Shown one piece after another: positions 1 to 64,000 of a stretch of DNA of 64,000 nucleotides. Under the pieces are notes generated by a model. That model did no database searches and was not told where the DNA came from. It saw nothing but the letters and a program-made list of their open reading frames with translations. This DNA is from Methanobrevibacter ruminantium M1 (GTDB lineage: Archaea > Methanobacteriota > Methanobacteria > Methanobacteriales > Methanobacteriaceae). The translations under genes and the position numbers were made by a program. The stretch lies in the NCBI RefSeq assembly GCF_000024185.1, contig NC_013790.1, positions 1,077,501-1,141,500 on the forward strand, given 5' to 3'. The number at the start of each line of letters is the position of its first letter. Within the stretch, counting starts at the first letter, position 1.

Positions 1-2
1 TA

Positions 3-194
3 GACATTTGTTCATGTAATGCAGTAAGCCTTCAAGACAATGTTGCTGTATTCAATCAAGACTACTGTGTCTTATGTGGAGCATGTGCAAGACTCTGTCC
101 ACAAGAAAGAATTGCTATTAATAGAACAGATATGAAATTGACTAATATTAGCTCTGCTTCCTGGAAAGCTAATTTAGAAAAGCTACTTAATTAG
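3..194 (+). CDS. C-terminal part of a 4Fe-4S ferredoxin-type protein
   Basis: The gene is cut by the left edge of the window; only the last 63 residues are present. They contain one complete 4Fe-4S motif (CVLCGACARLCP) and, near the start of the visible part, cysteines of a preceding motif (CSC). Two closely spaced clusters fit a polyferredoxin or an iron-sulfur electron-transfer subunit, such as those of methanogen energy-converting hydrogenases. The stop TAG lies at 192-194, followed by an AT-rich spacer. The iron-sulfur assignment is visible in the sequence; the specific enzyme complex cannot be decided from this fragment. Confidence 0.7.
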   Translation, partial: DICSCNAVSLQDNVAVFNQDYCVLCGACARLCPQERIAINRTDMKLTNISSASWKANLEKLLN

Positions 195-735
195 ATATTG
201 AATTTTATATCTTTTTTATTATTTTTTTTATTTTTTATTTTTATAGTTTTATTAGTTTTATTAGTTTTAATAGTTTTATTTGTATAAAACTGTTTATTTA
301 GTTTTTATTTTTTGATTTTAAAGATAGTTATATTATTTTTATTTCTCATAGTTTTTAAAAATCTAAATTTAATTATTAGTTATTTCTTTTGAGGGTTTTG
401 AACTAACTAATAATTATTTTTAAATTGCATATTTTTAGATATCTTTTTTTACTAATTTTAACCTTATAAGAATTTTATATTCAGTTTAAGACTTAAAATG
501 GCTTTTTATCTATAAGTGTGATGGGATTATTTATAATTTTATTGTCCTAAATTAATAATCGGTGCTTTTTAAGTAATTTTATTGTCCTTAATTAATAATC
601 GATTTTTAAAATGTTTTGTTAATCTTTTTACTTATTTTTAAAATAAATTCAGCTTTTTTAAAATATTGGCTTATTTTATTTGAAAAAAATGAATATCCAA
701 TTTAATAATTGACTTATTTTATTCTAAAAATAAAT
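195..735. other. AT-rich spacer, no gene seen
   Basis: This stretch lies between the ferredoxin tail and the converging pilin-like genes. It is almost entirely A/T with T-runs just after the ferredoxin stop (about 205-235) that could act as an archaeal poly-T terminator. I see no open frame with a ribosome-binding site. Its only clear structure is the 40-nt-period direct repeat listed separately. Confidence 0.6.
534..601. repeat. Two direct copies of a 28-nt sequence, 40-nt period
   Basis: A 28-nt sequence at 534-561 recurs at 574-601 with one mismatch. Both copies contain ATTGTCCT followed by AATTAATAATCG. It sits in a spacer downstream of both flanking genes, so it is not an obvious promoter operator. 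It may be a local slippage duplication or a binding site pair. Confidence 0.8.
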
Positions 736-939
736 TCAGACCTTATTTAAAAGAAATAACCTGGCCTTAGTCATTGTTTGATTAAACTGGCCGTTTATCT
801 TAGAATTAACATTAAATACATAAGTTCCACAAATAATTGTAATTACTAAAATAGAACCAATCAATAAAATCAATTCAACGCTGGCTTGTCCAGTTTCTTC
901 TTTTAAATCTTTAAACTCCTTAATCAGTGTTTCTTTCAT
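736..939 (-). CDS. Class III signal peptide (type IV pilin-like) protein
   Basis: A 67-residue protein with a short basic/acidic leader, then GQASVELILLIG and a single hydrophobic segment. The Q-x-S-x-E-x-x-x-L pattern is the class III signal peptide (DUF361) cut by the EppA-type prepilin peptidase, leaving a pilin-like N-terminal helix. The mature protein is tiny, about 48 residues, so it is a minor pilin or pilin-like subunit rather than a large adhesin. I chose the ATG at 939 because it gives a normal leader length. The frame stays open to an ATG at 1029 that overlaps the stop of the upstream pilin gene, and translational coupling from there is possible. It is the second gene of a two-gene set. 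Confidence 0.65.
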   Translation of the reverse strand: MKETLIKEFKDLKEETGQASVELILLIGSILVITIICGTYVFNVNSKINGQFNQTMTKARLFLLNKV

Positions 940-1018
940 TCTACAGTCATCTCTTGGTTTTCTAATATTAAAATATCCAACCAACAGTTTCATTCTAGCT
1001 ATTGAACTTCCAAATTTC

Positions 1019-1297
1019 CTATAAGACATTGCTCATATTGTCTCTGATGGAGTTGATGTCCTGAGTCGCATTCAATCCGCTGGTGTTATTGCTGAAGTAG
1101 GATCTATAGATTAAAAGACCTGCTAAGGCAATTACAATAACTCCTCCGAATAGGAGAATATATTCTGCAGCTCCTTGGCCGGAAGTTTCATCCTTCAATT
1201 GGACAAAGTTCCTTTTGATTTGCTCAAAGACAGTTTCCCTTGGAAGTCGATTCATTCCATTTCCAGATTCAAATATTTCTATTTCATTAGCGCTCAT
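1019..1297 (-). CDS. Class III signal peptide (type IV pilin-like) protein
   Basis: A 92-residue protein with [14 protein letters not shown] at residues 38-51, followed by a hydrophobic helix and a short polar tail. The Q-G-A-A-E-Y-I-L-L segment matches the archaeal class III prepilin cleavage region, so the product is expected to be processed by an EppA-like peptidase and built into a pilus-like fibre. The 39-residue leader is long for this family. A strong Shine-Dalgarno-like GAGGTGAT lies about 40 nt upstream of the ATG at 1297, in frame with an ATT codon a few bases after it, so the true start is uncertain. It is followed directly by a second pilin-like gene on the same strand. Confidence 0.7.
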
Positions 1298-2018
1298 GGC
1301 TTTGATTTGATTTTTCTTAATTTCATCTAAAATATTATCACCTCAAGGCTTTTGTGCTAATAGTTTTTTTGACATTATATTTAAACTATTAGTTTTTCAG
1401 CGTTTTTTCTAGTTTAAGAGGGTCAAAATTGTTTTGATTTCGCTATAATATTGATGTGAGTTCGTAAATTTCAGTCTAATTCTCCTATGTTTTTTATTGA
1501 GTCAAATCAATATTGATGTCAAGGTGTAAAAATAAGGTTTTTCCTTATAAGGTTTTCCTTTTTGAAATTCTAGTCATACAAAAACCTTAACCTAGATAAA
1601 AATATTGACAAATCAATGGCAAAAAATAATTTCAAATAATCTCAAGTTTTGATTTCAATAAAAATATATGTATTTTTATCTAAAATTTAATCATATATTT
1701 TAAATTTTATCCATTTTTTTATCAAGTCTATTTATTTAATTATTATTTAGATTTTTAAGATATTCATAGATATTTTCTAATTTTATTAGCATTTTAGCCC
1801 TTAAAAAAACATAATTATATAAATGATTAAATCTATAGTAAATATTAATAATAGATAACATGTTATTAATTTCTTTAATTAAGGATAATTTTAATTATTT
1901 TGTTATTTTCATTTCAAAAAATATCTTTAATTTGGATTTTTTACTTTTATCTTTTTGTTTAGACAAATTAATTTATTTTCATTGTTTGATATAGTCTCAA
2001 AAATTAGGTGGGTACATA
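1298..2018. other. Divergent AT-rich spacer
   Basis: About 720 nt separate the pilin-like pair (minus strand) from the large acidic membrane protein gene (plus strand). It must hold both promoters. Candidate TATA-like sequences are abundant in the A/T background and cannot be singled out. A short imperfect repeat of AAGGTTTTTCC / AAGGTTTTCC occurs near 1530-1560. No convincing gene is seen. Confidence 0.5.
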
Positions 2019-4112
2019 TTGTCTGATTCATTAGATTTATTTACAGGAGTTTTATTGACAGCCATTGGTTTAGTTCTTATTTATGGAAGTATAATCTACC
2101 GTCTAATCGATCTAGTTTTAATATTAGGTGTTTTAGTCACCCTATTCGGTTTATACAAATTGCTTCCAGCATTCTTTATGAGATTGCTAAGTTCAAGAAA
2201 ATCAAGCTCAAGGAATAAGCTTTCAAAAGCCAATGTTTCTCAAGATTCTCTTTTAAAGGCAGGAATTGAAGAGATAAACAATTTCCTTGACGGCGAAGAC
2301 AATAAGGAAAATTCAAAATCTGTCTTAAGAGCTCCAAGGGAAAGCTCTCTAGATGCTCCTAATCAAATGACCTTTGAAGAATATATGAGCAAGTCAAAAA
2401 CAGATTATGCAACCAATTACTCACCTAAGGAAGTAAAGCCTATCTTTAAGGATAGAGACGTTGATGAATCCAAGCAGGTTCTTAGAACAAAGCCTGTCAA
2501 AGAGGAAAAGTCTAAATTCAAGCTTCCGTCATTTAAGAGAAACTCTTCCAAAAAGCCAAAATCAAGAAATTTCGCTTTCAGAAAGGATAAGGACACAGAG
2601 CGATCTCCAGACAAGCTCTACTTTACTCCAAATTATGAAAATCCAATGATGGTAAGCCCTAAACCTAAAAAGAAATCTGAAAATAAATTAAGGCTATCTG
2701 ACTCTCCAAAGAGATCTAAAGAAATCTCTGAGGCATTGGCAAGTGTTGGCACTACAGAAACAGTCTATGACAATAATGCTTCAGATGACAGCTATAGCTA
2801 TATGCCTAAGGAAATGGATGATGAATTAATCGTGCCTATTGATGAGATTGATTTGGATGGCCCTCAAGAGGCTCCTATATACACTCTTTCACAGTCTGAG
2901 AACACCCTTTATAATAATGTAATTTATGATGACGTCGATTCAGACTTCTATATTACTCCAATCCATGCAGAAAGCAATGAAGACAACTCTCCTGATGAAG
3001 AAGGGGATTATGGTGAAGGAGGAGACTTATATTTAGAAGTAGAACCTGAAGACACCTCTTATGGTAATGATCTTTACATTGAAACAGAGCCTGAAGATAA
3101 TTATTACGGCAATGATCTTTACATTGAAACAGAGCCTGAAGATAACTATTATGATGATGAAGACATTTATATAGAATCATATGAAGAAGAGCAGTCATAT
3201 GAAGATGATGATGGCTATATAACCGTTGAAGCAAGTGATGATGACTTGCCTATTCCAAGGCCAAAGGAGATTTCAACTCCTCAAAGTCTTCCAAGACCTA
3301 CTTCAATTGCTTCTACAAATCCTATTTCTAAAAAGGAAGTTGGTTCAAACTTATCCAGACCTCATAAGAAGGTTTCCACACTTCCAAGGCCAAGCGTATC
3401 TTCTAATCTGCAAAGGCCTCATAAAAAGGCAGAATCTACTGATGCAGTTTCAGTGAAAGATGAATCTAAAGCTGCAGAAGCAAGTATTGCTAAACCTAAG
3501 CCTATAGCTAAACCTAAACCTGTAGCTAAACCTAAGCCTAAAGAGGCTCCTAAATCTGATGAGCTTATATCTAAAGAGGAATTGGATCAAATCATCCAAG
3601 ATCCAAAGGATAATACAATTCAAATTGATCCAAACAATCCAGAATCCTTGCCTATTCCAAAGCTCTTAAACAGTTATGTCGTATGTGAAAAAGGAATATT
3701 GACCTCTCAGGAAGCCTTTGAAGAGGTTGCAAGTCATTCCAGTCAAGAGATTTTATTGGAAGCACCTACAATTAAGGATATGGGTGAAAGATTCCTCTCA
3801 AGCATTGCTGATATTAAAACAAGAATTATCGTTCAGGAATTTGATTTAGCTGACATTTCTTATGTTCTTCTATTAAGCTCTCTTATTAAAAAAGGAGTTG
3901 AAATAAAAACATTGCCTATGGTAAATTCATTTAACTTAATCGGCGATGATTCTCATGCTTTAATCATTTCCAATAGTATGGATGAAGATGACTTTGAATA
4001 TGGTGCTGTATATACTGATAAGCCTTCCATTGATAATATTAAAGAGTTATTTGAATCCTCTTGGTCAATAGCAAATGATTTGGATATTGGCAATTTAAAT
4101 GAAAGCGAATAA
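2019..4112 (+). CDS. Large acidic membrane-anchored protein with folded C-terminal domain
   Basis: A 697-residue protein starting at a TTG preceded by AGGTGGGT. Residues about 8-55 form two hydrophobic segments that would anchor it in the membrane. The middle is low-complexity: Lys/Ser-rich to about 230, then strongly acidic with three near-identical 15-residue repeats built on DLYIETEPEDNYYGN (around 325-380), then Pro/Arg/Lys-rich with SRPHKK, LPRP and KPKP units (about 405-510). The last 150 residues look globular (VVCEKGILTSQEAF... to the end) and resemble in style PLD-like or TrmB C-terminal domains. That resemblance is only my impression. The architecture suggests a membrane-tethered scaffold. 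No function can be named. Confidence 0.75.
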   Translation: MSDSLDLFTGVLLTAIGLVLIYGSIIYRLIDLVLILGVLVTLFGLYKLLPAFFMRLLSSRKSSSRNKLSKANVSQDSLLKAGIEEINNFLDGEDNKENSKSVLRAPRESSLDAPNQMTFEEYMSKSKTDYATNYSPKEVKPIFKDRDVDESKQVLRTKPVKEEKSKFKLPSFKRNSSKKPKSRNFAFRKDKDTERSPDKLYFTPNYENPMMVSPKPKKKSENKLRLSDSPKRSKEISEALASVGTTETVYDNNASDDSYSYMPKEMDDELIVPIDEIDLDGPQEAPIYTLSQSENTLYNNVIYDDVDSDFYITPIHAESNEDNSPDEEGDYGEGGDLYLEVEPEDTSYGNDLYIETEPEDNYYGNDLYIETEPEDNYYDDEDIYIESYEEEQSYEDDDGYITVEASDDDLPIPRPKEISTPQSLPRPTSIASTNPISKKEVGSNLSRPHKKVSTLPRPSVSSNLQRPHKKAESTDAVSVKDESKAAEASIAKPKPIAKPKPVAKPKPKEAPKSDELISKEELDQIIQDPKDNTIQIDPNNPESLPIPKLLNSYVVCEKGILTSQEAFEEVASHSSQEILLEAPTIKDMGERFLSSIADIKTRIIVQEFDLADISYVLLLSSLIKKGVEIKTLPMVNSFNLIGDDSHALIISNSMDEDDFEYGAVYTDKPSIDNIKELFESSWSIANDLDIGNLNESE

Positions 4113-4158
4113 ATCTTAAATTTGTTGTAGATTTGAATTAGCAATTTAAATCAAAGCG
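4090..4158. repeat. 3'-end echo of the preceding gene
   Basis: The last codons of the preceding gene, gcaatttaaatgaaagcg at 4090-4107, recur at 4141-4158 with a single mismatch, just beyond the stop codon (51-nt period). The second copy is not translated. Confidence 0.8.
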
Positions 4159-4256
4159 TAAAATTGAACTAATTTTAATTATTTTATAATTTTTATTATT
4201 TTAAAAGTCTTTTTTAAAGCAAATTTTTATTGAAAAAACTAAATTAAGGTGTAAAT

Positions 4257-4970
4257 ATGGAAATTAGATGGTTAGGTCATTCTGCATTTGAAATTATAAG
4301 TGATGAAGGAGTTAAAATATTAATAGACCCATTCATAAGCAATAATCCTACTTGCCCTATTCCTGTAGAGGATTTTGAGGCAAATATCATCTGCATAACC
4401 CATGGTCACTCTGATCATTTCGGGGACGCTATGGAAATTGCAAACAATACTAATGCAACATTGGTGGCAAATCATGAAATCTCCCTCTTTTTAGGGGAAC
4501 AAGGATTTGACTGTGTTGGCATGAATACTGGAGGAACCGTTTCCATTTTAGGAATCAATATAACCATGCTTGATGCAAGGCACTCCTCTTCAATCGACTT
4601 TACAGAGGAAGTCCGTCCTGGAGGAGACCCTGGAAGCTTTTTAATAACCCTTGAGGATGGAACTAAAATCTTCCATGCAGGAGATACAGGATTATTCGGC
4701 GATTTGGAAACTGTAGTGGGAAACATATTCAAGCCAGACATTGCTATGGTTCCTATAGGGGACAGATTTACCATGAATCCATTCCAAGCAGCTTTAGCAA
4801 GCATGTGGATATCTCCTAAGGCAGTTATTCCAATGCATTACAATACTTTCCCAGCTATTGAACAGGACCCTGCAGTATTTTCTAATTTTGTATATCAGCT
4901 AAATCCTAATATAGATGTAGTGATTATGAATCCGTTAGAAACTTATGCTCCAGACTTTGATAAAGAATAA
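4257..4970 (+). CDS. UPF0173 metal-dependent hydrolase (metallo-beta-lactamase fold)
   Basis: A 237-residue protein with the metallo-beta-lactamase signature H49-x-H51-x-D53-H54 (THGHSDHFGD), an early GHS motif at 7-9, a later DARHSS, HAGDTGLF for the bridging metal ligand, and a final histidine in IPMHYNTFP. This set and the length match the UPF0173 family of L-ascorbate-lactonase-like hydrolases (UlaG superfamily). The substrate in archaea is unknown. The start ATG at 4257 follows AAGGTGTAAAT. The gene appears monocistronic, ending before a T-rich spacer, and its product is expected to be cytoplasmic because there is no signal peptide. Confidence 0.88.
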   Translation: MEIRWLGHSAFEIISDEGVKILIDPFISNNPTCPIPVEDFEANIICITHGHSDHFGDAMEIANNTNATLVANHEISLFLGEQGFDCVGMNTGGTVSILGINITMLDARHSSSIDFTEEVRPGGDPGSFLITLEDGTKIFHAGDTGLFGDLETVVGNIFKPDIAMVPIGDRFTMNPFQAALASMWISPKAVIPMHYNTFPAIEQDPAVFSNFVYQLNPNIDVVIMNPLETYAPDFDKE

Positions 4971-5310
4971 TTGTTCATAAGCTTGGATTTTTCTAAAAAA
5001 AGCATTTTTATTATTTTTTTATTTTTTTCTACTTTTTATTGTTTTTTAAAAAGAGTTTATTTTATCATATTTTTTCTAATTTTAATTATTTTTGTCTTCT
5101 TTTCTTAAAAATAGTTTATTTAATATTATTTTTTTAATTTTAGTTATTTTTATCTATTTTTTTTAAAAAGAGCATATTTAATATTATTTTTTTAAAAATA
5201 GTTTATATAAAAAATTTAAAAAGATAAAAGATTTAAATAGCCCAAATTATTATTCAACAGTTCTAAATCTAATATCCTTTTAAATAAATAGTTTCATTAG
5301 TTTTAAAGGC
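4971..5310. other. T-rich spacer with degenerate internal repeats
   Basis: The spacer lies between two convergent genes. It is dominated by T-tracts (for example about 5010-5050) that would suit transcription termination from both sides. Degenerate copies of a unit containing AAAAATAGTTTATTTAATATTATTT recur near 5105 and 5160-5200. No gene is visible. Confidence 0.5.
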
Positions 5311-6000
5311 TTAATCTAAACCTCTTTTCCAATTAACTTTATCTAAAGATTCTCCACTGGAACGTAGTCTTTTTGCATAGGAAACGCTCCTATATAAAGA
5401 ACCAACTCCTCTTCTGCTTTTTTCATAATTGGCAGAACGTGTGCTAGGAATTCCAAGGCTTGCAGCTTCTTCATAAGAGTCTATGTCCGCTCCAATGAAT
5501 ATGAAATTCCAGTTATGGCTTCTTATAAGCTTCTTAACGTCCTCTCTACTGTATTCCTTGGAATAGTTTTCAAGTCCGTCTGTAGTGATTACAAAAAGGA
5601 CCTCATCGCAGACTTCCTTCTCGATTCTATTGATGGTAGTTCCAATTGCATCCAAAAGTGCAGTGCATCCGTCTGCGTAATAGTCTTCTTCTGTAAGCTC
5701 TTCAACTTCTTCAATTGGTTTTCTAGTGTATAAGACCTTATACTTATGATCAAAAAGAACAAGAGTTACACGAGTTTTCACTTCCTTTTCCTTTTCCCTT
5801 TTAATGAAAGAGTTAAATCCTCCAAGAGTGTCATCTATGATACCAAACATTGATCCGCTTTTATCTAAAAGGAAAACTATGTCCATTTCATCAATAACTA
5901 TTTCTTCTTTCTCGGTTTTATTAAGCTTTGCGCTGACTTGGTCAAAGGATTCTATCTTTTCAGCGTTTTTTATTTCATCCATATTCAATTCTCTCATCAT
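5311..6000 (-). CDS. von Willebrand factor type A domain protein
   Basis: A 229-residue protein made essentially of one vWA domain. The metal-ion-dependent adhesion site is complete: D46-K-S48-G-S50, T113 in DGCTAL and D141 in TTDGLEN. There is no signal peptide or membrane segment, so it should be cytosolic, like bacterial and archaeal stand-alone vWA proteins such as those linked to TerY-type systems. The C-terminus is basic and rich in Ser/Arg. The start ATG at 6000 follows GAGGAGAAAAGAAA. It stands alone, so its binding partner cannot be guessed from context. A 38-nt triple repeat lies directly upstream of it. Confidence 0.85.
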   Translation of the reverse strand: MMRELNMDEIKNAEKIESFDQVSAKLNKTEKEEIVIDEMDIVFLLDKSGSMFGIIDDTLGGFNSFIKREKEKEVKTRVTLVLFDHKYKVLYTRKPIEEVEELTEEDYYADGCTALLDAIGTTINRIEKEVCDEVLFVITTDGLENYSKEYSREDVKKLIRSHNWNFIFIGADIDSYEEAASLGIPSTRSANYEKSRRGVGSLYRSVSYAKRLRSSGESLDKVNWKRGLD

Positions 6001-6014
6001 TTTCTTTTCTCCTC

Positions 6015-6113
6015 GTGAGTTTTTTTATTTCAATCTTTATTTTTTTCTCTTAGTGAGTTTTTTTATTTCAATCTTTATTTTTTTCTCTTAGTGAGTTTTT
6101 TTTATTTCAATCT
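6015..6113. repeat. 38-nt tandem repeat, two and a half copies
   Basis: Perfect or near-perfect units start at 6015, 6053 and 6091 (gtgagtttttttatttcaat followed by cttta and T-rich sequence). The array lies between the vWA gene start and the tRNA gene 3' end, in the region expected to hold the vWA promoter and 5' UTR. Confidence 0.9.
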
Positions 6114-6127
6114 ATTATTTGTTTAAG

Positions 6128-6236
6128 CGGTACGGGAAGGATTTGAACCTTCGACATAGAGTTCCCAGCTATCCACTAGGGCCCTATGCTCTCGGTAAAA
6201 GTCACCGAGTGCTATACCAGGCTAGGCTACCGTACC
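6128..6236 (-). tRNA. tRNA-Pro(GGG), best explained with two introns
   Basis: The minus strand starts with acceptor GGTACGG (6236-6230), pairing perfectly with CCGTACC (6135-6129), and has T stem GAAGG/CCTTC with loop TTCAAAT. The 109-nt length is too long for an ordinary tRNA. Removing a 23-nt segment (+ strand 6187-6209) and a 13-nt segment (6168-6180) leaves exactly 73 nt, with anticodon stem TAGGG/CTCTA, loop CTGGGAA (U33, anticodon GGG) and variable loop TGTC. The first segment is a CTCGGT/ACCGAG hairpin after the D arm, flanked by AGCA repeats, so its exact cut is ambiguous. Weak points are two mismatches in the D stem and G at position 73. CCA is not encoded. The tRNA is certain; the identity and introns are inferred. 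Confidence 0.75.
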
Positions 6237-6285
6237 AATAATACATAAAAATTATAATTCTAAATCCTTGTTAAAATATAGATTT

Positions 6286-6301
6286 GATTTATATATAAAT
6301 C
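6286..6301. promoter_or_regulatory. Palindromic TATA box between tRNA-Pro and the zinc protein gene
   Basis: GATTTATATATAAATC is a perfect 16-bp palindrome containing a consensus archaeal TATA box. It lies about 50 nt upstream of the tRNA 5' end on the minus strand and about 100 nt upstream of the ATG at 6402 on the plus strand, so it could serve either or both directions. Confidence 0.55.
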
Positions 6302-6401
6302 GGCTAAAGAAAAAACTTTATCCCATTTATAAAAATAAATCTATAAAAAAGTATTTGAAAGAATATTGATAATATTCAATTTTAATTATTGGAGGTTTTA
6401 A

Positions 6402-7064
6402 ATGACAACTGTAGCTGAAACAGTATATAAATGTCCACTTTGTGGATTTGCACATACAACTGACTGCATGACAAGCACAAGTGCTTTTGGAGCTCCAGAT
6501 TTAGATGGAAGACCTTCCCCTATGGCAAGACTAACAATCTATCTATTCATTAAGGAATGTCCAAATTGCGGCTTTACAAGCTATGGCTTTCCAGAGCATA
6601 CAAGTGTCTCTAGAGAGTTCATCCAAAGCGATAATTACCTAAACTGTGATAATATTGATTTCAAAACAGAAAGGGCTAAACTGTTTTATAGGGTCTATCT
6701 AATATCAAAAGAAGAAGGGATGATGAATAGGGCACTTACAGATCTTGTCCATTGCGCTTGGGTTTGTGATGATGACGATGATGAGGAAAATTCCATCAAG
6801 CTAAGACTTCTCATAAACGACTTATTCAATGAGCTATATGACTTTAAAAGTGATGAAGAGGACTACGCCCATTTGATTAAGCTTGATTTTATGAGAAGAG
6901 GACATCTATTCGATGAGCTTATTGAAGAAGTTCGCCATAAGACCTTTAGCAAATCCTTTTATAATAAGGTTAAGGACTTTCAAATGGAAAAGGCAAAAAA
7001 CAGAGATGCCGGTAAATACACCTTTGATGATATTGAAGGCTATGAAGAGTATAAATATGGTTAA
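6402..7064 (+). CDS. DUF2225-like zinc-binding protein
   Basis: A 220-residue soluble protein with two CPxC knuckles, C11/C14 (YKCPLCGF) and C53/C56 (KECPNCGF), which would bind one zinc. The spacing and the DLDGRP...Y...CPNCGF arrangement resemble DUF2225 proteins of bacteria, whose role is unknown. The rest is predicted helical and acidic, with a DDDDDEE run around residues 122-128, and resembles the TPR-like tail of that family. The start ATG follows GGAGGTTTTAA. It is a single gene between the tRNA and the convergent NFACT gene. The zinc site is visible; the family match is from memory of the motif. Confidence 0.6.
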   Translation: MTTVAETVYKCPLCGFAHTTDCMTSTSAFGAPDLDGRPSPMARLTIYLFIKECPNCGFTSYGFPEHTSVSREFIQSDNYLNCDNIDFKTERAKLFYRVYLISKEEGMMNRALTDLVHCAWVCDDDDDEENSIKLRLLINDLFNELYDFKSDEEDYAHLIKLDFMRRGHLFDELIEEVRHKTFSKSFYNKVKDFQMEKAKNRDAGKYTFDDIEGYEEYKYG

Positions 7065-7225
7065 TGATGGGGGAATTGAATAAAAAAACAGTTTTTAATT
7101 AAAATAAGAAAAAATAAGAAAAAAATAAGTATATTGCTTGTTTGAAATTTAAAAATTAAAAAATAGTTTTTAGGTTTTAAAAGAATATAAATGATTATAT
7201 TCTTTAAAACTCTTTTTTATATTAA

Positions 7226-9235
7226 TTAGACAAAGTCACATTTACCGCTAGGCAATACCCTAACAACATCATCCAATTCAATAATATTGTCCTCATTTAT
7301 TCTAGAGAGTATCTCTTTAGCTATCTTCTCTTTTTTAGTATATCCTGGCTTTATTGTAACATACTTTTCAGTATATGCCTTAAGTGCATCAACCGGGCCT
7401 GCCATAATTCTCTTTTCACCATCATAATCAACAATTCCAATTGCTATCTCTAGCTTAGCCCCTCTGATATAGTTTCTTTTTCCTCTTATTATGAATGCAC
7501 CCTTCGGCACAAACTCACCTGAAACCGGGGTTTTAGAAACTTGCTCTGGCTCCACCCAATATACGTCTTGTGTTCCGTAATTTCTTGACCAAGCACTTGA
7601 AAAGGAAGCGGCAAAGATGCCTAATTCTTTAAGCAAATTGTTATTTAATTTATCGGATGAAATTTTTGCTACCACTGAAGGAGCACCATGTATATCAGCA
7701 TGCAGATAAACATCATTTTGTTCTAAATATTTCTTCACAACTGCCTCATTGCTACCTGCATCACGGCCACATACTACTAATGTTCCGTCGCTTGAGACGA
7801 ACCATCTCAATTTCTCATACCACTTGAGGTTTTTCTTGACTCTCTTTTGCGGAACCATGATATTTGCCATTGCCTTTTCCTTCTTCTCTTCCATGTCCTT
7901 CAATTGGGCTTTTGTGTTTTCAATAGCTATTTTTGCCCCTTTTATTTTTCGCTTAGCCTTTTTGGCCTTTTCATAGTATACTTCAGCATTGTCCGGAATA
8001 GATTTCTTTGAATCAAGGGCTATTGAAATTCCATCTATATTTAATGTGATGTTTCCGAGGGGATCCATGGATTCGAATATCTGTGCTTCAGCCATTCCAG
8101 ACTTCTTTGCATCCTTTAGGGTCTTTCCTATTTCCTTCCATCCATAGTCCTTTTCCCTTGCGTCCTTTATTACATTTAATATGTTTTCCACCTGAACATA
8201 ATTTGTAAATAGGAGCTCTCCTTTCTTTTGGGAATCTTCTATTGTTTTTTCAAATCCTCTTAATGTTTCTTCCTGTTTTTCAAGCCTTTTGGAGAATTTC
8301 CCTACCTTCTTGTTCCATACGGCTTCCTGGATGTCTGTGATTTCATGCTTTACCTTTGAGGAGTAGAACTCATCGCAGGCCTCATTGAAGCTGTCAAAGG
8401 ATTCCTCTTCGAAGTTTTCATACTGGTGAAGTCTTATGGCCACTACATCTTCCTTGACCTTGTATTGCTTGTCTGGGTTTTGTTTTTTAAGCTCTTCGAT
8501 TTCCTTTCTGTTGTTTACAATCATTGGAGTGAATTCTTTTTTCTCAAGGCCTTCAAAGACTTTCTTCAAGGCTCCATATATCTCCAGTATGTCTTCCTTT
8601 GTAAGTTCTGAGGAAAGTGTTTTCTTGTTTATCTCACAGTTAAGCATGATCTCCTCTGCATAAAGGCTTCCAAGTCCATTTTTAGCAAGGATTCTTACAA
8701 TCTCATCATCTGAAGACTTGATAATTTCCTTAAACTCATCTTCAGTGATTGTCATTGGGTTTATTCCGTGTTCGATAGGGAAGACATATTCCTTTTTGCT
8801 GCTTATGTCCCTATCGCTCCATTGCTTACGCTTAAGTGGAAGGAGGATTTCGTTTTCCTCATTAAGAAGGATTATGTTTCCCTTTGCAAAGAGCTCGACG
8901 ATGAGGGTGTATGTAATGTCCTTTTTCATTTTTATTTCAACTACACGGTCAAAGTTGTGCTGTTGGATGCTCACTACATTTGCACCCTTAACCCTTTTTC
9001 TAAGAAGCATAGGAAAGCTTGGAGGACTTTGTGGGTTTGCAAGAGGATATTGGCTTATGTGGATTCTTTTACCTGCCTGTATGACAAGATCCATTCTTCC
9101 TGTTCCTGCCTTGTGGAATCTCATTACCACTGTGTCTTTTGTAGGCTGGAAGGACTTGTCCACTCTTGCTCCAGCTAATAACTCATTTAATTCCTGACAT
9201 ATTATGTTTATGTCTACATTGGTCATTGATTTCAT
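7226..9235 (-). CDS. rqcH: NFACT family ribosome quality control protein (Rqc2/NEMF/RqcH homologue)
   Basis: A 669-residue protein with the three-part NFACT layout: an N-terminal NFACT-N domain (NVDINIICQELNELL... to about 270), a long charged coiled coil (about 290-460), and a C-terminal NFACT-R/DUF814 domain starting near WYEKLRWFVSSDG and containing CGRDAGSN and HADIHGAPSVV. The family binds split 60S/50S subunits carrying stalled peptidyl-tRNA and recruits tRNA-Ala for C-terminal tailing in bacteria and archaea. I prefer the ATG at 9235, spaced 4 nt from GTGAT. In-frame GTG 9244 and ATG 9238 are alternatives that collide with that site. Cytoplasmic; no operon partner. Confidence 0.92.
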   Translation of the reverse strand: MKSMTNVDINIICQELNELLAGARVDKSFQPTKDTVVMRFHKAGTGRMDLVIQAGKRIHISQYPLANPQSPPSFPMLLRKRVKGANVVSIQQHNFDRVVEIKMKKDITYTLIVELFAKGNIILLNEENEILLPLKRKQWSDRDISSKKEYVFPIEHGINPMTITEDEFKEIIKSSDDEIVRILAKNGLGSLYAEEIMLNCEINKKTLSSELTKEDILEIYGALKKVFEGLEKKEFTPMIVNNRKEIEELKKQNPDKQYKVKEDVVAIRLHQYENFEEESFDSFNEACDEFYSSKVKHEITDIQEAVWNKKVGKFSKRLEKQEETLRGFEKTIEDSQKKGELLFTNYVQVENILNVIKDAREKDYGWKEIGKTLKDAKKSGMAEAQIFESMDPLGNITLNIDGISIALDSKKSIPDNAEVYYEKAKKAKRKIKGAKIAIENTKAQLKDMEEKKEKAMANIMVPQKRVKKNLKWYEKLRWFVSSDGTLVVCGRDAGSNEAVVKKYLEQNDVYLHADIHGAPSVVAKISSDKLNNNLLKELGIFAASFSSAWSRNYGTQDVYWVEPEQVSKTPVSGEFVPKGAFIIRGKRNYIRGAKLEIAIGIVDYDGEKRIMAGPVDALKAYTEKYVTIKPGYTKKEKIAKEILSRINEDNIIELDDVVRVLPSGKCDFV

Positions 9236-9705
9236 CATAATCACTTAATTATCGTAATTGTTTAAAATTAATTTCTCACTAATTTTTGAGAAATTCTATG
9301 ATTTAGGAGAATTTTTTTTTTTTTTTTTTTTTAAATTGCTATTGAATCAAATTTTCAATTATTTCATGTCCTCAAAAATCATAAGTTTTTTTATTTTTTC
9401 ATATGATATTTGTCAAAATTTTAATTTTTATAATTTTTTCATATGATATTTGTCAAAATCAGATTTTTTCTTAAGAATTTATGCAATATTTTATATATTA
9501 TATAATCTTATATAATTAATAGTTATAGTTTTTTTATGATTTTAATATTGTCATAAAATATTTTTTATAATATTTTTTAATATTTTTTAATATTTTTTAA
9601 TATTTTTTATAATATTTATGAATCTATAATTATATTTAAAACTTATTTCATAAAAATTTTAAAAATTATAATTTCTTTTATTTATTTTATTTTGGAGGAA
9701 AATTA
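9236..9705. other. AT-rich divergent spacer with poly-T and repeats
   Basis: The spacer holds the promoters of the NFACT gene (minus) and the small membrane protein gene (plus). It contains a T-run of about 22 nt near 9310-9332, a 40-nt-period direct repeat (separate entry) and a string of AATATTTTTT units around 9560-9615. A TATA-like TTTTATATATTATATAATCTTATATAA region lies near 9488-9515. No gene seen; a 62-codon frame at 9258-9446 is only the poly-T stretch read as Phe/Leu. Confidence 0.5.
9394..9459. repeat. Two copies of a 26-nt sequence, 40-nt period
   Basis: TTTTTTCATATGATATTTGT followed by CAAAAT occurs at 9394-9419 and again at 9434-9459 without mismatch. The core CATATGATATTTGTC might be a regulator site, but the spacing equals that of the repeat at 534-601 with a different sequence, which fits slippage duplication. 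Confidence 0.85.
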
Positions 9706-9978
9706 ATGGATACAACTGTTAAAACTGTATCAATCCATCTTGTTGCAGCAGTAGTGGCAGCTATTATCTCTACTGCCTTTACATTAGGATGGTTTGGTTT
9801 TAAAAATAACGTATTTGCGTTTGTTATTGGTGTAGTGATTCTTTATTTCATTGGACAATATTGTAAAAAGGCATTTGGCGAAGAGATAAGTGGATTTTCT
9901 ACATGGCTATGGGATGGAATCCTTCCATTCGGATTTTTCTGGTTCATATTATGGACTATATTGACTAATTATTTATAA
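9706..9978 (+). CDS. Small three-helix membrane protein (DUF5379-like)
   Basis: A 90-residue protein made of three hydrophobic segments (about 6-27, 33-50 and 68-88), with QYCKKAFGEEISGFSTWLWDG between the last two. The GF-x-x-WLWDGI-P-F pattern recalls the DUF5379 family of small Methanobacteriales membrane proteins; I am only moderately sure of the name. The ATG at 9706 follows TTTGGAGGAAAATTA, a clear ribosome-binding site. It stands alone between long AT-rich spacers. Function unknown. Confidence 0.75.
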   Translation: MDTTVKTVSIHLVAAVVAAIISTAFTLGWFGFKNNVFAFVIGVVILYFIGQYCKKAFGEEISGFSTWLWDGILPFGFFWFILWTILTNYL

Positions 9979-10115
9979 TAATTAGTTTCTCTTTTTTTTA
10001 TTTTTTATATTTTAATTATTGCTCTTTTTTTATTATTTTAACTTATCTTTCTAATTTTTATCTATAGTGGACTTTTTTTTATTTATTTTTCATTCATATC
10101 TTGTTTGGATACTTC

Positions 10116-10200
10116 TTTTTATTTTATACTAATTTTCTAGATATTCATTTTTATTTTATACTAATTTTCTAGAGATTTCTTTTTATTTTATAACTAATTT
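10116..10200. repeat. 32-nt tandem repeat, about three copies
   Basis: TTTTTATTTTATACTAATTT followed by TCTAGA occurs at 10116-10141 and 10148-10173, and a diverged third copy starts at 10180 and runs into the stop region of the giant surface protein gene. It probably lies in the 3' UTR or terminator of that gene. Confidence 0.8.
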
Positions 10201-13200
10201 ATGAGTGACTTTAGTGCTTGCATAAGTAGAACTTGCCTCGGATTGAACTGTAAATCTATAGGTTCCTTTTTTAGAAAGACTTACTTTTACGCTAGCAATA
10301 CCAATGCTGTTGATTATTGCAGTGTATTTTTTACCATTTATTGTAAATATGACCTTTTTGCCGGTGATAGCATTTCCTTGGGCTGTCTTAATGCTTGCAG
10401 TTAATGTTTTTGTCTTTGCAATTGATCTATAAGTCCTATCTGATGATTTTAGTTGAGGAATTTGTTTATTTACTTTAATATTCGCAACAACAAAGCTGCC
10501 CTTATAGTCATCGTCTCCTAAGAATGCTATTGCAAAGGTGTAGCTTCCTTCATAAGCAAGGTTTATCTGCAGTTTTGCCTGACCTGATGAATCAGTGGTT
10601 CTAATGTATTTTTTACCATTAAAACCAATATAAATGGTTTTATCGGCCATAGGCTTGTAGTCTGCATCAACTAAAGTTACAACGAAGTATTTACCTATTC
10701 TGCCATCTACTTTGCTGTCAAATGCAGTTGTAATCATGTTTTGACAGAGTATATTTGTTCCTTTTCTAACAATAACCGGGTCTGTGTTATTTGTTTGATT
10801 GTTGGTTGTATTTGTATTGTTGGTTGTATTTGTATTGTTGGTTGGGTTTGTGTTGTTTGTTTCGTTGTTTATTGGTTTTGTATTATTAGTTGGATTAGTA
10901 TTATTTGTTTGATTGTTTATTGGGTTAGTATTACTACTTGAATTAGTTTCATTTGTCTTATTATCACCACTAGTATTAGCTAAAACATAAATATTATGAA
11001 TCTTATTTCTGCCATTATCATAGTAGGCAATATTCAATTTATAAGTTCCAGGGCTTAAATTAATGTTCAAATATGCTTTTCCATTATTATCTGTAGTTCT
11101 TATGGTCACAATCTTATTCAAATCAAATTTTATGGTTTTATTTGCTAAAGCTTTGCCATTATTCTCTAAAACAACAGTGTATGTGCTGTTTGAATGCTCA
11201 TAGCATCTAAAGTCATCTGAAATAAGAGTGATTGTCTTATCTATTTCAAACTCTTCACTTTCTAATAATAGGTATTCTGGAAGATCAACGGTTAGAATGT
11301 GCTTTCCTTCCTCTAATCCATTGACCCTTATTTGTCCGGCACCTTTCTCTAAAGATACTGGATATAAGTTTTGATCTATAAGGACATCAATTTTTTCATT
11401 AAGGTCTTTAGAGAATTTAAGGTCAATTAATGCATTATCTACTAAAGTGGAAATATTGACATTGACAGAGATTTCTTCTATAACATTTATTGTTTTTGTA
11501 ATGTTTGATTTGAAGAATTCATTGTCTCCATCAAATGCAATATTGATTTCGTGCATTCCAAGACCTAAATCAAGAGGGATAATTACTTTTCCATCATTAT
11601 TGCTAGTTTTTATAAAACTGTTTGCATCGATTTTAATGTTTAATGCCTTATTGGCTACATTCTTCCCTTCTTCATCAGTCAAAAGAATTGTATAATCGTC
11701 CCAGTAATGATTTTTAGTTTTTATTGAGTCTGCTATGATTATTAAGTTTCTAAGATTGATTTCTATTGTCTTTTCGCCGATATTTGAAATATAATCCCTA
11801 TCATTTTCAAGATGAGCAACCGCTGTATAATTATTGTTTGCTAATCCTGTGAATTTAAGAGAAGCTTTTCCATTTTCTAATTTGACATTGGAGCTTTCTC
11901 CTGCAAATATTAAGTTAACTGTTTCGTTTAGGGGTTTGTTTAATTCAATCATCACTTCTAAATCATTCATGTTTTGATTGAATTCAATGCCGATTCTTAC
12001 TTTGTCCTTGACTTTCAAGTGAGCGTTAGATTCGGAAGATAAATATAAGTCATCTTCATTGAATTGGACTTTTATTGTGTAATCTCCCCCTGGAAGATAA
12101 ATTGGAATGCTTGCTTTTCCTGAATTGTCTGTAATTTGATTAAATATGATATAATTCTCATTGCTCATTAAACTGTTTGAAATATTAAATAAAATCTCCT
12201 TATTGGCTATTGCAAGGCCGTAGGAATCAACTAAGCGTATTTCATATATCGCATTACTATAATCGTCTGTAGTAAAGTTTGAAGCTATTATGTCTGTTGA
12301 TTCTTGGTTTAATTCAAATAGAATAGTTTTTTCTTCAAATCTGTAAAGGTCTGTGTTGTTTAGTTTGGCTGTAATGACATATTGTATCTTTTCAAGCTCA
12401 TATAAGTCAAAGCTTACGAATCCATCATTAAGGTTTAAAATTTGCTCTTTTCCATTTATATCTAGAATTAATGTTTCATTAATCTTTTTGGAGCAGTTTA
12501 CATTGATTGTTAGCTTGTCTGGACTGAGAACTGTGTCCATATCCAAAGTCACATTGAATTTAGGATCTGTGCTATGGGTTATATTTGACAGTACATAAAT
12601 TGTATTGGTTCTGCTTCTTTCATCATCATAGTATATGATATTCAAGTCATAGACTCCTGGACTTAGATCAATGTCGATTGAAGTTTTTCCTTCGCTGTCA
12701 GTGTTCCTTAAAATGATTTGATTATTTAAGATGAATTTTATGGTCTTATTTGCTAAGACTTTGCCATTGTTGCTTAATGATACAGTGTAAGTGCTGTTTG
12801 TGTGTTCATAACAGTTAAAGTCATCTGAAGTTAAATTTATGCTTCTATCTATTGTAAACTCTTTGTTTTCAAATAATAGGTATCTGAGAACATCTATGGT
12901 GACTATGTGGTTTCCTTCATCCAATCCGTCTACAGTCAATTGGCCGGTTCCATTTTCAAATATTACATGATATGAAGTTTGGTCTATATTTACATTAAGT
13001 GTTTCATTAATCTTCTTATCTATTATAATGTCTATTGTAGCTTCATCAACTAAAGTTGAAATGGAGATGTCTGCAAATAGCTTTTCTAAAACAGTGATTG
13101 TTTTGGTTACGTTTGCTTTAAAGAACTCATTATCTCCATTAAATAGAATATTTACTTCATATTCTCCAATTCCCAAATCAAGAGGAATGACTATTTTTCC

Positions 13201-16200
13201 ATCATTGTCGCTAGTTTCAATATAGTTTCCTTCAGCTATTCTTATATCTAAGGTTTTACCTGCTATTCCATTGCCCTCTTCATCAGTTAAAAGAATTCTA
13301 TAATTGTCATAGTAACGGTTTATAGTGTTTATTGTATCTGCTTGGATTATTAATTCTCTTATATTGATTTCTATTGTTTTTTGAGCAATGTTTGAATGAT
13401 AATTGGTGTCATTTTCAATATATGCAATGACTGTGTAATTATTGTTTGCTAATCCTGTGTAATTAATGGAGAATTTGCCATTGTCTAATCTGATGATAGA
13501 GCTTTCTCCTGCAAAGCTGAAGTTAACTGTTTCGTTTAGAGTTTTGTTTAATTCAATAATGACTTCCAAGTCATTGATCATTTGTTTGAATTCAATATCA
13601 ATTTTAACATTTTCTTTTACTTTTAAATCTACAGTAGATTCGGAAGCTAAATATAAGTAATCTTCTTTGAATTGGACTTTTATTGTGTAATTTCCTCTAG
13701 CCAAATTAATTGGAATGCTTGCTTTTCCTGAATTGTCTGTAGTTTGATTAAATATGATATAATTCTCATTGCTCATTAAACTGTTTGAAATGTTAAATGA
13801 AATCTCTTTATTGGATATTCCAATTCCTTCGGAGTCAACTAAGGTTATTTCATATCTTTCATTGCTGTAGTCACCTGTTGTAAAGTTTGAAGCTATTATG
13901 TCTGTTGCTTCTTGGTTTAATTCAAAATTAACTGACTTGTCTTCAAATCTGTAAAGGTCGGTGTTGTTTAGTTTGGCTGTAATCACATATTCTATCTTTT
14001 CAAGCTCATATAAGTCAAAGCTTACGAATCCATCTGTAAGGTTTATAAAGTGTTGATCTCCATTTATTTCGAGAATTAAAGTTTCATTAATCTTTTTGGA
14101 GCAGTTTACATTGATTGTTAGCTTGTCTGGACTAAGAACTGTGTCCATATCAAGTGTCACATTGAATTTAGGATCTGTGCTATTGGTTATGTTGGACAAT
14201 ACATAGACTGTATTAATCACGCTTCTCTCATCATCATAATAAGTAATGTTCAGCTCATAGACTCCTGGGCTTAAATCAATGTCAATGCTGGCTTTTCCTT
14301 CCATATCTGTATTTCTTATGGTTGTTGTGTCATTTAGGACGAATCTTATGGTTTTATTTGCTAAGGCTTTGCCATTGTTGGTTAAAAGCACGGTATAAGT
14401 GCTGTTTGTGTGCTCATAGCAGTTAAAGTCATCAGAGCTTAGATTTATGCTTTTATCTATTTCGAACTCTTTGCTTTCAAATAATAGGTATTTGAGAAGA
14501 TCTATGGTGACTATGTGGTTTCCTTCTTCCAATCCGTCTAGGATTAACTGTCCTGTTCCATTTTCAAACAATACTGGATATTCGCTTTGGTCTATGCTGA
14601 TATTAAGTGTCTCATTAATCTTCTTATCGATAATGATGTCTATTGTGGCCTCATCCACTAATGTGGAAACTGTGATATTTGCAAATAGCTTTTCTAAAAC
14701 GGTGATTGTTCTAGTTGCATTTGCTTTAAAGAAATCCTTATCTCCATTGAAGCTAATAATTACTTCATATTCTCCAATTCCTAAATCAAGAGGGATGATT
14801 ACTTTTCCATCATTATCGCTAGTTTTATTGAAGCTTTCTTCACCTATTTTTACATTTAATGTTTTGTTGGCTACTTCATTAACTTCCTCATCAGTTAGAA
14901 GAATTGTATAATTGCCATAGTAACGGTTTGTAGTGTTTATTGTATCTGCTTGGATTATTAAGTTTCTTATATTGATTTCTATTGTTTTTTGAGCAATGTT
15001 TGAAAGATAATCAATGTCGTTTTCCAAATAAGCGATTGCTGTATAATTATTGTTGCTTAATCCTGTGAAATTAACTGAAGCTCTTCCGTTTTCTAATCTG
15101 ATGATTGAGCTTTCTCCTGCAAAGCTGAAGTTAACTGTTTCGTTTAATGATCTGTTTAATTCAATAATCACTTCCAAATCATTGAAGTTCAAATTGAGAT
15201 CAATGTCTAGTCTTACTTTATCCTTGACTTTTAGCTTAAGGGCAACTTCAGCTGATGAATATAGATAATTCCCTTTGGATTGGACATTTATTGTGAAATT
15301 TCCTCCTGGAAGGTTGATTGGAATCCTTGCTTTTCCATCATTGTCTGTAGTTAAATTAAATATTATATTGTTAAAATTGTTATTATTGTTGTTATTATTA
15401 GTTAAATTGCCAGATATATTAAATAAAATTTCCTTATTGGCTATTCCAATACCTTGTGAATCAACTAAACTTATCTCATAGATGGCATTGCTATAATCAT
15501 CTGTTGTAAAATTTGAAGCAATTATCTCTGTAATTTCTGTATTTAATCTAAATATTGTGCTTTTCTCTTCGCAGTTATAGAACCCAGTGTCATTCAGATA
15601 GGCTCTAATTAAGTAGTCTATATCTTCAATATCGTATAAGTCGTATACAACATGGCCTTCTGAAAGGTTAAATGGGTGCTTTTCTCCATTTATCTCTAGT
15701 ATTAAAGTTTCATTAATCTTTCTTGAGCTGTCTACAGTGATTGTGAGCTTGTCTTCACTTAAAAGAGTATTCAAATCAAGTGTGACATACTTTTCGGAAA
15801 GTGTTGCTGTCTCATTAGCGGAGCTTGAGAGGTATCCTGTTTTCTCAAATAATGCATAAACCTCATTTTCAATATCTGTAAAGTTCCAGCTTATGTTTGC
15901 ATATCCATTGATTAAGTCTGCTATTGTTTCTGTACCGTTAATGATGAATTTTACCTGTCCGTTGTCTAGATTGAAACCGTATTCGTTAATGACGTGAGCG
16001 ATTATATTCACTGGACTTATTCTATCTCCTTCATTATCTAGGCTATAATTGAATTCCAAGGTCAGGTTTGTTCCGATTTCATTTATGAAGCTGAATGACT
16101 TTAGGCAGAGTGCTGCAGATACATAATAGTGTGATCCGTAAACATCGGAGTTATATGTCCAATAAATATCATAAATGTCCAGCCAGTTAATGCCGTCATA

Positions 16201-18822
16201 GCTTACGAATGACTGGTTCCGATCATATAAGACCTTGTTGAAGGCAGAGCCTTCAGATACTGGAATTCCAGTTTCTCCACTTACATTTATCTTAAATATT
16301 GTCTCAAAGACATCTCCTGCTTTTAGTGGAATGAAATCATTTAGATAAATTGTACGATAGCCATATTCGCTGTTTCCGCTTTGATTATATAGCTCTTCTC
16401 CATTCACTTTTATGAAAATTGTATAGTCAGTTGTTGTCAGGAAGTATGTGGACACGGCAGCTAAGTATTCATCCTCATCTGCAGTATGCTTGGTCTTATA
16501 CCATGCTGTAGAGGATGCATTATAGAAATAGTCTGTGAGTCCTGAAATGTCGTATTGGTAGTTCTTGTCAAGCTTGATTGTATCGTTTAAGACATATGCA
16601 TGTCCCCAGTCCATAGACCCTAAAGGAAAGATCAAAATGTCATAATATGAAACATAGAAGTATCCATTGTCTCCCCAATTAGTATCCCAGCTGTTTTTCA
16701 CTATCCATGCCCCATCTCCTTGTGGGGTGGTTTTGAAGTTGCTTTTGGAATAGCTGTCATTCCATCCGACTATTGCAACTGCATGGTTGCTGCTAGTGGC
16801 TGAAGGACAATAATATGCGGAAGTTCTATAATTGTAATAGCTGTTATCCATATAATAGCTTGTTGCAACTGCTCCGTATTTCATTATCGCTTCCTTGATT
16901 CGGTCATTGTCTGTATAGTTGTTTCTGCCTAGATACTGGATGTTTTGCACATGTATTCTGCTGTTTAGGACTGGAGAGAGGTATGATCTGTCATCTCCTG
17001 GATTGTCATCTTCAAAGACAGGCCCTAGCCATGAGGTCAAATAAGCGTTGGCGAAGTCCCCATTTCCTCCGTTATTGGTTAGCCATGGGTATCCATAATC
17101 TGAAAAGAGGACTATCAGGTTTTTCATGCTTTCCTCTGAAAGGTCAAGTGCCTCGCCTCCTGCCTTTATGATTGCTGATTCAAGGGCTGCAATTGAGGCG
17201 TATGCCCAGCAGTTTCCACCGCTTTGCTGATTCTTTATGGAAGTGACCTGATTTAAATCTATAAGACTGTAATAGCTTGGAATCTCATCGATTTCAGTTT
17301 CGTTACGATGGTATAGGGTGACATTGCCGCTTCCAATTCTCATATTGACATCCTTGCCTTCATAAAAATTAGAATAATTCTTGGCATTGTTGTTGCTGAA
17401 GCTATTGTTGAAGCGGGTGTTGGATATGGAGTTTCCTTCTGCTAAGGTATTCCATAATGAATAGATTGCTCCTCCCTTCTCTGTTGCATTGTTCTGTGTG
17501 AAATTGGACTTTGTGACCTTTAGGGAGTTTGAATTGTCGACATATAATCCTCCACCATTGTTTGCAGAGTTATTTGCAAATAGGGAGTTTTCAATGAGCA
17601 ATGAGCAGTAGAATTGATAGATTGCTCCTCCATCGTATCTTGCCTTATTGTCTTTTCCTATGAATCTATTTAGGGAAACGTTGGAGTAAAGTGCGGTAAT
17701 TCCACCTCCAAAGTCTGCGCTGCAATTGTAAAAGTGCAAGTCAGTGCCGTTTAATTGGGTGAATGATATGAATAGTCCTCCCCCTGCATCGTTTAGTGAA
17801 ACGTCATGGATGAATTCGACATTTCTTATATTGTTTGTTAAGGTATTTTCAGAGGCAATGGCTCCTCCAAACCTTTCGGCAGTGTTGTTTATGAAGCTGG
17901 AGTTTTCTACAGTCACGTTTCCGCCGCATGCATAGATTGCTCCTCCATAATCTGCTGTATTGTTTATGAAGCTGCAGTTAATGATTATTGTAGTGTAATT
18001 TTCGTTTTGGGGTGTATATATTGCCCCTCCGAAAATATTGTTGTAAGATCTATCCCAATATCCTTTTCCACCTATGAAAATGGTGTTTCTAGCAGTTAGG
18101 TTTCCTCTATTTTGAATGTTTAATCCTTTCAATGTGATGTTTTCAAAGTTTAGGATATTGTTTGTGATAAATGCAGTTGAAGCGTAGCTTATTATTGTTC
18201 TTGAAGAGTCTGCACCAATAAAGCTTATATTATTTTTATTTATTGTAGCATCTAGGTTGTATACTCCGTTTGCAAGATAATTTATGGAGTTTTCTACAAT
18301 TCTATTATTTTTAAGGGTTTTATAAGGCCTTTCTAAGCTGCCGTTACCTGTATCGTCACTAGCACTAGCATCAAAGTAGTATATGTTTACGTTACCGTCA
18401 CCTACCTTGTTGGAGCCATATGTGTTTTTATCACTAGATGGGGATATATATTTATTATTTGAATTGTCTGAGAGTGAATTGCTTGAATATTCTAGGCTTG
18501 GATTGTTTGATCCGTTTTCAAATTCCCCTCTTGTCAAACCTAGTGTTTCCAAATCACTGGCATTTGAATTCATTGCTAATCTTGCCTTATTTGAATTCAT
18601 ATCCAAATTAGTATTATTTGAATTCATTTCTAAATTGCCAGTATTTAAATTACTCTCTAAGTTTGTATCCTTTGAATTTGCATTAATTTCAAAATTTACT
18701 GTATTTGAATCATCTAAATTATTGTGGCTATTTGATTCAATATCTGCTGCAAATCCTGCTGGAATGGCAAGCAATAGCAGTGTAAATAATGAAATTAATA
18801 TGATTTTGCTATTTCGATTCAA
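10183..18822 (-). CDS. Giant secreted adhesin-like protein with papain-like peptidase domain (2879 aa)
   Basis: Starts at TTG 18822 preceded by GAGGGG. A signal peptide (to about residue 25) is followed by an Asn/Ser-rich stretch with NLEMNSN-type repeats (about 30-130), a right-handed beta-helix with GGAIY turns (about 150-490), and a C1 peptidase with Q532, C538 (GGNCWAYAS), H680 (NHAVAIVGW) and N710 (VKNSWDTNWG), all intact. A lectin-like domain follows (about 740-910), then three tandem cassettes of about 535 residues (about 1011-2615) of Ig-like domains, an Asn/Thr-rich linker (about 2625-2690) and a C-terminal module shared with the two other giants here. Many N-x-S/T sites suggest heavy glycosylation. 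It should be exported and held at the cell wall. The role in adhesion is family lore, and the peptidase target is unknown. Confidence 0.9.
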   Translation of the reverse strand: MNRNSKIILISLFTLLLLAIPAGFAADIESNSHNNLDDSNTVNFEINANSKDTNLESNLNTGNLEMNSNNTNLDMNSNKARLAMNSNASDLETLGLTRGEFENGSNNPSLEYSSNSLSDNSNNKYISPSSDKNTYGSNKVGDGNVNIYYFDASASDDTGNGSLERPYKTLKNNRIVENSINYLANGVYNLDATINKNNISFIGADSSRTIISYASTAFITNNILNFENITLKGLNIQNRGNLTARNTIFIGGKGYWDRSYNNIFGGAIYTPQNENYTTIIINCSFINNTADYGGAIYACGGNVTVENSSFINNTAERFGGAIASENTLTNNIRNVEFIHDVSLNDAGGGLFISFTQLNGTDLHFYNCSADFGGGITALYSNVSLNRFIGKDNKARYDGGAIYQFYCSLLIENSLFANNSANNGGGLYVDNSNSLKVTKSNFTQNNATEKGGAIYSLWNTLAEGNSISNTRFNNSFSNNNAKNYSNFYEGKDVNMRIGSGNVTLYHRNETEIDEIPSYYSLIDLNQVTSIKNQQSGGNCWAYASIAALESAIIKAGGEALDLSEESMKNLIVLFSDYGYPWLTNNGGNGDFANAYLTSWLGPVFEDDNPGDDRSYLSPVLNSRIHVQNIQYLGRNNYTDNDRIKEAIMKYGAVATSYYMDNSYYNYRTSAYYCPSATSSNHAVAIVGWNDSYSKSNFKTTPQGDGAWIVKNSWDTNWGDNGYFYVSYYDILIFPLGSMDWGHAYVLNDTIKLDKNYQYDISGLTDYFYNASSTAWYKTKHTADEDEYLAAVSTYFLTTTDYTIFIKVNGEELYNQSGNSEYGYRTIYLNDFIPLKAGDVFETIFKINVSGETGIPVSEGSAFNKVLYDRNQSFVSYDGINWLDIYDIYWTYNSDVYGSHYYVSAALCLKSFSFINEIGTNLTLEFNYSLDNEGDRISPVNIIAHVINEYGFNLDNGQVKFIINGTETIADLINGYANISWNFTDIENEVYALFEKTGYLSSSANETATLSEKYVTLDLNTLLSEDKLTITVDSSRKINETLILEINGEKHPFNLSEGHVVYDLYDIEDIDYLIRAYLNDTGFYNCEEKSTIFRLNTEITEIIASNFTTDDYSNAIYEISLVDSQGIGIANKEILFNISGNLTNNNNNNNNFNNIIFNLTTDNDGKARIPINLPGGNFTINVQSKGNYLYSSAEVALKLKVKDKVRLDIDLNLNFNDLEVIIELNRSLNETVNFSFAGESSIIRLENGRASVNFTGLSNNNYTAIAYLENDIDYLSNIAQKTIEINIRNLIIQADTINTTNRYYGNYTILLTDEEVNEVANKTLNVKIGEESFNKTSDNDGKVIIPLDLGIGEYEVIISFNGDKDFFKANATRTITVLEKLFANITVSTLVDEATIDIIIDKKINETLNISIDQSEYPVLFENGTGQLILDGLEEGNHIVTIDLLKYLLFESKEFEIDKSINLSSDDFNCYEHTNSTYTVLLTNNGKALANKTIRFVLNDTTTIRNTDMEGKASIDIDLSPGVYELNITYYDDERSVINTVYVLSNITNSTDPKFNVTLDMDTVLSPDKLTINVNCSKKINETLILEINGDQHFINLTDGFVSFDLYELEKIEYVITAKLNNTDLYRFEDKSVNFELNQEATDIIASNFTTGDYSNERYEITLVDSEGIGISNKEISFNISNSLMSNENYIIFNQTTDNSGKASIPINLARGNYTIKVQFKEDYLYLASESTVDLKVKENVKIDIEFKQMINDLEVIIELNKTLNETVNFSFAGESSIIRLDNGKFSINYTGLANNNYTVIAYIENDTNYHSNIAQKTIEINIRELIIQADTINTINRYYDNYRILLTDEEGNGIAGKTLDIRIAEGNYIETSDNDGKIVIPLDLGIGEYEVNILFNGDNEFFKANVTKTITVLEKLFADISISTLVDEATIDIIIDKKINETLNVNIDQTSYHVIFENGTGQLTVDGLDEGNHIVTIDVLRYLLFENKEFTIDRSINLTSDDFNCYEHTNSTYTVSLSNNGKVLANKTIKFILNNQIILRNTDSEGKTSIDIDLSPGVYDLNIIYYDDERSRTNTIYVLSNITHSTDPKFNVTLDMDTVLSPDKLTINVNCSKKINETLILDINGKEQILNLNDGFVSFDLYELEKIQYVITAKLNNTDLYRFEEKTILFELNQESTDIIASNFTTDDYSNAIYEIRLVDSYGLAIANKEILFNISNSLMSNENYIIFNQITDNSGKASIPIYLPGGDYTIKVQFNEDDLYLSSESNAHLKVKDKVRIGIEFNQNMNDLEVMIELNKPLNETVNLIFAGESSNVKLENGKASLKFTGLANNNYTAVAHLENDRDYISNIGEKTIEINLRNLIIIADSIKTKNHYWDDYTILLTDEEGKNVANKALNIKIDANSFIKTSNNDGKVIIPLDLGLGMHEINIAFDGDNEFFKSNITKTINVIEEISVNVNISTLVDNALIDLKFSKDLNEKIDVLIDQNLYPVSLEKGAGQIRVNGLEEGKHILTVDLPEYLLLESEEFEIDKTITLISDDFRCYEHSNSTYTVVLENNGKALANKTIKFDLNKIVTIRTTDNNGKAYLNINLSPGTYKLNIAYYDNGRNKIHNIYVLANTSGDNKTNETNSSSNTNPINNQTNNTNPTNNTKPINNETNNTNPTNNTNTTNNTNTTNNQTNNTDPVIVRKGTNILCQNMITTAFDSKVDGRIGKYFVVTLVDADYKPMADKTIYIGFNGKKYIRTTDSSGQAKLQINLAYEGSYTFAIAFLGDDDYKGSFVVANIKVNKQIPQLKSSDRTYRSIAKTKTLTASIKTAQGNAITGKKVIFTINGKKYTAIINSIGIASVKVSLSKKGTYRFTVQSEASSTYASTKVTHKLVIK
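10980..15795 (-). repeat. Three tandem intragenic cassettes of about 1.6 kb
   Basis: Within the 2879-aa gene, blocks of about 1600 nt repeat three times, with units beginning near 15790, 14165 and 12557 on the minus strand at a VTLD(M/L)(D/N)T(V/L)LS-DKLTI motif. The two inner copies are close to identical in places, for example 12121-12600 against 13731-14190, which points to recent duplication. The outer copy, with the run of Asn codons near 15370-15400, is more diverged. Confidence 0.85.
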
Positions 18823-19285
18823 TTTATTCCCCTCATTATGAATAAAACTTTTAAAATGACTTTATAATTATAAATTTATTATTTTTTAATAATTCTTATT
18901 ATTTTTTGTAATTTTTATTCAATTATTTATAATACTCTCGAATTAATACTATATTAATTATGATAATAAATTTTTATTTAATCGCTTATAAACCTTTATA
19001 ATTGATTTTAATTGTTTAAACTTAATTTAGTTGAATATTTATCTAAATTTTAAAGAGGGATTTTATTAAATAAATTTAATTAATCAAAAGAATAGTTTAT
19101 TTAAAATAGGGATATCAAAAAAAATAGTTCATTTAAAGCAGGGAATTAAAAGAATTTTTATTTAAAGTAGGGATATCAAAAAAAAATAATTAAAAAAAAG
19201 AGAAATTAAAAAGGGCTAATTCAAATATCAGAATAAAAAAATAGCTTGATTTAAAATTAGGATTATAAAAATCCCTTTAAATCAA
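18823..19285. other. AT-rich spacer upstream of the giant gene
   Basis: The spacer carries the promoter of the giant surface protein gene (minus) and the 3' end of the DUF2070 transcript. An imperfect repeat with core TTTAAAATAGGGATATCAAAA occurs near 19096-19125 and 19155-19188, with a weaker copy between them. T-rich sequence near 18870-18920 includes possible TATA elements. No gene seen. Confidence 0.5.
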
Positions 19286-21103
19286 TTAAAATAAGTAGAT
19301 CCAAATGAATACAAAGATAATTGCCATAATAAATATTAAAGGAGCAGCTATCTTACTTACAGATACGATTGAGCTGATTGTAGAGATAAGCTCTGTTGAG
19401 TTGTTAGGGCCGAATGTCTTAAGGTTTTCTATTCTTTCTGTCCTTGTTCCGGCTTCAACTGTCTCCAAGTCGTCAATCGCCTCAATGATTGATTCTCTCA
19501 CATATTCAATGATCTTTTCCTTTTCTACAGTTCCCACTGGGTTGTATCCTGCTGATAAGGTGTTTACTGAATGTGTGTCTGTGGTCATGACCTCTATCTC
19601 ATCAATCTCAAGATCTTCAACTGCATTGAATATGGTCTCCCTATAGCCAAGTTCCATGTTATTGGAGTCGAAAAGCACATAAGCAGTTCTTTGGCCGTCT
19701 ACCTCAATGACCATTGTCTTAAGTCCGCTGTCACCGATTCCTTCATGCTTGCCAAAGCCTCCAAGGTCTGTGGAATAGCATCCTACCTTTATCTCATGCT
19801 CCAAGTCTTTTTTTTCAATCAATTTGATTGTATCCAATAGCTGGAAGAGCTCTGGGTTTCCTGGAAGCACTCCTCCCTTCTCTGCATTGAATGAGTTATG
19901 ACAGTCAACAAGAATCGGATTGTCGATTTCCAACTCCTTCTGACTTTCAATCATTGTTGCAAGACCAACTGCAAACTCGATGTCATCGCTTCCGGAAGGT
20001 GCGAATGTTGATAGCATGACGCATCCATTATTGAAGAATTGGGTGCCTATGTTTGCTTTCTTATGGGAGTATCTGACGAATCTGCTTGCCTTTGATGAGT
20101 ATTCCATATTTTCCAATGCGGTTCTCACTGATGACTCGATTTTAACGATCTCATCGCTTGATACAGGATTGAAGTCGTGGGTGGATGGTCCATGTGCAAC
20201 CATTGCAAATGAATCAAATCTGTTTGCAAGGATTGTAGGCATATTTGAACCTCCAATGTCTCCAAGAGGTCCTGGGTGAACGCAAGGGCTAATGAACAAT
20301 GCCTTAATATCTCCGTCTGGCTTTCTGAAGCTGCAGACCCCAACAAGTGTGTCAATTGCTTCTCCAGCATTGTCGAAAAGCTCTTCAATTGACTTGGAAC
20401 CTTCGTTCATATGTGAAATGAAGAAACTGAGGATTTCCAAAGCTCCGAATCCTAAGTTCTTTTTCATTGGGGATTCTACAATTGAAATGAATGAATAGAT
20501 TGCAAGCAAGAAGACTGCACTTGCTATTATTACCTTGAAGAAGGTTGTAAATATTCCAAGCTCAAAGACGCTTTCTAGGTTGTTTAAAAAGCTTGTGATA
20601 ATCAATACTCCAATCATGAGCAATGGCTGAATGATTGCAACAAGAACGGATTTGATGAGCCTAATCCGTGTAACGCTCCATATTACAAGGATATTGAATG
20701 CAAATGCAATTACTATTCCAAAAAGAATTGAGTTTATAAACAGGTCGAAGTGGAGGATATTTCCTATGATTGTTCCTATGATGCTTATTACCCCTGCCAT
20801 GGTCATTGATACAAGGGCAAGGAACATGGAATGCTTCATCTTTAGGTTTATCCCCTTTAGGGTGCTAACCCATTTCTGATCGGTTGCACCAGTGATAATA
20901 GCAGGAAGCCCATAAACTACAAATCCGAATGCACCACCGTAGAAGAAATTCTCCAAACCGCTTCCAAGGCTCATAGGCTTTACTAAAAAGAGAACTGCGC
21001 CTATGATAAAGCTCAATACGATTATCATTAGAAAAGTGCTTTTGGCTTTAGGCAATGTTCTAATGTATTTGGATAATCCTGCAACACTGCTCATACTGGA
21101 CAT
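19286..21103 (-). CDS. DUF2070 family archaeal membrane protein
   Basis: A 605-residue protein with six hydrophobic segments in the first 215 residues, a large soluble domain (about 220-580), and a seventh hydrophobic segment at the very C-terminus. The soluble part contains SPCVHPGPLGDIGGSNMP, AHGPSTHDFNPV and TTDTHSVNTL, conserved histidine/aspartate-rich blocks that mark DUF2070, an archaeal family of unknown function. The His/Asp motifs suggest a metal-dependent hydrolase. The start ATG at 21103 follows AAAGGTATGATTATTA; a second ATG lies three codons in. It is a single gene, divergent from the fumarate hydratase subunit. Confidence 0.88.
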   Translation of the reverse strand: MSSMSSVAGLSKYIRTLPKAKSTFLMIIVLSFIIGAVLFLVKPMSLGSGLENFFYGGAFGFVVYGLPAIITGATDQKWVSTLKGINLKMKHSMFLALVSMTMAGVISIIGTIIGNILHFDLFINSILFGIVIAFAFNILVIWSVTRIRLIKSVLVAIIQPLLMIGVLIITSFLNNLESVFELGIFTTFFKVIIASAVFLLAIYSFISIVESPMKKNLGFGALEILSFFISHMNEGSKSIEELFDNAGEAIDTLVGVCSFRKPDGDIKALFISPCVHPGPLGDIGGSNMPTILANRFDSFAMVAHGPSTHDFNPVSSDEIVKIESSVRTALENMEYSSKASRFVRYSHKKANIGTQFFNNGCVMLSTFAPSGSDDIEFAVGLATMIESQKELEIDNPILVDCHNSFNAEKGGVLPGNPELFQLLDTIKLIEKKDLEHEIKVGCYSTDLGGFGKHEGIGDSGLKTMVIEVDGQRTAYVLFDSNNMELGYRETIFNAVEDLEIDEIEVMTTDTHSVNTLSAGYNPVGTVEKEKIIEYVRESIIEAIDDLETVEAGTRTERIENLKTFGPNNSTELISTISSIVSVSKIAAPLIFIMAIIFVFIWIYLF

Positions 21104-21487
21104 TAATAATCATACCTTTTGTTTTTTAGTTAAATTAGTATTTAATCTTTATTTAATATTTCTTTAGTCCTTTTTGGCCATTCTTTAAATTTTATATAGT
21201 ATTTGCTTAAGTTTTTCATGTGCTTACTTTACCTCTAAAAGATTAAACTTTTATATAATTTAATAAATTATTATATATTATGATTGATAAAAATAGTACT
21301 ACAATTTAGCACAAAAAGACTAATTAGTTAATAAATATATTATTTTATTTACTATTCCTTTAAATCGGAAATAGTGTTTAATATTATTGATTTTACATTA
21401 TTAATTATATAAAGTTTTATATATAAAAGTAACTTAATTCATTTATTATTAATTCAATTAAAATTTCAATTAAGATTAGGTGTTTCC
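21104..21487. promoter_or_regulatory. Divergent promoter region with palindromic TATA box
   Basis: The spacer separates DUF2070 (minus) and the fumarate hydratase beta gene (plus). TTTTATATATAAAA at 21415-21428 is a perfect palindrome about 60 nt before the ATG at 21488 and is the likely TATA box. A second TATA-like cluster near 21247-21280 (TTTTATATAATTTAATAAAT) may serve the minus strand. The rest is AT-rich without a gene. Confidence 0.5.
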
Positions 21488-22018
21488 ATGATAGAATTAA
21501 AAACTCCAATTACAGATGATGACATTGATAAGCTGAAGGCTGGAGATGTTATTACAATCTCTGGACAGATTTTAACCGCTCGTGACCAGGCTCATAAAAG
21601 AATTCTAGAGCAAGGAGCTCCTTTAGATATAAAAGGTGCTGTACTCTTCCACGCAGGCCCTATTATTAAGGAAGAATCAGATGACGCCCAGACTAAATAT
21701 GAGATGGTTGCTGTAGGTCCTACCACTTCAATGAGGATGAATCCATATGAGGCAGATGTCTTGGATATGGGTGCAAAAATTATTATAGGAAAGGGAGGCA
21801 TGGATGATACAGTTAGAGAAGCCCTTAAAAGAAACAATGCAGTCTATGTGGTTGCAACTGGAGGCTGTGCCGCATTGTATGTGGATAAGGTAAAAGAGAT
21901 TAAAGGAGTGGACTGGTTAGATCTGGGCATGCCTGAGGCCATCTGGGATTTGGATGTTGAATCATTCGGTCCTTTGATTGTAGCAATGGACAGTGATGGA
22001 AACAGTCTTTATGACTAA
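21488..22018 (+). CDS. fumB: Fumarate hydratase class I, beta (C-terminal) subunit
   Basis: A 176-residue protein matching the C-terminal half of class I (4Fe-4S) fumarase/L-tartrate dehydratase: [19 protein letters not shown] near the start, [23 protein letters not shown] and [11 protein letters not shown]. Archaea carry this half as a separate subunit that pairs with the iron-sulfur alpha subunit, encoded elsewhere. It interconverts fumarate and malate in the incomplete reductive TCA branch that makes 2-oxoglutarate in these methanogens. The start ATG follows AGGTGTTTCC. The gene is single, flanked by DUF2070 and a giant surface protein gene with no functional link to it. Confidence 0.92.
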
Positions 22019-22168
22019 ATAAAAACTAATTAATTGATAATTAATTAATTTATGTTTTTATGATTATTTATTTTATTAATCTAAATTGTTTCTAGAAGAT
22101 CTTTCTTCTTTATAATTATTATTTAATTATGGTATTTTTTATAAAAAAGAATTTAAAGAGTTTTTAAA

Positions 22169-25100
22169 ATGAGATTAAGATATTTTGCAATAATTAGTTT
22201 AATTCTTTTAATATTTTTAGTTCCAGTTAGTTTTGCAAGTGAAACTAATCTGGATTCAATAGAATTAAATGATTTAGCTGATTCTTCTACTGAAATAGAT
22301 GATTCTACTGATTTAAATCAGGATTATAGTTCTAATCAAGATTTAAGTCTTAATCAGAATTCTGATTCTAATTTAAGCAATGAACAAGAATTATATTCTA
22401 ATAAACTTAGTGAAAACTCTCTAGATTCAAATTCACAAAGTTCAAATGATTTATCAAACTCCTTATATTTGTCTTCAAATGGAGTAAGGCTAGCTGATTT
22501 GAATTCAAGCTTTGCCCAGTTCAATACAAGCCTTAACGATTCAAATACGATCTATGTAAACTCATCCTATATTGGTTCTGATGAGTTTGGAACTCAATCT
22601 AATCCATATAAGACAGTATTGGCTGGAATAAATGCTGCAACTACTGATTTAAATAATGTCTATATTGCAAATGGGGTTTATAATATAAATACAACAATAA
22701 CTGTTTTAAAATCCATAAATATAATAGGAGAAAGTCTTAATGTTATATTAAATGCTTCCAACGAAAACAATATCTTATCAGTTAAAGGAAGCTCTGTAGA
22801 GGTCTCAATATTCAACCTTACATTCAGGAATGGCTATGCAAATAAGGGAGGGGCAATATATGTGGATAAATCTTCCCTAAACATTATTGGAAGCCTTTTT
22901 GATTCAAACATTGCATATGTCACAAGCGATAACGGATATGGTGGGGCTATCTACAATAATGCAGGCTTTTTAAAGCTCTATAACACCACATTCAAAAACA
23001 ATAAGGTGGTAGCAGCATACAACATAGTCTCTGAAGGTTTTGGAGGTGCAATCTATAATGAGCTTGGTGAAATGACTGTTCTTAATTCTAAGTTCTATAA
23101 TAACTCAATAGACATAAGAAACATATCAAAATCATCATATGGTGCTGGAGGAGCAATATTCAACCGTGCAGGATTTGTCACAATATTCAACTCAAGCATC
23201 AGCAATAATTCAATCTATACAAACTACTCACTTGGAGGGGCTATCTCCATCTGGGCAAGCCGCAATGTCTATATAATCAATTCCACAATAAACGACAACA
23301 TAATTAGCGGAAGTTACGGCTTCGCTTCAGTGATTTCAAATAAGGGAACCCTCCTTCAGATAGAAAACTCCACAATCTCAAACAACAATATAAATGCAAG
23401 CTCTGTGGAGAATTCAACAATCTACAATATAAACGGCAATTTCAATCTGATAAACTCTAAGATGGAAAACAATAAGATAAAGACAATTAAGACCAATCTC
23501 CTTATGTGTCTTGAGGATCAGCTTATTGTAAACAGCAGCTTCAATCTGGCAAACGAGTTAAAAGGCCTTAATATGACTTCCTTACCTTCCCATTACGACT
23601 TAAGGGAGGAAGGATTGGTTACTGCAGTAAAGAATCAGGGAAGCTCTGGAGCTTGCTGGGCATTTGCATTCTACTCTGCAATGGAATCATATCTTTTGAA
23701 GGTGGAAAACATAAGCTATGACTTCTCTGAAAACAATATGAAAAACTGTATGGGAGACGGCAGCGAAAACAGTACCGACTGGGATGACGGCGGAGCATAT
23801 GTGGTTGCACTTGCTTATCTTCTCCGTTGGAGCGGAGCGATAAACGAAACAGACGATCCATTCAATGCCCGCTCTAAAGTTTCCCCTACCAATCTAACTA
23901 GGGTCAAATACCTCACTGATGCATTATACATACCATTGCGTCTTGGAGCATTGGACAATGACCAAATCAAGACTGCTATCCTAAAGTATGGTGCTATATT
24001 TGTGCCAGTATATTCAAATATCATTAAAGCAAATTCCAAATCAGGATATTCCGATATCCAATATATCTGCAATCATGCAGTGGCAATTGTAGGTTGGGAT
24101 GACAACTATTCAGCAAGCAACTTTAAGGACACTCCACCTGGAGACGGCGCTTTCATCATAAAAAACAGCTGGGGAACAAGCGGGGGAGAACAGGGATACT
24201 ATTACATTTCCTATTATGACGCTTCATTTGCAGCTTCAATAGAGACATCTGCTGCAGTTGCTGTGACAAATGTTGTAAATACAACAGGTGAATACAGAAA
24301 CAACTATTACTATGACACATTCGGCAATACATTTGAAACCATAGGATACAATTCAGATACAATATGGTTTGCAAATCAGTTTACTGCCATAAGTGACAAT
24401 CCTTTAAATGCCTTTGGCCTTTATACCTATGGAGATTCCACATATACAGTAAACATCACTGTAAACAACAAGTCAGTTTACACATCTAGCGGAAAGATAG
24501 TGGGAGCAGGCTTCCATACAATAAAGCTAAGCAGATATGTTCCATTAACAAAGGGAGACACATTCAGAATCATAGTAAAGCTTACAACCCCTTCCACTTT
24601 ATTCCCACTTGCCGTTGAGACAAACTACAGCGGATTTACCCCAAGGGCAAAGTCCGACTACAACCAGTCATTCATAAGCCCAGACGGTAAGACATGGTAT
24701 GACCTTAGAAATAGCTCTAACAACAGGGCTGTAAAGTTCTATGAGGATATGTATTTCTATACATTAAAGAATGCAAGCGTTTGCCTTAAGGCATATACTG
24801 CATTTGCCGATGAATTGGAATTGAACTTATCATCAAACAGTCCTATTTACTACACGGGAGATACAATTAAACTTAATCTCACTGTCACTAACCGTGGGGA
24901 TTTGGCAAGCAATTCATCTATAGCGGTTCCTTTAGACAAGTCTTATAGCATCGTGTCCTATAAGATATCTGAAAACAATGGGAATAAGTCATATGATATT
25001 CATTACAATGGTTCAAGCTTTAATATGGCTAGTGGAATTTGGTCCATTCCTTATTTGGAAAATGAGGAGTCTGTAAGCTTAATCTTAAGTCTTAAGATGA

Positions 25101-26146
25101 ATTCAAATAATGATGTTAACATTAAAGTATCAGCAAACAGCTCTTCATGCAGCGTAAAGGACAATGTATATGCAAATATTTCTCTAAAATATAAGATTCC
25201 AAGCAAGTTTGCAAATATTCCATCCATAAATACAACTGCAAGGTCTTATGGGCTCTTAAACTTTACATTGTTGGATATAAACAATAAGCCCCTAGCAAAT
25301 AAGAATGTGAATCTTTTGCTCTTAAAGTTAGATGATGAGGAAGATGAAGACTTAAGCTTAAATGATACTAATTTATATTATTCAGATTCAAGCATTTCTA
25401 ATGCTTCGGTAATATCCAATCTGACCTTAAAAACCAACGGCAATGGAATTGTACAGTACAAATTGAATCTTACATTGGGAGAATACCTATTCAAGCTTGC
25501 ATTTGATGAGGACAAGAATTATCAAGCTTCAGACTACAATTATTCCTTAAACATAACAAAGAGAAAGTCAACTAAGATCCTTTGTAAGGACATGGTAACC
25601 TATTCAGTCGTTGCAGAGGTGGATGGAAGAAGCGGAGAATACTTCAATGTCACATTGACAGACTGTGACGGATACGCTATGGCAGATAAGTTTATCCAAA
25701 TTGGATTCAATGGAAGGATATATAACAGAACCACTGATTCCGAGGGCAAGGCAAGGCTCCAGATAAACCTTAAGAATCCAAATGCTTACACATTTGCAAT
25801 CTGTTTCCTAAGCGATGATGACTATTATGCCTCATTTGAAGTGGCTAAGATAACTGTAAATAAGAAGAAAATGTCCTTGAATGTTCCGAATAAGGCTTAT
25901 AAGGCCTCTGAAAAGTCAAAGATTCTAACAGCCACACTGATAGAAAACAATAAGAAGACAGTTGCAAACAAGTTATTGACTTTTACAGTCGATGGAAAGA
26001 CCTATTCAGCTAAGACTAATTCAGCAGGAGTCGCTTCAGTCAAGGTAAGCTTGTCTAGCAAGAAGATTTATTCATTCACAGTCAAATTCGCTGGAGATGA
26101 TTGTTATGGTTCTGCTACCAAGTCTGCGAAGGTTATTATAAAATAG
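22169..26146 (+). CDS. Secreted adhesin-like protein with papain-like peptidase domain (1325 aa)
   Basis: A signal peptide (MRLRYFAIISLILLIFLVP, cut near residue 24) is followed by a Ser/Asn/Asp-rich stretch, a right-handed beta-helix with GGAIYN/GGAIFN turns (about 145-440), and a C1 cysteine peptidase with Q490, C496 (GACWAFAF), H636 (NHAVAIVGW) and N666 (IIKNSWGTS). Next comes a lectin-like domain (about 700-860) of the type found after archaeal C1 peptidases, a DUF11/CARDB-like domain starting with YYTGDTIKLNLTVTN (about 890-1010), one Ig-like repeat, and the shared C-terminal module (about 1135-1325) ending in VIIK. It is the smallest of the three giants and shows the minimal architecture. 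Expected at the cell surface; target unknown. Confidence 0.9.
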   Translation: MRLRYFAIISLILLIFLVPVSFASETNLDSIELNDLADSSTEIDDSTDLNQDYSSNQDLSLNQNSDSNLSNEQELYSNKLSENSLDSNSQSSNDLSNSLYLSSNGVRLADLNSSFAQFNTSLNDSNTIYVNSSYIGSDEFGTQSNPYKTVLAGINAATTDLNNVYIANGVYNINTTITVLKSINIIGESLNVILNASNENNILSVKGSSVEVSIFNLTFRNGYANKGGAIYVDKSSLNIIGSLFDSNIAYVTSDNGYGGAIYNNAGFLKLYNTTFKNNKVVAAYNIVSEGFGGAIYNELGEMTVLNSKFYNNSIDIRNISKSSYGAGGAIFNRAGFVTIFNSSISNNSIYTNYSLGGAISIWASRNVYIINSTINDNIISGSYGFASVISNKGTLLQIENSTISNNNINASSVENSTIYNINGNFNLINSKMENNKIKTIKTNLLMCLEDQLIVNSSFNLANELKGLNMTSLPSHYDLREEGLVTAVKNQGSSGACWAFAFYSAMESYLLKVENISYDFSENNMKNCMGDGSENSTDWDDGGAYVVALAYLLRWSGAINETDDPFNARSKVSPTNLTRVKYLTDALYIPLRLGALDNDQIKTAILKYGAIFVPVYSNIIKANSKSGYSDIQYICNHAVAIVGWDDNYSASNFKDTPPGDGAFIIKNSWGTSGGEQGYYYISYYDASFAASIETSAAVAVTNVVNTTGEYRNNYYYDTFGNTFETIGYNSDTIWFANQFTAISDNPLNAFGLYTYGDSTYTVNITVNNKSVYTSSGKIVGAGFHTIKLSRYVPLTKGDTFRIIVKLTTPSTLFPLAVETNYSGFTPRAKSDYNQSFISPDGKTWYDLRNSSNNRAVKFYEDMYFYTLKNASVCLKAYTAFADELELNLSSNSPIYYTGDTIKLNLTVTNRGDLASNSSIAVPLDKSYSIVSYKISENNGNKSYDIHYNGSSFNMASGIWSIPYLENEESVSLILSLKMNSNNDVNIKVSANSSSCSVKDNVYANISLKYKIPSKFANIPSINTTARSYGLLNFTLLDINNKPLANKNVNLLLLKLDDEEDEDLSLNDTNLYYSDSSISNASVISNLTLKTNGNGIVQYKLNLTLGEYLFKLAFDEDKNYQASDYNYSLNITKRKSTKILCKDMVTYSVVAEVDGRSGEYFNVTLTDCDGYAMADKFIQIGFNGRIYNRTTDSEGKARLQINLKNPNAYTFAICFLSDDDYYASFEVAKITVNKKKMSLNVPNKAYKASEKSKILTATLIENNKKTVANKLLTFTVDGKTYSAKTNSAGVASVKVSLSSKKIYSFTVKFAGDDCYGSATKSAKVIIK

Positions 26147-26733
26147 GTGGATTATAGGCTTTTAAATCTTTTACACCTTTTTCTTTTTATTTTTATATTA
26201 TTTTAATTTTTATTCTTTTTTTAACACCTTTTTCTTTTTATTTAAATCATTTAAATTTTTATATTTTGTAATTTTCTTCTTTTTTAGCTTTTTAACCTTT
26301 TTTAGCAATTTTTTCTTCTTTTCACCTTTTTAAGCATTTTTTGGCAATTTTTTCTTCTTTTCTGGCTACTCTCATTGCTTTTCATTTTTCAATTTTATCT
26401 AATTGTTATTACTTTTTTACCATTTTTCAGTTATTTTTTATTAACTATAATTATATAATAAAATATTTTAATTATATTAAACATAAATAAATAATAATTT
26501 AAGCATAAGAATACTTAATGAATTTTTAATTATTTTTTCAATCAAGTTTTAAAAAAGATAAAACAATTTTTATCATTTAAATTTGCTTATTTGCTTTATA
26601 AAAGTTATTATGCTTATTAATTAAAAAAATAGTTTCTTATTAGTTTTTTATTATAAATAGGAACTATATATAAATTATTTATTAAAAATAACAATTTTAT
26701 GATTCATATTTTAAAAAGATAGGAGTTTTTATA
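26147..26733. other. T-rich spacer with duplications between two giant genes
   Basis: A 587-nt spacer. The first part is T-rich and likely terminates the upstream gene. ACACCTTTTTCTTTTTATTT occurs at 26173-26192 and 26224-26243, and GCAATTTTTTCTTCTTTT at about 26305 and 26344. The last part is AT-rich and holds the promoter of the next gene, with TATA element ACTATATATAAATT at about 26663-26676. No gene seen. Confidence 0.5.
26663..26676 (+). promoter_or_regulatory. TATA box of the 2065-aa surface protein gene
   Basis: ACTATATATAAATT fits the archaeal TATA consensus and lies about 60 nt before the ATG at 26734, which would give a 5' leader of about 35-40 nt with the AGGAG ribosome-binding site inside it. 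Confidence 0.5.
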
Positions 26734-29700
26734 ATGAAATTAAAATACTTAATGTTTATTGGCTTATTATTAATAGGTCTATTAATCATCCCTATAAGTT
26801 TTGCTGGTGATGCAGACAGTTATTCTGCATATTCTGGTGATTCTATTAGTTTAGAGGATGATAATTCTTATTTAGAATCAAATACAGTTTTAAAGGATTC
26901 TAAAAATTCATTACAATCTATTGATGATGATTGTTTGATTGGAAATAGGACTTTAGATGATACAAGTTATTCTGATTCAACTAATTCAGAGGATTTAACA
27001 AATCCTGATTCAACTAATCCCGATTCTACTAATTCAGAAGATTTAACTAATCTAGAAAGTTCTGCAAATACAGACTCATCATCTGAAATCAAAACAATAA
27101 CAAAGAGTCTAAATGACCAAAATACAAACATAAAAAGCTTAAATTATGATGAGTACGCAGACTACATCAATTTAAACAATCAGCTTATAAACTACGACTT
27201 TGCAATTTCAGACTCAAATACAATATTCGTAAATGCATCCTATACAGGTTCAACAGAGAATGGAAGTCAAGCAAGTCCATATAAGTCAATCTACTCTGCC
27301 TACAATTATGCATTTGGATTGTCCTCTGATACAAGAACAAATGTGTATATAGCTAAAGGGGTTTACACAGTAACAAGAAGAATGACCATCAACAAAAATC
27401 TAAATCTCATTGGAGAGGATTCCTTAAATACAATAATTGATTGCAATGGGAATGGTGCATTCTTTATTAGTCCTCGACGGTCTTATACTACAGTATATAG
27501 CCCATTGCTAAACATATTCAATCTCACATTTACAAATGGACGCTATTCCAGTGGAGGGGCAATATACATTAACGAAAGTACAGTTAACTTTGTAAATGTT
27601 ATTTTTAAAAATAACCGAGCGGAAGCTTCCTATTATGGTTCAGTAGAAGGGGGAGCCCTATATAACAATAAAGGATTTGTTCGAATCTACAACTGCTTAT
27701 TTGAAAATAACACTGCAAACGATACTTCAGATGCATGTGGAGGCGCAATATATAACGATATGGGTGAGATGACAATAATGGGCTCCCAATTTATAAACAA
27801 CACAGCAAAAGGAGAGAATGCTGCCGGAGGAGCCATTTATGATTTTTCAGGAATTCTTGTAATCTTCAACTCAACAATCTCAAAGAGTTCACTTCTCTCC
27901 AACTATTCAATGGGAGGAGGACTTGCAAGCTGGTCAAGCCATAACATATTCATAATCAATTCCACCTTTGATTCAAATGAGGGCCATGGAAAATACGTCT
28001 TTGGCTCTGCAATTGCAAATAAGGCAATCATGATGTATATTGAAAATTCCACATTCTCAAATAACCTTGCAAATGGAACCAGCGATAAGAATGGAACATT
28101 TTTCCATTTGAATGGGGTCCTTGACTTTGACAATGTGAATTTCACAAATAACCGTGCAATAAATCCAAAAGAGGATATCTTGATTTGTCTTGAAGATCAA
28201 TTTATCATATCCGAGGCATTTAGCCAAGAGGATATAGCAGAAATCCTTAGTGAAATGGAACTTAGCCAGTTGCCTTCATCCTATGACCTAAGGGACTACA
28301 ATCTTGTCACTTCAGTTAAGGACCAAAAGAATTCCGGGTCCTGCTGGGCCTTTTCCACTCTTGCAGCCCTTGAATCCTATCTTTTAAAATATGAAAACAC
28401 ATCATATGACCTTTCCGAAAACAATATGAAGAATCTTATTGGAGCCTATGGTTTGAATGGAACCGACTGGTATGACGGTGGAAACCACTATATGTCTCTT
28501 GCATATCTCCTTCGCTGGAGCGGACCTGTAAATGAGTCTCAAGATCCATTCAACGATACAAGCCATAATTCAAGAACATTCACAAATATTGTAAAGCAGG
28601 TTGAGGATGTCTTATATGTCCCATTGCGTTTGAATTATCTAGATATCGATCAGATAAAGGCAGCTATCTTAAAATATGGCGCATTGTATACTACATTATG
28701 TTCAGATGATTCCTTTGATAATAATCCGGATTATTATTGTGATGTCATTTCAATTTCCAACCATGCCATAACCATTGTAGGTTGGAATGACAGTTATTCT
28801 GCAGATAATTTTGCTGTAAGACCTCCAGGTGACGGAGCATTCATTATCAAAAACAGTTGGGGTCCTAGTGAAGGCTATGATGGCTATTGGTACGTCTCCT
28901 ATTATGACAAGACACTTGCAGGCTATGGCTATGATGCAATCGCTGCAATGGCATTTACTTCAGTTGCAAATGCCTCCACCTATAAGAACAATTATCAGTA
29001 TGACACTTTAGGAAACACCTTTGAGTCAATCGGATATGGCTGCAGCACTGCATGGATTGCAAATCAGTTCACTGCTTTAAACAACAATCCATTGGCTGCA
29101 TTTGGATTATATACCTATGGAAGCAGCAGCTATTTAGTAAACATTACAGTAAACGGCATTTCAAGACTTGTTCAAGAGGGAAATGTCAAAGGTGCAGGAT
29201 ATCATACAATCAAGCTGGATGATGTTGTTGAACTCCTTTCAGGTGACATATTCAAGATAATTGTCAAGCTAAGCACTCCAGATTCCAATTATCCTGTTGC
29301 AATAGAATCTAAAAGAAGCGACTATAGCAGTCGTGCTAATTCAAATCCTGGAGAGTCCTTCATAAGCTTTGATGGGCAAAACTGGCAGGACCTTTATGAA
29401 GTGGGAGATATCCTTAAGTTCTATATGTATATGAATAATAAGACTTTTACTGAACCTAATATCTGCTTGAAGGCCTATACTATCGGTCCATCTGATGTGC
29501 ACCTTCATGCTAGGGCAAATGCAACCACTTATACACAAGGGGATACTGTAGAGATTAAGATAACCGTATCCAATGAAGGAGCTACAGTAAATGACTTGAA
29601 TATCAGCATGAAGTGGAACAGTTCATTTTTCTTAAAGAGTTTCACTAAGCTTAATGGTGAATTTGATAGCACAAAAAAGATATGGCATTTTGACACATTC

Positions 29701-32700
29701 TCCGAAGGCCAGTCAAGCACCCTTACCCTTGTATTTACTATGAGGGGAAATAATGATGTGGCCAGCTTGTCATATGACTATAACTATTCAGGATTCAATC
29801 CAGGTGATGCCAACACTACTCAAGTATTAAATCTTTATTATGGAAGCCTCACCAAATTTGTAGAAGTCCCTAATGTCTCAACTTCAGTGAAATCCGGAGA
29901 CGTTGTTGACATTCAATTGACTGACCTTCAGTCTATTGGAATTTCAGATAAGCAAATCGTTATATCCTTGTTAGAAAGCGACAACGAATATCTATTTGAG
30001 AATGTCACTTTAATAACAAATGGCAGCGGTCAGGCAGGGTTTGTATTGGATTTATTGGAAGGAAATTATGTTTTCTTAGCCTCATTTGCAGGAGATGACT
30101 CTTATATGTCATCTAACGTGACATTTAATGTTTCAGTATCAAAATCTAACACTTCAATTAGCTTGGATAATCTGGACCCTTCCAATATAACTGTATTTTC
30201 AAAATCTGGTGATGTAATCAATTTCACACTCTCTGATGGAATCAATAATCTTTCTGATAAGAATATAGTTATTTCACTCATTGAAAGCGATAATGACTAT
30301 CTATTTGAGAATCTCACCTTAATTACAAATGGCAGCGGTCAGGCAGGGTTTGTATTGGATTTATTGGAAGGAAATTATGTATTTTTGGCTTCATTTGCAG
30401 AGGATGGATATTATAAGGCATCTAACTTGACATTTTATCTAAATGTTTTAAGAAGGGCTTCATCAATGGAATTTGATTCCTCTAGCCTAATTTACAATGG
30501 TTCAAATTGGATCAGCTTGTCCCAGTCAAATGATCTGATAGAATTTATCTTATCTAATCAAACCGGTCCTTTAGCAGATAAAACTATCATCTTAACAGTT
30601 GAAGATTTAAATTCAGTTGATTTGGCAGAAAATCCATTGATTTATAATCTGACTACTGGCCCAAATGGAATTGCATCATTTAATTTAAATCTAACTAAAT
30701 CCAATTATGAAATCATTGCAAGCTATTTGGGAGATGAATGTTACTCTCCTTGTGAGTTTGGATTTAATTTAAGTGTTTTAAAAAGAAATGCTCCTCATAT
30801 AGTTGCTGACGATATAGCAATAAACTCTTCCAATCCATATCAAGCTCATCTATTGGATGATGATTTCAATCCTATAGCAAATCAGTCCCTTTTATTTGCT
30901 TTCGCTAAAAAGGACAGTCAGGATTTATTCAATTATTCTGCAATAACTAATGAAAGAGGAATTGCAATTATCGATCTTTCAGATATTGAAAGCGGAGATT
31001 ACAATCTTTTAATTGCTTTTGAATCAAATGACTTATATGATGATTCTATTTTGGAGATTGATGTTTCTGTAGTGAATGATTCTTTAAATGGCGATAATGG
31101 CACTAATGATACTGGCAATGGTACTAATGGAACAGATAACAGTTCAAAAATCAATACATTATTTAAAATAGACATGTCTGATTTAACAGTATCTGCAAAT
31201 GTGGATAAGACAATTGAATTTGCTTTATTGGACGAATCATTAAATCCATTGGCGGATAAAACTCTCAATTTGACTATAGTTGATTTGGATGAAGATACTG
31301 AATTGATTACAGATTCTGATGGAATTGCTAGTTGCGTTCTTAATTTGGATGAGGGAGTTTATGAATTTGTCCTTAGTTTCAGTGGAGATGAGAATTACTC
31401 TCCATCTCGCTTGATTTTCAATCTTTCAGTTTCTAAAGCAGATAACGGTACAAGTCCTGGTGGAGATAATGGTACTAGCCCTGGTGGTGATAATGCTACT
31501 AATGGCACCGACCCTAGCGGAGGCAATGGAACTGCTCCTATAAATGATAATGGCACTAATGGAACTGATCCTAGCGGAGGCAATGGAACTAGCCCTGGTG
31601 ATAACGGAACTGAATCATCTAAAATCAATACCCTATTTAAAATAGACTTGTCCAATTTGAACATCTTTGCAAATCTTGAAAAGGTCATCGAATTTGAATT
31701 ATTGGATGAATCACTTAATCCTCTTTCAAATAAGACAGTTGGCTTGACCATAAGCAATTTAGATGGAGTCAGTCTGATTACAGACTCTAATGGAATTGCA
31801 TCATGCCCTATTAATTTGGATGAGGGAGTTTATGAATTTGCTCTAAAATTCCTTGGAGATGACGATTACTCAGAGTCTGCAATGATTTTCAATCTTTCAG
31901 TTTCAAAACGCATTGCCCAATTATTATCCGGAGAGACTTTAATCAATCTTTCAAGTGAGAAGAGGGAATATGATGTTTATCTAGTGGATGATAAATTAAG
32001 TCCATTGGCAAATGAGACAATATTGTTTGCCTTAAGTTCAATGGATGGCCAAGTCTTGTTTAATTATGTGGTAAAGACCAATGATGAAGGTAAGGCCAGC
32101 TTGTCAGGCTTGGCTAAACTTAATGAGAGCAATTATATTGTCAAGACCGAATTTGCTTCAAATGACTTCTTTGAAGGCGCTGAACTAATTAAGACAATAA
32201 CTTTAATCAAGGATGCTCCAAATGGAGATGATGCTAATGACACCAATGGCACAGGAAATCAAACTGATAATGGAACAGACACCGGAAATAAAACAGATAA
32301 TGGAACAGATACAAATGGCACAAACGGTTCTGATGTTCCTGTTTCAAGGAAAGCCACAAAGATCATATATGAGGATATGGTGACCCAATCAGTTGTTCCT
32401 GATGTGGATGGAAGAATAGGAGACTATTTCTATGTCACATTAGTGGATGGAAACAACAATCCTTTGGCAAACAAGGAAGTTAAAATAGGATTTAACGGCA
32501 GAATCTATAACAGAACTACCAATGCCACTGGCGGAGTGAAATTGCAGATAAACCTTAAAATGCCATTCACTTACACCTTTGCAATCTGCTTCCTAGGTGA
32601 TGATGACTATAATGCATCATTTGAAGTGGCTAAGATAACTGTAAATAAGAAGAAAATGAGTCTTACTGCTCCAAGTAAGACCTATAAGTCAACTGCCAAG

Positions 32701-32931
32701 ACAAAAGCCTTGACAGCTACCTTAAAGGACAATAATAATAAGGCAGTTGCAAATAAGAAGATCACTTTCACTGTAAATGGAAAGACATATTCAGCTACAA
32801 CAAACTCAAAAGGAGTCGCTTCCGTTAATGTGAGCTTGTCCAGTAAAAAGACCTATTCATTTACAGCCAAATTTGCAGGTGATGCTTGTTATGGTGCAGT
32901 TACAAAATCTGGAAAAATAACTATTAAATAA
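26734..32931 (+). CDS. Giant secreted adhesin-like protein with papain-like peptidase domain (2065 aa)
   Basis: Starts at ATG 26734 after ATAGGAGTTTTTATA. A signal peptide (to about residue 24), an Asn/Ser/Asp-rich stretch with STN-PDSTN units (about 75-115) and a beta-helix with GGAIY turns (about 155-500) precede a C1 peptidase with Q531, C537 (GSCWAFST), H677 (NHAITIVGW) and N707 (IIKNSWGPS). A lectin-like and a DUF11-like domain follow (about 740-1040), then six or more Ig-like repeats (about 1040-1850) separated by Gly/Asn/Thr/Pro linkers (GDNGTSPGGDN type), and the shared C-terminal module ending in ITIK. It is an exported surface protein, presumably glycosylated. Substrate and partner unknown. 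Confidence 0.9.
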   Translation: MKLKYLMFIGLLLIGLLIIPISFAGDADSYSAYSGDSISLEDDNSYLESNTVLKDSKNSLQSIDDDCLIGNRTLDDTSYSDSTNSEDLTNPDSTNPDSTNSEDLTNLESSANTDSSSEIKTITKSLNDQNTNIKSLNYDEYADYINLNNQLINYDFAISDSNTIFVNASYTGSTENGSQASPYKSIYSAYNYAFGLSSDTRTNVYIAKGVYTVTRRMTINKNLNLIGEDSLNTIIDCNGNGAFFISPRRSYTTVYSPLLNIFNLTFTNGRYSSGGAIYINESTVNFVNVIFKNNRAEASYYGSVEGGALYNNKGFVRIYNCLFENNTANDTSDACGGAIYNDMGEMTIMGSQFINNTAKGENAAGGAIYDFSGILVIFNSTISKSSLLSNYSMGGGLASWSSHNIFIINSTFDSNEGHGKYVFGSAIANKAIMMYIENSTFSNNLANGTSDKNGTFFHLNGVLDFDNVNFTNNRAINPKEDILICLEDQFIISEAFSQEDIAEILSEMELSQLPSSYDLRDYNLVTSVKDQKNSGSCWAFSTLAALESYLLKYENTSYDLSENNMKNLIGAYGLNGTDWYDGGNHYMSLAYLLRWSGPVNESQDPFNDTSHNSRTFTNIVKQVEDVLYVPLRLNYLDIDQIKAAILKYGALYTTLCSDDSFDNNPDYYCDVISISNHAITIVGWNDSYSADNFAVRPPGDGAFIIKNSWGPSEGYDGYWYVSYYDKTLAGYGYDAIAAMAFTSVANASTYKNNYQYDTLGNTFESIGYGCSTAWIANQFTALNNNPLAAFGLYTYGSSSYLVNITVNGISRLVQEGNVKGAGYHTIKLDDVVELLSGDIFKIIVKLSTPDSNYPVAIESKRSDYSSRANSNPGESFISFDGQNWQDLYEVGDILKFYMYMNNKTFTEPNICLKAYTIGPSDVHLHARANATTYTQGDTVEIKITVSNEGATVNDLNISMKWNSSFFLKSFTKLNGEFDSTKKIWHFDTFSEGQSSTLTLVFTMRGNNDVASLSYDYNYSGFNPGDANTTQVLNLYYGSLTKFVEVPNVSTSVKSGDVVDIQLTDLQSIGISDKQIVISLLESDNEYLFENVTLITNGSGQAGFVLDLLEGNYVFLASFAGDDSYMSSNVTFNVSVSKSNTSISLDNLDPSNITVFSKSGDVINFTLSDGINNLSDKNIVISLIESDNDYLFENLTLITNGSGQAGFVLDLLEGNYVFLASFAEDGYYKASNLTFYLNVLRRASSMEFDSSSLIYNGSNWISLSQSNDLIEFILSNQTGPLADKTIILTVEDLNSVDLAENPLIYNLTTGPNGIASFNLNLTKSNYEIIASYLGDECYSPCEFGFNLSVLKRNAPHIVADDIAINSSNPYQAHLLDDDFNPIANQSLLFAFAKKDSQDLFNYSAITNERGIAIIDLSDIESGDYNLLIAFESNDLYDDSILEIDVSVVNDSLNGDNGTNDTGNGTNGTDNSSKINTLFKIDMSDLTVSANVDKTIEFALLDESLNPLADKTLNLTIVDLDEDTELITDSDGIASCVLNLDEGVYEFVLSFSGDENYSPSRLIFNLSVSKADNGTSPGGDNGTSPGGDNATNGTDPSGGNGTAPINDNGTNGTDPSGGNGTSPGDNGTESSKINTLFKIDLSNLNIFANLEKVIEFELLDESLNPLSNKTVGLTISNLDGVSLITDSNGIASCPINLDEGVYEFALKFLGDDDYSESAMIFNLSVSKRIAQLLSGETLINLSSEKREYDVYLVDDKLSPLANETILFALSSMDGQVLFNYVVKTNDEGKASLSGLAKLNESNYIVKTEFASNDFFEGAELIKTITLIKDAPNGDDANDTNGTGNQTDNGTDTGNKTDNGTDTNGTNGSDVPVSRKATKIIYEDMVTQSVVPDVDGRIGDYFYVTLVDGNNNPLANKEVKIGFNGRIYNRTTNATGGVKLQINLKMPFTYTFAICFLGDDDYNASFEVAKITVNKKKMSLTAPSKTYKSTAKTKALTATLKDNNNKAVANKKITFTVNGKTYSATTNSKGVASVNVSLSSKKTYSFTAKFAGDACYGAVTKSGKITIK
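31440..31625 (+). repeat. Gly/Asn/Thr-rich linker repeats inside the 2065-aa gene
   Basis: Repeated blocks coding for NGTSPGGDNGT and NGTDPSGGNGT separate two copies of a near-identical Ig-like domain (the copies begin with KINTLFKID near 31150 and 31620). It is a flexible, probably glycosylated linker. Confidence 0.75.
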
Positions 32932-33338
32932 TTCTTATTTTTCCTATTATTTTTTTCTTTAAAACTAATTTTTAATTTATATTTTCCCTTATTATTTTTT
33001 TCTTTAAAGCTAATTTTTAATTTATATTTTTCCTTTTTTTCTATTTTTCTTTTATTTTAAGTTTAGTTTTTTTTCACTAGTTTTCCCAAGTCAAATCAAT
33101 TTTCCATTAATAAATTATTAAAATTATAAAGATTTATATATCATTTTTTTTAAATATCATAATAGAATTATTTTAAAAAACTTTTAGATAATTTTTAAAA
33201 AATATTTTTATTTTTATAATTGGAAAATAGATATAAATTTTCATAATTAATTCATTTGATTCTTATAAAAATTAAAATATTGATTTTATTTTACTAAAAT
33301 ATTTATTAGATTGATTATATTAATGAATTGGTGATAAT
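32932..33338. other. AT-rich spacer with a 45-nt duplication
   Basis: T-rich sequence right after the giant gene contains two copies of a 43-44 nt block (32945-32987 and 32990-33033, 45-nt period). It is a likely terminator region. Further on, TTTATATATC near 33133-33142 and AGATATAAATT near 33228 are TATA-like and could drive the next small gene. No gene seen. Confidence 0.5.
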
Positions 33339-33656
33339 ATGGCAGATATTGGCGAAGCAGCAGAAAAGAAATTAAAATCCAGAATTAGAAAATTAAAAAA
33401 ATGCAATAAGGATGAAGAGGAAAAGGTAAAGTTCTTCAATCAATTAGGTCTTTCATTCACTATCAGTTTACCTACTAAAAATCCTGAAAAGCAAGAGGAC
33501 TTCATAATGCTATACACCACTCCTGAAGGACATATAGTACATGCTGAATACAGCTATTCCGAAGGAGAAGAGTTTGCTTCCATGGATATTCCTGAAAAGG
33601 ATTTGAAGGTAATCATTGAATCATTCTCTGATTATGAATTGAAACTTTTAGACTAA
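33339..33656 (+). CDS. Small conserved-looking protein of unknown function
   Basis: A 105-residue soluble protein. The first 35 residues are a charged, Lys-rich helix (AEKKLKSRIRKLKKCN), and the rest looks like a small alpha/beta fold (LSFTISLPTKN, FIMLYTTPEGHIVHAEY). No signal peptide, metal site or recognisable catalytic motif. The start ATG follows the strong GGTGATAAT site, and codon use matches its neighbours, so I take it as real. It is likely monocistronic, upstream of the PLP protein gene. I do not recognise the family. Confidence 0.7.
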   Translation: MADIGEAAEKKLKSRIRKLKKCNKDEEEKVKFFNQLGLSFTISLPTKNPEKQEDFIMLYTTPEGHIVHAEYSYSEGEEFASMDIPEKDLKVIIESFSDYELKLLD

Positions 33657-33795
33657 TCTTTTTTTTTTGCATTGGATAATAATTATCCAATTTTTCTTTT
33701 TTATTTATTAATTTATTTATTTAAATTGCTTATTTTTTATTTTTATTTAATTTACCATTCTAATTTAATTTTAAAGTTTATTATAGGTTTTTATC

Positions 33796-34938
33796 ATGAT
33801 TGTAAACAATTCATTAGATGAGCTTAAGAAAAGGGAATCAGCCCTTAAGATTATAAGGTCAATTGTGGAAAATGAGGGCAGATCATCTTTATATGATGTC
33901 ACTGGACTTTCAGGTGGCTTCATATCAAGTGAAGAGGAGTTGGATCTCCTTGAAACCTATGTAGGTCCTGCCATCTTTGAGGATGAGCTTCAAGTTGTTG
34001 CAAAGGAGCATCTTGGCGGTGAGAAGGCACTTGCAGTAAACAGGACAAGTTCAGGCATCCTTGCAAGTATACTGTCCTTGGTGAAGGAGGGAGAGCATGT
34101 AAGTCACTTTTTAGCCCAATACCCTGCCCATCCGTCAATTCCTCGCTCATGCAATATTGTGGGGGCTGACTATGATGAATATATAGATCTAAATGAATTT
34201 AAAATAGAGGACAATACAAGTCTTGTTGTTGTTACAGGCTCTACAATGGACCATCAGGTGATAGATGAGGATACATTTAAGGAAGTAATTGATATGGCTC
34301 ATGATAAGGACATTCCGGTTTTAGTTGATGATGCTTCAGGTGCAAGGCTTAGGACTGCAGTATTCAATCAAAAGAGGGCATGTGACTTAGGGGCAGACCT
34401 TGTTGTAACAAGCACAGATAAACTTATGCCAGGTCCTCGAGGTGGATTGATGGCTGGAAAAGAGGAATTGATCGATAAGGTAAAGGTCAAGGCAAACCAG
34501 TTTGGCCTTGAAGCACAGCCTCCTCTCATTTTAGCCATGGTAAATGGAATAAAAAACTATAGCGAAGACAATCTTATAAATGCAATCTCTAGAAAAGACA
34601 AGTTCTATGATATGGTTTCGAAGGACTATGAAATGTTTGAAAAAACACCAACTGGTGTTATGGTAACTGAAGATGCTCTTAAAAAACAAGTGGACGCTTT
34701 AGATATTGAAACAGAGCTATCTGAAAAGGACCTTTCTTTCCTATGGGCTATGATTTTATTGAAGGATGAAGGAATTATTACAATACCTGCTGTTGGGATG
34801 CCAGGGGCATCTGCTACAGTTCGATTTGACCTGTCCACCCAAGATGTTATTGATATGAATTTAGGTATCTTGCATGATAAGGTGGATGATTCATTTAACA
34901 AGTTTTTTAGACAGTTGTCAAGATGTGGAAAAGTCTAG
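33796..34938 (+). CDS. SelA-like PLP-dependent protein (UPF0425 / MTH914-type)
   Basis: A 380-residue fold-type I PLP enzyme. The likely Schiff-base lysine is K209 in VTSTDKLMPGPRGGLMAG, and LVDDASGAR upstream gives the aspartate that contacts the pyridine nitrogen. The pattern resembles selenocysteine synthase SelA and the archaeal SelA-like UPF0425 group (MJ0158 relatives), in which O-phosphoseryl-tRNA conversion has not been shown. The reaction is unknown. The length fits the archaeal group and is shorter than bacterial SelA. The start ATG at 33796 follows TAGGTTTTTATC. It is a single gene before a T-rich spacer. Confidence 0.8.
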   Translation: MIVNNSLDELKKRESALKIIRSIVENEGRSSLYDVTGLSGGFISSEEELDLLETYVGPAIFEDELQVVAKEHLGGEKALAVNRTSSGILASILSLVKEGEHVSHFLAQYPAHPSIPRSCNIVGADYDEYIDLNEFKIEDNTSLVVVTGSTMDHQVIDEDTFKEVIDMAHDKDIPVLVDDASGARLRTAVFNQKRACDLGADLVVTSTDKLMPGPRGGLMAGKEELIDKVKVKANQFGLEAQPPLILAMVNGIKNYSEDNLINAISRKDKFYDMVSKDYEMFEKTPTGVMVTEDALKKQVDALDIETELSEKDLSFLWAMILLKDEGIITIPAVGMPGASATVRFDLSTQDVIDMNLGILHDKVDDSFNKFFRQLSRCGKV

Positions 34939-35266
34939 GGACTTGATTTATTATTAAAAGCAGTTTTATAAGTTTCTGTAAAAAATAGCAAATATTTTTT
35001 AGTATTTTTTTAAAATACTTTTTTTTATTCTTTTTTTAAAATAGTGGTATTTATACTTATTTATTCGAATAAATTATTTTTTATCTTTTTCTAAAAATAG
35101 TAGTTTTTATACTTATTTATTCAAATAAGTTCTATTAGTTCTTTTTTTTCAAAAATAGCAGATTAAAAGAGGTAAGGGAATGAAAAAGATGAACTTTTCC
35201 ATTCCCAATTTTTTCATATAGTTTGGTGAAAACAATATGAATAAAACAAATAATATTAAAAAGAAC
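34939..35266. other. T-rich spacer between convergent genes
   Basis: Serves the 3' ends of the PLP gene and of birA. A 32-nt unit occurs at 35041-35072 and 35097-35128 (56-nt period, three mismatches), both with TTATACTTATTTATTC. T-runs near 35020-35035 suit termination. No gene seen. Confidence 0.55.
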
Positions 35267-36178
35267 TTAAAGAGTTCTTAATTCGCCTGAAATAATTTTC
35301 TCTAAGTTTCCGTCTTGTTTTTCAATAATTAAGCTTCCTTCCTTATTGATTCCAACAACATATCCTTGAGTTGTCTTGCCCCCTGTTTGGGTAATGCTTA
35401 CATATTTTCCTATGGTGTCTGAAAGGGCTCTCCATTCGCTAAGAATCTCTTCAACATCTCCATTTAAGTAGATGTCATAAATCTTTTCAAATTCATTTAA
35501 GAAGATTCCAATGAGTTCATTTTCATCTACTTTTACAGGGATTTCCTCTTCCAAGGTGGTTGTTCCTTCTCTTATGTCTTCAGAGAAGTCTTCCAATTTA
35601 AGGTTGCTGTCGATTCCAACACCTACGATAACATATTCGATTTGATTGAATGTAGCAATTACTTCAGTCAATACTCCAGATATCTTATTTCCATGGATTA
35701 AGATATCGTTAGGCCATTTGATTTTAGCGTCAACGTCAAATGAACGGATAGCTCTAGCTATTGCAACACCTGTTGCAAGTGTGATCAATCCTATCTTTGC
35801 CGGAGGGACATCTGGCCTTAAAATCATGCTCATCCATACTCCGCCGTCTGGAGCTTCCCATTTCTTGCCGGATCTTCCTCTAGCGTTTGTTTGGATTTCG
35901 GAAATCAATACAGTTCCTTCCTTTGCTCCATGGTTTGCCAAGAATTTGGAAATGCTGTTTGTAGAGAATACCTTACGGAAACATAGAATCTCTTCTCCGA
36001 GTTCTTCAGTTTCTAAAAACTCAGATATCCTTTCTTTTGTAATGTGTTCAGTTTTTCCAAATCCTAATTCCTTGATTGACTCTTCAATTGCTTCATCATT
36101 GATTGAATCAATCTTTTCAGCTTCCTCTTTGGAAATTATGTCATAGCTAACTAAGAGCTTAATCATTTCTCTTTTCAT
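35267..36178 (-). CDS. birA: Biotin--[biotin carboxyl carrier protein] ligase
   Basis: A 303-residue protein. The catalytic domain (about 65-260) has the biotinyl-AMP loop R100-G-R-S-G-K-K-W107 and the KWPND motif (154-158) followed by GNKISG with the biotin-binding lysine, then an SH3-like C-terminal domain (ISITQTGGK... to the end). The N-terminal 60 residues are helical but do not look like the winged helix of bifunctional BirA, so DNA binding is doubtful. It should biotinylate pyruvate carboxylase subunit B. I chose ATG 36178, 5 nt after GTGAT; the frame is open to 36214. It lies 192 nt downstream of pycA on the same strand, as in other Methanobacteriales. Confidence 0.93.
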   Translation of the reverse strand: MKREMIKLLVSYDIISKEEAEKIDSINDEAIEESIKELGFGKTEHITKERISEFLETEELGEEILCFRKVFSTNSISKFLANHGAKEGTVLISEIQTNARGRSGKKWEAPDGGVWMSMILRPDVPPAKIGLITLATGVAIARAIRSFDVDAKIKWPNDILIHGNKISGVLTEVIATFNQIEYVIVGVGIDSNLKLEDFSEDIREGTTTLEEEIPVKVDENELIGIFLNEFEKIYDIYLNGDVEEILSEWRALSDTIGKYVSITQTGGKTTQGYVVGINKEGSLIIEKQDGNLEKIISGELRTL

Positions 36179-36370
36179 TATAATCACGGTTATAATCGTT
36201 ATTTTAATTTTCAATTAGTTTTAATTGATAAGATTTAATTTTATCATTCGGATAGCTTTTATTTAAAAAATAATAATTAAAGTAAAAATTAAATTTAATC
36301 CTATTTTATTTTTTTAGATAGCAGTTATTTAAAAAAAATAATCATTAAATTTAAAAATAAATTTAAAATA

Positions 36371-37864
36371 TTATTTCTTTTTCATCTGCTGTGCTTGTGC
36401 AGCATTGAAATAAGTTCCAACTGTTGCAGAAATTGCAGCTATCTTTTTACCAGGCATAAAAGTAGATTTCATACGATTTACTCTTTCTAAATCTTCTAAA
36501 ATTACCTTTTCCATTTCCTCTTCAATTCCTTTCTTATGCTCGTCAACGAAGTGGGTGTTCAAGTCACCTGCAAGGAATGACTCATTTCTCATGATTGCCT
36601 TATGGAATGGAATTGTGGTCTTTACGCCTAAGATAATATATTCGCTCAATGCCCTTTTCATTCTATTGATTGCATCGTTTCTTGTTCTTCCGCTTGTAAC
36701 CAGTTTGGAAATCATTGAGTCATAGAATGTAGGAATGGTATAGTTCATATAAACACCACTGTCCAGACGTACTCCAGGTCCTCCAGGTGATCTGTAACCT
36801 GTGATTTTTCCTGGGTTTGGAGCGAAGTCTGCAAGTGGGTTTTCAGCATTGATACGACATTCGATAGCATGTCCTGTTACTGTGATATCACTTTGACTGT
36901 ATTCAAGCTCTTCTCCACAGGCTATTTTAATCTGTTGCTTGATTAAGTCAGTGTTTGTTACTATTTCAGTGATTGGGTGTTCTACTTGGATACGTGTGTT
37001 CATTTCAAGGAAGTAGTAGTCTCCATTGTCGTAAAGGAATTCCACAGTACCTGCACTGTTGTATCCGATATATTCGGCAGCCTTTACAGCGCTTTCACCC
37101 ATCCTTTCCCTTAATTCTTCAGTCATGATTGGGGAAGGGGCTTCTTCTAAAAGCTTTTGGTGTCTTCTTTGGATGGAACATTCCCTGTCTCCCACATGGA
37201 TGGTGTTTCCATATTCGTCTGCCAATATCTGGAATTCTATGTGTCTTGGCTTTTCAAGGTATTTTTCAATGAATACTGTAGCGTCTCCAAAGTTTTTAAG
37301 AGCAACTGACTGGGTGGCTTCAAGTGCACGGACAAGCTCTTCCTCACTATAGACTGCACGCATACCGATACCTCCGCCTCCAGCGGAAGCCTTGATGATT
37401 ACAGGGTATCCGATTGCTTCAGCTATTTCCTTAGCCTCTTCAACGTCATCGATTCCTTCAGGGGTTCCTTCAATTACAGGGACTCCAGCCTCTTTCATAA
37501 GCTGTTTGGAAGTGATCTTATCTCCCATCTTTTCAATATGCTCCCCTTTAGGTCCGATTAGCTTGATGCCGTTTTTCTCACATTGTCTTCCAAGCTCTGG
37601 ATTTTCAGCCAAGAATCCGTATCCTGGGTGAATGGCATCTGCTCCTGTATCAAGTGCAGCATTAATGATCTTTTCAATGTTTAAATAAGATTGGCTTGGA
37701 GATGGGTTTCCTAAAGGAACGCTTTCATCTGCATAGTTAGTGTAAAGGGAAGTTTTATCTGCATCTGAGTAGACCGCTACGCTTTTCATATCCAATTCGC
37801 GGCATGCTCTCATAATACGTATGGCAATTTCTCCCCTGTTTGCAATAAGTACTTTTTCAAACAT
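36371..37864 (-). CDS. pycA: Pyruvate carboxylase subunit A (biotin carboxylase)
   Basis: A 497-residue biotin carboxylase: N-terminal [23 protein letters not shown]-grasp domain with glycine-rich loop [10 protein letters not shown], and the catalytic block [14 protein letters not shown]. It carries out the ATP-dependent carboxylation of biotin on the separate subunit B, giving oxaloacetate from pyruvate for the reductive TCA branch. The length fits archaeal PycA. The last 40 residues ([19 protein letters not shown]) are extra to the core, as in methanogen PycA. The start ATG follows AAGAGGTAAAAA. The birA gene follows in the same direction, so the enzyme and its modifying ligase are probably co-transcribed or co-regulated; pycB is not in the window. 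Confidence 0.94.
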
Positions 37865-38206
37865 TTTTTACCTCTTTTAATCTTTTAAAACGAATAAGTT
37901 GGTTAATTCGTTATTTATTTCATCAATCAATTTATTTAATCAATTAATTATTTAAAAATTAAGTTTTATGTAATGGATCACTTTATTAATCAAATTTAAT
38001 AAGATAATAATCAAGTATAATCAAATATTAAATAATCATTGATTCATTTTATATTATATATTTATAATTATTAATATTAAATTTTATCCTAATTTTTAAT
38101 CTAATTAATTTATTAATGTGTTGGATTGATTTTTAATTTAAAAAGTAGTTATTGGTTAAAAATTTTAAAAAATTATTATAATGTGGTTTTGAAAAATAGA
38201 AAATTA

Positions 38207-38252
38207 AAATTTAAAGTTTAAGAATTCGTAGTGAATTCTCAACTTTAAATTT
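38207..38252. repeat. Long inverted repeat (imperfect hairpin)
   Basis: AAATTTAAAGTTTAAGAATTC at 38207-38227 pairs with GAATTCTCAACTTTAAATTT at 38233-38252 across a 5-nt loop, with one mismatch and one bulge, about 19 base pairs. It could be an RNA hairpin or a dyad site. It is 340 nt from the pycA start, outside a normal core promoter. Confidence 0.75.
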
Positions 38253-38402
38253 ACCCATAAAATGAGGGTATTGTTCAAATAATGTTATATTTTCATCTTA
38301 TATAATATTATCTATGAAAGAAAAAATTACCTAAGAAAAAATATTAAAAACTACTATTTTTTTTTAGTTCAACTGCCGATTACAAATTAAGCGAACAATA
38401 CC

Positions 38403-38585
38403 ATGATGAAAATTTTCATTAATTCTAAGGAAAATTTAATCATTTCCTTTAATGTGCTTTTCACCATGTCAAATGAAGGGTTTATAACGATTTTAATACT
38501 AATCATCATATTCTTGACCTCAATTTTATGCGGATATTTTTATTCAAGCAATAAAAAACCTTCATTTTATTCTTTGTTTTCTTAA
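38403..38585 (+). CDS. Possible small membrane protein
   Basis: A 60-codon frame opening with two ATGs; the product would have one strong hydrophobic segment (FITILILIIIFLTSILCGYF, about residues 28-47) and a short Ser/Lys-rich tail. There is no recognisable ribosome-binding site before the start, and AT-rich spacer sequence often gives such frames by chance. I keep it as a weak candidate because it lies in a spacer with other structured elements. Confidence 0.25.
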   Translation: MMKIFINSKENLIISFNVLFTMSNEGFITILILIIIFLTSILCGYFYSSNKKPSFYSLFS

Positions 38586-38631
38586 TAAATAAATATATTG
38601 GTTTTTTTCACCTCATTATTGATTTAAAAGT

Positions 38632-38783
38632 GTTAAATTGACTTTATATCGTTAAATTGATTTCATTTCGTTAAATTGATGTGAAGTTGTAAAATTGATT
38701 TCATTTTGTAAAATTGATGTGAAGTTGTAAAATTGATTTCATTTTGTAAAATTGATGTGAGAGTGTGAAATTGATATGAAATT
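38632..38783. repeat. Eight-unit 19-nt tandem repeat array
   Basis: Eight consecutive 19-nt units begin at 38632, 38651, 38670, 38689, 38708, 38727, 38746 and 38765, all with the core GT-AAATTGAT. From the second unit on, two versions alternate (ending TTCATTT- and TGTGAAGTT), giving a 38-nt higher-order period. There are no spacers, so it is not a CRISPR. It lies 150 nt upstream of the METTL5-like gene. Confidence 0.92.
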
Positions 38784-38936
38784 GAACAAAGATTATAGAT
38801 TCAATATATTTTAAAAATAATAATATAAATTAATTTTATAGTAAAAATTATAATTAATAAAATTAATATCTTTAATAGAAATCAAAAAAAAATATATTTT
38901 TTCAATTTAATGATTTTTAATTATTCAAGTGTTATT

Positions 38937-39740
38937 ATGAAAATTAGAAAAAAGAAACAGCTTGAGATGATCCTGCAAAATGTTCCATCTCATCCAAATC
39001 CAAAAGTTGAGCTTGAGCAGTACTCAACACCATCCTCTATTGCATCTGATCTTATATGGAATGCATATACATTAGGAGACATTAGCGACTTAAGCGTATT
39101 GGACCTTGGATGCGGCACTGGCATATTTGCAATTGGCTCTTGGCTTATGGGTGCAGGCTATTCATTAGGCCTTGACATTGACCCTGAATCAATCGCTCTT
39201 GGGGAAAAAACAATAATTGATTTAATTGGCCTAAATCAACCGAGTGATGTAGATGTATTTAATATTAATTTCATAGTTGGAGACATCAATCAATATAATT
39301 CAATATCCGAACTATTAAATGATAAGAGTATTCAATCTGATGAAAAATATGATAAGTTAATAGAATATTATAATAGCAATTCTCTTGGTGATGATTCTAA
39401 TCTTAATAATTCCAATGATGGTTTGATGAATGGCTCTTTTGATGAGAAAGATTTCAAGTTTGCCACTTTATTCCAGAATCCTCCCTTCGGTTCTCAGGAG
39501 AGAGGAACAAGACATGCAGATAGAAAATTCATGGAATTTGCTATGGCCAGTGCTGAAGTGATATATTCATTTCATATGAAAAGCACAGAAGAGTTTGTGA
39601 TTGATTATTATAATGATTTAGGTGGGGATATAAGCCATAAGTTCGTCTATAATTTCCCCCTTCCAAAGATCTATGACTTTCATAAAACTGAGTCAAGGGA
39701 TGTAAAAGTAGTTGTTTTAAGGGTTGAAAACTTTAAATAA
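38937..39740 (+). CDS. METTL5-like rRNA N6-adenine methyltransferase
   Basis: A 267-residue Rossmann-fold methyltransferase. The SAM loop is DLGCGTG (56-62) and the N6-amino catalytic motif is N181-P-P-F184, followed by GSQERGTRHADRKF. Together with the N-terminal EQYSTP motif this matches the METTL5 group, which methylates an adenine of small-subunit rRNA in eukaryotes with TRMT112; archaeal members are presumed rRNA methylases. Residues about 100-172 form an Asn/Ser/Asp-rich insertion between the SAM loop and NPPF, longer than I expect for the family. I start at ATG 38937; the frame is open to 38910, but that extension is hydrophobic and has no ribosome-binding site. Confidence 0.85.
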   Translation: MKIRKKKQLEMILQNVPSHPNPKVELEQYSTPSSIASDLIWNAYTLGDISDLSVLDLGCGTGIFAIGSWLMGAGYSLGLDIDPESIALGEKTIIDLIGLNQPSDVDVFNINFIVGDINQYNSISELLNDKSIQSDEKYDKLIEYYNSNSLGDDSNLNNSNDGLMNGSFDEKDFKFATLFQNPPFGSQERGTRHADRKFMEFAMASAEVIYSFHMKSTEEFVIDYYNDLGGDISHKFVYNFPLPKIYDFHKTESRDVKVVVLRVENFK

Positions 39741-40435
39741 AACCATAAAGTTAATTTAAATATATTTAAAGAATATATATTCATTAATTATATAAATAAA
39801 ATTCATATGGGTAATATTTTACTCTCTAAAGCTCTCAGCTATGTTCAAGTTGTTTTTTTTAGTTTTTCCCAATTTTATCATGAAATCTGTAGTTTTTTCA
39901 CAAAATTTTAAAAAAATGGCCTATAATCCATTTTTTTTAAAGAATTTACTCATTTTTATACAAAACCTTTATATACTATAAAATACTTAAATATTACTAA
40001 TCTATATGTCTACAATTTGTAATTTATAAGAAATTTTTAAATTTTTTATTATTTTTCATAATTTATTTTGGTATTCGACATCTGTCTAATGTTAAATATC
40101 ATATTCAAAGGTTTTTTAATGATTTAGCTTGGGCTATGTCTTTACTAAAAATCTTATAGCGTATTTAAGTAATTTTAGAGTTATGTTTCTAAAAATACTT
40201 AATTTAATTAATTTAAATTATTTGAATATTTTAATATTTTTAATTATTTAATTATTTTAATTATTTAATTATTTGAATTTTTTAATAATTTGAATTACTT
40301 TTAAGATTAAATTGTGATTAGTAATAAGATTCTTTTTTAATTATTTTTTTATTTTACGCGATTATCGGTAATTTAGTGCTTTTTTTGACTAAATACTTTA
40401 ATCAATGTTGCATATGGATTAAAAACTTAAAAAAA
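39741..40435. other. Long AT-rich spacer with a strong promoter near its start
   Basis: 695 nt before the SPOUT gene. A strong promoter-like element lies at 39962-39980 (separate entry), over 450 nt from the next ATG. Beyond 40190 the sequence is a degenerate array of AATTATTTAATTATTTGAAT-type units. No protein-coding gene is seen. A non-coding transcript in 40000-40400 is possible. Confidence 0.5.
39962..39980 (+). promoter_or_regulatory. Strong archaeal promoter element (BRE-TATA)
   Basis: AAAACCTTTATATACTATA has an A-rich BRE-like stretch followed by TTTATATA, close to the consensus of stable-RNA promoters in methanogens. The predicted start would be near 40005, giving a leader of more than 400 nt before the SPOUT methyltransferase gene. 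Confidence 0.5.
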
Positions 40436-41260
40436 ATGATAAATATGCAAAATAGTAAAGTGTCTGTCTTTATACCGAATTCATTTCTCGCTGAAACCAA
40501 GGATTTAAAGCTAAAAACCTCTAAAGTAGGTTTGATTGGCCGTGCCTTGGCTGTATTTGAAGTGGATGAAGTGGTGATTTATAAAGATCTTTCAATTCCA
40601 GACAGCGAACAGACTGATGATGGAGATTTCATTGCAGAAGTCCTCAATTATATGGACACTCCACAATACCTTAGGAAAAAGGCAATTCCTATCAAGGCAG
40701 AATTGCGTCACGTTGGAATATTGCCTCCTTTGAGAGTTCCTCATCATCCAACTGGAAAGCCTGAATTAGGTGATTACAGACAAGGATTCACTGTAAAAAG
40801 GAATAAGAAAGGTACCTTCGTAGATATAGGTATGGATAAACTGGCGTTTTGCAAAGAGCAACTTACAGTAAATAAGATTTTTTCATTTAAAATTACTAAG
40901 TTTGCTAAAGAGGTAATAGTCACACCTGATGAACCAGATGACATTTACTGGGGATTTAAGACATTATCTACAAATAAAAGTCTTAAAAATAGCTTAAAAT
41001 TAGTTAATCCCGATCTTGTTGTAGAAACAACAAGGTACGCAGAAACAATCGATTCTATTTTTAATGAATTGAAAACTAAAGTGGAAAGCTCTAATCATAT
41101 AGCGATTGTCTTTGGAGGCCCTTACTCATCTATAAGTGAGAATGTCGAAAGTTCCAAATGGGAAACAGTTAAAATCAATACAATCCCAAATCAGGGAACA
41201 GAGACTGTCAGGACCGAAGAGGCTGTTATTTCAACTTTAGCTATTTTCAATATACTTTAA
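40436..41260 (+). CDS. SPOUT-family RNA methyltransferase (COG2106, Mth1-like)
   Basis: A 274-residue protein (M21 of the longest frame) with MDTPQYLRKKAIPI, HVGILPPLRVPHHPT and a C-terminal FGGPYSSISEN / NTIPNQGTETVRTEEA block. These are hallmarks of the COG2106/DUF171 SPOUT family (M. thermautotrophicus Mth1; eukaryotic SPOUT1), a trefoil-knot methyltransferase with an inserted OB-like domain (about 100-180). A uridine-N3 rRNA activity has been proposed for the family. The gene sits directly before rpl3, a position conserved in methanogens. The start is ambiguous between ATG 40436 and ATG 40445, since the ribosome-binding site is weak. An earlier frame start at 40376 adds a Cys-rich extension I do not believe. 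Confidence 0.88.
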   Translation: MINMQNSKVSVFIPNSFLAETKDLKLKTSKVGLIGRALAVFEVDEVVIYKDLSIPDSEQTDDGDFIAEVLNYMDTPQYLRKKAIPIKAELRHVGILPPLRVPHHPTGKPELGDYRQGFTVKRNKKGTFVDIGMDKLAFCKEQLTVNKIFSFKITKFAKEVIVTPDEPDDIYWGFKTLSTNKSLKNSLKLVNPDLVVETTRYAETIDSIFNELKTKVESSNHIAIVFGGPYSSISENVESSKWETVKINTIPNQGTETVRTEEAVISTLAIFNIL

Positions 41261-41281
41261 GCCAATAGTTCATTGTTGGCT
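41260..41281 (+). terminator. Hairpin directly after the SPOUT gene stop
   Basis: AGCCAA/TTGGCT, a 6-bp stem with a 10-nt loop, begins on the last base of the stop codon and ends in TTT. It is the first of four consecutive hairpins. Confidence 0.5.
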
Positions 41282-41288
41282 TTCGCTT

Positions 41289-41357
41289 TCATGCAGCGTA
41301 ATGCATGATGCTTTCATGTGGCAAGACACATGATGCTTTATGTGGCATTACACATAA
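41289..41357 (+). repeat. Three tandem 7-bp hairpin units
   Basis: Three perfect hairpins, each with a 7-bp stem and a 6-nt loop: TCATGCA-GCGTAA-TGCATGA (41289-41308), TCATGTG-GCAAGA-CACATGA (41314-41333) and TTATGTG-GCATTA-CACATAA (41338-41357). They are separated by TGCTT-type linkers and followed by TTTTTAT. Stem bases differ between units while pairing is kept, which argues for selection on structure. Confidence 0.9.
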
Positions 41358-41640
41358 TTTTTATAAATTCATTATAAAACATATAGATATATAGCTTTAG
41401 CTACTGTTAGCTTTAGCTTTCAAGGATTTGCTTTATAATTAGACACTATAAAGTTTATTCATTGGTTAAGAGTAGTTGCGATTTAGAATAGGCATTAGAA
41501 CGAAATTAATTGGATGAATAAAGATATTTTAAAGTTCAAATAAACTTTAACTTTAAGATAGAATAATCTTTGAGAAGTAAAATAAACAAGTTTGAGCTTG
41601 TTTTTCATGTTTATCTAGCTCTATTTAGCTTTATTATGCC

Positions 41641-41787
41641 TGTTTAAATTTTTTGGCCCTCTACCAGTCCTGTATCCTAGGATAATTTACTAAAAGGTAG
41701 ACTGTATGCCGAATCTAGATATTTAGTTAAGGAGACCTGTATGCTAAATTATTTGCCTATTATATATGAATAATAAGTTTAAACAGT
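41641..41787 (+). ncRNA. Candidate structured RNA or L3 operon leader
   Basis: CTGTTTAAA (41641-41649) and TTTAAACAG (41779-41787) are a perfect 9-bp closing stem around about 130 nt that is visibly less AT-rich than its surroundings. Inside are CTACC/GGTAG (41662-41701), ATTTAG/CTAAAT (41722-41750) enclosing AGG/CCT, and three CTGTAT motifs spaced 32-35 nt. Strand and function are unknown; a small RNA or a cis-acting ribosomal protein leader are both possible. Confidence 0.4.
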
Positions 41788-42169
41788 GTAGAATTTTAGC
41801 GATTTGCTAAAAGAGCAAATATGGCTATTTATTCTAGATTTATTGATTTTTATGATTTGATCAATTACTTTTAGAATTAATCTTAATTCTTTTTAATTGG
41901 ATTAATGTTCTTAATAATTGATTAATATATTAATTTTGCTTATTCATTGAATCGATAAATCAATCTTAAATTCGGTAAATATTGTACTCGCAATTTAAGA
42001 AAATTGAATAGATTTAGATGATAAAAAAATATTTTAAAGTTTAAATCTATGAAATTTGTAGATTTAAATGATAAATAGAGAATATTTTTTTAATTTGAAT
42101 CTATTACAATCTATTAAATATAGATTAAACTGATTAATTATAGGAAATTATAAATAACGGAGGAAAAGA

Positions 42170-43180
42170 ATGGTAAGACATCACCAACCAAGAAAAGGTT
42201 CAGTGGCATTTAGCCCTCGTAAGAGAGTTGCTAAAGAGACCCCAAGAATCAAAGCTTGGCCAAGTAATGAAGAACCAAAACTTTTGGGTCTTGCTGGATA
42301 TAAGGCTGGTATGACTCATGCTATGGTTGTGGACAATGATAAAAACTCTCCATCCCATGGAATGGAAGTTTTCACTCCTGTAACCGTTTTGGAAGTACCA
42401 CCCCTTGTAATTTTGGGGATAAGATCATACGAAAAAACTGCTCACGGACTTAAGGCTATCACTGAAGTAATTGCAGATAATTTGGATGAAGAGCTCTCTA
42501 GGAAAATCACCCTTCCTAAGGACTACGACCAATCCGAAGCTATTGCAAAAATACAAGATGCTTTAGAAAAGACTGAAGAGGTAAGAGTCTTAGTACACAC
42601 TAATCCTAAAATGGCTAGCGTTCCTAAGAAGAAACCTGAAATCTTTGAATGTGCATTAGGCGGAAGCTCTGCAGAAGAAAAATTAAACTACGCTCTTGGA
42701 ATTTTAGGTCAAGAAATCAGAGCCAGTGATATCTTTAGCGAAGGACAGTATGTAGACGCAATTGCAACCACCAAAGGAAAAGGAGTCCAAGGGGTTGTAA
42801 AGAGATGGAACATCAGAATTCAATATGGTAAGGCAATGAGAAGTGGAAAAGGTAGACACGTAGGTTCTATCGGTCCATGGTCTCCGGAAAGAACCATGTG
42901 GACTGTTGCACAAGCAGGTCAGATGGGATACCATAAGAGAACTGAATTCAATAAGAAAGTCATTAAGATTGGAGACGTATCTGAAGTTGATGCTGTTAAC
43001 CCTGCTGGAGGATTCATTAGATATGGTTTAGTCAAAAACGACTATGTCCTTGTAAAAGGCTCCGTACCAGGTCCAACCAAAAGGTTAGTTATTCTCAGAC
43101 AAGCTATCAGACCTAAGAAAGCTGACGATGCAGCTCCTCAAGTGAACTACATAAGCACTGCTTCAAAACAAGGTGTATAG
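42170..43180 (+). CDS. rpl3: Ribosomal protein uL3
   Basis: A 336-residue archaeal L3: it opens with MVRHHQPRKGSVAFSPRKR and contains the conserved KGVQGVVKRW and HRKTGS-equivalent region KGRHVGSIGPW, with TMWTVAQAGQMGYHKRTEFN after it. It binds 23S rRNA near the peptidyl-transferase centre and starts large-subunit assembly. The start ATG follows GGAGGAAAAGA. It opens the ribosomal cluster and is followed 10 nt later by rpl4, so it lies at the head of a long operon whose promoter must be in the 900-nt region upstream. Confidence 0.97.
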   Translation: MVRHHQPRKGSVAFSPRKRVAKETPRIKAWPSNEEPKLLGLAGYKAGMTHAMVVDNDKNSPSHGMEVFTPVTVLEVPPLVILGIRSYEKTAHGLKAITEVIADNLDEELSRKITLPKDYDQSEAIAKIQDALEKTEEVRVLVHTNPKMASVPKKKPEIFECALGGSSAEEKLNYALGILGQEIRASDIFSEGQYVDAIATTKGKGVQGVVKRWNIRIQYGKAMRSGKGRHVGSIGPWSPERTMWTVAQAGQMGYHKRTEFNKKVIKIGDVSEVDAVNPAGGFIRYGLVKNDYVLVKGSVPGPTKRLVILRQAIRPKKADDAAPQVNYISTASKQGV

Positions 43181-43190
43181 AGGGGTTTAA

Positions 43191-43955
43191 ATGAAAGTTA
43201 ATGTTTATTCAATTCAAGGGGAAGTAAAAGAGGAAATCGAACTTCCTGCTATTTTTAATGAAGAATACAGACCTGACCTTATCAAAAGGGCTGTCCTTTC
43301 TGCTCAATCTGCAAGAATCCAACCATGGGGTAATGACCCTATGGCAGGTAAAAGAACCTCAGCAGAATCCTGGGGTTCCGGTAGAGGCGCAGCTATGGTG
43401 CCTAGGATAAAAACCGGCGCTAGAGCAGCATTCGTACCTCAAGCTATCGGCGGAAGAAAGGCACACCCTGTAAGAGCTGCTAAGAATCATCATGAAAAAA
43501 TCAACAATAAGGAAAGAAGATTTGCAATCAGATCTGCTGTTGCAGCTACCGTAAATGAAGAATTGGTTGCTGGAAGAGGTCACAGAATCGAAAATCTCGA
43601 ACAAGTACCTGTAATTGTTGAAGATGATTTGGAAACTGTCAAGAAAACAAGCGAAACCCGTGAAATCTTCAAGGCTTTAGGGGTTTACGATGATGTAATC
43701 AAGGCTAAAGACAGCAAAAAGATAAGAGCAGGCAGAGGAAAGACAAGAGGACGTAAATACAAATCCGGTAAAGGACCTTTAGTTGTTGTATCTGAAGACA
43801 AAGGCATTGGATTAGGTGCAAGAAACCACGCTGGTGTCGATGTTGTTGCTGTAGACAACTTAAATGCTGAATTATTAGCTCCAGGTACTCATGCGGGTAG
43901 GTTAACCATTTACACTAAGTCCGCTGTTGAAAAATTAGGAGGATTATTCCAATAA
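43191..43955 (+). CDS. rpl4: Ribosomal protein uL4 (L4e/L1e)
   Basis: A 254-residue archaeal L4. The long basic loop that reaches the exit tunnel is visible around WGSGRGAAMVPRIKTGARAAF (about 60-80), and RAGRGKTRGRKYKSGKGPL (about 180-198) is the conserved C-terminal basic block. It binds domain I of 23S rRNA. The ATG at 43191 follows GAGGGGTTTAA, 10 nt after rpl3; rpl23 follows after 44 nt. The length is normal for archaeal L4e. Confidence 0.97.
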   Translation: MKVNVYSIQGEVKEEIELPAIFNEEYRPDLIKRAVLSAQSARIQPWGNDPMAGKRTSAESWGSGRGAAMVPRIKTGARAAFVPQAIGGRKAHPVRAAKNHHEKINNKERRFAIRSAVAATVNEELVAGRGHRIENLEQVPVIVEDDLETVKKTSETREIFKALGVYDDVIKAKDSKKIRAGRGKTRGRKYKSGKGPLVVVSEDKGIGLGARNHAGVDVVAVDNLNAELLAPGTHAGRLTIYTKSAVEKLGGLFQ

Positions 43956-43999
43956 ATCGAAGACAGATTTATATGGCATAGTTAAGAAGGTGGATATTT

Positions 44000-44260
44000 A
44001 TGGATCCTTATACAATTATTGTTAAACCTCATGTAACTGAGAAGACTATGAACTTAATCGATCAAAACAACGAGCTAACCTTCGTTGTAAGAAGAACCGC
44101 TACAAAATCTCAAATCAAAAGGGCATTCGAATTCCTTTACGATGAAAAGGTTGTAAGAGTAAACACTCACATAACCTCTAAAGGATTGAAGTTAGCCTAT
44201 GTCAAGCTTGCTGAAGAAGGCGAAGCTGAAGATGTAGCAGTTAAAATGGGAGTATTCTAA
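44000..44260 (+). CDS. rpl23: Ribosomal protein uL23
   Basis: An 86-residue compact archaeal L23 (IVKPHVTEKTMNLIDQNN at the start, FLYDEKVVRVNTHITSKGLK in the middle). It lies at the tunnel exit, where signal recognition particle and other factors dock. The ATG at 44000 follows AAGGTGGATATTT. It is co-directional between rpl4 and rpl2, with 12 nt before the rpl2 start. Confidence 0.96.
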   Translation: MDPYTIIVKPHVTEKTMNLIDQNNELTFVVRRTATKSQIKRAFEFLYDEKVVRVNTHITSKGLKLAYVKLAEEGEAEDVAVKMGVF

Positions 44261-44272
44261 GGAGGATTGATT

Positions 44273-44998
44273 ATGGGAAAACGATTAATACACCAACGTA
44301 GAGGAAGAGGAACTCCTGCTCATCGTGTAGCATCTCACAGATTCAAGGATAAAATCCAATACAGGGCTTACGATGACTTAGAGAAGGAAGGAAGCTTAAA
44401 AGGAAAAGTCGTTAAAATCATTCACGACCCTGCAAGGACCGCCCCTATTGCTCTTGTCAAATTCGAAAACGGTGAAAAGAGACATATTTTAGCTCCTGAA
44501 TCAATTCAAATTGATGATGAAATCGAATGCGGTATCTCAGCTCCAATCAGCTTTGGAAACACTTTGCCACTTGCTGAAATCCCTGAAGGTACTCCTATCT
44601 ACAATATTGAAAACAGACCAGGAGACGGAGGACGTTTCGTAAGATCCTCTGGAACTTACGCTTCTTTAATTACTCATGATGCAAGTCAAGCTGTTGTGGA
44701 ATTACCATCTGGTGAACTCAAATCCTTCAACCCAAGATGCCGTGCAAGTATCGGTGTTGTAGCTGGTGGAGGAAGAAAAGAGAAACCTTTCCTCAAGGCA
44801 GGTGTCAGATGGCATGCTTATAAGGCTAAAGGTAAGAAGTTTATGACTGTTAGAGGAGTAGCAATGAACGCTGTAGACCACCCTCACGGTGGAGGTAACA
44901 GACAACACCCAGGTCGTCCGACCACTATCTCAAGACACGCACCACCTGGAAGAAAAGTTGGTTCAATTGCAGCTAAACGTACTGGAAAGAGAAGATAA
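44273..44998 (+). CDS. rpl2: Ribosomal protein uL2
   Basis: A 241-residue archaeal L2, one of the most conserved large-subunit proteins. The peptidyl-transferase-proximal block VDHPHGGGNRQHPGRP with its conserved histidine is intact near residues 200-215. I start at ATG 44273, 7 nt after GGAGG; an in-frame TTG at 44267 overlaps the spacer of that site and is less likely. It binds domain IV of 23S rRNA and supports subunit joining. The next gene, rps19, follows closely. Confidence 0.97.
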   Translation: MGKRLIHQRRGRGTPAHRVASHRFKDKIQYRAYDDLEKEGSLKGKVVKIIHDPARTAPIALVKFENGEKRHILAPESIQIDDEIECGISAPISFGNTLPLAEIPEGTPIYNIENRPGDGGRFVRSSGTYASLITHDASQAVVELPSGELKSFNPRCRASIGVVAGGGRKEKPFLKAGVRWHAYKAKGKKFMTVRGVAMNAVDHPHGGGNRQHPGRPTTISRHAPPGRKVGSIAAKRTGKRR

Positions 44999-45015
44999 TT
45001 TAAGGAGATGTGTCA

Positions 45016-45426
45016 TTGGCTAGAAAAATATTTAAATACAGAGGATATACTATTGAAGAATTAAAAGAAATGTCCTTAGACGAATTTATTGAACTTTTAC
45101 CAGCAAGACAAAGAAGATCCTTAAAAAGAGGATTCTTACCTAGACAACAGTCTGTGTTGGATAAAATGAGAAAGATGCAAAAGATGGATAAGAAAGGTGG
45201 AAAACCGCTAGTAGTTAGAACTCACTGCAGAGACATGATCGTAATTCCTGAAATGGTAGGAACCACTTTCGGAATCTACAACGGCAGAGACTTTGTGGAA
45301 GTAACCTTCACCCCTGAAATGCTAGGCTGCTTCTTTGGTGAATTCGCACCAACCAGAGCTAGAGTTCAACACGGTGACCCAGGTATGGGTGCTACCAGAT
45401 CATCTATGTTTGTGCCACTTAAATAA
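45016..45426 (+). CDS. rps19: Ribosomal protein uS19
   Basis: A 136-residue archaeal S19 with [15 protein letters not shown]-type block ([15 protein letters not shown]) and [23 protein letters not shown], ending [12 protein letters not shown]. It sits in the head of the small subunit with S13. The start is the TTG at 45016, 8 nt after AAGGAG, giving [12 protein letters not shown]; a GTG at 45010 in the same frame is too close to the Shine-Dalgarno. Non-ATG start inside a highly expressed operon is notable but fits this genome's use of TTG. Confidence 0.95.
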
Positions 45427-45438
45427 GGAGAGGATGAT

Positions 45439-45906
45439 ATGGCAAAAAACAAATACGCTTATAACAATCCTGATGCTGACGAATCTAAGACAGCACGTGC
45501 TATGGCAAAATCCATTAAGGTTTCTCCAAAGCATTGCGTTGAAATCTGCAGTGCAATAAGAGGCATGGATGTTGCAAAGGCAAAAGCATACTTAAATGAT
45601 GTTATTGATATGAAAAAGGCTGTTCCTTTCAAAAGACACAACAGAGATGTAGGTCACAGAAAAGGAATGAAAGGCTGGGCTGCTGGAAGATACCCTGTAA
45701 AGGCTTCCAAAGCAATCTTAACTGTTATAGAAAACGCAGAAGCAAATGCTGAATACAAAGGTATGGATGTAGAAAACCTCAAGATTGAGCATATCTCTTC
45801 CCACAGAGGAATGGTAATAAGAGGAGCTAGACCAAGAGCATTCGGTAGAGTCACTCCATTCAACACTCCAACCACCCATATTCAAGTAGTTTTAGTGGAG
45901 GCTTAA
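45439..45906 (+). CDS. rpl22: Ribosomal protein uL22
   Basis: A 155-residue archaeal L22. The extended beta-hairpin that lines the exit tunnel corresponds to the basic stretch around [19 protein letters not shown] (about 58-76), and the C-terminus carries [20 protein letters not shown]. The ATG at 45439 follows AAGGAGAGGATGAT. Only three bases separate its stop from the rps3 ATG, and translational coupling is likely. Confidence 0.96.
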
Positions 45907-45909
45907 TTA

Positions 45910-46665
45910 ATGATAGAAAAAGATTTCGTTACAGAAGGTCTCAGAAGAACCAGAATAGATGAATATTTAGAAAAAGAACTTGAAAGAGCAGGTTACGGTG
46001 GAATGGAAATCCAAGTAACTCCTTTAGGAACCATGGTAATTGTCTATGCAGAAAGACCTGGTATGGTAATCGGTAGAGGTGGAAAGACCGTAAGGGCAAT
46101 CACCCAAAGCCTTAAGACCAAGTTTGACCTTGACAACCCACAGGTTGAAGTTAAGGAAGTTGCTGTTCCTGAACTCAACGCAAGAATCATGGCTTCCAAG
46201 ATTGCCAACATGCTCCAAAGAGGAATGCACTTTAGAAGAGTGGCTTATTCCACAATCCGTAAAATCATGGGCGCTGGAGCTCAAGGAGTGGAAGTAACCA
46301 TTTCCGGTAAGATCAGAGGATCAAGATCTGCTGTTGCAAAATTCACCGAGGGATACATCAAGAAATGTGGTGAACCTGCAACCAGATTCGTAACTGAAGG
46401 TTTTGCTACCGCACCTTTAAAACCTGGTGTTTTAGGTATTGTAGTTAGAATCATGCCTCCTGAAGCAACCTTACCTGATAAGGTGGATATCATTGCTCCT
46501 GTTGAAGTAGAGGAACCTGTTGTAGAAGCAGCTGAAGAAGATGTCGAAGAGATCGAAGAGGAAGTCACTGAAGAGATTGAAGAAGTCGAAGAGGACTTAG
46601 AAGAGCTTGAAGAAGAGCTTGAAGATCTCGAAGAGCTTGAAGCTGCTGAAGAAGATGTCGAATAA
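45910..46665 (+). CDS. rps3: Ribosomal protein uS3 with acidic C-terminal tail
   Basis: A 251-residue archaeal S3. The type II KH domain has the GxxG loop in PGMVIGRGGKTVRAIT (about residues 50-65); the C-terminal S3 domain runs to about residue 200. The last 50 residues are an extremely acidic, Glu-rich tail built on EEDVEEIEEE and EELEDLEEL repeats, probably a charged coiled coil on the ribosome surface near the mRNA entry. Acidic S3 tails occur in some archaea; the length here is at the long end. The start ATG follows GGAGGCTTAATTA. Confidence 0.96.
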   Translation: MIEKDFVTEGLRRTRIDEYLEKELERAGYGGMEIQVTPLGTMVIVYAERPGMVIGRGGKTVRAITQSLKTKFDLDNPQVEVKEVAVPELNARIMASKIANMLQRGMHFRRVAYSTIRKIMGAGAQGVEVTISGKIRGSRSAVAKFTEGYIKKCGEPATRFVTEGFATAPLKPGVLGIVVRIMPPEATLPDKVDIIAPVEVEEPVVEAAEEDVEEIEEEVTEEIEEVEEDLEELEEELEDLEELEAAEEDVE

Positions 46666-46688
46666 ATGACCTTAAGTGAGTTGAAATA

Positions 46689-46895
46689 ATGGCAATTTTA
46701 AGAAGTAAAGAAATTTGGGAAATGGAAATTGAGGACATCGAAGAAAAATTGGTGGAACTCAAAGCGGAACTCGCTAAAAACGTTTCTAAAAGTGCTGCTG
46801 CAGGTGTTAATGAAAACCCTGGTAAAATTAGAGAACTCAAAAGGACTATTGCTCGTGTTCTTACAATTATGAACCAAAAACAGAAGGAGAATTAA
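46689..46895 (+). CDS. rpl29: Ribosomal protein uL29
   Basis: A 68-residue two-helix L29 (MAILRSKEIWEMEIEDIEEKL, then PGKIRELKRTIARVLTIMNQ). It sits at the polypeptide exit beside L23. The ATG is 24 nt after the rps3 stop. The stop TAA is directly followed by the ATG of the SUI1 gene, whose Shine-Dalgarno (AAGGAG) lies inside the rpl29 end, a strong sign of coupled translation. Confidence 0.95.
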   Translation: MAILRSKEIWEMEIEDIEEKLVELKAELAKNVSKSAAAGVNENPGKIRELKRTIARVLTIMNQKQKEN

Positions 46896-47240
46896 ATGTC
46901 AAAAATCTGTGATGTATGTGGACTTCCTGAAGAGCTTTGCGTATGCGAAGAAATCGCAAGGGAAGTACAATCTGTAAAAGTTTTTACAGTAAGAAGAAGA
47001 TTCGGTAAACTTATGACTATTGTCGAAGGAATAGATGAACATGATATAGATATTAAGGAGCTTACTAAAACTCTTAAAGCCAAATGTGCCTGCGGAGGCA
47101 CTGCCAAGAAGGGTCAAATTGAACTTCAAGGAGATCATAAGGCAAGAGTTAAGGAAGTCTTATCTGAAATGGGATTCTCTTCTGACACTATTGAAATCAG
47201 AGACTCTGATAAGAAATACAATAAGAGGAGAAGACACTAG
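46896..47240 (+). CDS. Translation initiation factor aIF1 (SUI1)
   Basis: A 114-residue SUI1-fold protein. An N-terminal zinc-ribbon-like segment [15 protein letters not shown] (residues 5-19) precedes the SUI1 core: [14 protein letters not shown], the [12 protein letters not shown] loop that contacts the P site, and IELQGDH. It monitors start codon choice on the small subunit. The C-terminus ([12 protein letters not shown]) extends past the usual end, and its codons together with the stop are repeated just downstream. The ATG abuts the rpl29 stop. Confidence 0.94.
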
Positions 47241-47293
47241 TCAGACTCTTAGGAGTGAGACACTAGTCAGACTCTTTTAAGGAGAAGACACTA
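47232..47293. repeat. Tandem echo of the SUI1 gene 3' end
   Basis: AGACACTAGTCAGACTCTT at 47232-47250, which contains the SUI1 stop codon, is repeated exactly at 47258-47276, and a third partial copy (AGACACTA) lies at 47286-47293. Each copy is preceded by GGAG, so all retain a Shine-Dalgarno-like element. Confidence 0.92.
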
Positions 47294-47330
47294 ACTAAGT
47301 TTATTATCTTTACACATACTGAGGCTTAGA

Positions 47331-47666
47331 ATGATAAGCTCAAATAATATATTCTATCATGAATTAATTGGGTTAGAGCTTAAAGTTGTTGACAGTTCCA
47401 ATCCCTCTTTGATAGGGCTTTGCGGAACTGTTATTGATGAGACTAAAAAGACTCTCTTGATTGAGGTTGAAGAAAAAGTCTTAAGTGATGACTTAGGTTC
47501 TAATCAACAAAATCATTTTAATTTAATTTATAAGGAAAAATTAATTCAGAAAGATGTTTCTGTATTTCAATTCAAGGTTCCAGATGGAACCATAGTTGAA
47601 ATTGATGGTAAAATATTATTGAATCGTCCTGAAGATAGGATAAAGAAAAGATATAAAAAAATTTAA
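47331..47666 (+). CDS. rnp1: Ribonuclease P protein component 1 (Rpp29/Pop4 homologue)
   Basis: A 111-residue Sm-like protein: [36 protein letters not shown], then [29 protein letters not shown]. It matches archaeal Rpp29, which pairs with Rpp21 and binds the specificity domain of RNase P RNA to remove tRNA leaders. Its placement between SUI1 and rps17 is conserved in archaea. The start ATG follows TGAGGCTTAGA. An 80-nt repeat-bearing gap separates it from SUI1. Confidence 0.93.
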
Positions 47667-47676
47667 TGGTGATAAT

Positions 47677-47997
47677 ATGGTTGGTCTTAATGTTAAGGAA
47701 CCAGAAACTAAATGTGATGATCCTAACTGCCCTTTCCATGGTAATTTATCTGTTAGAGGACAAGTCCTTGAAGGTGTTGTTACTACTAATAAAGCAGAAA
47801 GGACTATTACTGTAGAACGTAGTTTCTACAAGTTCATTAGAAAATATGAAAGATACGAAAAAAGGAAATCAAGAATTAACGTTCACAAACCTGATTGTAT
47901 TGATGTTGAAGTTGGCGACGCTGTAAAAATCGCAGAATGTAGGCCTTTAAGCAAGACTAAACACTTTGTATTAGTTGAAGTAAAGGGTGATGATTAG
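47677..47997 (+). CDS. rps17: Ribosomal protein uS17
   Basis: A 106-residue archaeal S17. The N-terminal [17 protein letters not shown] carries an archaeal Cys/His pattern, and the OB fold follows with [17 protein letters not shown] and [22 protein letters not shown]. It binds 16S rRNA helices 7 and 11 early in assembly. The ATG lies 10 nt after the rnp1 stop, behind GGTGATAAT. The end overlaps the ribosome-binding site of rpl14. Confidence 0.96.
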
Positions 47998-47998
47998 A

Positions 47999-48397
47999 AT
48001 GAAACCTACTACCTCAAGCGTAACTAAGGCTTTGCCAATAGGCGCAAGACTTCAATGTGTTGATAACACCGGTGCCCGTGAAATCGAAATTATTTCCGTA
48101 AAGGGATTCAAAGGTGTTAGAAGGAGACTTGACGTAGCTGGAGTAGGCGACATGGTTGTTGCTTCAGTTAAGAAAGGAACCGCTGACATGAGAAGAGAAG
48201 TCGTCAACGCCGTTGTTGTAAGACAGAAAAAAGAATACAGACGTGCTGATGGTCTTCGTGTAAAATTCGAAGACAATGCTGCAGTTATCATTACTCCTGA
48301 AGGAGTATTGAAAGGTTCTGAAATCAGAGGACCTGTTGCTAAAGAGGCAGCTGACAAATGGCCTAGCGTAGGCAGTGCAGCAAGCATATTGATTTAA
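47999..48397 (+). CDS. rpl14: Ribosomal protein uL14
   Basis: A 132-residue archaeal L14: [55 protein letters not shown] and [20 protein letters not shown]. It forms an inter-subunit bridge. I start at ATG 47999, 8 nt after GGTGAT; an upstream in-frame start at 47987 would place the ribosome-binding site inside the gene. It overlaps nothing and is followed 13 nt later by rpl24. Confidence 0.97.
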
Positions 48398-48410
48398 GTA
48401 TGGTGATTAA

Positions 48411-48752
48411 ATGTCAATTCAACCAAGAAAACAAAGAAAAGCTCTCTACACTGCTCCTTTACACATTCGCCGTAAAATCATGAGCGCTAACTTAAGTAAA
48501 GAATTAAGAGCAGATATTGGCAAAAGATCATTGCCAATCAAAGTAGGAGACAAAGTTCAAGTTGTTCGCGGAGACTTTAAAGGTCACGAAGGAAAAGTTG
48601 AATCTATCGACGCTAAAAGATACAAAGTTACCGTTGAAGGCGTTACATTAAACAAGCCTGATGGAAACGCTGTATTTCTTCCAATCCATCCGTCCAACTT
48701 GATGATTATTGAAGCTGATTTAAAAGACGAAAGAAGAATTAAGGAGGAATAA
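48411..48752 (+). CDS. rpl24: Ribosomal protein uL24
   Basis: A 113-residue archaeal L24 with the KOW motif in [20 protein letters not shown] (about 45-64). The N-terminal basic helix [20 protein letters not shown] is typical of archaeal/eukaryotic L26e. It begins assembly at the 5' end of 23S rRNA. The start ATG follows ATGGTGATTAA; rps4e starts two bases after its stop. Confidence 0.96.
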
Positions 48753-48753
48753 G

Positions 48754-49488
48754 ATGGCAAAAATGGGATCTAGAAAGCATCTTAAAAGATACAACGCACC
48801 TAAAACCTGGCCTATCCATCCAAAAGAAGATACTTGGACAGTAAAACCTGCTCCCGGTACTCACGCAATCAATGACTCATTGCCTTTGCTTGTAATCATC
48901 CGTGATATCTTAGGTATTGCAGATAACTCAAGGGAAGCTAAAAGGCTCATCAACACTGGTAATGTATTGATTGACGGAAGAGCTAAAAAAGATTACAAAT
49001 TCCCAGTAGGATTCATGGACATATTATCCATTCCTAAGACTGGTGAAAATTACAGAATACTTTTAGATACTAAAGGAAGATTAACTTTACACCCTATCTC
49101 TGCTGAAGACGCAGAGTTCAAATTAGCTAAAATCGTAAACAAATCTACCATCAAAGGCGGAAAAACTCAATTAAACCTTCACGACGGTAGAAATGTAATT
49201 GTGGAAGAAGACAACTACTCTGCATACGATGTTGTATGTCTCAACATTCCAGAACAAGAGATTAAGGAAAACTTCGAATTTGGCGAAGACGTAGTTGTAC
49301 TTGTTACCGGTGGTAAACACACTGGAGAGCTTGGTAAAATCCAAGAGGTCATTGTAGACCAATCCTCTAAAGCAAATACCGTAATTATCGAAAAGGCTAA
49401 TAAGGACACTTTCTTAACTTTAAAAGATTATGCATTTGTAATTGGTAAGGATGAACCTGCCATTGACTTATTGGAGGTTAATCAATGA
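48754..49488 (+). CDS. rps4e: Ribosomal protein eS4
   Basis: A 244-residue archaeal/eukaryotic S4e: S4-like RNA-binding region ([25 protein letters not shown], about 50-75), a central domain and a KOW-like C-terminal part ([17 protein letters not shown]). It binds the small-subunit rRNA and has no bacterial homologue. The start ATG follows AAGGAGGAATAAG. Its stop TGA overlaps the ATG of rpl5 (ATGA). Confidence 0.96.
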
Positions 49489-50006
49489 ACCCAATGAACG
49501 AAGTCGTCATAGCAAAGGCAACCATCAATATCGGTGTTGGAGAAGCTGGTGAAAAATTATCCAGAGCTATGACCCTTATTGAAAACATGACTGGTCAAAC
49601 CCCTGTAAAGACCTATTCCAAAGTCACTAACCCTGAATGGGGTATAAGAAAAAGACAGCCTATTGCATGTAAGGTCACCCTCCGTGGGGAAAAGGCTGAA
49701 GATGCAATCAAAATGGTATTGGATGGTATCAACAACAGATTAAGACCAAGTCAATTTGATGCACAAGGTAACGTTTCTTTCGGTATTAGAGAACATATCG
49801 ACATTCCTGGAATGAGATATGACCCTGATATTGGTATTTTTGGTATGAACCTTTCAATCACTTTTGAAAAACCTGGTTACAGAATCAAAAGAAGAAAAAT
49901 CCAAAAGAAATCCATTCCAAAAAGACACAGAATCACTCCTGAAGAAACTATGAAATTTATGGAAGAGAACTTTAATGTAACTATCGCTGAGGAAGAAGAA
50001 TACTAA
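49485..50006 (+). CDS. rpl5: Ribosomal protein uL5
   Basis: A 173-residue archaeal L5 ([70 protein letters not shown]). It contacts 5S rRNA and the P-site tRNA. The ATG overlaps the rps4e stop by four bases and lies 7 nt after GGAGG; a second ATG three codons later is possible. The short rps14 gene follows after 62 nt. Confidence 0.96.
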
Positions 50007-50068
50007 ATGATGATGATTGTTATTCGCTCAGCTTATGTTTATTAAGAATATGTATTAAGGTGATTGTT

Positions 50069-50212
50069 TTGCCAAGAAAATACGGAAAAGCATCCAAAAA
50101 ATGTAGCCGTTGTGGAGACCACTCTGCTATCGTAAGCAGATACGGACTCAACTTATGCAGGCAATGTTTTAGAGAAATTGCTCCTAAAATAGGATTTAAA
50201 AAATACAATTAG
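50069..50212 (+). CDS. rps14: Ribosomal protein uS14 (zinc-binding form)
   Basis: A very short gene of 47 codons starting with TTG at 50069, 5 nt after AAGGTGAT. The product begins [18 protein letters not shown] and carries two CxxC knuckles, C12/C15 and C30/C33, the zinc site of the C+ form of S14. It ends [10 protein letters not shown]. It sits between rpl5 and rps8, exactly where archaeal spc operons have it. Its small size and TTG start make it easy to miss. It lies in the head of the small subunit. Confidence 0.95.
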
Positions 50213-50226
50213 AAAAGGTGACTATT

Positions 50227-50619
50227 ATGACTCTTATGGATCCTCTTGCAGATGCCTTAACAAACATCAGAAATAACGAACGTCAAGTAAATGACCACTG
50301 TACTATTTCTCCAGCGTCCAAATTGATCGGACGTGTGTTAAGCACAATGCAAAAAGAGAATTATATTGGCGAATTTGAATTTATCGATGATAACAAGGCT
50401 GGAAAATTCGAAGTGGAATTGGAAGGTAACATTAATCAGTGCGGTGTAATCAAACCTCGTCATGCTGTAAAGAAAGATGAATTTGAGAAATTCGAAAAAA
50501 GATATTTACCAGCAAAGAACTTCGGTATCTTAATCGTAACCACTCCTGAAGGTATCATGACCCACAGGGAAGCTAAGGAAAGAGGTATCGGCGGACGTTT
50601 GTTGGCTTACATGTATTAG
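50227..50619 (+). CDS. rps8: Ribosomal protein uS8
   Basis: A 130-residue archaeal S8: [16 protein letters not shown] at the start, then [22 protein letters not shown] at the end. It is a primary binder of 16S rRNA and in bacteria a repressor of its own operon by binding mRNA. I start at ATG 50227 after AAGGTGACTATT; a GTG at 50218 in frame is part of the ribosome-binding site. It follows rps14 by 14 nt and precedes rpl6 by 10 nt. Confidence 0.97.
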
Positions 50620-50629
50620 GTGATTAAAT

Positions 50630-51163
50630 ATGGTATTAGCTGCAGCTATAAGGGAAGAAATTGAAATCCCTGAAGGCGTTGAAGTTATAATTGATGATGA
50701 AATTTCTATGAAAGGCCCAAACGGCGAAATTTCTAGAAAATTCACTTACCCTAATGTGACTATTAAGAAAGAAGACGATATCCTTGTTCTTGAAACCGCT
50801 TTCCCAAAAAAGAAAGACAAATCAATGATCGGAACTACCAGAGCACATTTAAACAATATGATTAAAGGAGTAACCGAAGGTTTCACCTATCATATGAAAA
50901 TCGTATACGCTCACTTTCCAATGACCGTAAAGGTCGAAGGAGATAAGGTAACCATTGACAACTTCATTGGGGAAAGACATCCTAGATCTTCAAAGATTGT
51001 AGGAGGAGCAAATGTTCAAGTAAAAGGTGATGAAGTAATCATTACCGGTGTAAACAAAGAAGACGTCGGTCAAACTATGGCTAATTTAGAACAAGCCACT
51101 AAAATCAGAGGCAAAGACCCTAGAGTATTCCAAGACGGTATCTACTTAACCAGCAGGGAATAA
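50630..51163 (+). CDS. rpl6: Ribosomal protein uL6
   Basis: A 177-residue archaeal L6 with its two related alpha/beta domains; SMIGTTRAHLNNMIKGVTEGF (about 64-84) and the C-terminal FQDGIYLTSRE are recognisable. It lies near the sarcin-ricin loop and L7/L12 stalk. The ATG follows AGGTGATTAAAT. A 73-nt gap with repeated TTAGTTATAG-type sequence separates it from rpl32e. Confidence 0.96.
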   Translation: MVLAAAIREEIEIPEGVEVIIDDEISMKGPNGEISRKFTYPNVTIKKEDDILVLETAFPKKKDKSMIGTTRAHLNNMIKGVTEGFTYHMKIVYAHFPMTVKVEGDKVTIDNFIGERHPRSSKIVGGANVQVKGDEVIITGVNKEDVGQTMANLEQATKIRGKDPRVFQDGIYLTSRE

Positions 51164-51236
51164 ATAGGATTGTTTTAAATTTATTGGTGTTATTTAGTTA
51201 TTAGTTATAGTAATTATAGTTATAATGGTGATTTTG

Positions 51237-51569
51237 ATGAGTAAAGATTTTAAAAGACAGGAATATGCTCGTTATAAAAAATTAGGAACCAAATGGAGAC
51301 GTCCTAGAGGTAAAACTAGTAAAATGAGAAGATACGAAGCAGGTAAACCTGCAATGCCATCAATTGGTTATCGTACTCCTAGAGCTACTAGAGGATTACA
51401 TCCTTCTGGTTACAAAGATGTTCTTGTTTATAACATGAAAGATTTAGAAGCTCTTGACGCAGAAACTGAAGCTGCTAGAATCAGCGCTTCTATTGGTAAA
51501 CGTAAAAAAGCATTGATGTTAGAAAAAGCATCAGAATTAGGTATAAAAGTATTAAACAGACAATTATAA
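51237..51569 (+). CDS. rpl32e: Ribosomal protein eL32
   Basis: A 110-residue archaeal/eukaryotic L32e: RYKKLGTKWRRPRGKTSKMR, PAMPSIGYRTPRATRGLHPSG, then a helix ending in EKASELGIKVLNRQL. The ATG at 51237 lies 4 nt after GGTGAT; an upstream in-frame start at 51225 would consume that site. It is the last gene before a 547-nt gap in the cluster, so transcription may pause or restart here. Confidence 0.95.
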   Translation: MSKDFKRQEYARYKKLGTKWRRPRGKTSKMRRYEAGKPAMPSIGYRTPRATRGLHPSGYKDVLVYNMKDLEALDAETEAARISASIGKRKKALMLEKASELGIKVLNRQL

Positions 51570-52116
51570 ATTTTTAATTTATAGAATTTTGAAAAACATT
51601 GTTTTTCATTGATAGATGATGAAACTGAAGTTTTTTCATTTCCTAAAAAATTTGTTAAGAAATTTAATTATAAAAATAAATGGCTTTAATCATTGATTCC
51701 GATGAATCAATTTTTAAATCAAAATTTGAATTAATTAAAATTATAAAATTTATAATGCTTACTACTTAGAAAATTAGGGGCGTTAAATAAAGTTGGCAAG
51801 GGATTATGGAATACGTCCTTAACCTCATGTCACAACCTATTTAACAATTTGATTCAATCAATTAATTGATCAAAGGGTTTAATAACTAAACTCTTGATTA
51901 CTGGATAAATAATTAATTGTGTGTAATTTAATGAGGGGATTTATGGAAAATTCGCTTTTTAAATATATTGGCCAAAAGTCAAGCAAGGAATCCATTTTCT
52001 AAGTAAGAGCACGATAAACGATTAAATTAACAAATGAATTTAATTTATCAAAATTAAAGGGAAGCTTGAAAAATTTTGATTCAAGTTTATCAGCTAGTTA
52101 AAATGGAGGATTATTA
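51570..52116. other. Long gap inside the ribosomal cluster
   Basis: 547 nt between rpl32e and rpl19e, unusual in this otherwise compact cluster. The first part is AT-rich. A less AT-rich segment at 51780-51845 shows nested inverted repeats (separate entry), and 51925-52000 is also richer in G/C than the background but I see no clear fold in it. No protein gene. Confidence 0.55.
51782..51845 (+). ncRNA. Candidate structured RNA between rpl32e and rpl19e
   Basis: GTTAAATA (51782-51789) pairs with TATTTAAC (51838-51845). Nested inside are GTTG/CAAC (51792-51795 with 51833-51836) and AAGG/CCTT (51798-51801 with 51817-51820), closing a loop of about 15 nt. Three co-linear stems in 64 nt suggest a real fold: an operon-internal leader, a processing site or a small RNA. 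Confidence 0.4.
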
Positions 52117-52563
52117 ATGAATCTTACTACACAAAGAAGATTAGCTGCTAGTATACTTAAAGTTGGAGTAAACCGTGTATGGATAGATCCAGAAGAAGTA
52201 GAAGAAGTTTCTAGAGCTATTACAAGAGACGGTGTCAAACAACTTATAGATCAAGGTATTATCAAAGCTAGACCAAAAACTGGTATTAGTAGCTACAGAT
52301 CTAAAAAACTTAAAGAGCAAAAGAAGAAAGGAAAACGAAAAGGAAGAGGTAGTGTAAAAGGAGCAAAGAACGCTCGTACACCTAAAAAACAAGTTTGGAT
52401 GAAAACCATCCGTGCTTTAAGAAGCGATCTTAAAGAAATGAGAGACACTGGTGAAATCGATCCTACTACCTACCGCAAATTATACAAGATGGCTAAAGGT
52501 GGAGCTTTCAGAAGTAAATCTTACATGAAAACTTACGCTAGAGACCATGACTTAATCAAATAG
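52117..52563 (+). CDS. rpl19e: Ribosomal protein eL19
   Basis: A 148-residue archaeal/eukaryotic L19e: LTTQRRLAASILKVGVNRVW, a strongly basic middle (KEQKKKGKRKGRGSVKGAKN) and KLYKMAKGGAFRSKSYMKTY. It forms an inter-subunit bridge. The ATG lies after GGAGGATTATTA at the end of the 547-nt gap, so this gene may open its own transcript. rpl18 follows after 11 nt. Confidence 0.96.
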   Translation: MNLTTQRRLAASILKVGVNRVWIDPEEVEEVSRAITRDGVKQLIDQGIIKARPKTGISSYRSKKLKEQKKKGKRKGRGSVKGAKNARTPKKQVWMKTIRALRSDLKEMRDTGEIDPTTYRKLYKMAKGGAFRSKSYMKTYARDHDLIK

Positions 52564-52574
52564 GAGGAATTGAC

Positions 52575-53156
52575 ATGGCAAGCGGATCAAATTATAAAGT
52601 GGCTTTCAGAAGAAGAAGAGAAGGAAAAACTGACTTTGCTGCTAGAGCTAAATTAGTGGATGTAGACAAGGCAAGATTAGTTGTAAGAATTTCCAATGCT
52701 AATTGTATTGTTCAAGTAATCAATGTAGGCCTAACCGGCGATGAGACTGTCGTATCTGCACACAGTAAGGAATTAAACAAGTTAGGCTGGAAAGGCGGAA
52801 ACAAAAACACCAGCGCTGTATACTTAACCGCATACTTATGTGGTAAGAAGGCTCTTGCAGCTGGAGTTGAATACGCTATTGCAGACATTGGTTTAAAATC
52901 CCCTATTAAAGGAGCTAAAGTATTTGCAGCTGTAAAAGGTGCTGCTGATGCAGGATTAGATGTTCCTTATGGCGAATCTATCATTCCTAGTGAAGATAGA
53001 ATCAATGGTGAGCACATTGCAGCATATGCAGAAAGCTTAGATGAAGATGAACTTAATAAAAAATTCTCTCAATATTTAGCAAGAGGTCTTCAACCTACTG
53101 ATTTACCTCAACACTTTGAAGAGATTAAAAATAAAATTGATGAGGCTGAAGTATGA
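52575..53156 (+). CDS. rpl18: Ribosomal protein uL18
   Basis: A 193-residue archaeal L18 (longer than bacterial forms), with [19 protein letters not shown] near the N-terminus and [21 protein letters not shown] in the C-terminal half. It binds 5S rRNA with L5. The ATG follows TAGGAGGAATTGAC. Its stop overlaps the ATG of rps5 by four bases, implying coupled translation. Confidence 0.96.
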
Positions 53157-53794
53157 GCTTTAATATGGATGATTGGGAACCTAAAACCAATTTAGGTAAG
53201 GAAGTAAAAGCAGGTAACATTACCGATATTGATGAAATCTTTGAAAAAGGTCTCCCTATAATGGAACTTGAAATCATTGACGCATTGCTCCCTGACTTGG
53301 AAGAGGAAGTAATGGACGTAAACTTAGTTCAAAGAATGCACAAATCTGGTAGAAAAGTAAACTTTAGAGTAATCGTTGCTGTCGGTAACAGAAACGGTTA
53401 CGTAGGTTTAGGACAAGGTAAAGCTAGAGAAGTAGGTCCAGCTATCAGAAAAGCAGTGGATAACGCTAAATACAATGTAATCAAAGTAAGAAGAGGCTGT
53501 GGAGACTGGGGTTGTGTCTGCGGAAGACAACACACAGTTCCATTCAAGGTAACCGGTAAGGCAAGCAGTGTAAAGGTAACCTTAAGACCTGCTCCTGCAG
53601 GTGTAGGACTTGCTATCGGTGATGTAGGTAAAACCATTCTCAGCCTTGCAGGATATAAGGACGTATGGTCCCAAGCAAGCGGCCAAACCCAAACCACTGT
53701 AAACTTTGCTAACGCTGTATTCAATGCTTTAAAAGAATCCTGTAAGATGAAAGCTTCAGAACAAGACCTTAAAAATATGGGAGTAATCCAATAA
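53153..53794 (+). CDS. rps5: Ribosomal protein uS5
   Basis: A 213-residue archaeal S5. The double-stranded RNA-binding-like N-terminal domain includes [20 protein letters not shown] with the fidelity loop, followed by [20 protein letters not shown], and a cysteine pair in [13 protein letters not shown] (about 115-127), typical of archaeal forms. The ATG overlaps the rpl18 stop; an ATG four codons in is a possible alternative. It lines the mRNA entry channel with S3 and S4. Confidence 0.96.
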
Positions 53795-53805
53795 GCGGTG
53801 GTATC

Positions 53806-54264
53806 ATGTATTTAGTTATTAGAGTAAGAGGTACTACTGGTGTTATTCAAGGCATTGCAAGTACCTTAGAAATGTTAAGACTTAACAGAATCAATCACGC
53901 TGTATTAGTTGAGGAAAACCCAAGCTACAAAGGTATGCTTCAAAAGGCAAAGGACTATATCACTTGGGGAGAAATCGATGCTGAAACTCTCACTGAAATC
54001 ATTGAAAAGAGAGGAAGATTAGTTGGCGGTGCTCGTATCAGCGAAGAATACTTAGCTGAAAACACCGATTATTCCAGCTTCGAAGAATTGGCTAATGCAT
54101 TACTTAACGGTGAACTTAAAGCTCAAGATATTAATATGAAACCTGTATTCCGTTTACATCCTCCAAGAAAAGGATATGAAGGAATCAGACATTCTATCAA
54201 AGAAGGCGGATCCTTAGGTTACAGAGGAGAAGATATTAATAGTCTTGCAAAGAGAATGGCTTAA
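53806..54264 (+). CDS. rpl30: Ribosomal protein uL30
   Basis: A 152-residue archaeal L30 (eukaryotic L7 type): [30 protein letters not shown] is the ferredoxin-like core, and [21 protein letters not shown] near the end is the archaeal/eukaryotic extension, absent from the 60-residue bacterial L30. The ATG follows GCGGTGGTATC. It lies 11 nt after rps5 and 12 nt before rpl15. Confidence 0.96.
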
Positions 54265-54276
54265 GGGTGGATTAAT

Positions 54277-54720
54277 ATGATTAGAAAAGGCAAAAAAATC
54301 AACAAGATGAGAGGTTCCAGATCTAACGGTGGAGGCTCTGTCAAAAGAAGAAGAGGAGCAGGTAACAAAGGTGGTAAAGGTAAGGCTGGAGCTGGAAAGC
54401 ACCACTGGTCCACCACTGTAATCGAAAACAGATATTACTTTGGTAAACACGGTTTCAAAAGACCTCAAAAGACCATCCACAGATCCTATCCTGTAAACTT
54501 AAACTTCTTGAATGATAAGGCTGAAGAGTTCTTGGAAAAAGGAATAGCAACTAAAGACGAAGACGATGTAATTGTCATTGATGTAACCGACTTAGGCTAC
54601 AACAAAGTTTTAGCTACTGGCTCTCTTGACATTCCTTTAGTTGTAAAGTCTCCTGCATTCTCCGAAGCAGCTATCGAAAAAATCGAAGAAGCTGGTGGAG
54701 AAGCAGTTGAATTATTCTAG
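54277..54720 (+). CDS. rpl15: Ribosomal protein uL15
   Basis: A 147-residue archaeal L15 with the basic, glycine-rich N-terminus (KINKMRGSRSNGGGSVKRRR, GNKGGKGKAGAGKHHW) that threads into 23S rRNA and a globular C-terminus (AFSEAAIEKIEEAGGEAVEL). The ATG follows AGGGTGGATTAAT. It closes the spc-like block before a 600-nt repeat-bearing gap and secY. Confidence 0.96.
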   Translation: MIRKGKKINKMRGSRSNGGGSVKRRRGAGNKGGKGKAGAGKHHWSTTVIENRYYFGKHGFKRPQKTIHRSYPVNLNFLNDKAEEFLEKGIATKDEDDVIVIDVTDLGYNKVLATGSLDIPLVVKSPAFSEAAIEKIEEAGGEAVELF

Positions 54721-55320
54721 GAATATTTGGATTATTCTAAGATTGATTTATTCCATTTAGGGAAAATTCAATTTTTAAGAAGTCTAAAGCAAATTAAAAA
54801 GTTAAATAATCAATAAACATTCTTGTTTATTGTTATTTTTCATTTTTTTAATTTTCATTTTTATAAAAATTTGTTAATTTATCATTTTTATTAAAATTAT
54901 TTAATATTTTCATTTTTATAAAAATTTGTTAATTTATCATTTTTATTAAAATTATTTAATATTTTCATTTTTATAAAAATTTGTTAATTTATCATTTTTA
55001 TTAAAATTATTTAATTTTTTCATTTTTATTAGAATTATTCTATTTAATTGCTTTAATAATAGTATTTTATATCGAATACTTTATATTTAATGAAAATTAT
55101 AATTATTATTAATCTGAAATATTATAGTATTACTGAATGTTTTATATTATGCTAACATTCAAAAGATAATTTATTCTGATGTTTTTATTCAATGATATTT
55201 TGGATCATATTTATTAAAAAAACTTAAAGAAAATTCAGTGATTGAATATAGTATTCAATTGAGAATATCTATCATATTTAATAACATGAATTTAGTAGAT
55301 AATAATTTAATGGGGAAACA
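54721..55320. other. AT-rich gap before secY with 55-nt tandem repeats
   Basis: A 600-nt gap within the cluster. Just after the rpl15 stop there is a weak echo of its last bases (ATTATTCTAGG, then ATTATTCTAAG). The 55-nt tandem array at 54852-55035 fills the middle. The last 250 nt are AT-rich and probably hold a promoter for secY; no consensus element stands out. No gene seen. Confidence 0.55.
54852..55035. repeat. 55-nt tandem repeat, three full copies and a partial fourth
   Basis: Copies start at 54852, 54907 and 54962, nearly identical, with a partial fourth from 55017. Each unit contains CATTTTTATAAAAATTTGTT and then ATCATTTTTATTAAAATTAT, and so includes short AT-rich dyads. Confidence 0.93.
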
Positions 55321-56691
55321 ATGTTTTTAGAAAATTTTAAACCAATATTTCAGTTGCTTCCTGAGGTAAAGACTCCTATTCATAGGCAGGACTTTAGGGA
55401 AAAGCTTAAATGGACAGCTATAGTTTTAGTTTTATATTATTTTTTAACTCTTATTCCATTATATGGGTTGAGTCCAGCTGCAGTTGACCAATTTGCACAA
55501 TTAAGAGCTGTTATGGCAGGTAGTTTCGGGTCAATTCTTACATTAGGGATTGGTCCTATTGTAACAGCGTCAATTGTATTGCAATTATTAGTCGGTGCAA
55601 AGATATTGGATTTGGACTTGACCTTACACGAACATAAGGCTATGTTTCAAAGTACTCAAAAATTATTAGCTATTATTTTCACTATATTTGAAGCAGGAGT
55701 TCTTGTATTCACAGGAAGTCTGGTTGCTATCGACCCATCTTTCTATCCAATCATGCTCTTGCAGCTTGTTATTGGAGCTATTATGATCTTATATTTGGAT
55801 GAAGTAGTATCCAAATGGGGATTCGGTAGTGGTGTAGGTTTATTCATTGCTGCTGGTGTAGCAGAAACAATTATTGTAGGTACATTTAACTTCTTGCCAG
55901 CTTCCGCTGCCTCAACAACTGCTTCAGGTATTCTTCCTGCATTTATTCAATCAATAATTGGTGGAGCACCTAATTTCCAAATCTTGATTCCATTGATTGC
56001 TACCATTGTAGTGTTCTTGATAGCAGTATATGGTGAAAGTATGAGAATCGAGATTCCTATTTCCCACGGCAGAGTAAAAGGACACGGTAGAATCAGAGGG
56101 GCTGTAGGTAAATATCCTTTGAAATTCATCTATGCAAGTAACATGCCGGTTATTTTAACCAGTGCGCTTCTTGTAAACGTATCCCTTATTGCAAGTCTCT
56201 TCCAGAAATTAGGATTCCCTATATTTGGAGAAGTTTCAGGTGGAAGGGCTATCAGCGGACTTGCTTTATGGCTTACCACCCCTAACAGCATAAGCGTATT
56301 GTTTACCAATCCTTTAAGGGTTTTATTCTACGCAATTGTATTTTTAGGCTGTTGTGTACTCTTCTCATGGCTATGGGTTGAAATCAGTGGTTCCTTAAGT
56401 GCTAAGGAAGTTGCAAAGCAACTCTATAACTCTGGTATACAGATTCCAGGTTTTAGAAGTAGTAAAAGACAACTTTATACAATCATGAAAAAATATATTC
56501 CAGCTCTTACAATCCTTGGTGGTTTATTCGTAGGTATTTTGGCATTTATTGCAGACCTTACCGGAGCTTTAGGCGGAGGTACAGGTGTATTGCTTACTGT
56601 AGGTATTGTATACAAGCTCTACGAAGAGATCGCTCAAGAACAACTTATGGAAATGCATCCAATGTTAAGAAAATTCTTAGGAAACGATTAG
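55321..56691 (+). CDS. secY: Preprotein translocase subunit SecY (Sec61 alpha)
   Basis: A 456-residue integral membrane protein with ten hydrophobic segments, beginning KLKWTAIVLVLYYFLTLIPL. The plug-region and TM2 sequences (FAQLRAVMAGSFGSILTLGIGPIVTASIVLQLL) and the cytoplasmic loops with ESMRIEIPISHGRVKGHGR and GFRSSKRQLYTIMKKYIP are typical of archaeal SecY. It forms the translocon with SecE and Sec61 beta and must carry the giant surface proteins in this window. The start ATG follows TGGGGAAACA. It lies between rpl15 and adkA, the usual archaeal place. Confidence 0.97.
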   Translation: MFLENFKPIFQLLPEVKTPIHRQDFREKLKWTAIVLVLYYFLTLIPLYGLSPAAVDQFAQLRAVMAGSFGSILTLGIGPIVTASIVLQLLVGAKILDLDLTLHEHKAMFQSTQKLLAIIFTIFEAGVLVFTGSLVAIDPSFYPIMLLQLVIGAIMILYLDEVVSKWGFGSGVGLFIAAGVAETIIVGTFNFLPASAASTTASGILPAFIQSIIGGAPNFQILIPLIATIVVFLIAVYGESMRIEIPISHGRVKGHGRIRGAVGKYPLKFIYASNMPVILTSALLVNVSLIASLFQKLGFPIFGEVSGGRAISGLALWLTTPNSISVLFTNPLRVLFYAIVFLGCCVLFSWLWVEISGSLSAKEVAKQLYNSGIQIPGFRSSKRQLYTIMKKYIPALTILGGLFVGILAFIADLTGALGGGTGVLLTVGIVYKLYEEIAQEQLMEMHPMLRKFLGND

Positions 56692-56759
56692 TTCCTTTGA
56701 ATTTAGTTTAAACATTTTTATAATGATAATTCTTAGGACGATTAGTTCCTTTGAATTTA
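56672..56759. repeat. Echo of the secY 3' end
   Basis: The last codons and stop of secY with the following bases (56672-56705) recur at 56728-56759 with a 2-nt deletion: AATTCTTAGGA, then CGATTAGTTCCTTTGAATTTA in both. The period is 56 nt, and the second copy is not translated. Confidence 0.92.
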
Positions 56760-56858
56760 TTATTTTCTTTTTAAGAGTTGATTAAGAGCAAAATATTTTT
56801 TATTTTAAAATTATTTTATAAATTGATTTATTATAAATGATACTTTGGGAGGATTTAA

Positions 56859-57416
56859 ATGAAATTAGTAGTTTTAACAGGTATTCCAGGTTCTGGAAGT
56901 ACTACTGTACTTAAAAAAGCTTTAGAAGAAGTAGATTATCTTCATTTAAACTATGGAGATATAATGACTGAAATTGCTGTTGAAAAAGGTCTTGTTGAGA
57001 CTAGAGACGAGTTAAGAAAATTGCCTGCAGACACTCAAAAAGAGATTCAAAAGGCAGCAGGAATTAGAATTAAAGAAAAGTCTGAAAGTGAAAATGTAAT
57101 TGTAGACACTCACTGTACCATAAGCACTCCATCTGGTTTCTTACCTGGACTTCCTAAATGGGTATTGGAAGGTTTAAATCCAGATCATTTTGTTTTAATC
57201 GAAGCATATCCTGATGAAATCAGGGTTAGAAGAACAAATGATGACACTAGACAAAGAGATGCTGAATCAGCTGAAGCTATTCAATTGCATCAAGAAATGA
57301 ACAGAGCAGCTTCAATGGCTTATGCCACTTTAACTGGAGCAACTGTGAAAATAGTTTATAATCATGACAATGAGCTAGATGACACTGTCGCTGGCTTAGT
57401 TGAATTTTTAAAATAA
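56859..57416 (+). CDS. adkA: Archaeal adenylate kinase (AdkA)
   Basis: A 185-residue P-loop kinase. The nucleotide loop is GIPGSGSTT (8-16), with Ser in place of the usual Lys, as in the archaeal AdkA family; LNYGDIM (AMP-side) and VDTHCTISTPSGFLPGLP follow, and RRTNDDTRQRD gives the lid arginines. It interconverts AMP, ATP and ADP in the cytoplasm. The length fits archaeal AdkA (about 190), not the bacterial lid-bearing type. The start ATG follows GGGAGGATTTAA. It lies downstream of secY as in other archaea. The last codons (TTTTTAAAATAA) are duplicated in tandem across the stop. Confidence 0.94.
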   Translation: MKLVVLTGIPGSGSTTVLKKALEEVDYLHLNYGDIMTEIAVEKGLVETRDELRKLPADTQKEIQKAAGIRIKEKSESENVIVDTHCTISTPSGFLPGLPKWVLEGLNPDHFVLIEAYPDEIRVRRTNDDTRQRDAESAEAIQLHQEMNRAASMAYATLTGATVKIVYNHDNELDDTVAGLVEFLK

Positions 57417-57428
57417 TTTTTAAAATAA
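57405..57428. repeat. 12-nt tandem duplication of the adkA stop region
   Basis: TTTTTAAAATAA, containing the last codons and stop of adkA (57405-57416), is repeated immediately and exactly at 57417-57428. Confidence 0.85.
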
Positions 57429-57760
57429 GAATAATATCTATATTTTTTCTTAATTTTTTAAAAAGAAATAATATCCTTATTATTTTTTCTTTTTTAAATT
57501 ATTTTAATTATAATTTTTTTAAACTAGTTCCAATCAGTATTTAAAAATCATTTTAATAACAGTATTTTAAAATATTACTTTATAAATTTGTAAAAAATTT
57601 ATAAACTAATAGTTTATTATACATCTATGAAAAAGTAATTTTATCAATTAAAATTATTAATAAAAGTTTATTTCATCTTTAATAAAGAGAGATAATCTTA
57701 TATTTAAAAATAAGAATTATAATTTACTATTATATTTAATTAAACAATGTGAGGAATAAA
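57417..57760. other. AT-rich spacer between adkA and the DUF106 gene
   Basis: A 344-nt spacer, T-rich at first (possible terminator about 57440-57500), with another imperfect repeat AGAATAATATCTATATTTTTTCTT / AAATAATATCCTTATTATTTTTTCTT near 57428-57490. The second half is A/T-rich and may hold a promoter for the DUF106 gene. No gene seen. Confidence 0.5.
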
Positions 57761-58369
57761 ATGGCGTATCAAGGTAGTTTTCTTTTAGGTATTTCCTGGC
57801 TTCAGCCAGTATTCGATGCAATGAATGCTGTCCTTAATCCTTTAGTTCAATTGGATCCAACTCCAAATAATCCTGTACTTACTGTATTTGTGATATCTGC
57901 TTTAATATCCCTTTTGACAGTTACTGCACAGAAATTATTAGTGGACCAAGACAAGATGAATGAGATGCAAGCAAATTCAAAGGCTTTGCAGAAAGAATTA
58001 AGAGAAGCTCAAAAAAGTGGAGATGCTAAACAAATAGCAAAAGTTCAAGCAAAACAAACGGATATGATGCAAGACCAGAGCGAAGTTATGAAAATGTCAT
58101 TCAGACCAATGATTGTAACTATGGTTCCTATCTTATTAATATTCGATTGGATGTGGCAATCCGCTATACGTTCACTTATTGTTGTATTCCCTCCAGCTGT
58201 TTATTATTGTACTTTAACTCCAATTTTCCACTCTCTAGGACAAATGCTTTACGGCGGTAACATAACTACCATTCCATTTGGTGTAGGTTGGTTATGGTGG
58301 TATTTCATTTGTACTTTTGGAATGAGTCAAATCATTAGGAAATTTATGGGATTCAAGAACGGTTTCTAG
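57761..58369 (+). CDS. DUF106 membrane protein (archaeal Oxa1/YidC/EMC3-like insertase)
   Basis: A 202-residue protein with a first membrane segment at about 40-60, a charged coiled coil (about 65-105: DQDKMNEMQANSKALQKEL, then KQIAKVQAKQTDMMQDQSEV), then two or three further membrane segments with FDWMWQSAIRSLIVVFPP and WLWWYFICTFGMSQIIRKF. This is the DUF106 layout shared with EMC3 and GET1 of the Oxa1 superfamily, which insert tail-anchored and small membrane proteins near the ribosome. Placement by secY supports this. I start at ATG 57761, after GTGAGGAATAAA. Confidence 0.92.
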   Translation: MAYQGSFLLGISWLQPVFDAMNAVLNPLVQLDPTPNNPVLTVFVISALISLLTVTAQKLLVDQDKMNEMQANSKALQKELREAQKSGDAKQIAKVQAKQTDMMQDQSEVMKMSFRPMIVTMVPILLIFDWMWQSAIRSLIVVFPPAVYYCTLTPIFHSLGQMLYGGNITTIPFGVGWLWWYFICTFGMSQIIRKFMGFKNGF

Positions 58370-58836
58370 ATAAATATTAATGTTTTATTTGGATAGCCTA
58401 GTTGGTTTATTTATTTATTAATAAACTAGCATTAAAACAATATTTTATTAAATAAATTTAATTTATTTTATCATATATTTAATTTAATGATACTTATTCG
58501 CTAACATTAGATGCAGTATATTTTATATGTACATATCATCTTAGATATTTATTAATCTAAGTTATTTTCTGTTTCGAATTATTTATTTTTAAAAAATCCC
58601 AGAAAGTAACGATATCCTGTAATACTAAATTTTAGCAAGCTTGTAATGATTTGGGCATGTTAAAGTGGTGAAAGACTACTTAATTTGGGTTGTTATAAAT
58701 TGCTAGGATTTTAAAATTTTACTTCAAATCTACAAGTTTAGACAATTTGCCATCTTATTAAAGGTATGATTGTCAGATTAATATTTAATCAATTTATAAT
58801 TTGTAGTACTTTTAAAAAAACAAATTAGGTGAGAAC
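58370..58836. other. Long gap before rpl34e with possible leader structure
   Basis: 467 nt. The first 200 nt are AT-rich. From about 58590 to 58740 the sequence is noticeably less AT-rich than the spacers around it and contains the inverted repeats described at 58633-58705. No protein gene is visible. A promoter for the rpl34e-cmk-rpl14e group should lie here, with TTTTATATGTACATAT near 58520 a weak candidate. Confidence 0.5.
58633..58705 (+). ncRNA. Candidate leader RNA upstream of rpl34e
   Basis: TAGCAA (58633-58638) pairs with TTGCTA (58700-58705), enclosing a hairpin TTAAAGTGG/CTACTTAA (58660-58683, one bulged A, loop of 7 nt). The fold is modest, and the strand is assumed from the downstream gene. 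Confidence 0.3.
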
Positions 58837-59103
58837 ATGCCTGCAAATAGATTTAGATCAAGATCATATAAAAGAACAAATACAAAGACTCCTGGTGGAG
58901 TTAATGTTTTAAGATATAAAAAGAAAAAACCATCTAAGCATGTATGTGCTGAATGTGGTGCTGTATTACATGGTGTACCAAGAGGACGTCCTTTTGAGGT
59001 CAACAAATTAGCAAAATCTAAAAAGAGACCTAACCGTCCATTTGGTGGAAACTTATGTCCTGAATGTACTCGTAAACATTTCAAACAAGAGGCAAGAAAA
59101 TAA
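58837..59103 (+). CDS. rpl34e: Ribosomal protein eL34
   Basis: An 88-residue archaeal/eukaryotic L34e: basic N-terminus ([20 protein letters not shown]) and a zinc site from two CxxC pairs, [16 protein letters not shown] and [11 protein letters not shown]. It is absent from bacteria. The ATG follows AGGTGAGAAC. Its stop TAA shares its last base with the ATG of cmk, so translation of the two is coupled. Confidence 0.96.
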
Positions 59104-59621
59104 TGATAATTACAATCGGTGGCGTAGCTGGCAGTGGAACCACAACAGCTGCAAAGGTATTATCTGAGAAATTAGGGGTTCCGTATATTTCAGCTGGAGC
59201 TATCTTTAGAGAGATGGCTGAAGAGCATGGGATGACTCCTGTGGAATTTGGCAAATTTGCTGAAAATAATACTGACATCGATAAAGAGATTGATAATAGA
59301 CAAGCTAAACTTGCAGAGGAAGCTGATGATCTTATTATTGAAGGAAGATTGTCTGCATACTTTATTGATGCGGATTTAAAGGTTTGCTTCACCGCTCCAT
59401 TAGACGTTAGAGCTAAAAGAGTATGTGAAAGGGAAAACAAGTCAGTTGAGACTGCTCGTTTGGAAATAATCGCTCGGGAAGAAAGCGAAGCTATAAGATA
59501 TAGGGATATTCATAATATTGACATAAAGAACATGGATATTTATGATTTGATAATCAATACCAATAGCTTCGATCCGGAGAGCATTTCAGAAATTATTATA
59601 ACAACATTAAAGGTGATATGA
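59103..59621 (+). CDS. cmk: Cytidylate kinase
   Basis: A 172-residue archaeal CMP kinase. The P-loop is GGVAGSGTTT (6-15), with Thr in place of Lys as in archaeal Cmk; ISAGAIFREMAEEHGM and the DKEIDNRQAKLAEE segment follow, and RLSAYF and RAKRVCERENKS form the later conserved parts. It phosphorylates CMP/dCMP using ATP. The ATG overlaps the rpl34e stop, and the cmk stop overlaps the start region of rpl14e (ATGATG), so the three genes form one translational chain, a classic archaeal arrangement. Confidence 0.95.
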   Translation: MIITIGGVAGSGTTTAAKVLSEKLGVPYISAGAIFREMAEEHGMTPVEFGKFAENNTDIDKEIDNRQAKLAEEADDLIIEGRLSAYFIDADLKVCFTAPLDVRAKRVCERENKSVETARLEIIAREESEAIRYRDIHNIDIKNMDIYDLIINTNSFDPESISEIIITTLKVI

Positions 59622-59788
59622 TGGCAGCTATAGAAGTTGGTAGAAAATGTATTAAGACTGCTGGTAGAGAAGCAGGTAAAGAATGTGAAATTGTTGCAAT
59701 TATTGATGAAAACTTCGTAGAAGTAAAAGGAGACGAAGTTAAAAACAGACGTTGTAACATTAACCACTTAGAACCTATTATGGAATAA
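59621..59788 (+). CDS. rpl14e: Ribosomal protein eL14 (short form)
   Basis: A 55-codon gene too short for most gene tables: MAAIEVGRKCIKTAGREAGK is followed by ECEIVAIIDENFVEVKGDEV and ends RRCNINHLEPIME. It is the KOW-like core of archaeal L14e; longer archaeal homologues continue after HLEP with about 25-30 residues that are absent here. The ATG at 59621 overlaps the cmk stop; an ATG three bases earlier is equally open but sits against AGGTGAT. The usual next gene, cbf5, does not follow. Confidence 0.93.
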   Translation: MAAIEVGRKCIKTAGREAGKECEIVAIIDENFVEVKGDEVKNRRCNINHLEPIME

Positions 59789-60036
59789 GTGTGCTAATTT
59801 ACTTTATTTTACATTTTTTTATTAATTTATACATTTTTACTTTTTATATATTAAAATAAAATACAATTTTTGTATATTTTGAATTCATCTTTTAGATGAG
59901 TTCTTATATTTTTTCTTTTTTTCTAATCTTTTTTTATTATTTAATTTATTCAGTTTACTTTTTTGACCTTATTATCTTTTTTATGACCTTATTATCCTTT
60001 TTTGATTTTAGTAATCCTATTTTTTATAAAAGATAA

Positions 60037-60072
60037 AATTGATTTAATATTGGAAATTGATTTAATATTGGA
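60037..60072. repeat. Exact 18-nt tandem duplication
   Basis: AATTGATTTAATATTGGA at 60037-60054 is repeated directly at 60055-60072 without mismatch. Confidence 0.9.
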
Positions 60073-60217
60073 TTAAACATCATTTATTTCTTTTAAAAAA
60101 TTTTATCCATTGTGGAAACCTAATGCAATAATGTTGTTATTTCACCATTCCACAGAAAGTTTAAAATATAAGTGAAATTAATAGTTTAATTAAGTAAAAT
60201 AAGAAAAATCATAAAGG

Positions 60218-60254
60218 TTTAATTTTCATAGCTAAACTTTTATTTAACGAAACA
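60218..60254. repeat. Upstream copy of the 43-nt repeat that follows the beta-helix gene
   Basis: The sequence TTTAATTTTCATAGCTAAAC, continuing TTTTATTTAACGAAA, closely matches the units at 62910-63165, so related repeats lie on both sides of the beta-helix gene. Confidence 0.8.
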
Positions 60255-60291
60255 ATTGTTAAGATGGTTTTGTAAACTGTTTTTATAAATT

Positions 60292-60380
60292 AATGTTCTA
60301 AACGGTTTTTATTTAACTAGGAATGTTGTAAACTGTTTTGATTTAACTAAGAATGCTGTAAATTGCTTTAAAAGAATAAT
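60292..60380. repeat. 30-nt tandem repeat, three copies
   Basis: Units begin at 60292, 60322 and 60352 (AATGTTCTAAACGG, AATGTTGTAAACTG, AATGCTGTAAATTG, each followed by a TTTGATTTAACTAAG-like stretch). The array ends about 20 nt before the beta-helix start codon and so covers its promoter/5' UTR. Confidence 0.85.
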
Positions 60381-60401
60381 TTTATGATTTTGGTGTTTAA
60401 G

Positions 60402-62897
60402 ATGGGCATATTTGATAAGGTCAAGTCAGCTTTTGAATCTAGTAAAAACTTTAAATATTTAGATGATTTAATTCATAGCGGGCTGAATGAGATTGTTTTG
60501 GATGATGATATCAGCTTAAGTAAAAATGAAAAAAACAAGTATTCTAACGGCATTGAAATAGAAATTGATAATCTGGTTATTGATGGAAATGGCCATGCAA
60601 TAGATGCCCAAGGAAATGGTTCTATCTTTTTATGCACTGGTAAAAATATCGTAGTAAAGAATATTCATTTTAAAAATGGAATCCATTCCAATGGAGGTGC
60701 AATAGAAAATCGTGGGGAATTAACTATAATGGATTCCACATTTGATGGAAATAATGCATCCCTTGGAGGGGCAGTTTTTAACGACGGCCCTAAACTAATG
60801 ATAGCTAAATCCACAATCACTGGAAACATAGCCAAAGAGGGCGGCGGAGCAATATATAATAATGATGGCGAGGTTTATATTTCAGAATCCATGATTAACG
60901 AAAATGTCTCTAGTTTTCATCAGTATTCTGGCGGAGCAATTTATAATAAGGGCGAGTTGACTATTGAAAAATCAACACTCATTAGAAACCATGCAAGTTT
61001 TGGCGGAGCAATAGGAAATATTGGTCAGTTAAACATAATCGATTCCACAATTAGCAATAATGAATCCAGTGGTGATGGCGGTGCAATTTTTAATGATAAT
61101 GCTAGCTTATCAATATCCAATTCAATGATTGAAGCTAATGTCTCAGATGGATTGGAAGGCGGAGGGGCGATATATAATAAGGAAGGCGAGCTTAACATTA
61201 CTGGATCTGTCCTTAAACAAAACGAATTGGTCGGCCAAATAGGAAAAGGGGGAGCTATATATAATAATGGAGGCAATCTCAATATTGCAGGTTCATCACT
61301 TTGCAATCATTCCATAAACTTTTTTGGGGGAGCGATATATAATGATGGAGGCAAGATTAATATTGCAGAATCCAAATTCAATGAAAATTCCTCTAACAGG
61401 AATGGCGGGGCAATATATAATGAAGGTGAAGTCAATATTAGAAAGTCATCCATTAAGAAAAACAAGTCTGATGGCGGAGTAATAGAGAATATAAATGGAG
61501 ATTTTAAGATATTTAATTGCGAATTTTTCTCAAACGAATCTCAAGGAAATATAATATTCAATCAAGATTCATTAGAAATTAATTACACTGATTTTAAGGA
61601 TAATCGATCAAAATCTATGCTGCTTAATGATGGAGTCAAATCCAAAATGAGCCTTGTTAAAGGAGAGATTAATGGTAATGATGTTAAAGATACATTAATC
61701 CTCAATGAAGGAAATTCTTTAACCATATCTGAAACTGTTTTTGAAAATAATTTGATTCCTAATGGGGATGCCATAGTTAATTCAAGTAATTTGATATTGA
61801 CAAATCCAAAGATAAATGATGATAATCAGGAAATAAGAAATCAAGGGAATCTTCTTTTAAAAAGGTCATCTCTAGATATTAAAGGCAAAATCAATGGGGA
61901 AGGAAAAATTGAAACAGATGACCATTCCAATGAAGATAAATTTGATTTTGGATATCTTGACAGCCTAATTCATGGAAGTCCCGATAAGGAAATTGTGCTG
62001 GATAAAGATATAAAACTTGAAAATTATGAAGTTGATTTTTATGAAGGGGGCATAGAACTGGATTTCGATGATTTGATTATAAATGGAAATGGCAAAACTA
62101 TTGATGCTAGAGGAAAATCCCGTATTTTCACAATAAGTGGAAAAAACATCACTCTAAAGCACATTACTTTTAAAAATGGACACTCTTATAAAAATTACGA
62201 CAACCCTTTAAATAATAATGGAGGGGCAATAAGAATTAATGCCAATGCAAATCTCACAATAACCGATTGTAAATTTTTAGATAATCTCTCAGAGGATTAT
62301 GGTGGAGTTATATATTATAATGGCTCTGGAGACTTAGTTCTCACTGCATCAACAATGAAAGGCAATACTGCAGAAAATGATGGCGGTGCCATATTCAGTA
62401 GCGGAGAGGTGAAAATAAATAAATCTAAATTTATCAACAATAGCGGAAATAATGGCGGTGCTATTGCAATTGTAAATAGTAATGATAAAGCATCTGTCAC
62501 TGAATCTATTTTTAATGAAAACGCCGCAGATTCGAAAGGAGGAGCAATCTGGTTCCATAATTCAAATATTGCATTGGCAGATTGCACTTTCAATGATAAC
62601 TATGCTACTTGTGGAGCGGCAATTTACCAAGAAATAAGCAAGGGAAGCATAAGCAATTCCACTTTTAAGAGGAATTTATCATCTTATGCATATTGGCATG
62701 ATGGAAAATTAGTTACTAATAAAAATCATGCTATCTTCATTGATACAGGTTCTGGATTAAATGACTTCAATCAAGATAGAGACAATATCATCAACTGTGA
62801 TTTTATAGATAATAATAATAATCTTTATGCTCAGAAACATGATTTAATTAAATCTAGACTTGATGAGCACTTGGCTCTATGGAAACGCAATTTATAA
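60402..62897 (+). CDS. Leaderless right-handed beta-helix repeat protein
   Basis: An 831-residue protein starting MGIFDKVKSAFESSKNFKYL (ATG 60402 after GGTGTTTAAG; an in-frame ATG at 60384 adds six residues). It is built of two homologous halves. Each opens with (Y)LD-LIH then DLVIDGNGHAIDAQG / DLIINGNGKTIDARG and a GKNI block (start about 25 and 518), followed by many GGAI(Y/F)N and STF-x-x-N turns of a parallel beta-helix, the repeat type of chlamydial Pmp proteins. Unlike the three giants it has no signal peptide, no membrane segment and no surface module, so it is predicted to stay in the cytoplasm. The function is unknown. Related repeats flank the gene on both sides. Confidence 0.85.
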   Translation: MGIFDKVKSAFESSKNFKYLDDLIHSGLNEIVLDDDISLSKNEKNKYSNGIEIEIDNLVIDGNGHAIDAQGNGSIFLCTGKNIVVKNIHFKNGIHSNGGAIENRGELTIMDSTFDGNNASLGGAVFNDGPKLMIAKSTITGNIAKEGGGAIYNNDGEVYISESMINENVSSFHQYSGGAIYNKGELTIEKSTLIRNHASFGGAIGNIGQLNIIDSTISNNESSGDGGAIFNDNASLSISNSMIEANVSDGLEGGGAIYNKEGELNITGSVLKQNELVGQIGKGGAIYNNGGNLNIAGSSLCNHSINFFGGAIYNDGGKINIAESKFNENSSNRNGGAIYNEGEVNIRKSSIKKNKSDGGVIENINGDFKIFNCEFFSNESQGNIIFNQDSLEINYTDFKDNRSKSMLLNDGVKSKMSLVKGEINGNDVKDTLILNEGNSLTISETVFENNLIPNGDAIVNSSNLILTNPKINDDNQEIRNQGNLLLKRSSLDIKGKINGEGKIETDDHSNEDKFDFGYLDSLIHGSPDKEIVLDKDIKLENYEVDFYEGGIELDFDDLIINGNGKTIDARGKSRIFTISGKNITLKHITFKNGHSYKNYDNPLNNNGGAIRINANANLTITDCKFLDNLSEDYGGVIYYNGSGDLVLTASTMKGNTAENDGGAIFSSGEVKINKSKFINNSGNNGGAIAIVNSNDKASVTESIFNENAADSKGGAIWFHNSNIALADCTFNDNYATCGAAIYQEISKGSISNSTFKRNLSSYAYWHDGKLVTNKNHAIFIDTGSGLNDFNQDRDNIINCDFIDNNNNLYAQKHDLIKSRLDEHLALWKRNL

Positions 62898-62909
62898 TTA
62901 TGCTATTGT

Positions 62910-63165
62910 TTAATTTTCATAGTTTAACGTTTATTTATCGAAAATATAGGGCTTAATTTTCATAGTTAAACGTTTATTTATCGAAAATATAGGGCTTAAT
63001 TTTCATAGTTAAACGTTTATTTATCGAAAATATAGGGCTTAATTTTATAGTTTAACGTTTATTTATCGAAAATATAGGGCTTAATTTTATAGTTTAACGT
63101 TTCTTTAATGAAATAATAATGCTTAATTTTATTGTTAAACGTTTATTTAATGAAAATAATAAGCG
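62910..63165. repeat. 42/43-nt tandem repeat, six copies
   Basis: Units start at about 62910, 62952, 62995, 63038, 63080 and 63122. The consensus contains CTTAATTTTCATAGTTAAAC, GTTTATTTATCGAAAATATA and GGG. The second and third copies are identical; the last two diverge. It follows the beta-helix stop within 15 nt and occupies its 3' UTR. Confidence 0.95.
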
Positions 63166-63316
63166 AAAATAAGCATAAGTTTATAAAAATAAAATTATAT
63201 GTTTAAAGTTATGTGATGAATAGGTGTTTATTTAAAAATGATTTGAAGAAAGTATTAAAACAATTATTAATACTTAATTCATCAAATGTATAAAAAATTC
63301 TTGTTTTATTAAAAGA
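63166..63316. other. AT-rich spacer between convergent genes
   Basis: It links the repeat array to the end of the cbiO-like gene. An inverted repeat TTTGAAGAA...ATTAAAACAATTATTAATA... is too weak to call a terminator. No gene seen. Confidence 0.4.
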
Positions 63317-64000
63317 TTAATTTTTATTTAATAATTCTAAGAACTTTTCCTTTGCCTCGTCAATGGTTAAAGGATAGTCATCATTCATATCATATCCTTC
63401 TTTTTCTAGTTCTTGGAATAGCTCTGTAACAATCGGAACTTCAAGATTTGCCTGTTCAAGAATTTCAGGCTGTGCAAATATTTCTTTTGGAGTTCCTTCT
63501 GCAACTAATTCCCCATCAACCAATACAAAGACCTTTTCTGCATAGGTAGGTACAAGGTTTACCTCGTGAGTTGAGATTATTACAGTGATTCCTTCATCAT
63601 TAAGTTCCTTCAATAGATTGCTTAATGCTGTAACCCCTTGAGGGTCTAGCCCTGCTGTAGGCTCATCCAGAACCATTATCTCTGGTTTCATTGCAAGGAT
63701 TCCTGCAATTGCAACCCTTTTCTTCTGACCTCCGCTTAGGTGGTGAGGAGCTGTCTTTTCATATCCGCTCATTCCAACCCTTGCCAATGCCTCTGTCACT
63801 CTTTTTTGAACCTCTTCCATAGGAAGCTTAAGGTTTAGCGGTCCGAATGCAACGTCCTCTTCTACAGTCGGTGCAAAGATTTGGTCATCAGGGTTTTGGA
63901 ATACGATTCCTACCTTCTGTCTGAATTTAAGCAATGATTTCTTGTCATACTTTAGCTCTTCCCCTTTGATGAAGACCTGTCCCTCATCAGGTTCGTATAT
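63317..64000 (-). CDS. cbiO: Cobalt/energy-coupling-factor ABC transporter ATP-binding protein (5' end outside window)
   Basis: The reading frame runs off the right edge, so about 227 C-terminal codons are present and the Walker A region is missing. Visible are the Q-loop FQNPDDQ, the signature LSGGQKKR, Walker B IMVLDEPTAGLDP and the switch histidine in STHEVNL. NPDDQIFAPTVEEDVAFGP is characteristic of CbiO/EcfA ATPases that drive uptake of cobalt or vitamins with membrane T and S components. Cobalt is plausible in a methanogen that needs corrinoids. The C-terminus carries an extra helical tail of about 45 residues (ILEQANLEVPIVTELFQEL). The other transporter genes should lie just beyond the window. 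Confidence 0.9.
   Translation of the reverse strand: MYEPDEGQVFIKGEELKYDKKSLLKFRQKVGIVFQNPDDQIFAPTVEEDVAFGPLNLKLPMEEVQKRVTEALARVGMSGYEKTAPHHLSGGQKKRVAIAGILAMKPEIMVLDEPTAGLDPQGVTALSNLLKELNDEGITVIISTHEVNLVPTYAEKVFVLVDGELVAEGTPKEIFAQPEILEQANLEVPIVTELFQELEKEGYDMNDDYPLTIDEAKEKFLELLNKN

Follow-up and report, generated by a model that had tools for sequence, protein, structure and literature searches.

What is the series of hairpins that follows the SPOUT methyltransferase gene of Methanobrevibacter ruminantium M1, and what could it do between this gene and the ribosomal protein L3 operon? The locus lies in a 64,000-nucleotide stretch, hereafter the window, that corresponds to positions 1077501-1141500 of a single-contig genome of 2,937,203 bases. 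The L3 gene is the next gene, 909 nt past the SPOUT stop codon. The features of the locus, with the pseudoknots discussed below as predicted elements, are the following:

40448..41260, + strand: main part of the gene for a PF02598 RNA methyltransferase (SPOUT1/C9orf114-like; Pfam E 1.6e-55)
41258-41260, + strand: SPOUT stop codon TAA
41259..41282, + strand: hp1, a 9-pair hairpin overlapping the stop codon, with a constant loop (GUUCAU) and a covarying outer stem
41284..41308, + strand: predicted pseudoknot unit 1; S1 41284-41286 (CGC) with 41296-41298 (GCG); L1 41287-41288; S2 41289-41295 with 41302-41308; loop L3 TAA
41309..41333, + strand: predicted pseudoknot unit 2; S1 41309-41311 (TGC) with 41321-41323 (GCA); L1 TT; S2 41314-41320 with 41327-41333; loop L3 AGA
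41334..41357, + strand: predicted pseudoknot unit 3; S1 41334-41336 (TGC) with 41345-41347 (GCA), which A41333-T41348 can extend; L1 T; S2 41338-41344 with 41351-41357
41358..41369, + strand: T5 (41358-41362), with which the L3 operon's putative TATA box TTTTTATAAATT begins (presumed promoter role)
41398..42169, + strand: putative L3 operon leader (5', long); contains conserved segments as well as hairpins whose loop, UAGACA(C), is constant
41431..41453, + strand: UAGACAC-loop hairpin of the leader
42170..43180, + strand: ribosomal protein L3 gene, first of the downstream operon (Pfam E 5.6e-97)

The four hairpins described in the earlier note after the SPOUT stop are all present with the stem and loop letters given there, and the 25- and 24-nt spacing of the three matched ones is recovered. 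The exception is the start of hp1, which lies at 41259, one base before the position claimed. The two outer A's of hp1 are the last two bases of the stop codon TAA, and one of its 9 pairs is G-U. The three following hairpins (41289-41308, 41314-41333 and 41338-41357) each have 7 pairs and a 6-nt loop. The region 41230-41400 (171 nt) folds at -49.6 kcal/mol (z -6.0), a value matched by 0/200 shuffles. In a 464 kb sample of the genome, composed of the window and 20 stretches of 20 kb, the array is the sole run of five perfect hairpins of at least 7 pairs, the fifth of which overlaps the putative TATA box and was absent from the earlier note. Runs of at least three hairpins number 4 in this sample versus 0 in its Markov copy. 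A scan with bacterial-type promoter and terminator models, of small value for an archaeon, gave one terminator-like site, at unit 2, and found no sigma-70 promoter.

Two general origins of the array were considered and rejected. It is the sole four-stem region among 246 sampled gene 3' regions, and at least one hairpin of 7 or more pairs occurs in 84 of these versus 1240 of 4920 Markov copies (34% vs 25%), an excess of 3'-end hairpins that is too weak to be its source. A dispersed palindromic repeat (REP/MITE-like) would have copies elsewhere; none were found in the genome by pattern or covariance model. The array pattern with 1 mismatch has 3 matches, all at the array, and covariance model R1 scores 40.2 bits there and 19.9 bits (E 0.94) at one other site, within a coding frame. 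A family-wide R1 search with stricter filters (138 genomes) returned three same-genus genomes at the array site and one match in another genus; note that this search misses most true same-genus units and does not measure absence. No linker partner was seen by eye in the R1 matches in a coding frame (L085) and in an AT-rich gap of another genus (L088). Pseudoknots of the same geometry number 50 in 928,000 bases (both strands) and 40 in the Markov copy, without clear enrichment, in a count whose non-overlap rule leaves out unit 2 of the array.

The earlier note had read the stem differences between units as the mark of selection on RNA structure, a view against which absence from close relatives or stem changes without compensation would speak. 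The genus displays the opposite on both counts. The named relatives are Methanobrevibacter sp. and M. olleyae. Among 19 same-genus genomes, 13 cover the SPOUT stop and beyond (12 include all or almost all of the gene, G005 its 3' part), 2 end inside the gene and 4 have no match. All 13 covering genomes carry hp1 and at least one unit after the stop codon. The array begins directly at the stop, except in G012, where hp1 starts 27 nt further on, shortly past it. One unit is found in 7 genomes (G001, G002, G004, G005, G006, G007, G016), two in 5 (G008, G009, G010, G012, G013) and three in the window. Among them are 10 distinct sequences, with 16 distinct units in total. The stem changes within the genus are compensated: over 12 aligned units S2 is 98.8% paired with changes on both sides at 5/7 pairs, and the whole-structure covariation score is 0.468 versus 0.242 after shuffling (0/500). 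In hp1 the outer stem has both-sided changes at 3/9 pairs (0.409 vs 0.254 shuffled, 0/500) around a loop, GUUCAU, that is unchanged in 10/10 distinct sequences. Selection on RNA structure is thus supported by compensated stems kept in relatives.

In the SPOUT gene tree, where several forks are open, the one-unit species group together (98/97), the two-unit species stand elsewhere and the three-unit window stands alone. At 26 loci from outside the genus, scans of the first 200 nt past the stop (fewer where the gap does not reach that far; one locus holds runs of N) did not recover the array; the one candidate among them is unrelated to it in place and sequence. The array is, as far as searched, confined to one genus. 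Other Methanobrevibacter (L029, L030, L031 and similar loci) have at the same place after SPOUT a different single hairpin (TTTATTAG...CTAATAGA in L029), which stands before a TTTTTATACATT block.

The conserved part of the unit loops leads to a further pairing. The earlier note described a loop pattern G-C-x-x-x-A; its GC start holds in 16/16 units, but the pairing that explains it was missed. The constant loop start (GCG or GCA) is complementary to a linker of 3-5 nt on the 5' side of the stem in each of the 16 distinct units, and the two partners shift in step: CGC:GCG, TGC:GCA, ACGC:GCGT, TTGC:GCAA and AACGC:GCGTT. The window has CGC:GCG in unit 1 and TGC:GCA in units 2 and 3, the other combinations being found in relatives. 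At least 3 contiguous S1 pairs at the loop start occur in 16/16 units, while shuffles within units average 3.3 and never exceed 11/16 (20,000 trials). For the three units of the window alone, 338/20,000 such shuffles equal the observed pairing. Background hairpins of the 464 kb sample show S1-like pairing with at least 2 G-C in 3/381 cases, and of any composition in 62/381. The downstream linker could pair with the loop in 6/16 units and in 0 of nine last units, compared with 16/16 for the upstream linker; pairing with the downstream linker was rejected because a partner is lacking in every last unit.

The S1 pairs differ in what they reveal. At pairs 1-3 all 48/48 cells are standard pairs (whole-linker permutation mean 45.75, P 0.007), and moving the register by one leaves 0/32 and 3/48. 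Pair 3 has the clearest compensation (C-G in 12 units, U-A in 3, U-G in 1), the middle pair 2 (G-C) is invariant and pair 1 changes at just one of its two positions (C-G in 12, U-G in 4). Pairs 4 and 5 are partly kept (9/16 and 7/16), and S1 is limited to 3 pairs, G-U included, in 7/16 units. With pair 4 included the permutation P rises to 0.029, and with pair 5 as well to 0.076; it is 0.022 for the summed Watson-Crick length. In the 12 aligned units, with the linker of one unit treated as a gap, S1 is counted as 100% paired, and both-sided change is seen at one of its pairs. Compensation in S1 rests on pair 3, perhaps through two independent events for which window units 2/3 and unit 1 of L015 are the candidates, and on the partial pairs 4-5. 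The wobble cells indicate the strand. All nine are G-U on the + strand (5 in S1 pairs 1-3, 1 in S2, 3 in hp1), where the opposite strand would read A-C; the structured strand is therefore the coding strand of SPOUT and L3.

Pairing of a hairpin loop with bases outside its stem defines an H-type pseudoknot, described as two stems and two loops (PMC1149493). The units have this a-b-a'-b' order, supported by comparison, with S1 of 3-5 pairs, S2 of 6-7 pairs, L1 of 1-3 nt, L2 of 0 and loop L3 of 2-6 nt. Such lengths lie within groove-span limits, which require L1 to cross 6-7 pairs with no less than 1 nt and loop L3 to cross 3 pairs with no less than 2 nt. The window units adjoin head to tail with zero spacer. 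Note that the nested minimum free energy fold differs, in that the GC of the linkers on either side of unit 1 are paired to each other. A tandem H-type pseudoknot structure after the SPOUT gene, a shape that is unexpected where an archaeal gene ends, is considered probable, and it is from the comparison of sequences that we infer its formation in the cell. The linker-loop complementarity and the interpretation of the array as stacked H-type pseudoknots, which appears to be the best reading, are new in this analysis; a search by title of one open-access library found no paper on tandem pseudoknots in archaea or on a Methanobrevibacter array.

At its 3' side the last unit of the window directly adjoins TTTTTATAAATT (41358-41369), whose TTATAA core is present in 10/10 distinct sequences of the genus. 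Archaeal U-tract terminators are marked by four to seven consecutive U where the transcript ends. In 6/10 distinct sequences a T5 follows the last stem at a distance of no more than 3 nt and can also be read as part of the TATA box; it is missing in L005, L008, L013 and L015 (4/10). We take TTTTTATAAATT for a putative TATA box belonging to the L3 operon that would double as U-tract in some species. The putative TATA block at 41359-41379 is itself an inverted repeat (TTTTATAA/TTATAAAA), and a similar dyad is found in several relatives.

Because the array runs from the stop codon up to a putative promoter, it is most simply read as a barrier in the 3' UTR. The array would then be the 3' UTR of the SPOUT methyltransferase mRNA, formed by the stop-codon hairpin followed by one to three stacked H-type pseudoknots. 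Its compact structure would slow RNA polymerase at the U-tract and block 3'-5' exonucleases, leaving a protected 3' end on the SPOUT message, and the barrier would keep the SPOUT transcript out of the L3 promoter and leader. The part played by termination is weakened because T5 is missing in 4/10 distinct sequences. Taken as a whole, with pseudoknots that form in the cell, an array transcribed as 3' UTR, a real TATA box and a barrier function, this proposal is plausible but tentative. Since hp1 starts within the stop codon, structure-stimulated read-through of this codon was also considered; it was dropped, the frame past the stop being not kept by eye (it is shifted in L014 and other frames end differently).

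The chief rival is an array of protein-binding RNA sites, in which the SPOUT enzyme, a ribosomal protein or another protein would bind the constant loops and gain avidity from their copies. SPOUT or L3 expression would be tied to ribosome supply, and conservation of the recognition sequence would have produced the linker-loop complementarity as a side effect. The earlier note had proposed a protein- or RNA-binding array that might tune read-through into the L3 operon, and either role may apply. The invariant hp1 loop (10/10), the GC that starts the unit loops in 16/16 cases and the presence of 1-3 units among relatives all agree with it, a variable unit number being usual for avidity arrays. 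However, the third loop base and the linker co-vary, which a pure sequence motif does not need, and no result points to a protein. This explanation, compatible with pseudoknots, is rather unlikely but carries more weight than the others. Unlikelier is that the array forms the 5' end of a long L3 leader with a start site further upstream, where it would control the L3 operon. The leader downstream is itself a conserved structured RNA of which the array could be the first domain, but a TATA-like block stands between them in 10/10 distinct sequences, the first leader hairpin follows this block by ~30 nt, and other Methanobrevibacter, which also have a TATA-like block and a structured leader, though a shorter one, lack such pseudoknots.

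An action at the DNA level, with three dyad-symmetric operator sites for a dimeric regulator upstream of the L3 promoter, accounts for inverted repeats that reach exactly to the putative BRE/TATA and for last units that all end in TA or TAA. The fixed half-site spacing it implies is not observed (the arm distance is 6-9 nt), the arms vary freely around an asymmetric loop, and the presence of G-U but zero A-C cells in S1, S2 and hp1 fits RNA and not a dimer site, so that an operator appears improbable. Ordinary terminator hairpins multiplied by local duplication, with a partly coincidental linker-loop complementarity, are held to be just as improbable. A hairpin able to terminate is known in Haloferax, unit 2 is terminator-like in the bacterial-type scan and the unit count differs among relatives; yet complementarity in 16/16 units versus 3.3 expected, similar pairing in only 3/381 background hairpins and the T5 missing in 4/10 speak against them.

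The preferred 3'-UTR barrier can be compared with several known systems. Hairpins were reported to precede 503 3' ends in Haloferax, and for one of them a test showed 59% termination along with read-through (PMC7237163), while the U-tract terminators described for four mapped archaea have no preceding hairpin (PMC8716108). The statement of the earlier note that multi-hairpin terminators are not usual in archaea is softened by the Haloferax hairpins. Like aCPSF1 U-tract termination or the Haloferax hairpin terminator, the window array places structure upstream of a T5 at a gene 3' end, but it has several stacked units and T5 is missing in 4/10 distinct sequences. The nearest analogue in shape is found in the 3' UTR of tobacco mosaic virus, whose upstream domain is described as three consecutive pseudoknots (PMC4683447). 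That domain belongs to a viral RNA and is followed by a tRNA-like structure, whereas the array belongs to an archaeal chromosomal gene, has 1-3 units and no recognised tRNA-like part; the relation is one of likeness and not of membership, and no homology is claimed. Compared with the classical H-type fold, which its loop lengths suit, the array is tandem, has zero spacers and an S1 of down to 3 pairs, and is known from sequence. With ribosomal protein leader motifs it shares the position of a conserved RNA beside a ribosomal protein operon, but it lies upstream of the putative promoter and has no Rfam match.

Positions 40000-43000 gave no Rfam covariance-model match at E<=1, and this interval also includes the L3 leader. 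The SPOUT-L3 gap measures 593-912 nt in the genus and 316-365 nt in most other Methanobrevibacter loci, with longer gaps outside the genus in L028 (721 nt) and L047 (504 nt). Leader segments are conserved across the genus (GCTTTAGCTA...TAGCTTTAGC; CAAGGATT...AATCTTTGAGAAGT; GTTTATCTAGCT...TATTTAGCTT), and 41398-42169 is a candidate regulatory RNA of the ribosomal-protein operon. Its hairpins with the constant loop UAGACA(C) have stems that change freely (covariation 0.665 vs 0.210, 0/500). One to several are found per L3 leader (41431-41453; L024:1532-1616; L026:1567-1617; L025:3970-4020; L027:4018-4040). All 22 matches of their model in the genus with E up to 0.03 are at the SPOUT-L3 locus; because strong genus matches occur only in the L3 leader, the hairpin is a possible binding site of a regulator. 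In another genus of the family, L120 and L121 carry a UAGACAC-loop hairpin (ATTAATG ATTAGACAC CATTAAT; ~1512, reverse strand) at the start of a transporter-like reading frame, either by chance or as a second site. In L050, a more distant Methanobacteriaceae archaeon, the SPOUT-L3 gap is 47 nt, which suggests that SPOUT and L3 were once one transcript; as this gap is so short, both the array and the long leader may have been acquired later.

The formation and protection of mRNA 3' ends in archaea are still little understood, and RNA structure is as a rule assigned a minor part in them. The array marks the boundary between SPOUT and L3 beside a long uncatalogued L3 leader RNA. In its boldest form, which is speculative and rather doubtful as it stands, the proposal is that of a new archaeal cis-element in which 1-3 interchangeable pseudoknots and an anchoring hairpin make up a whole 3' UTR abutting the promoter of a large ribosomal protein operon and would act as a modular barrier to transcription and exonucleases, its strength set by the number of units. 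With natural one-, two- and three-unit versions at a single site in closely related species, such an array would make it easy to test if RNA structure determines where archaeal messages end and insulates neighbouring operons.
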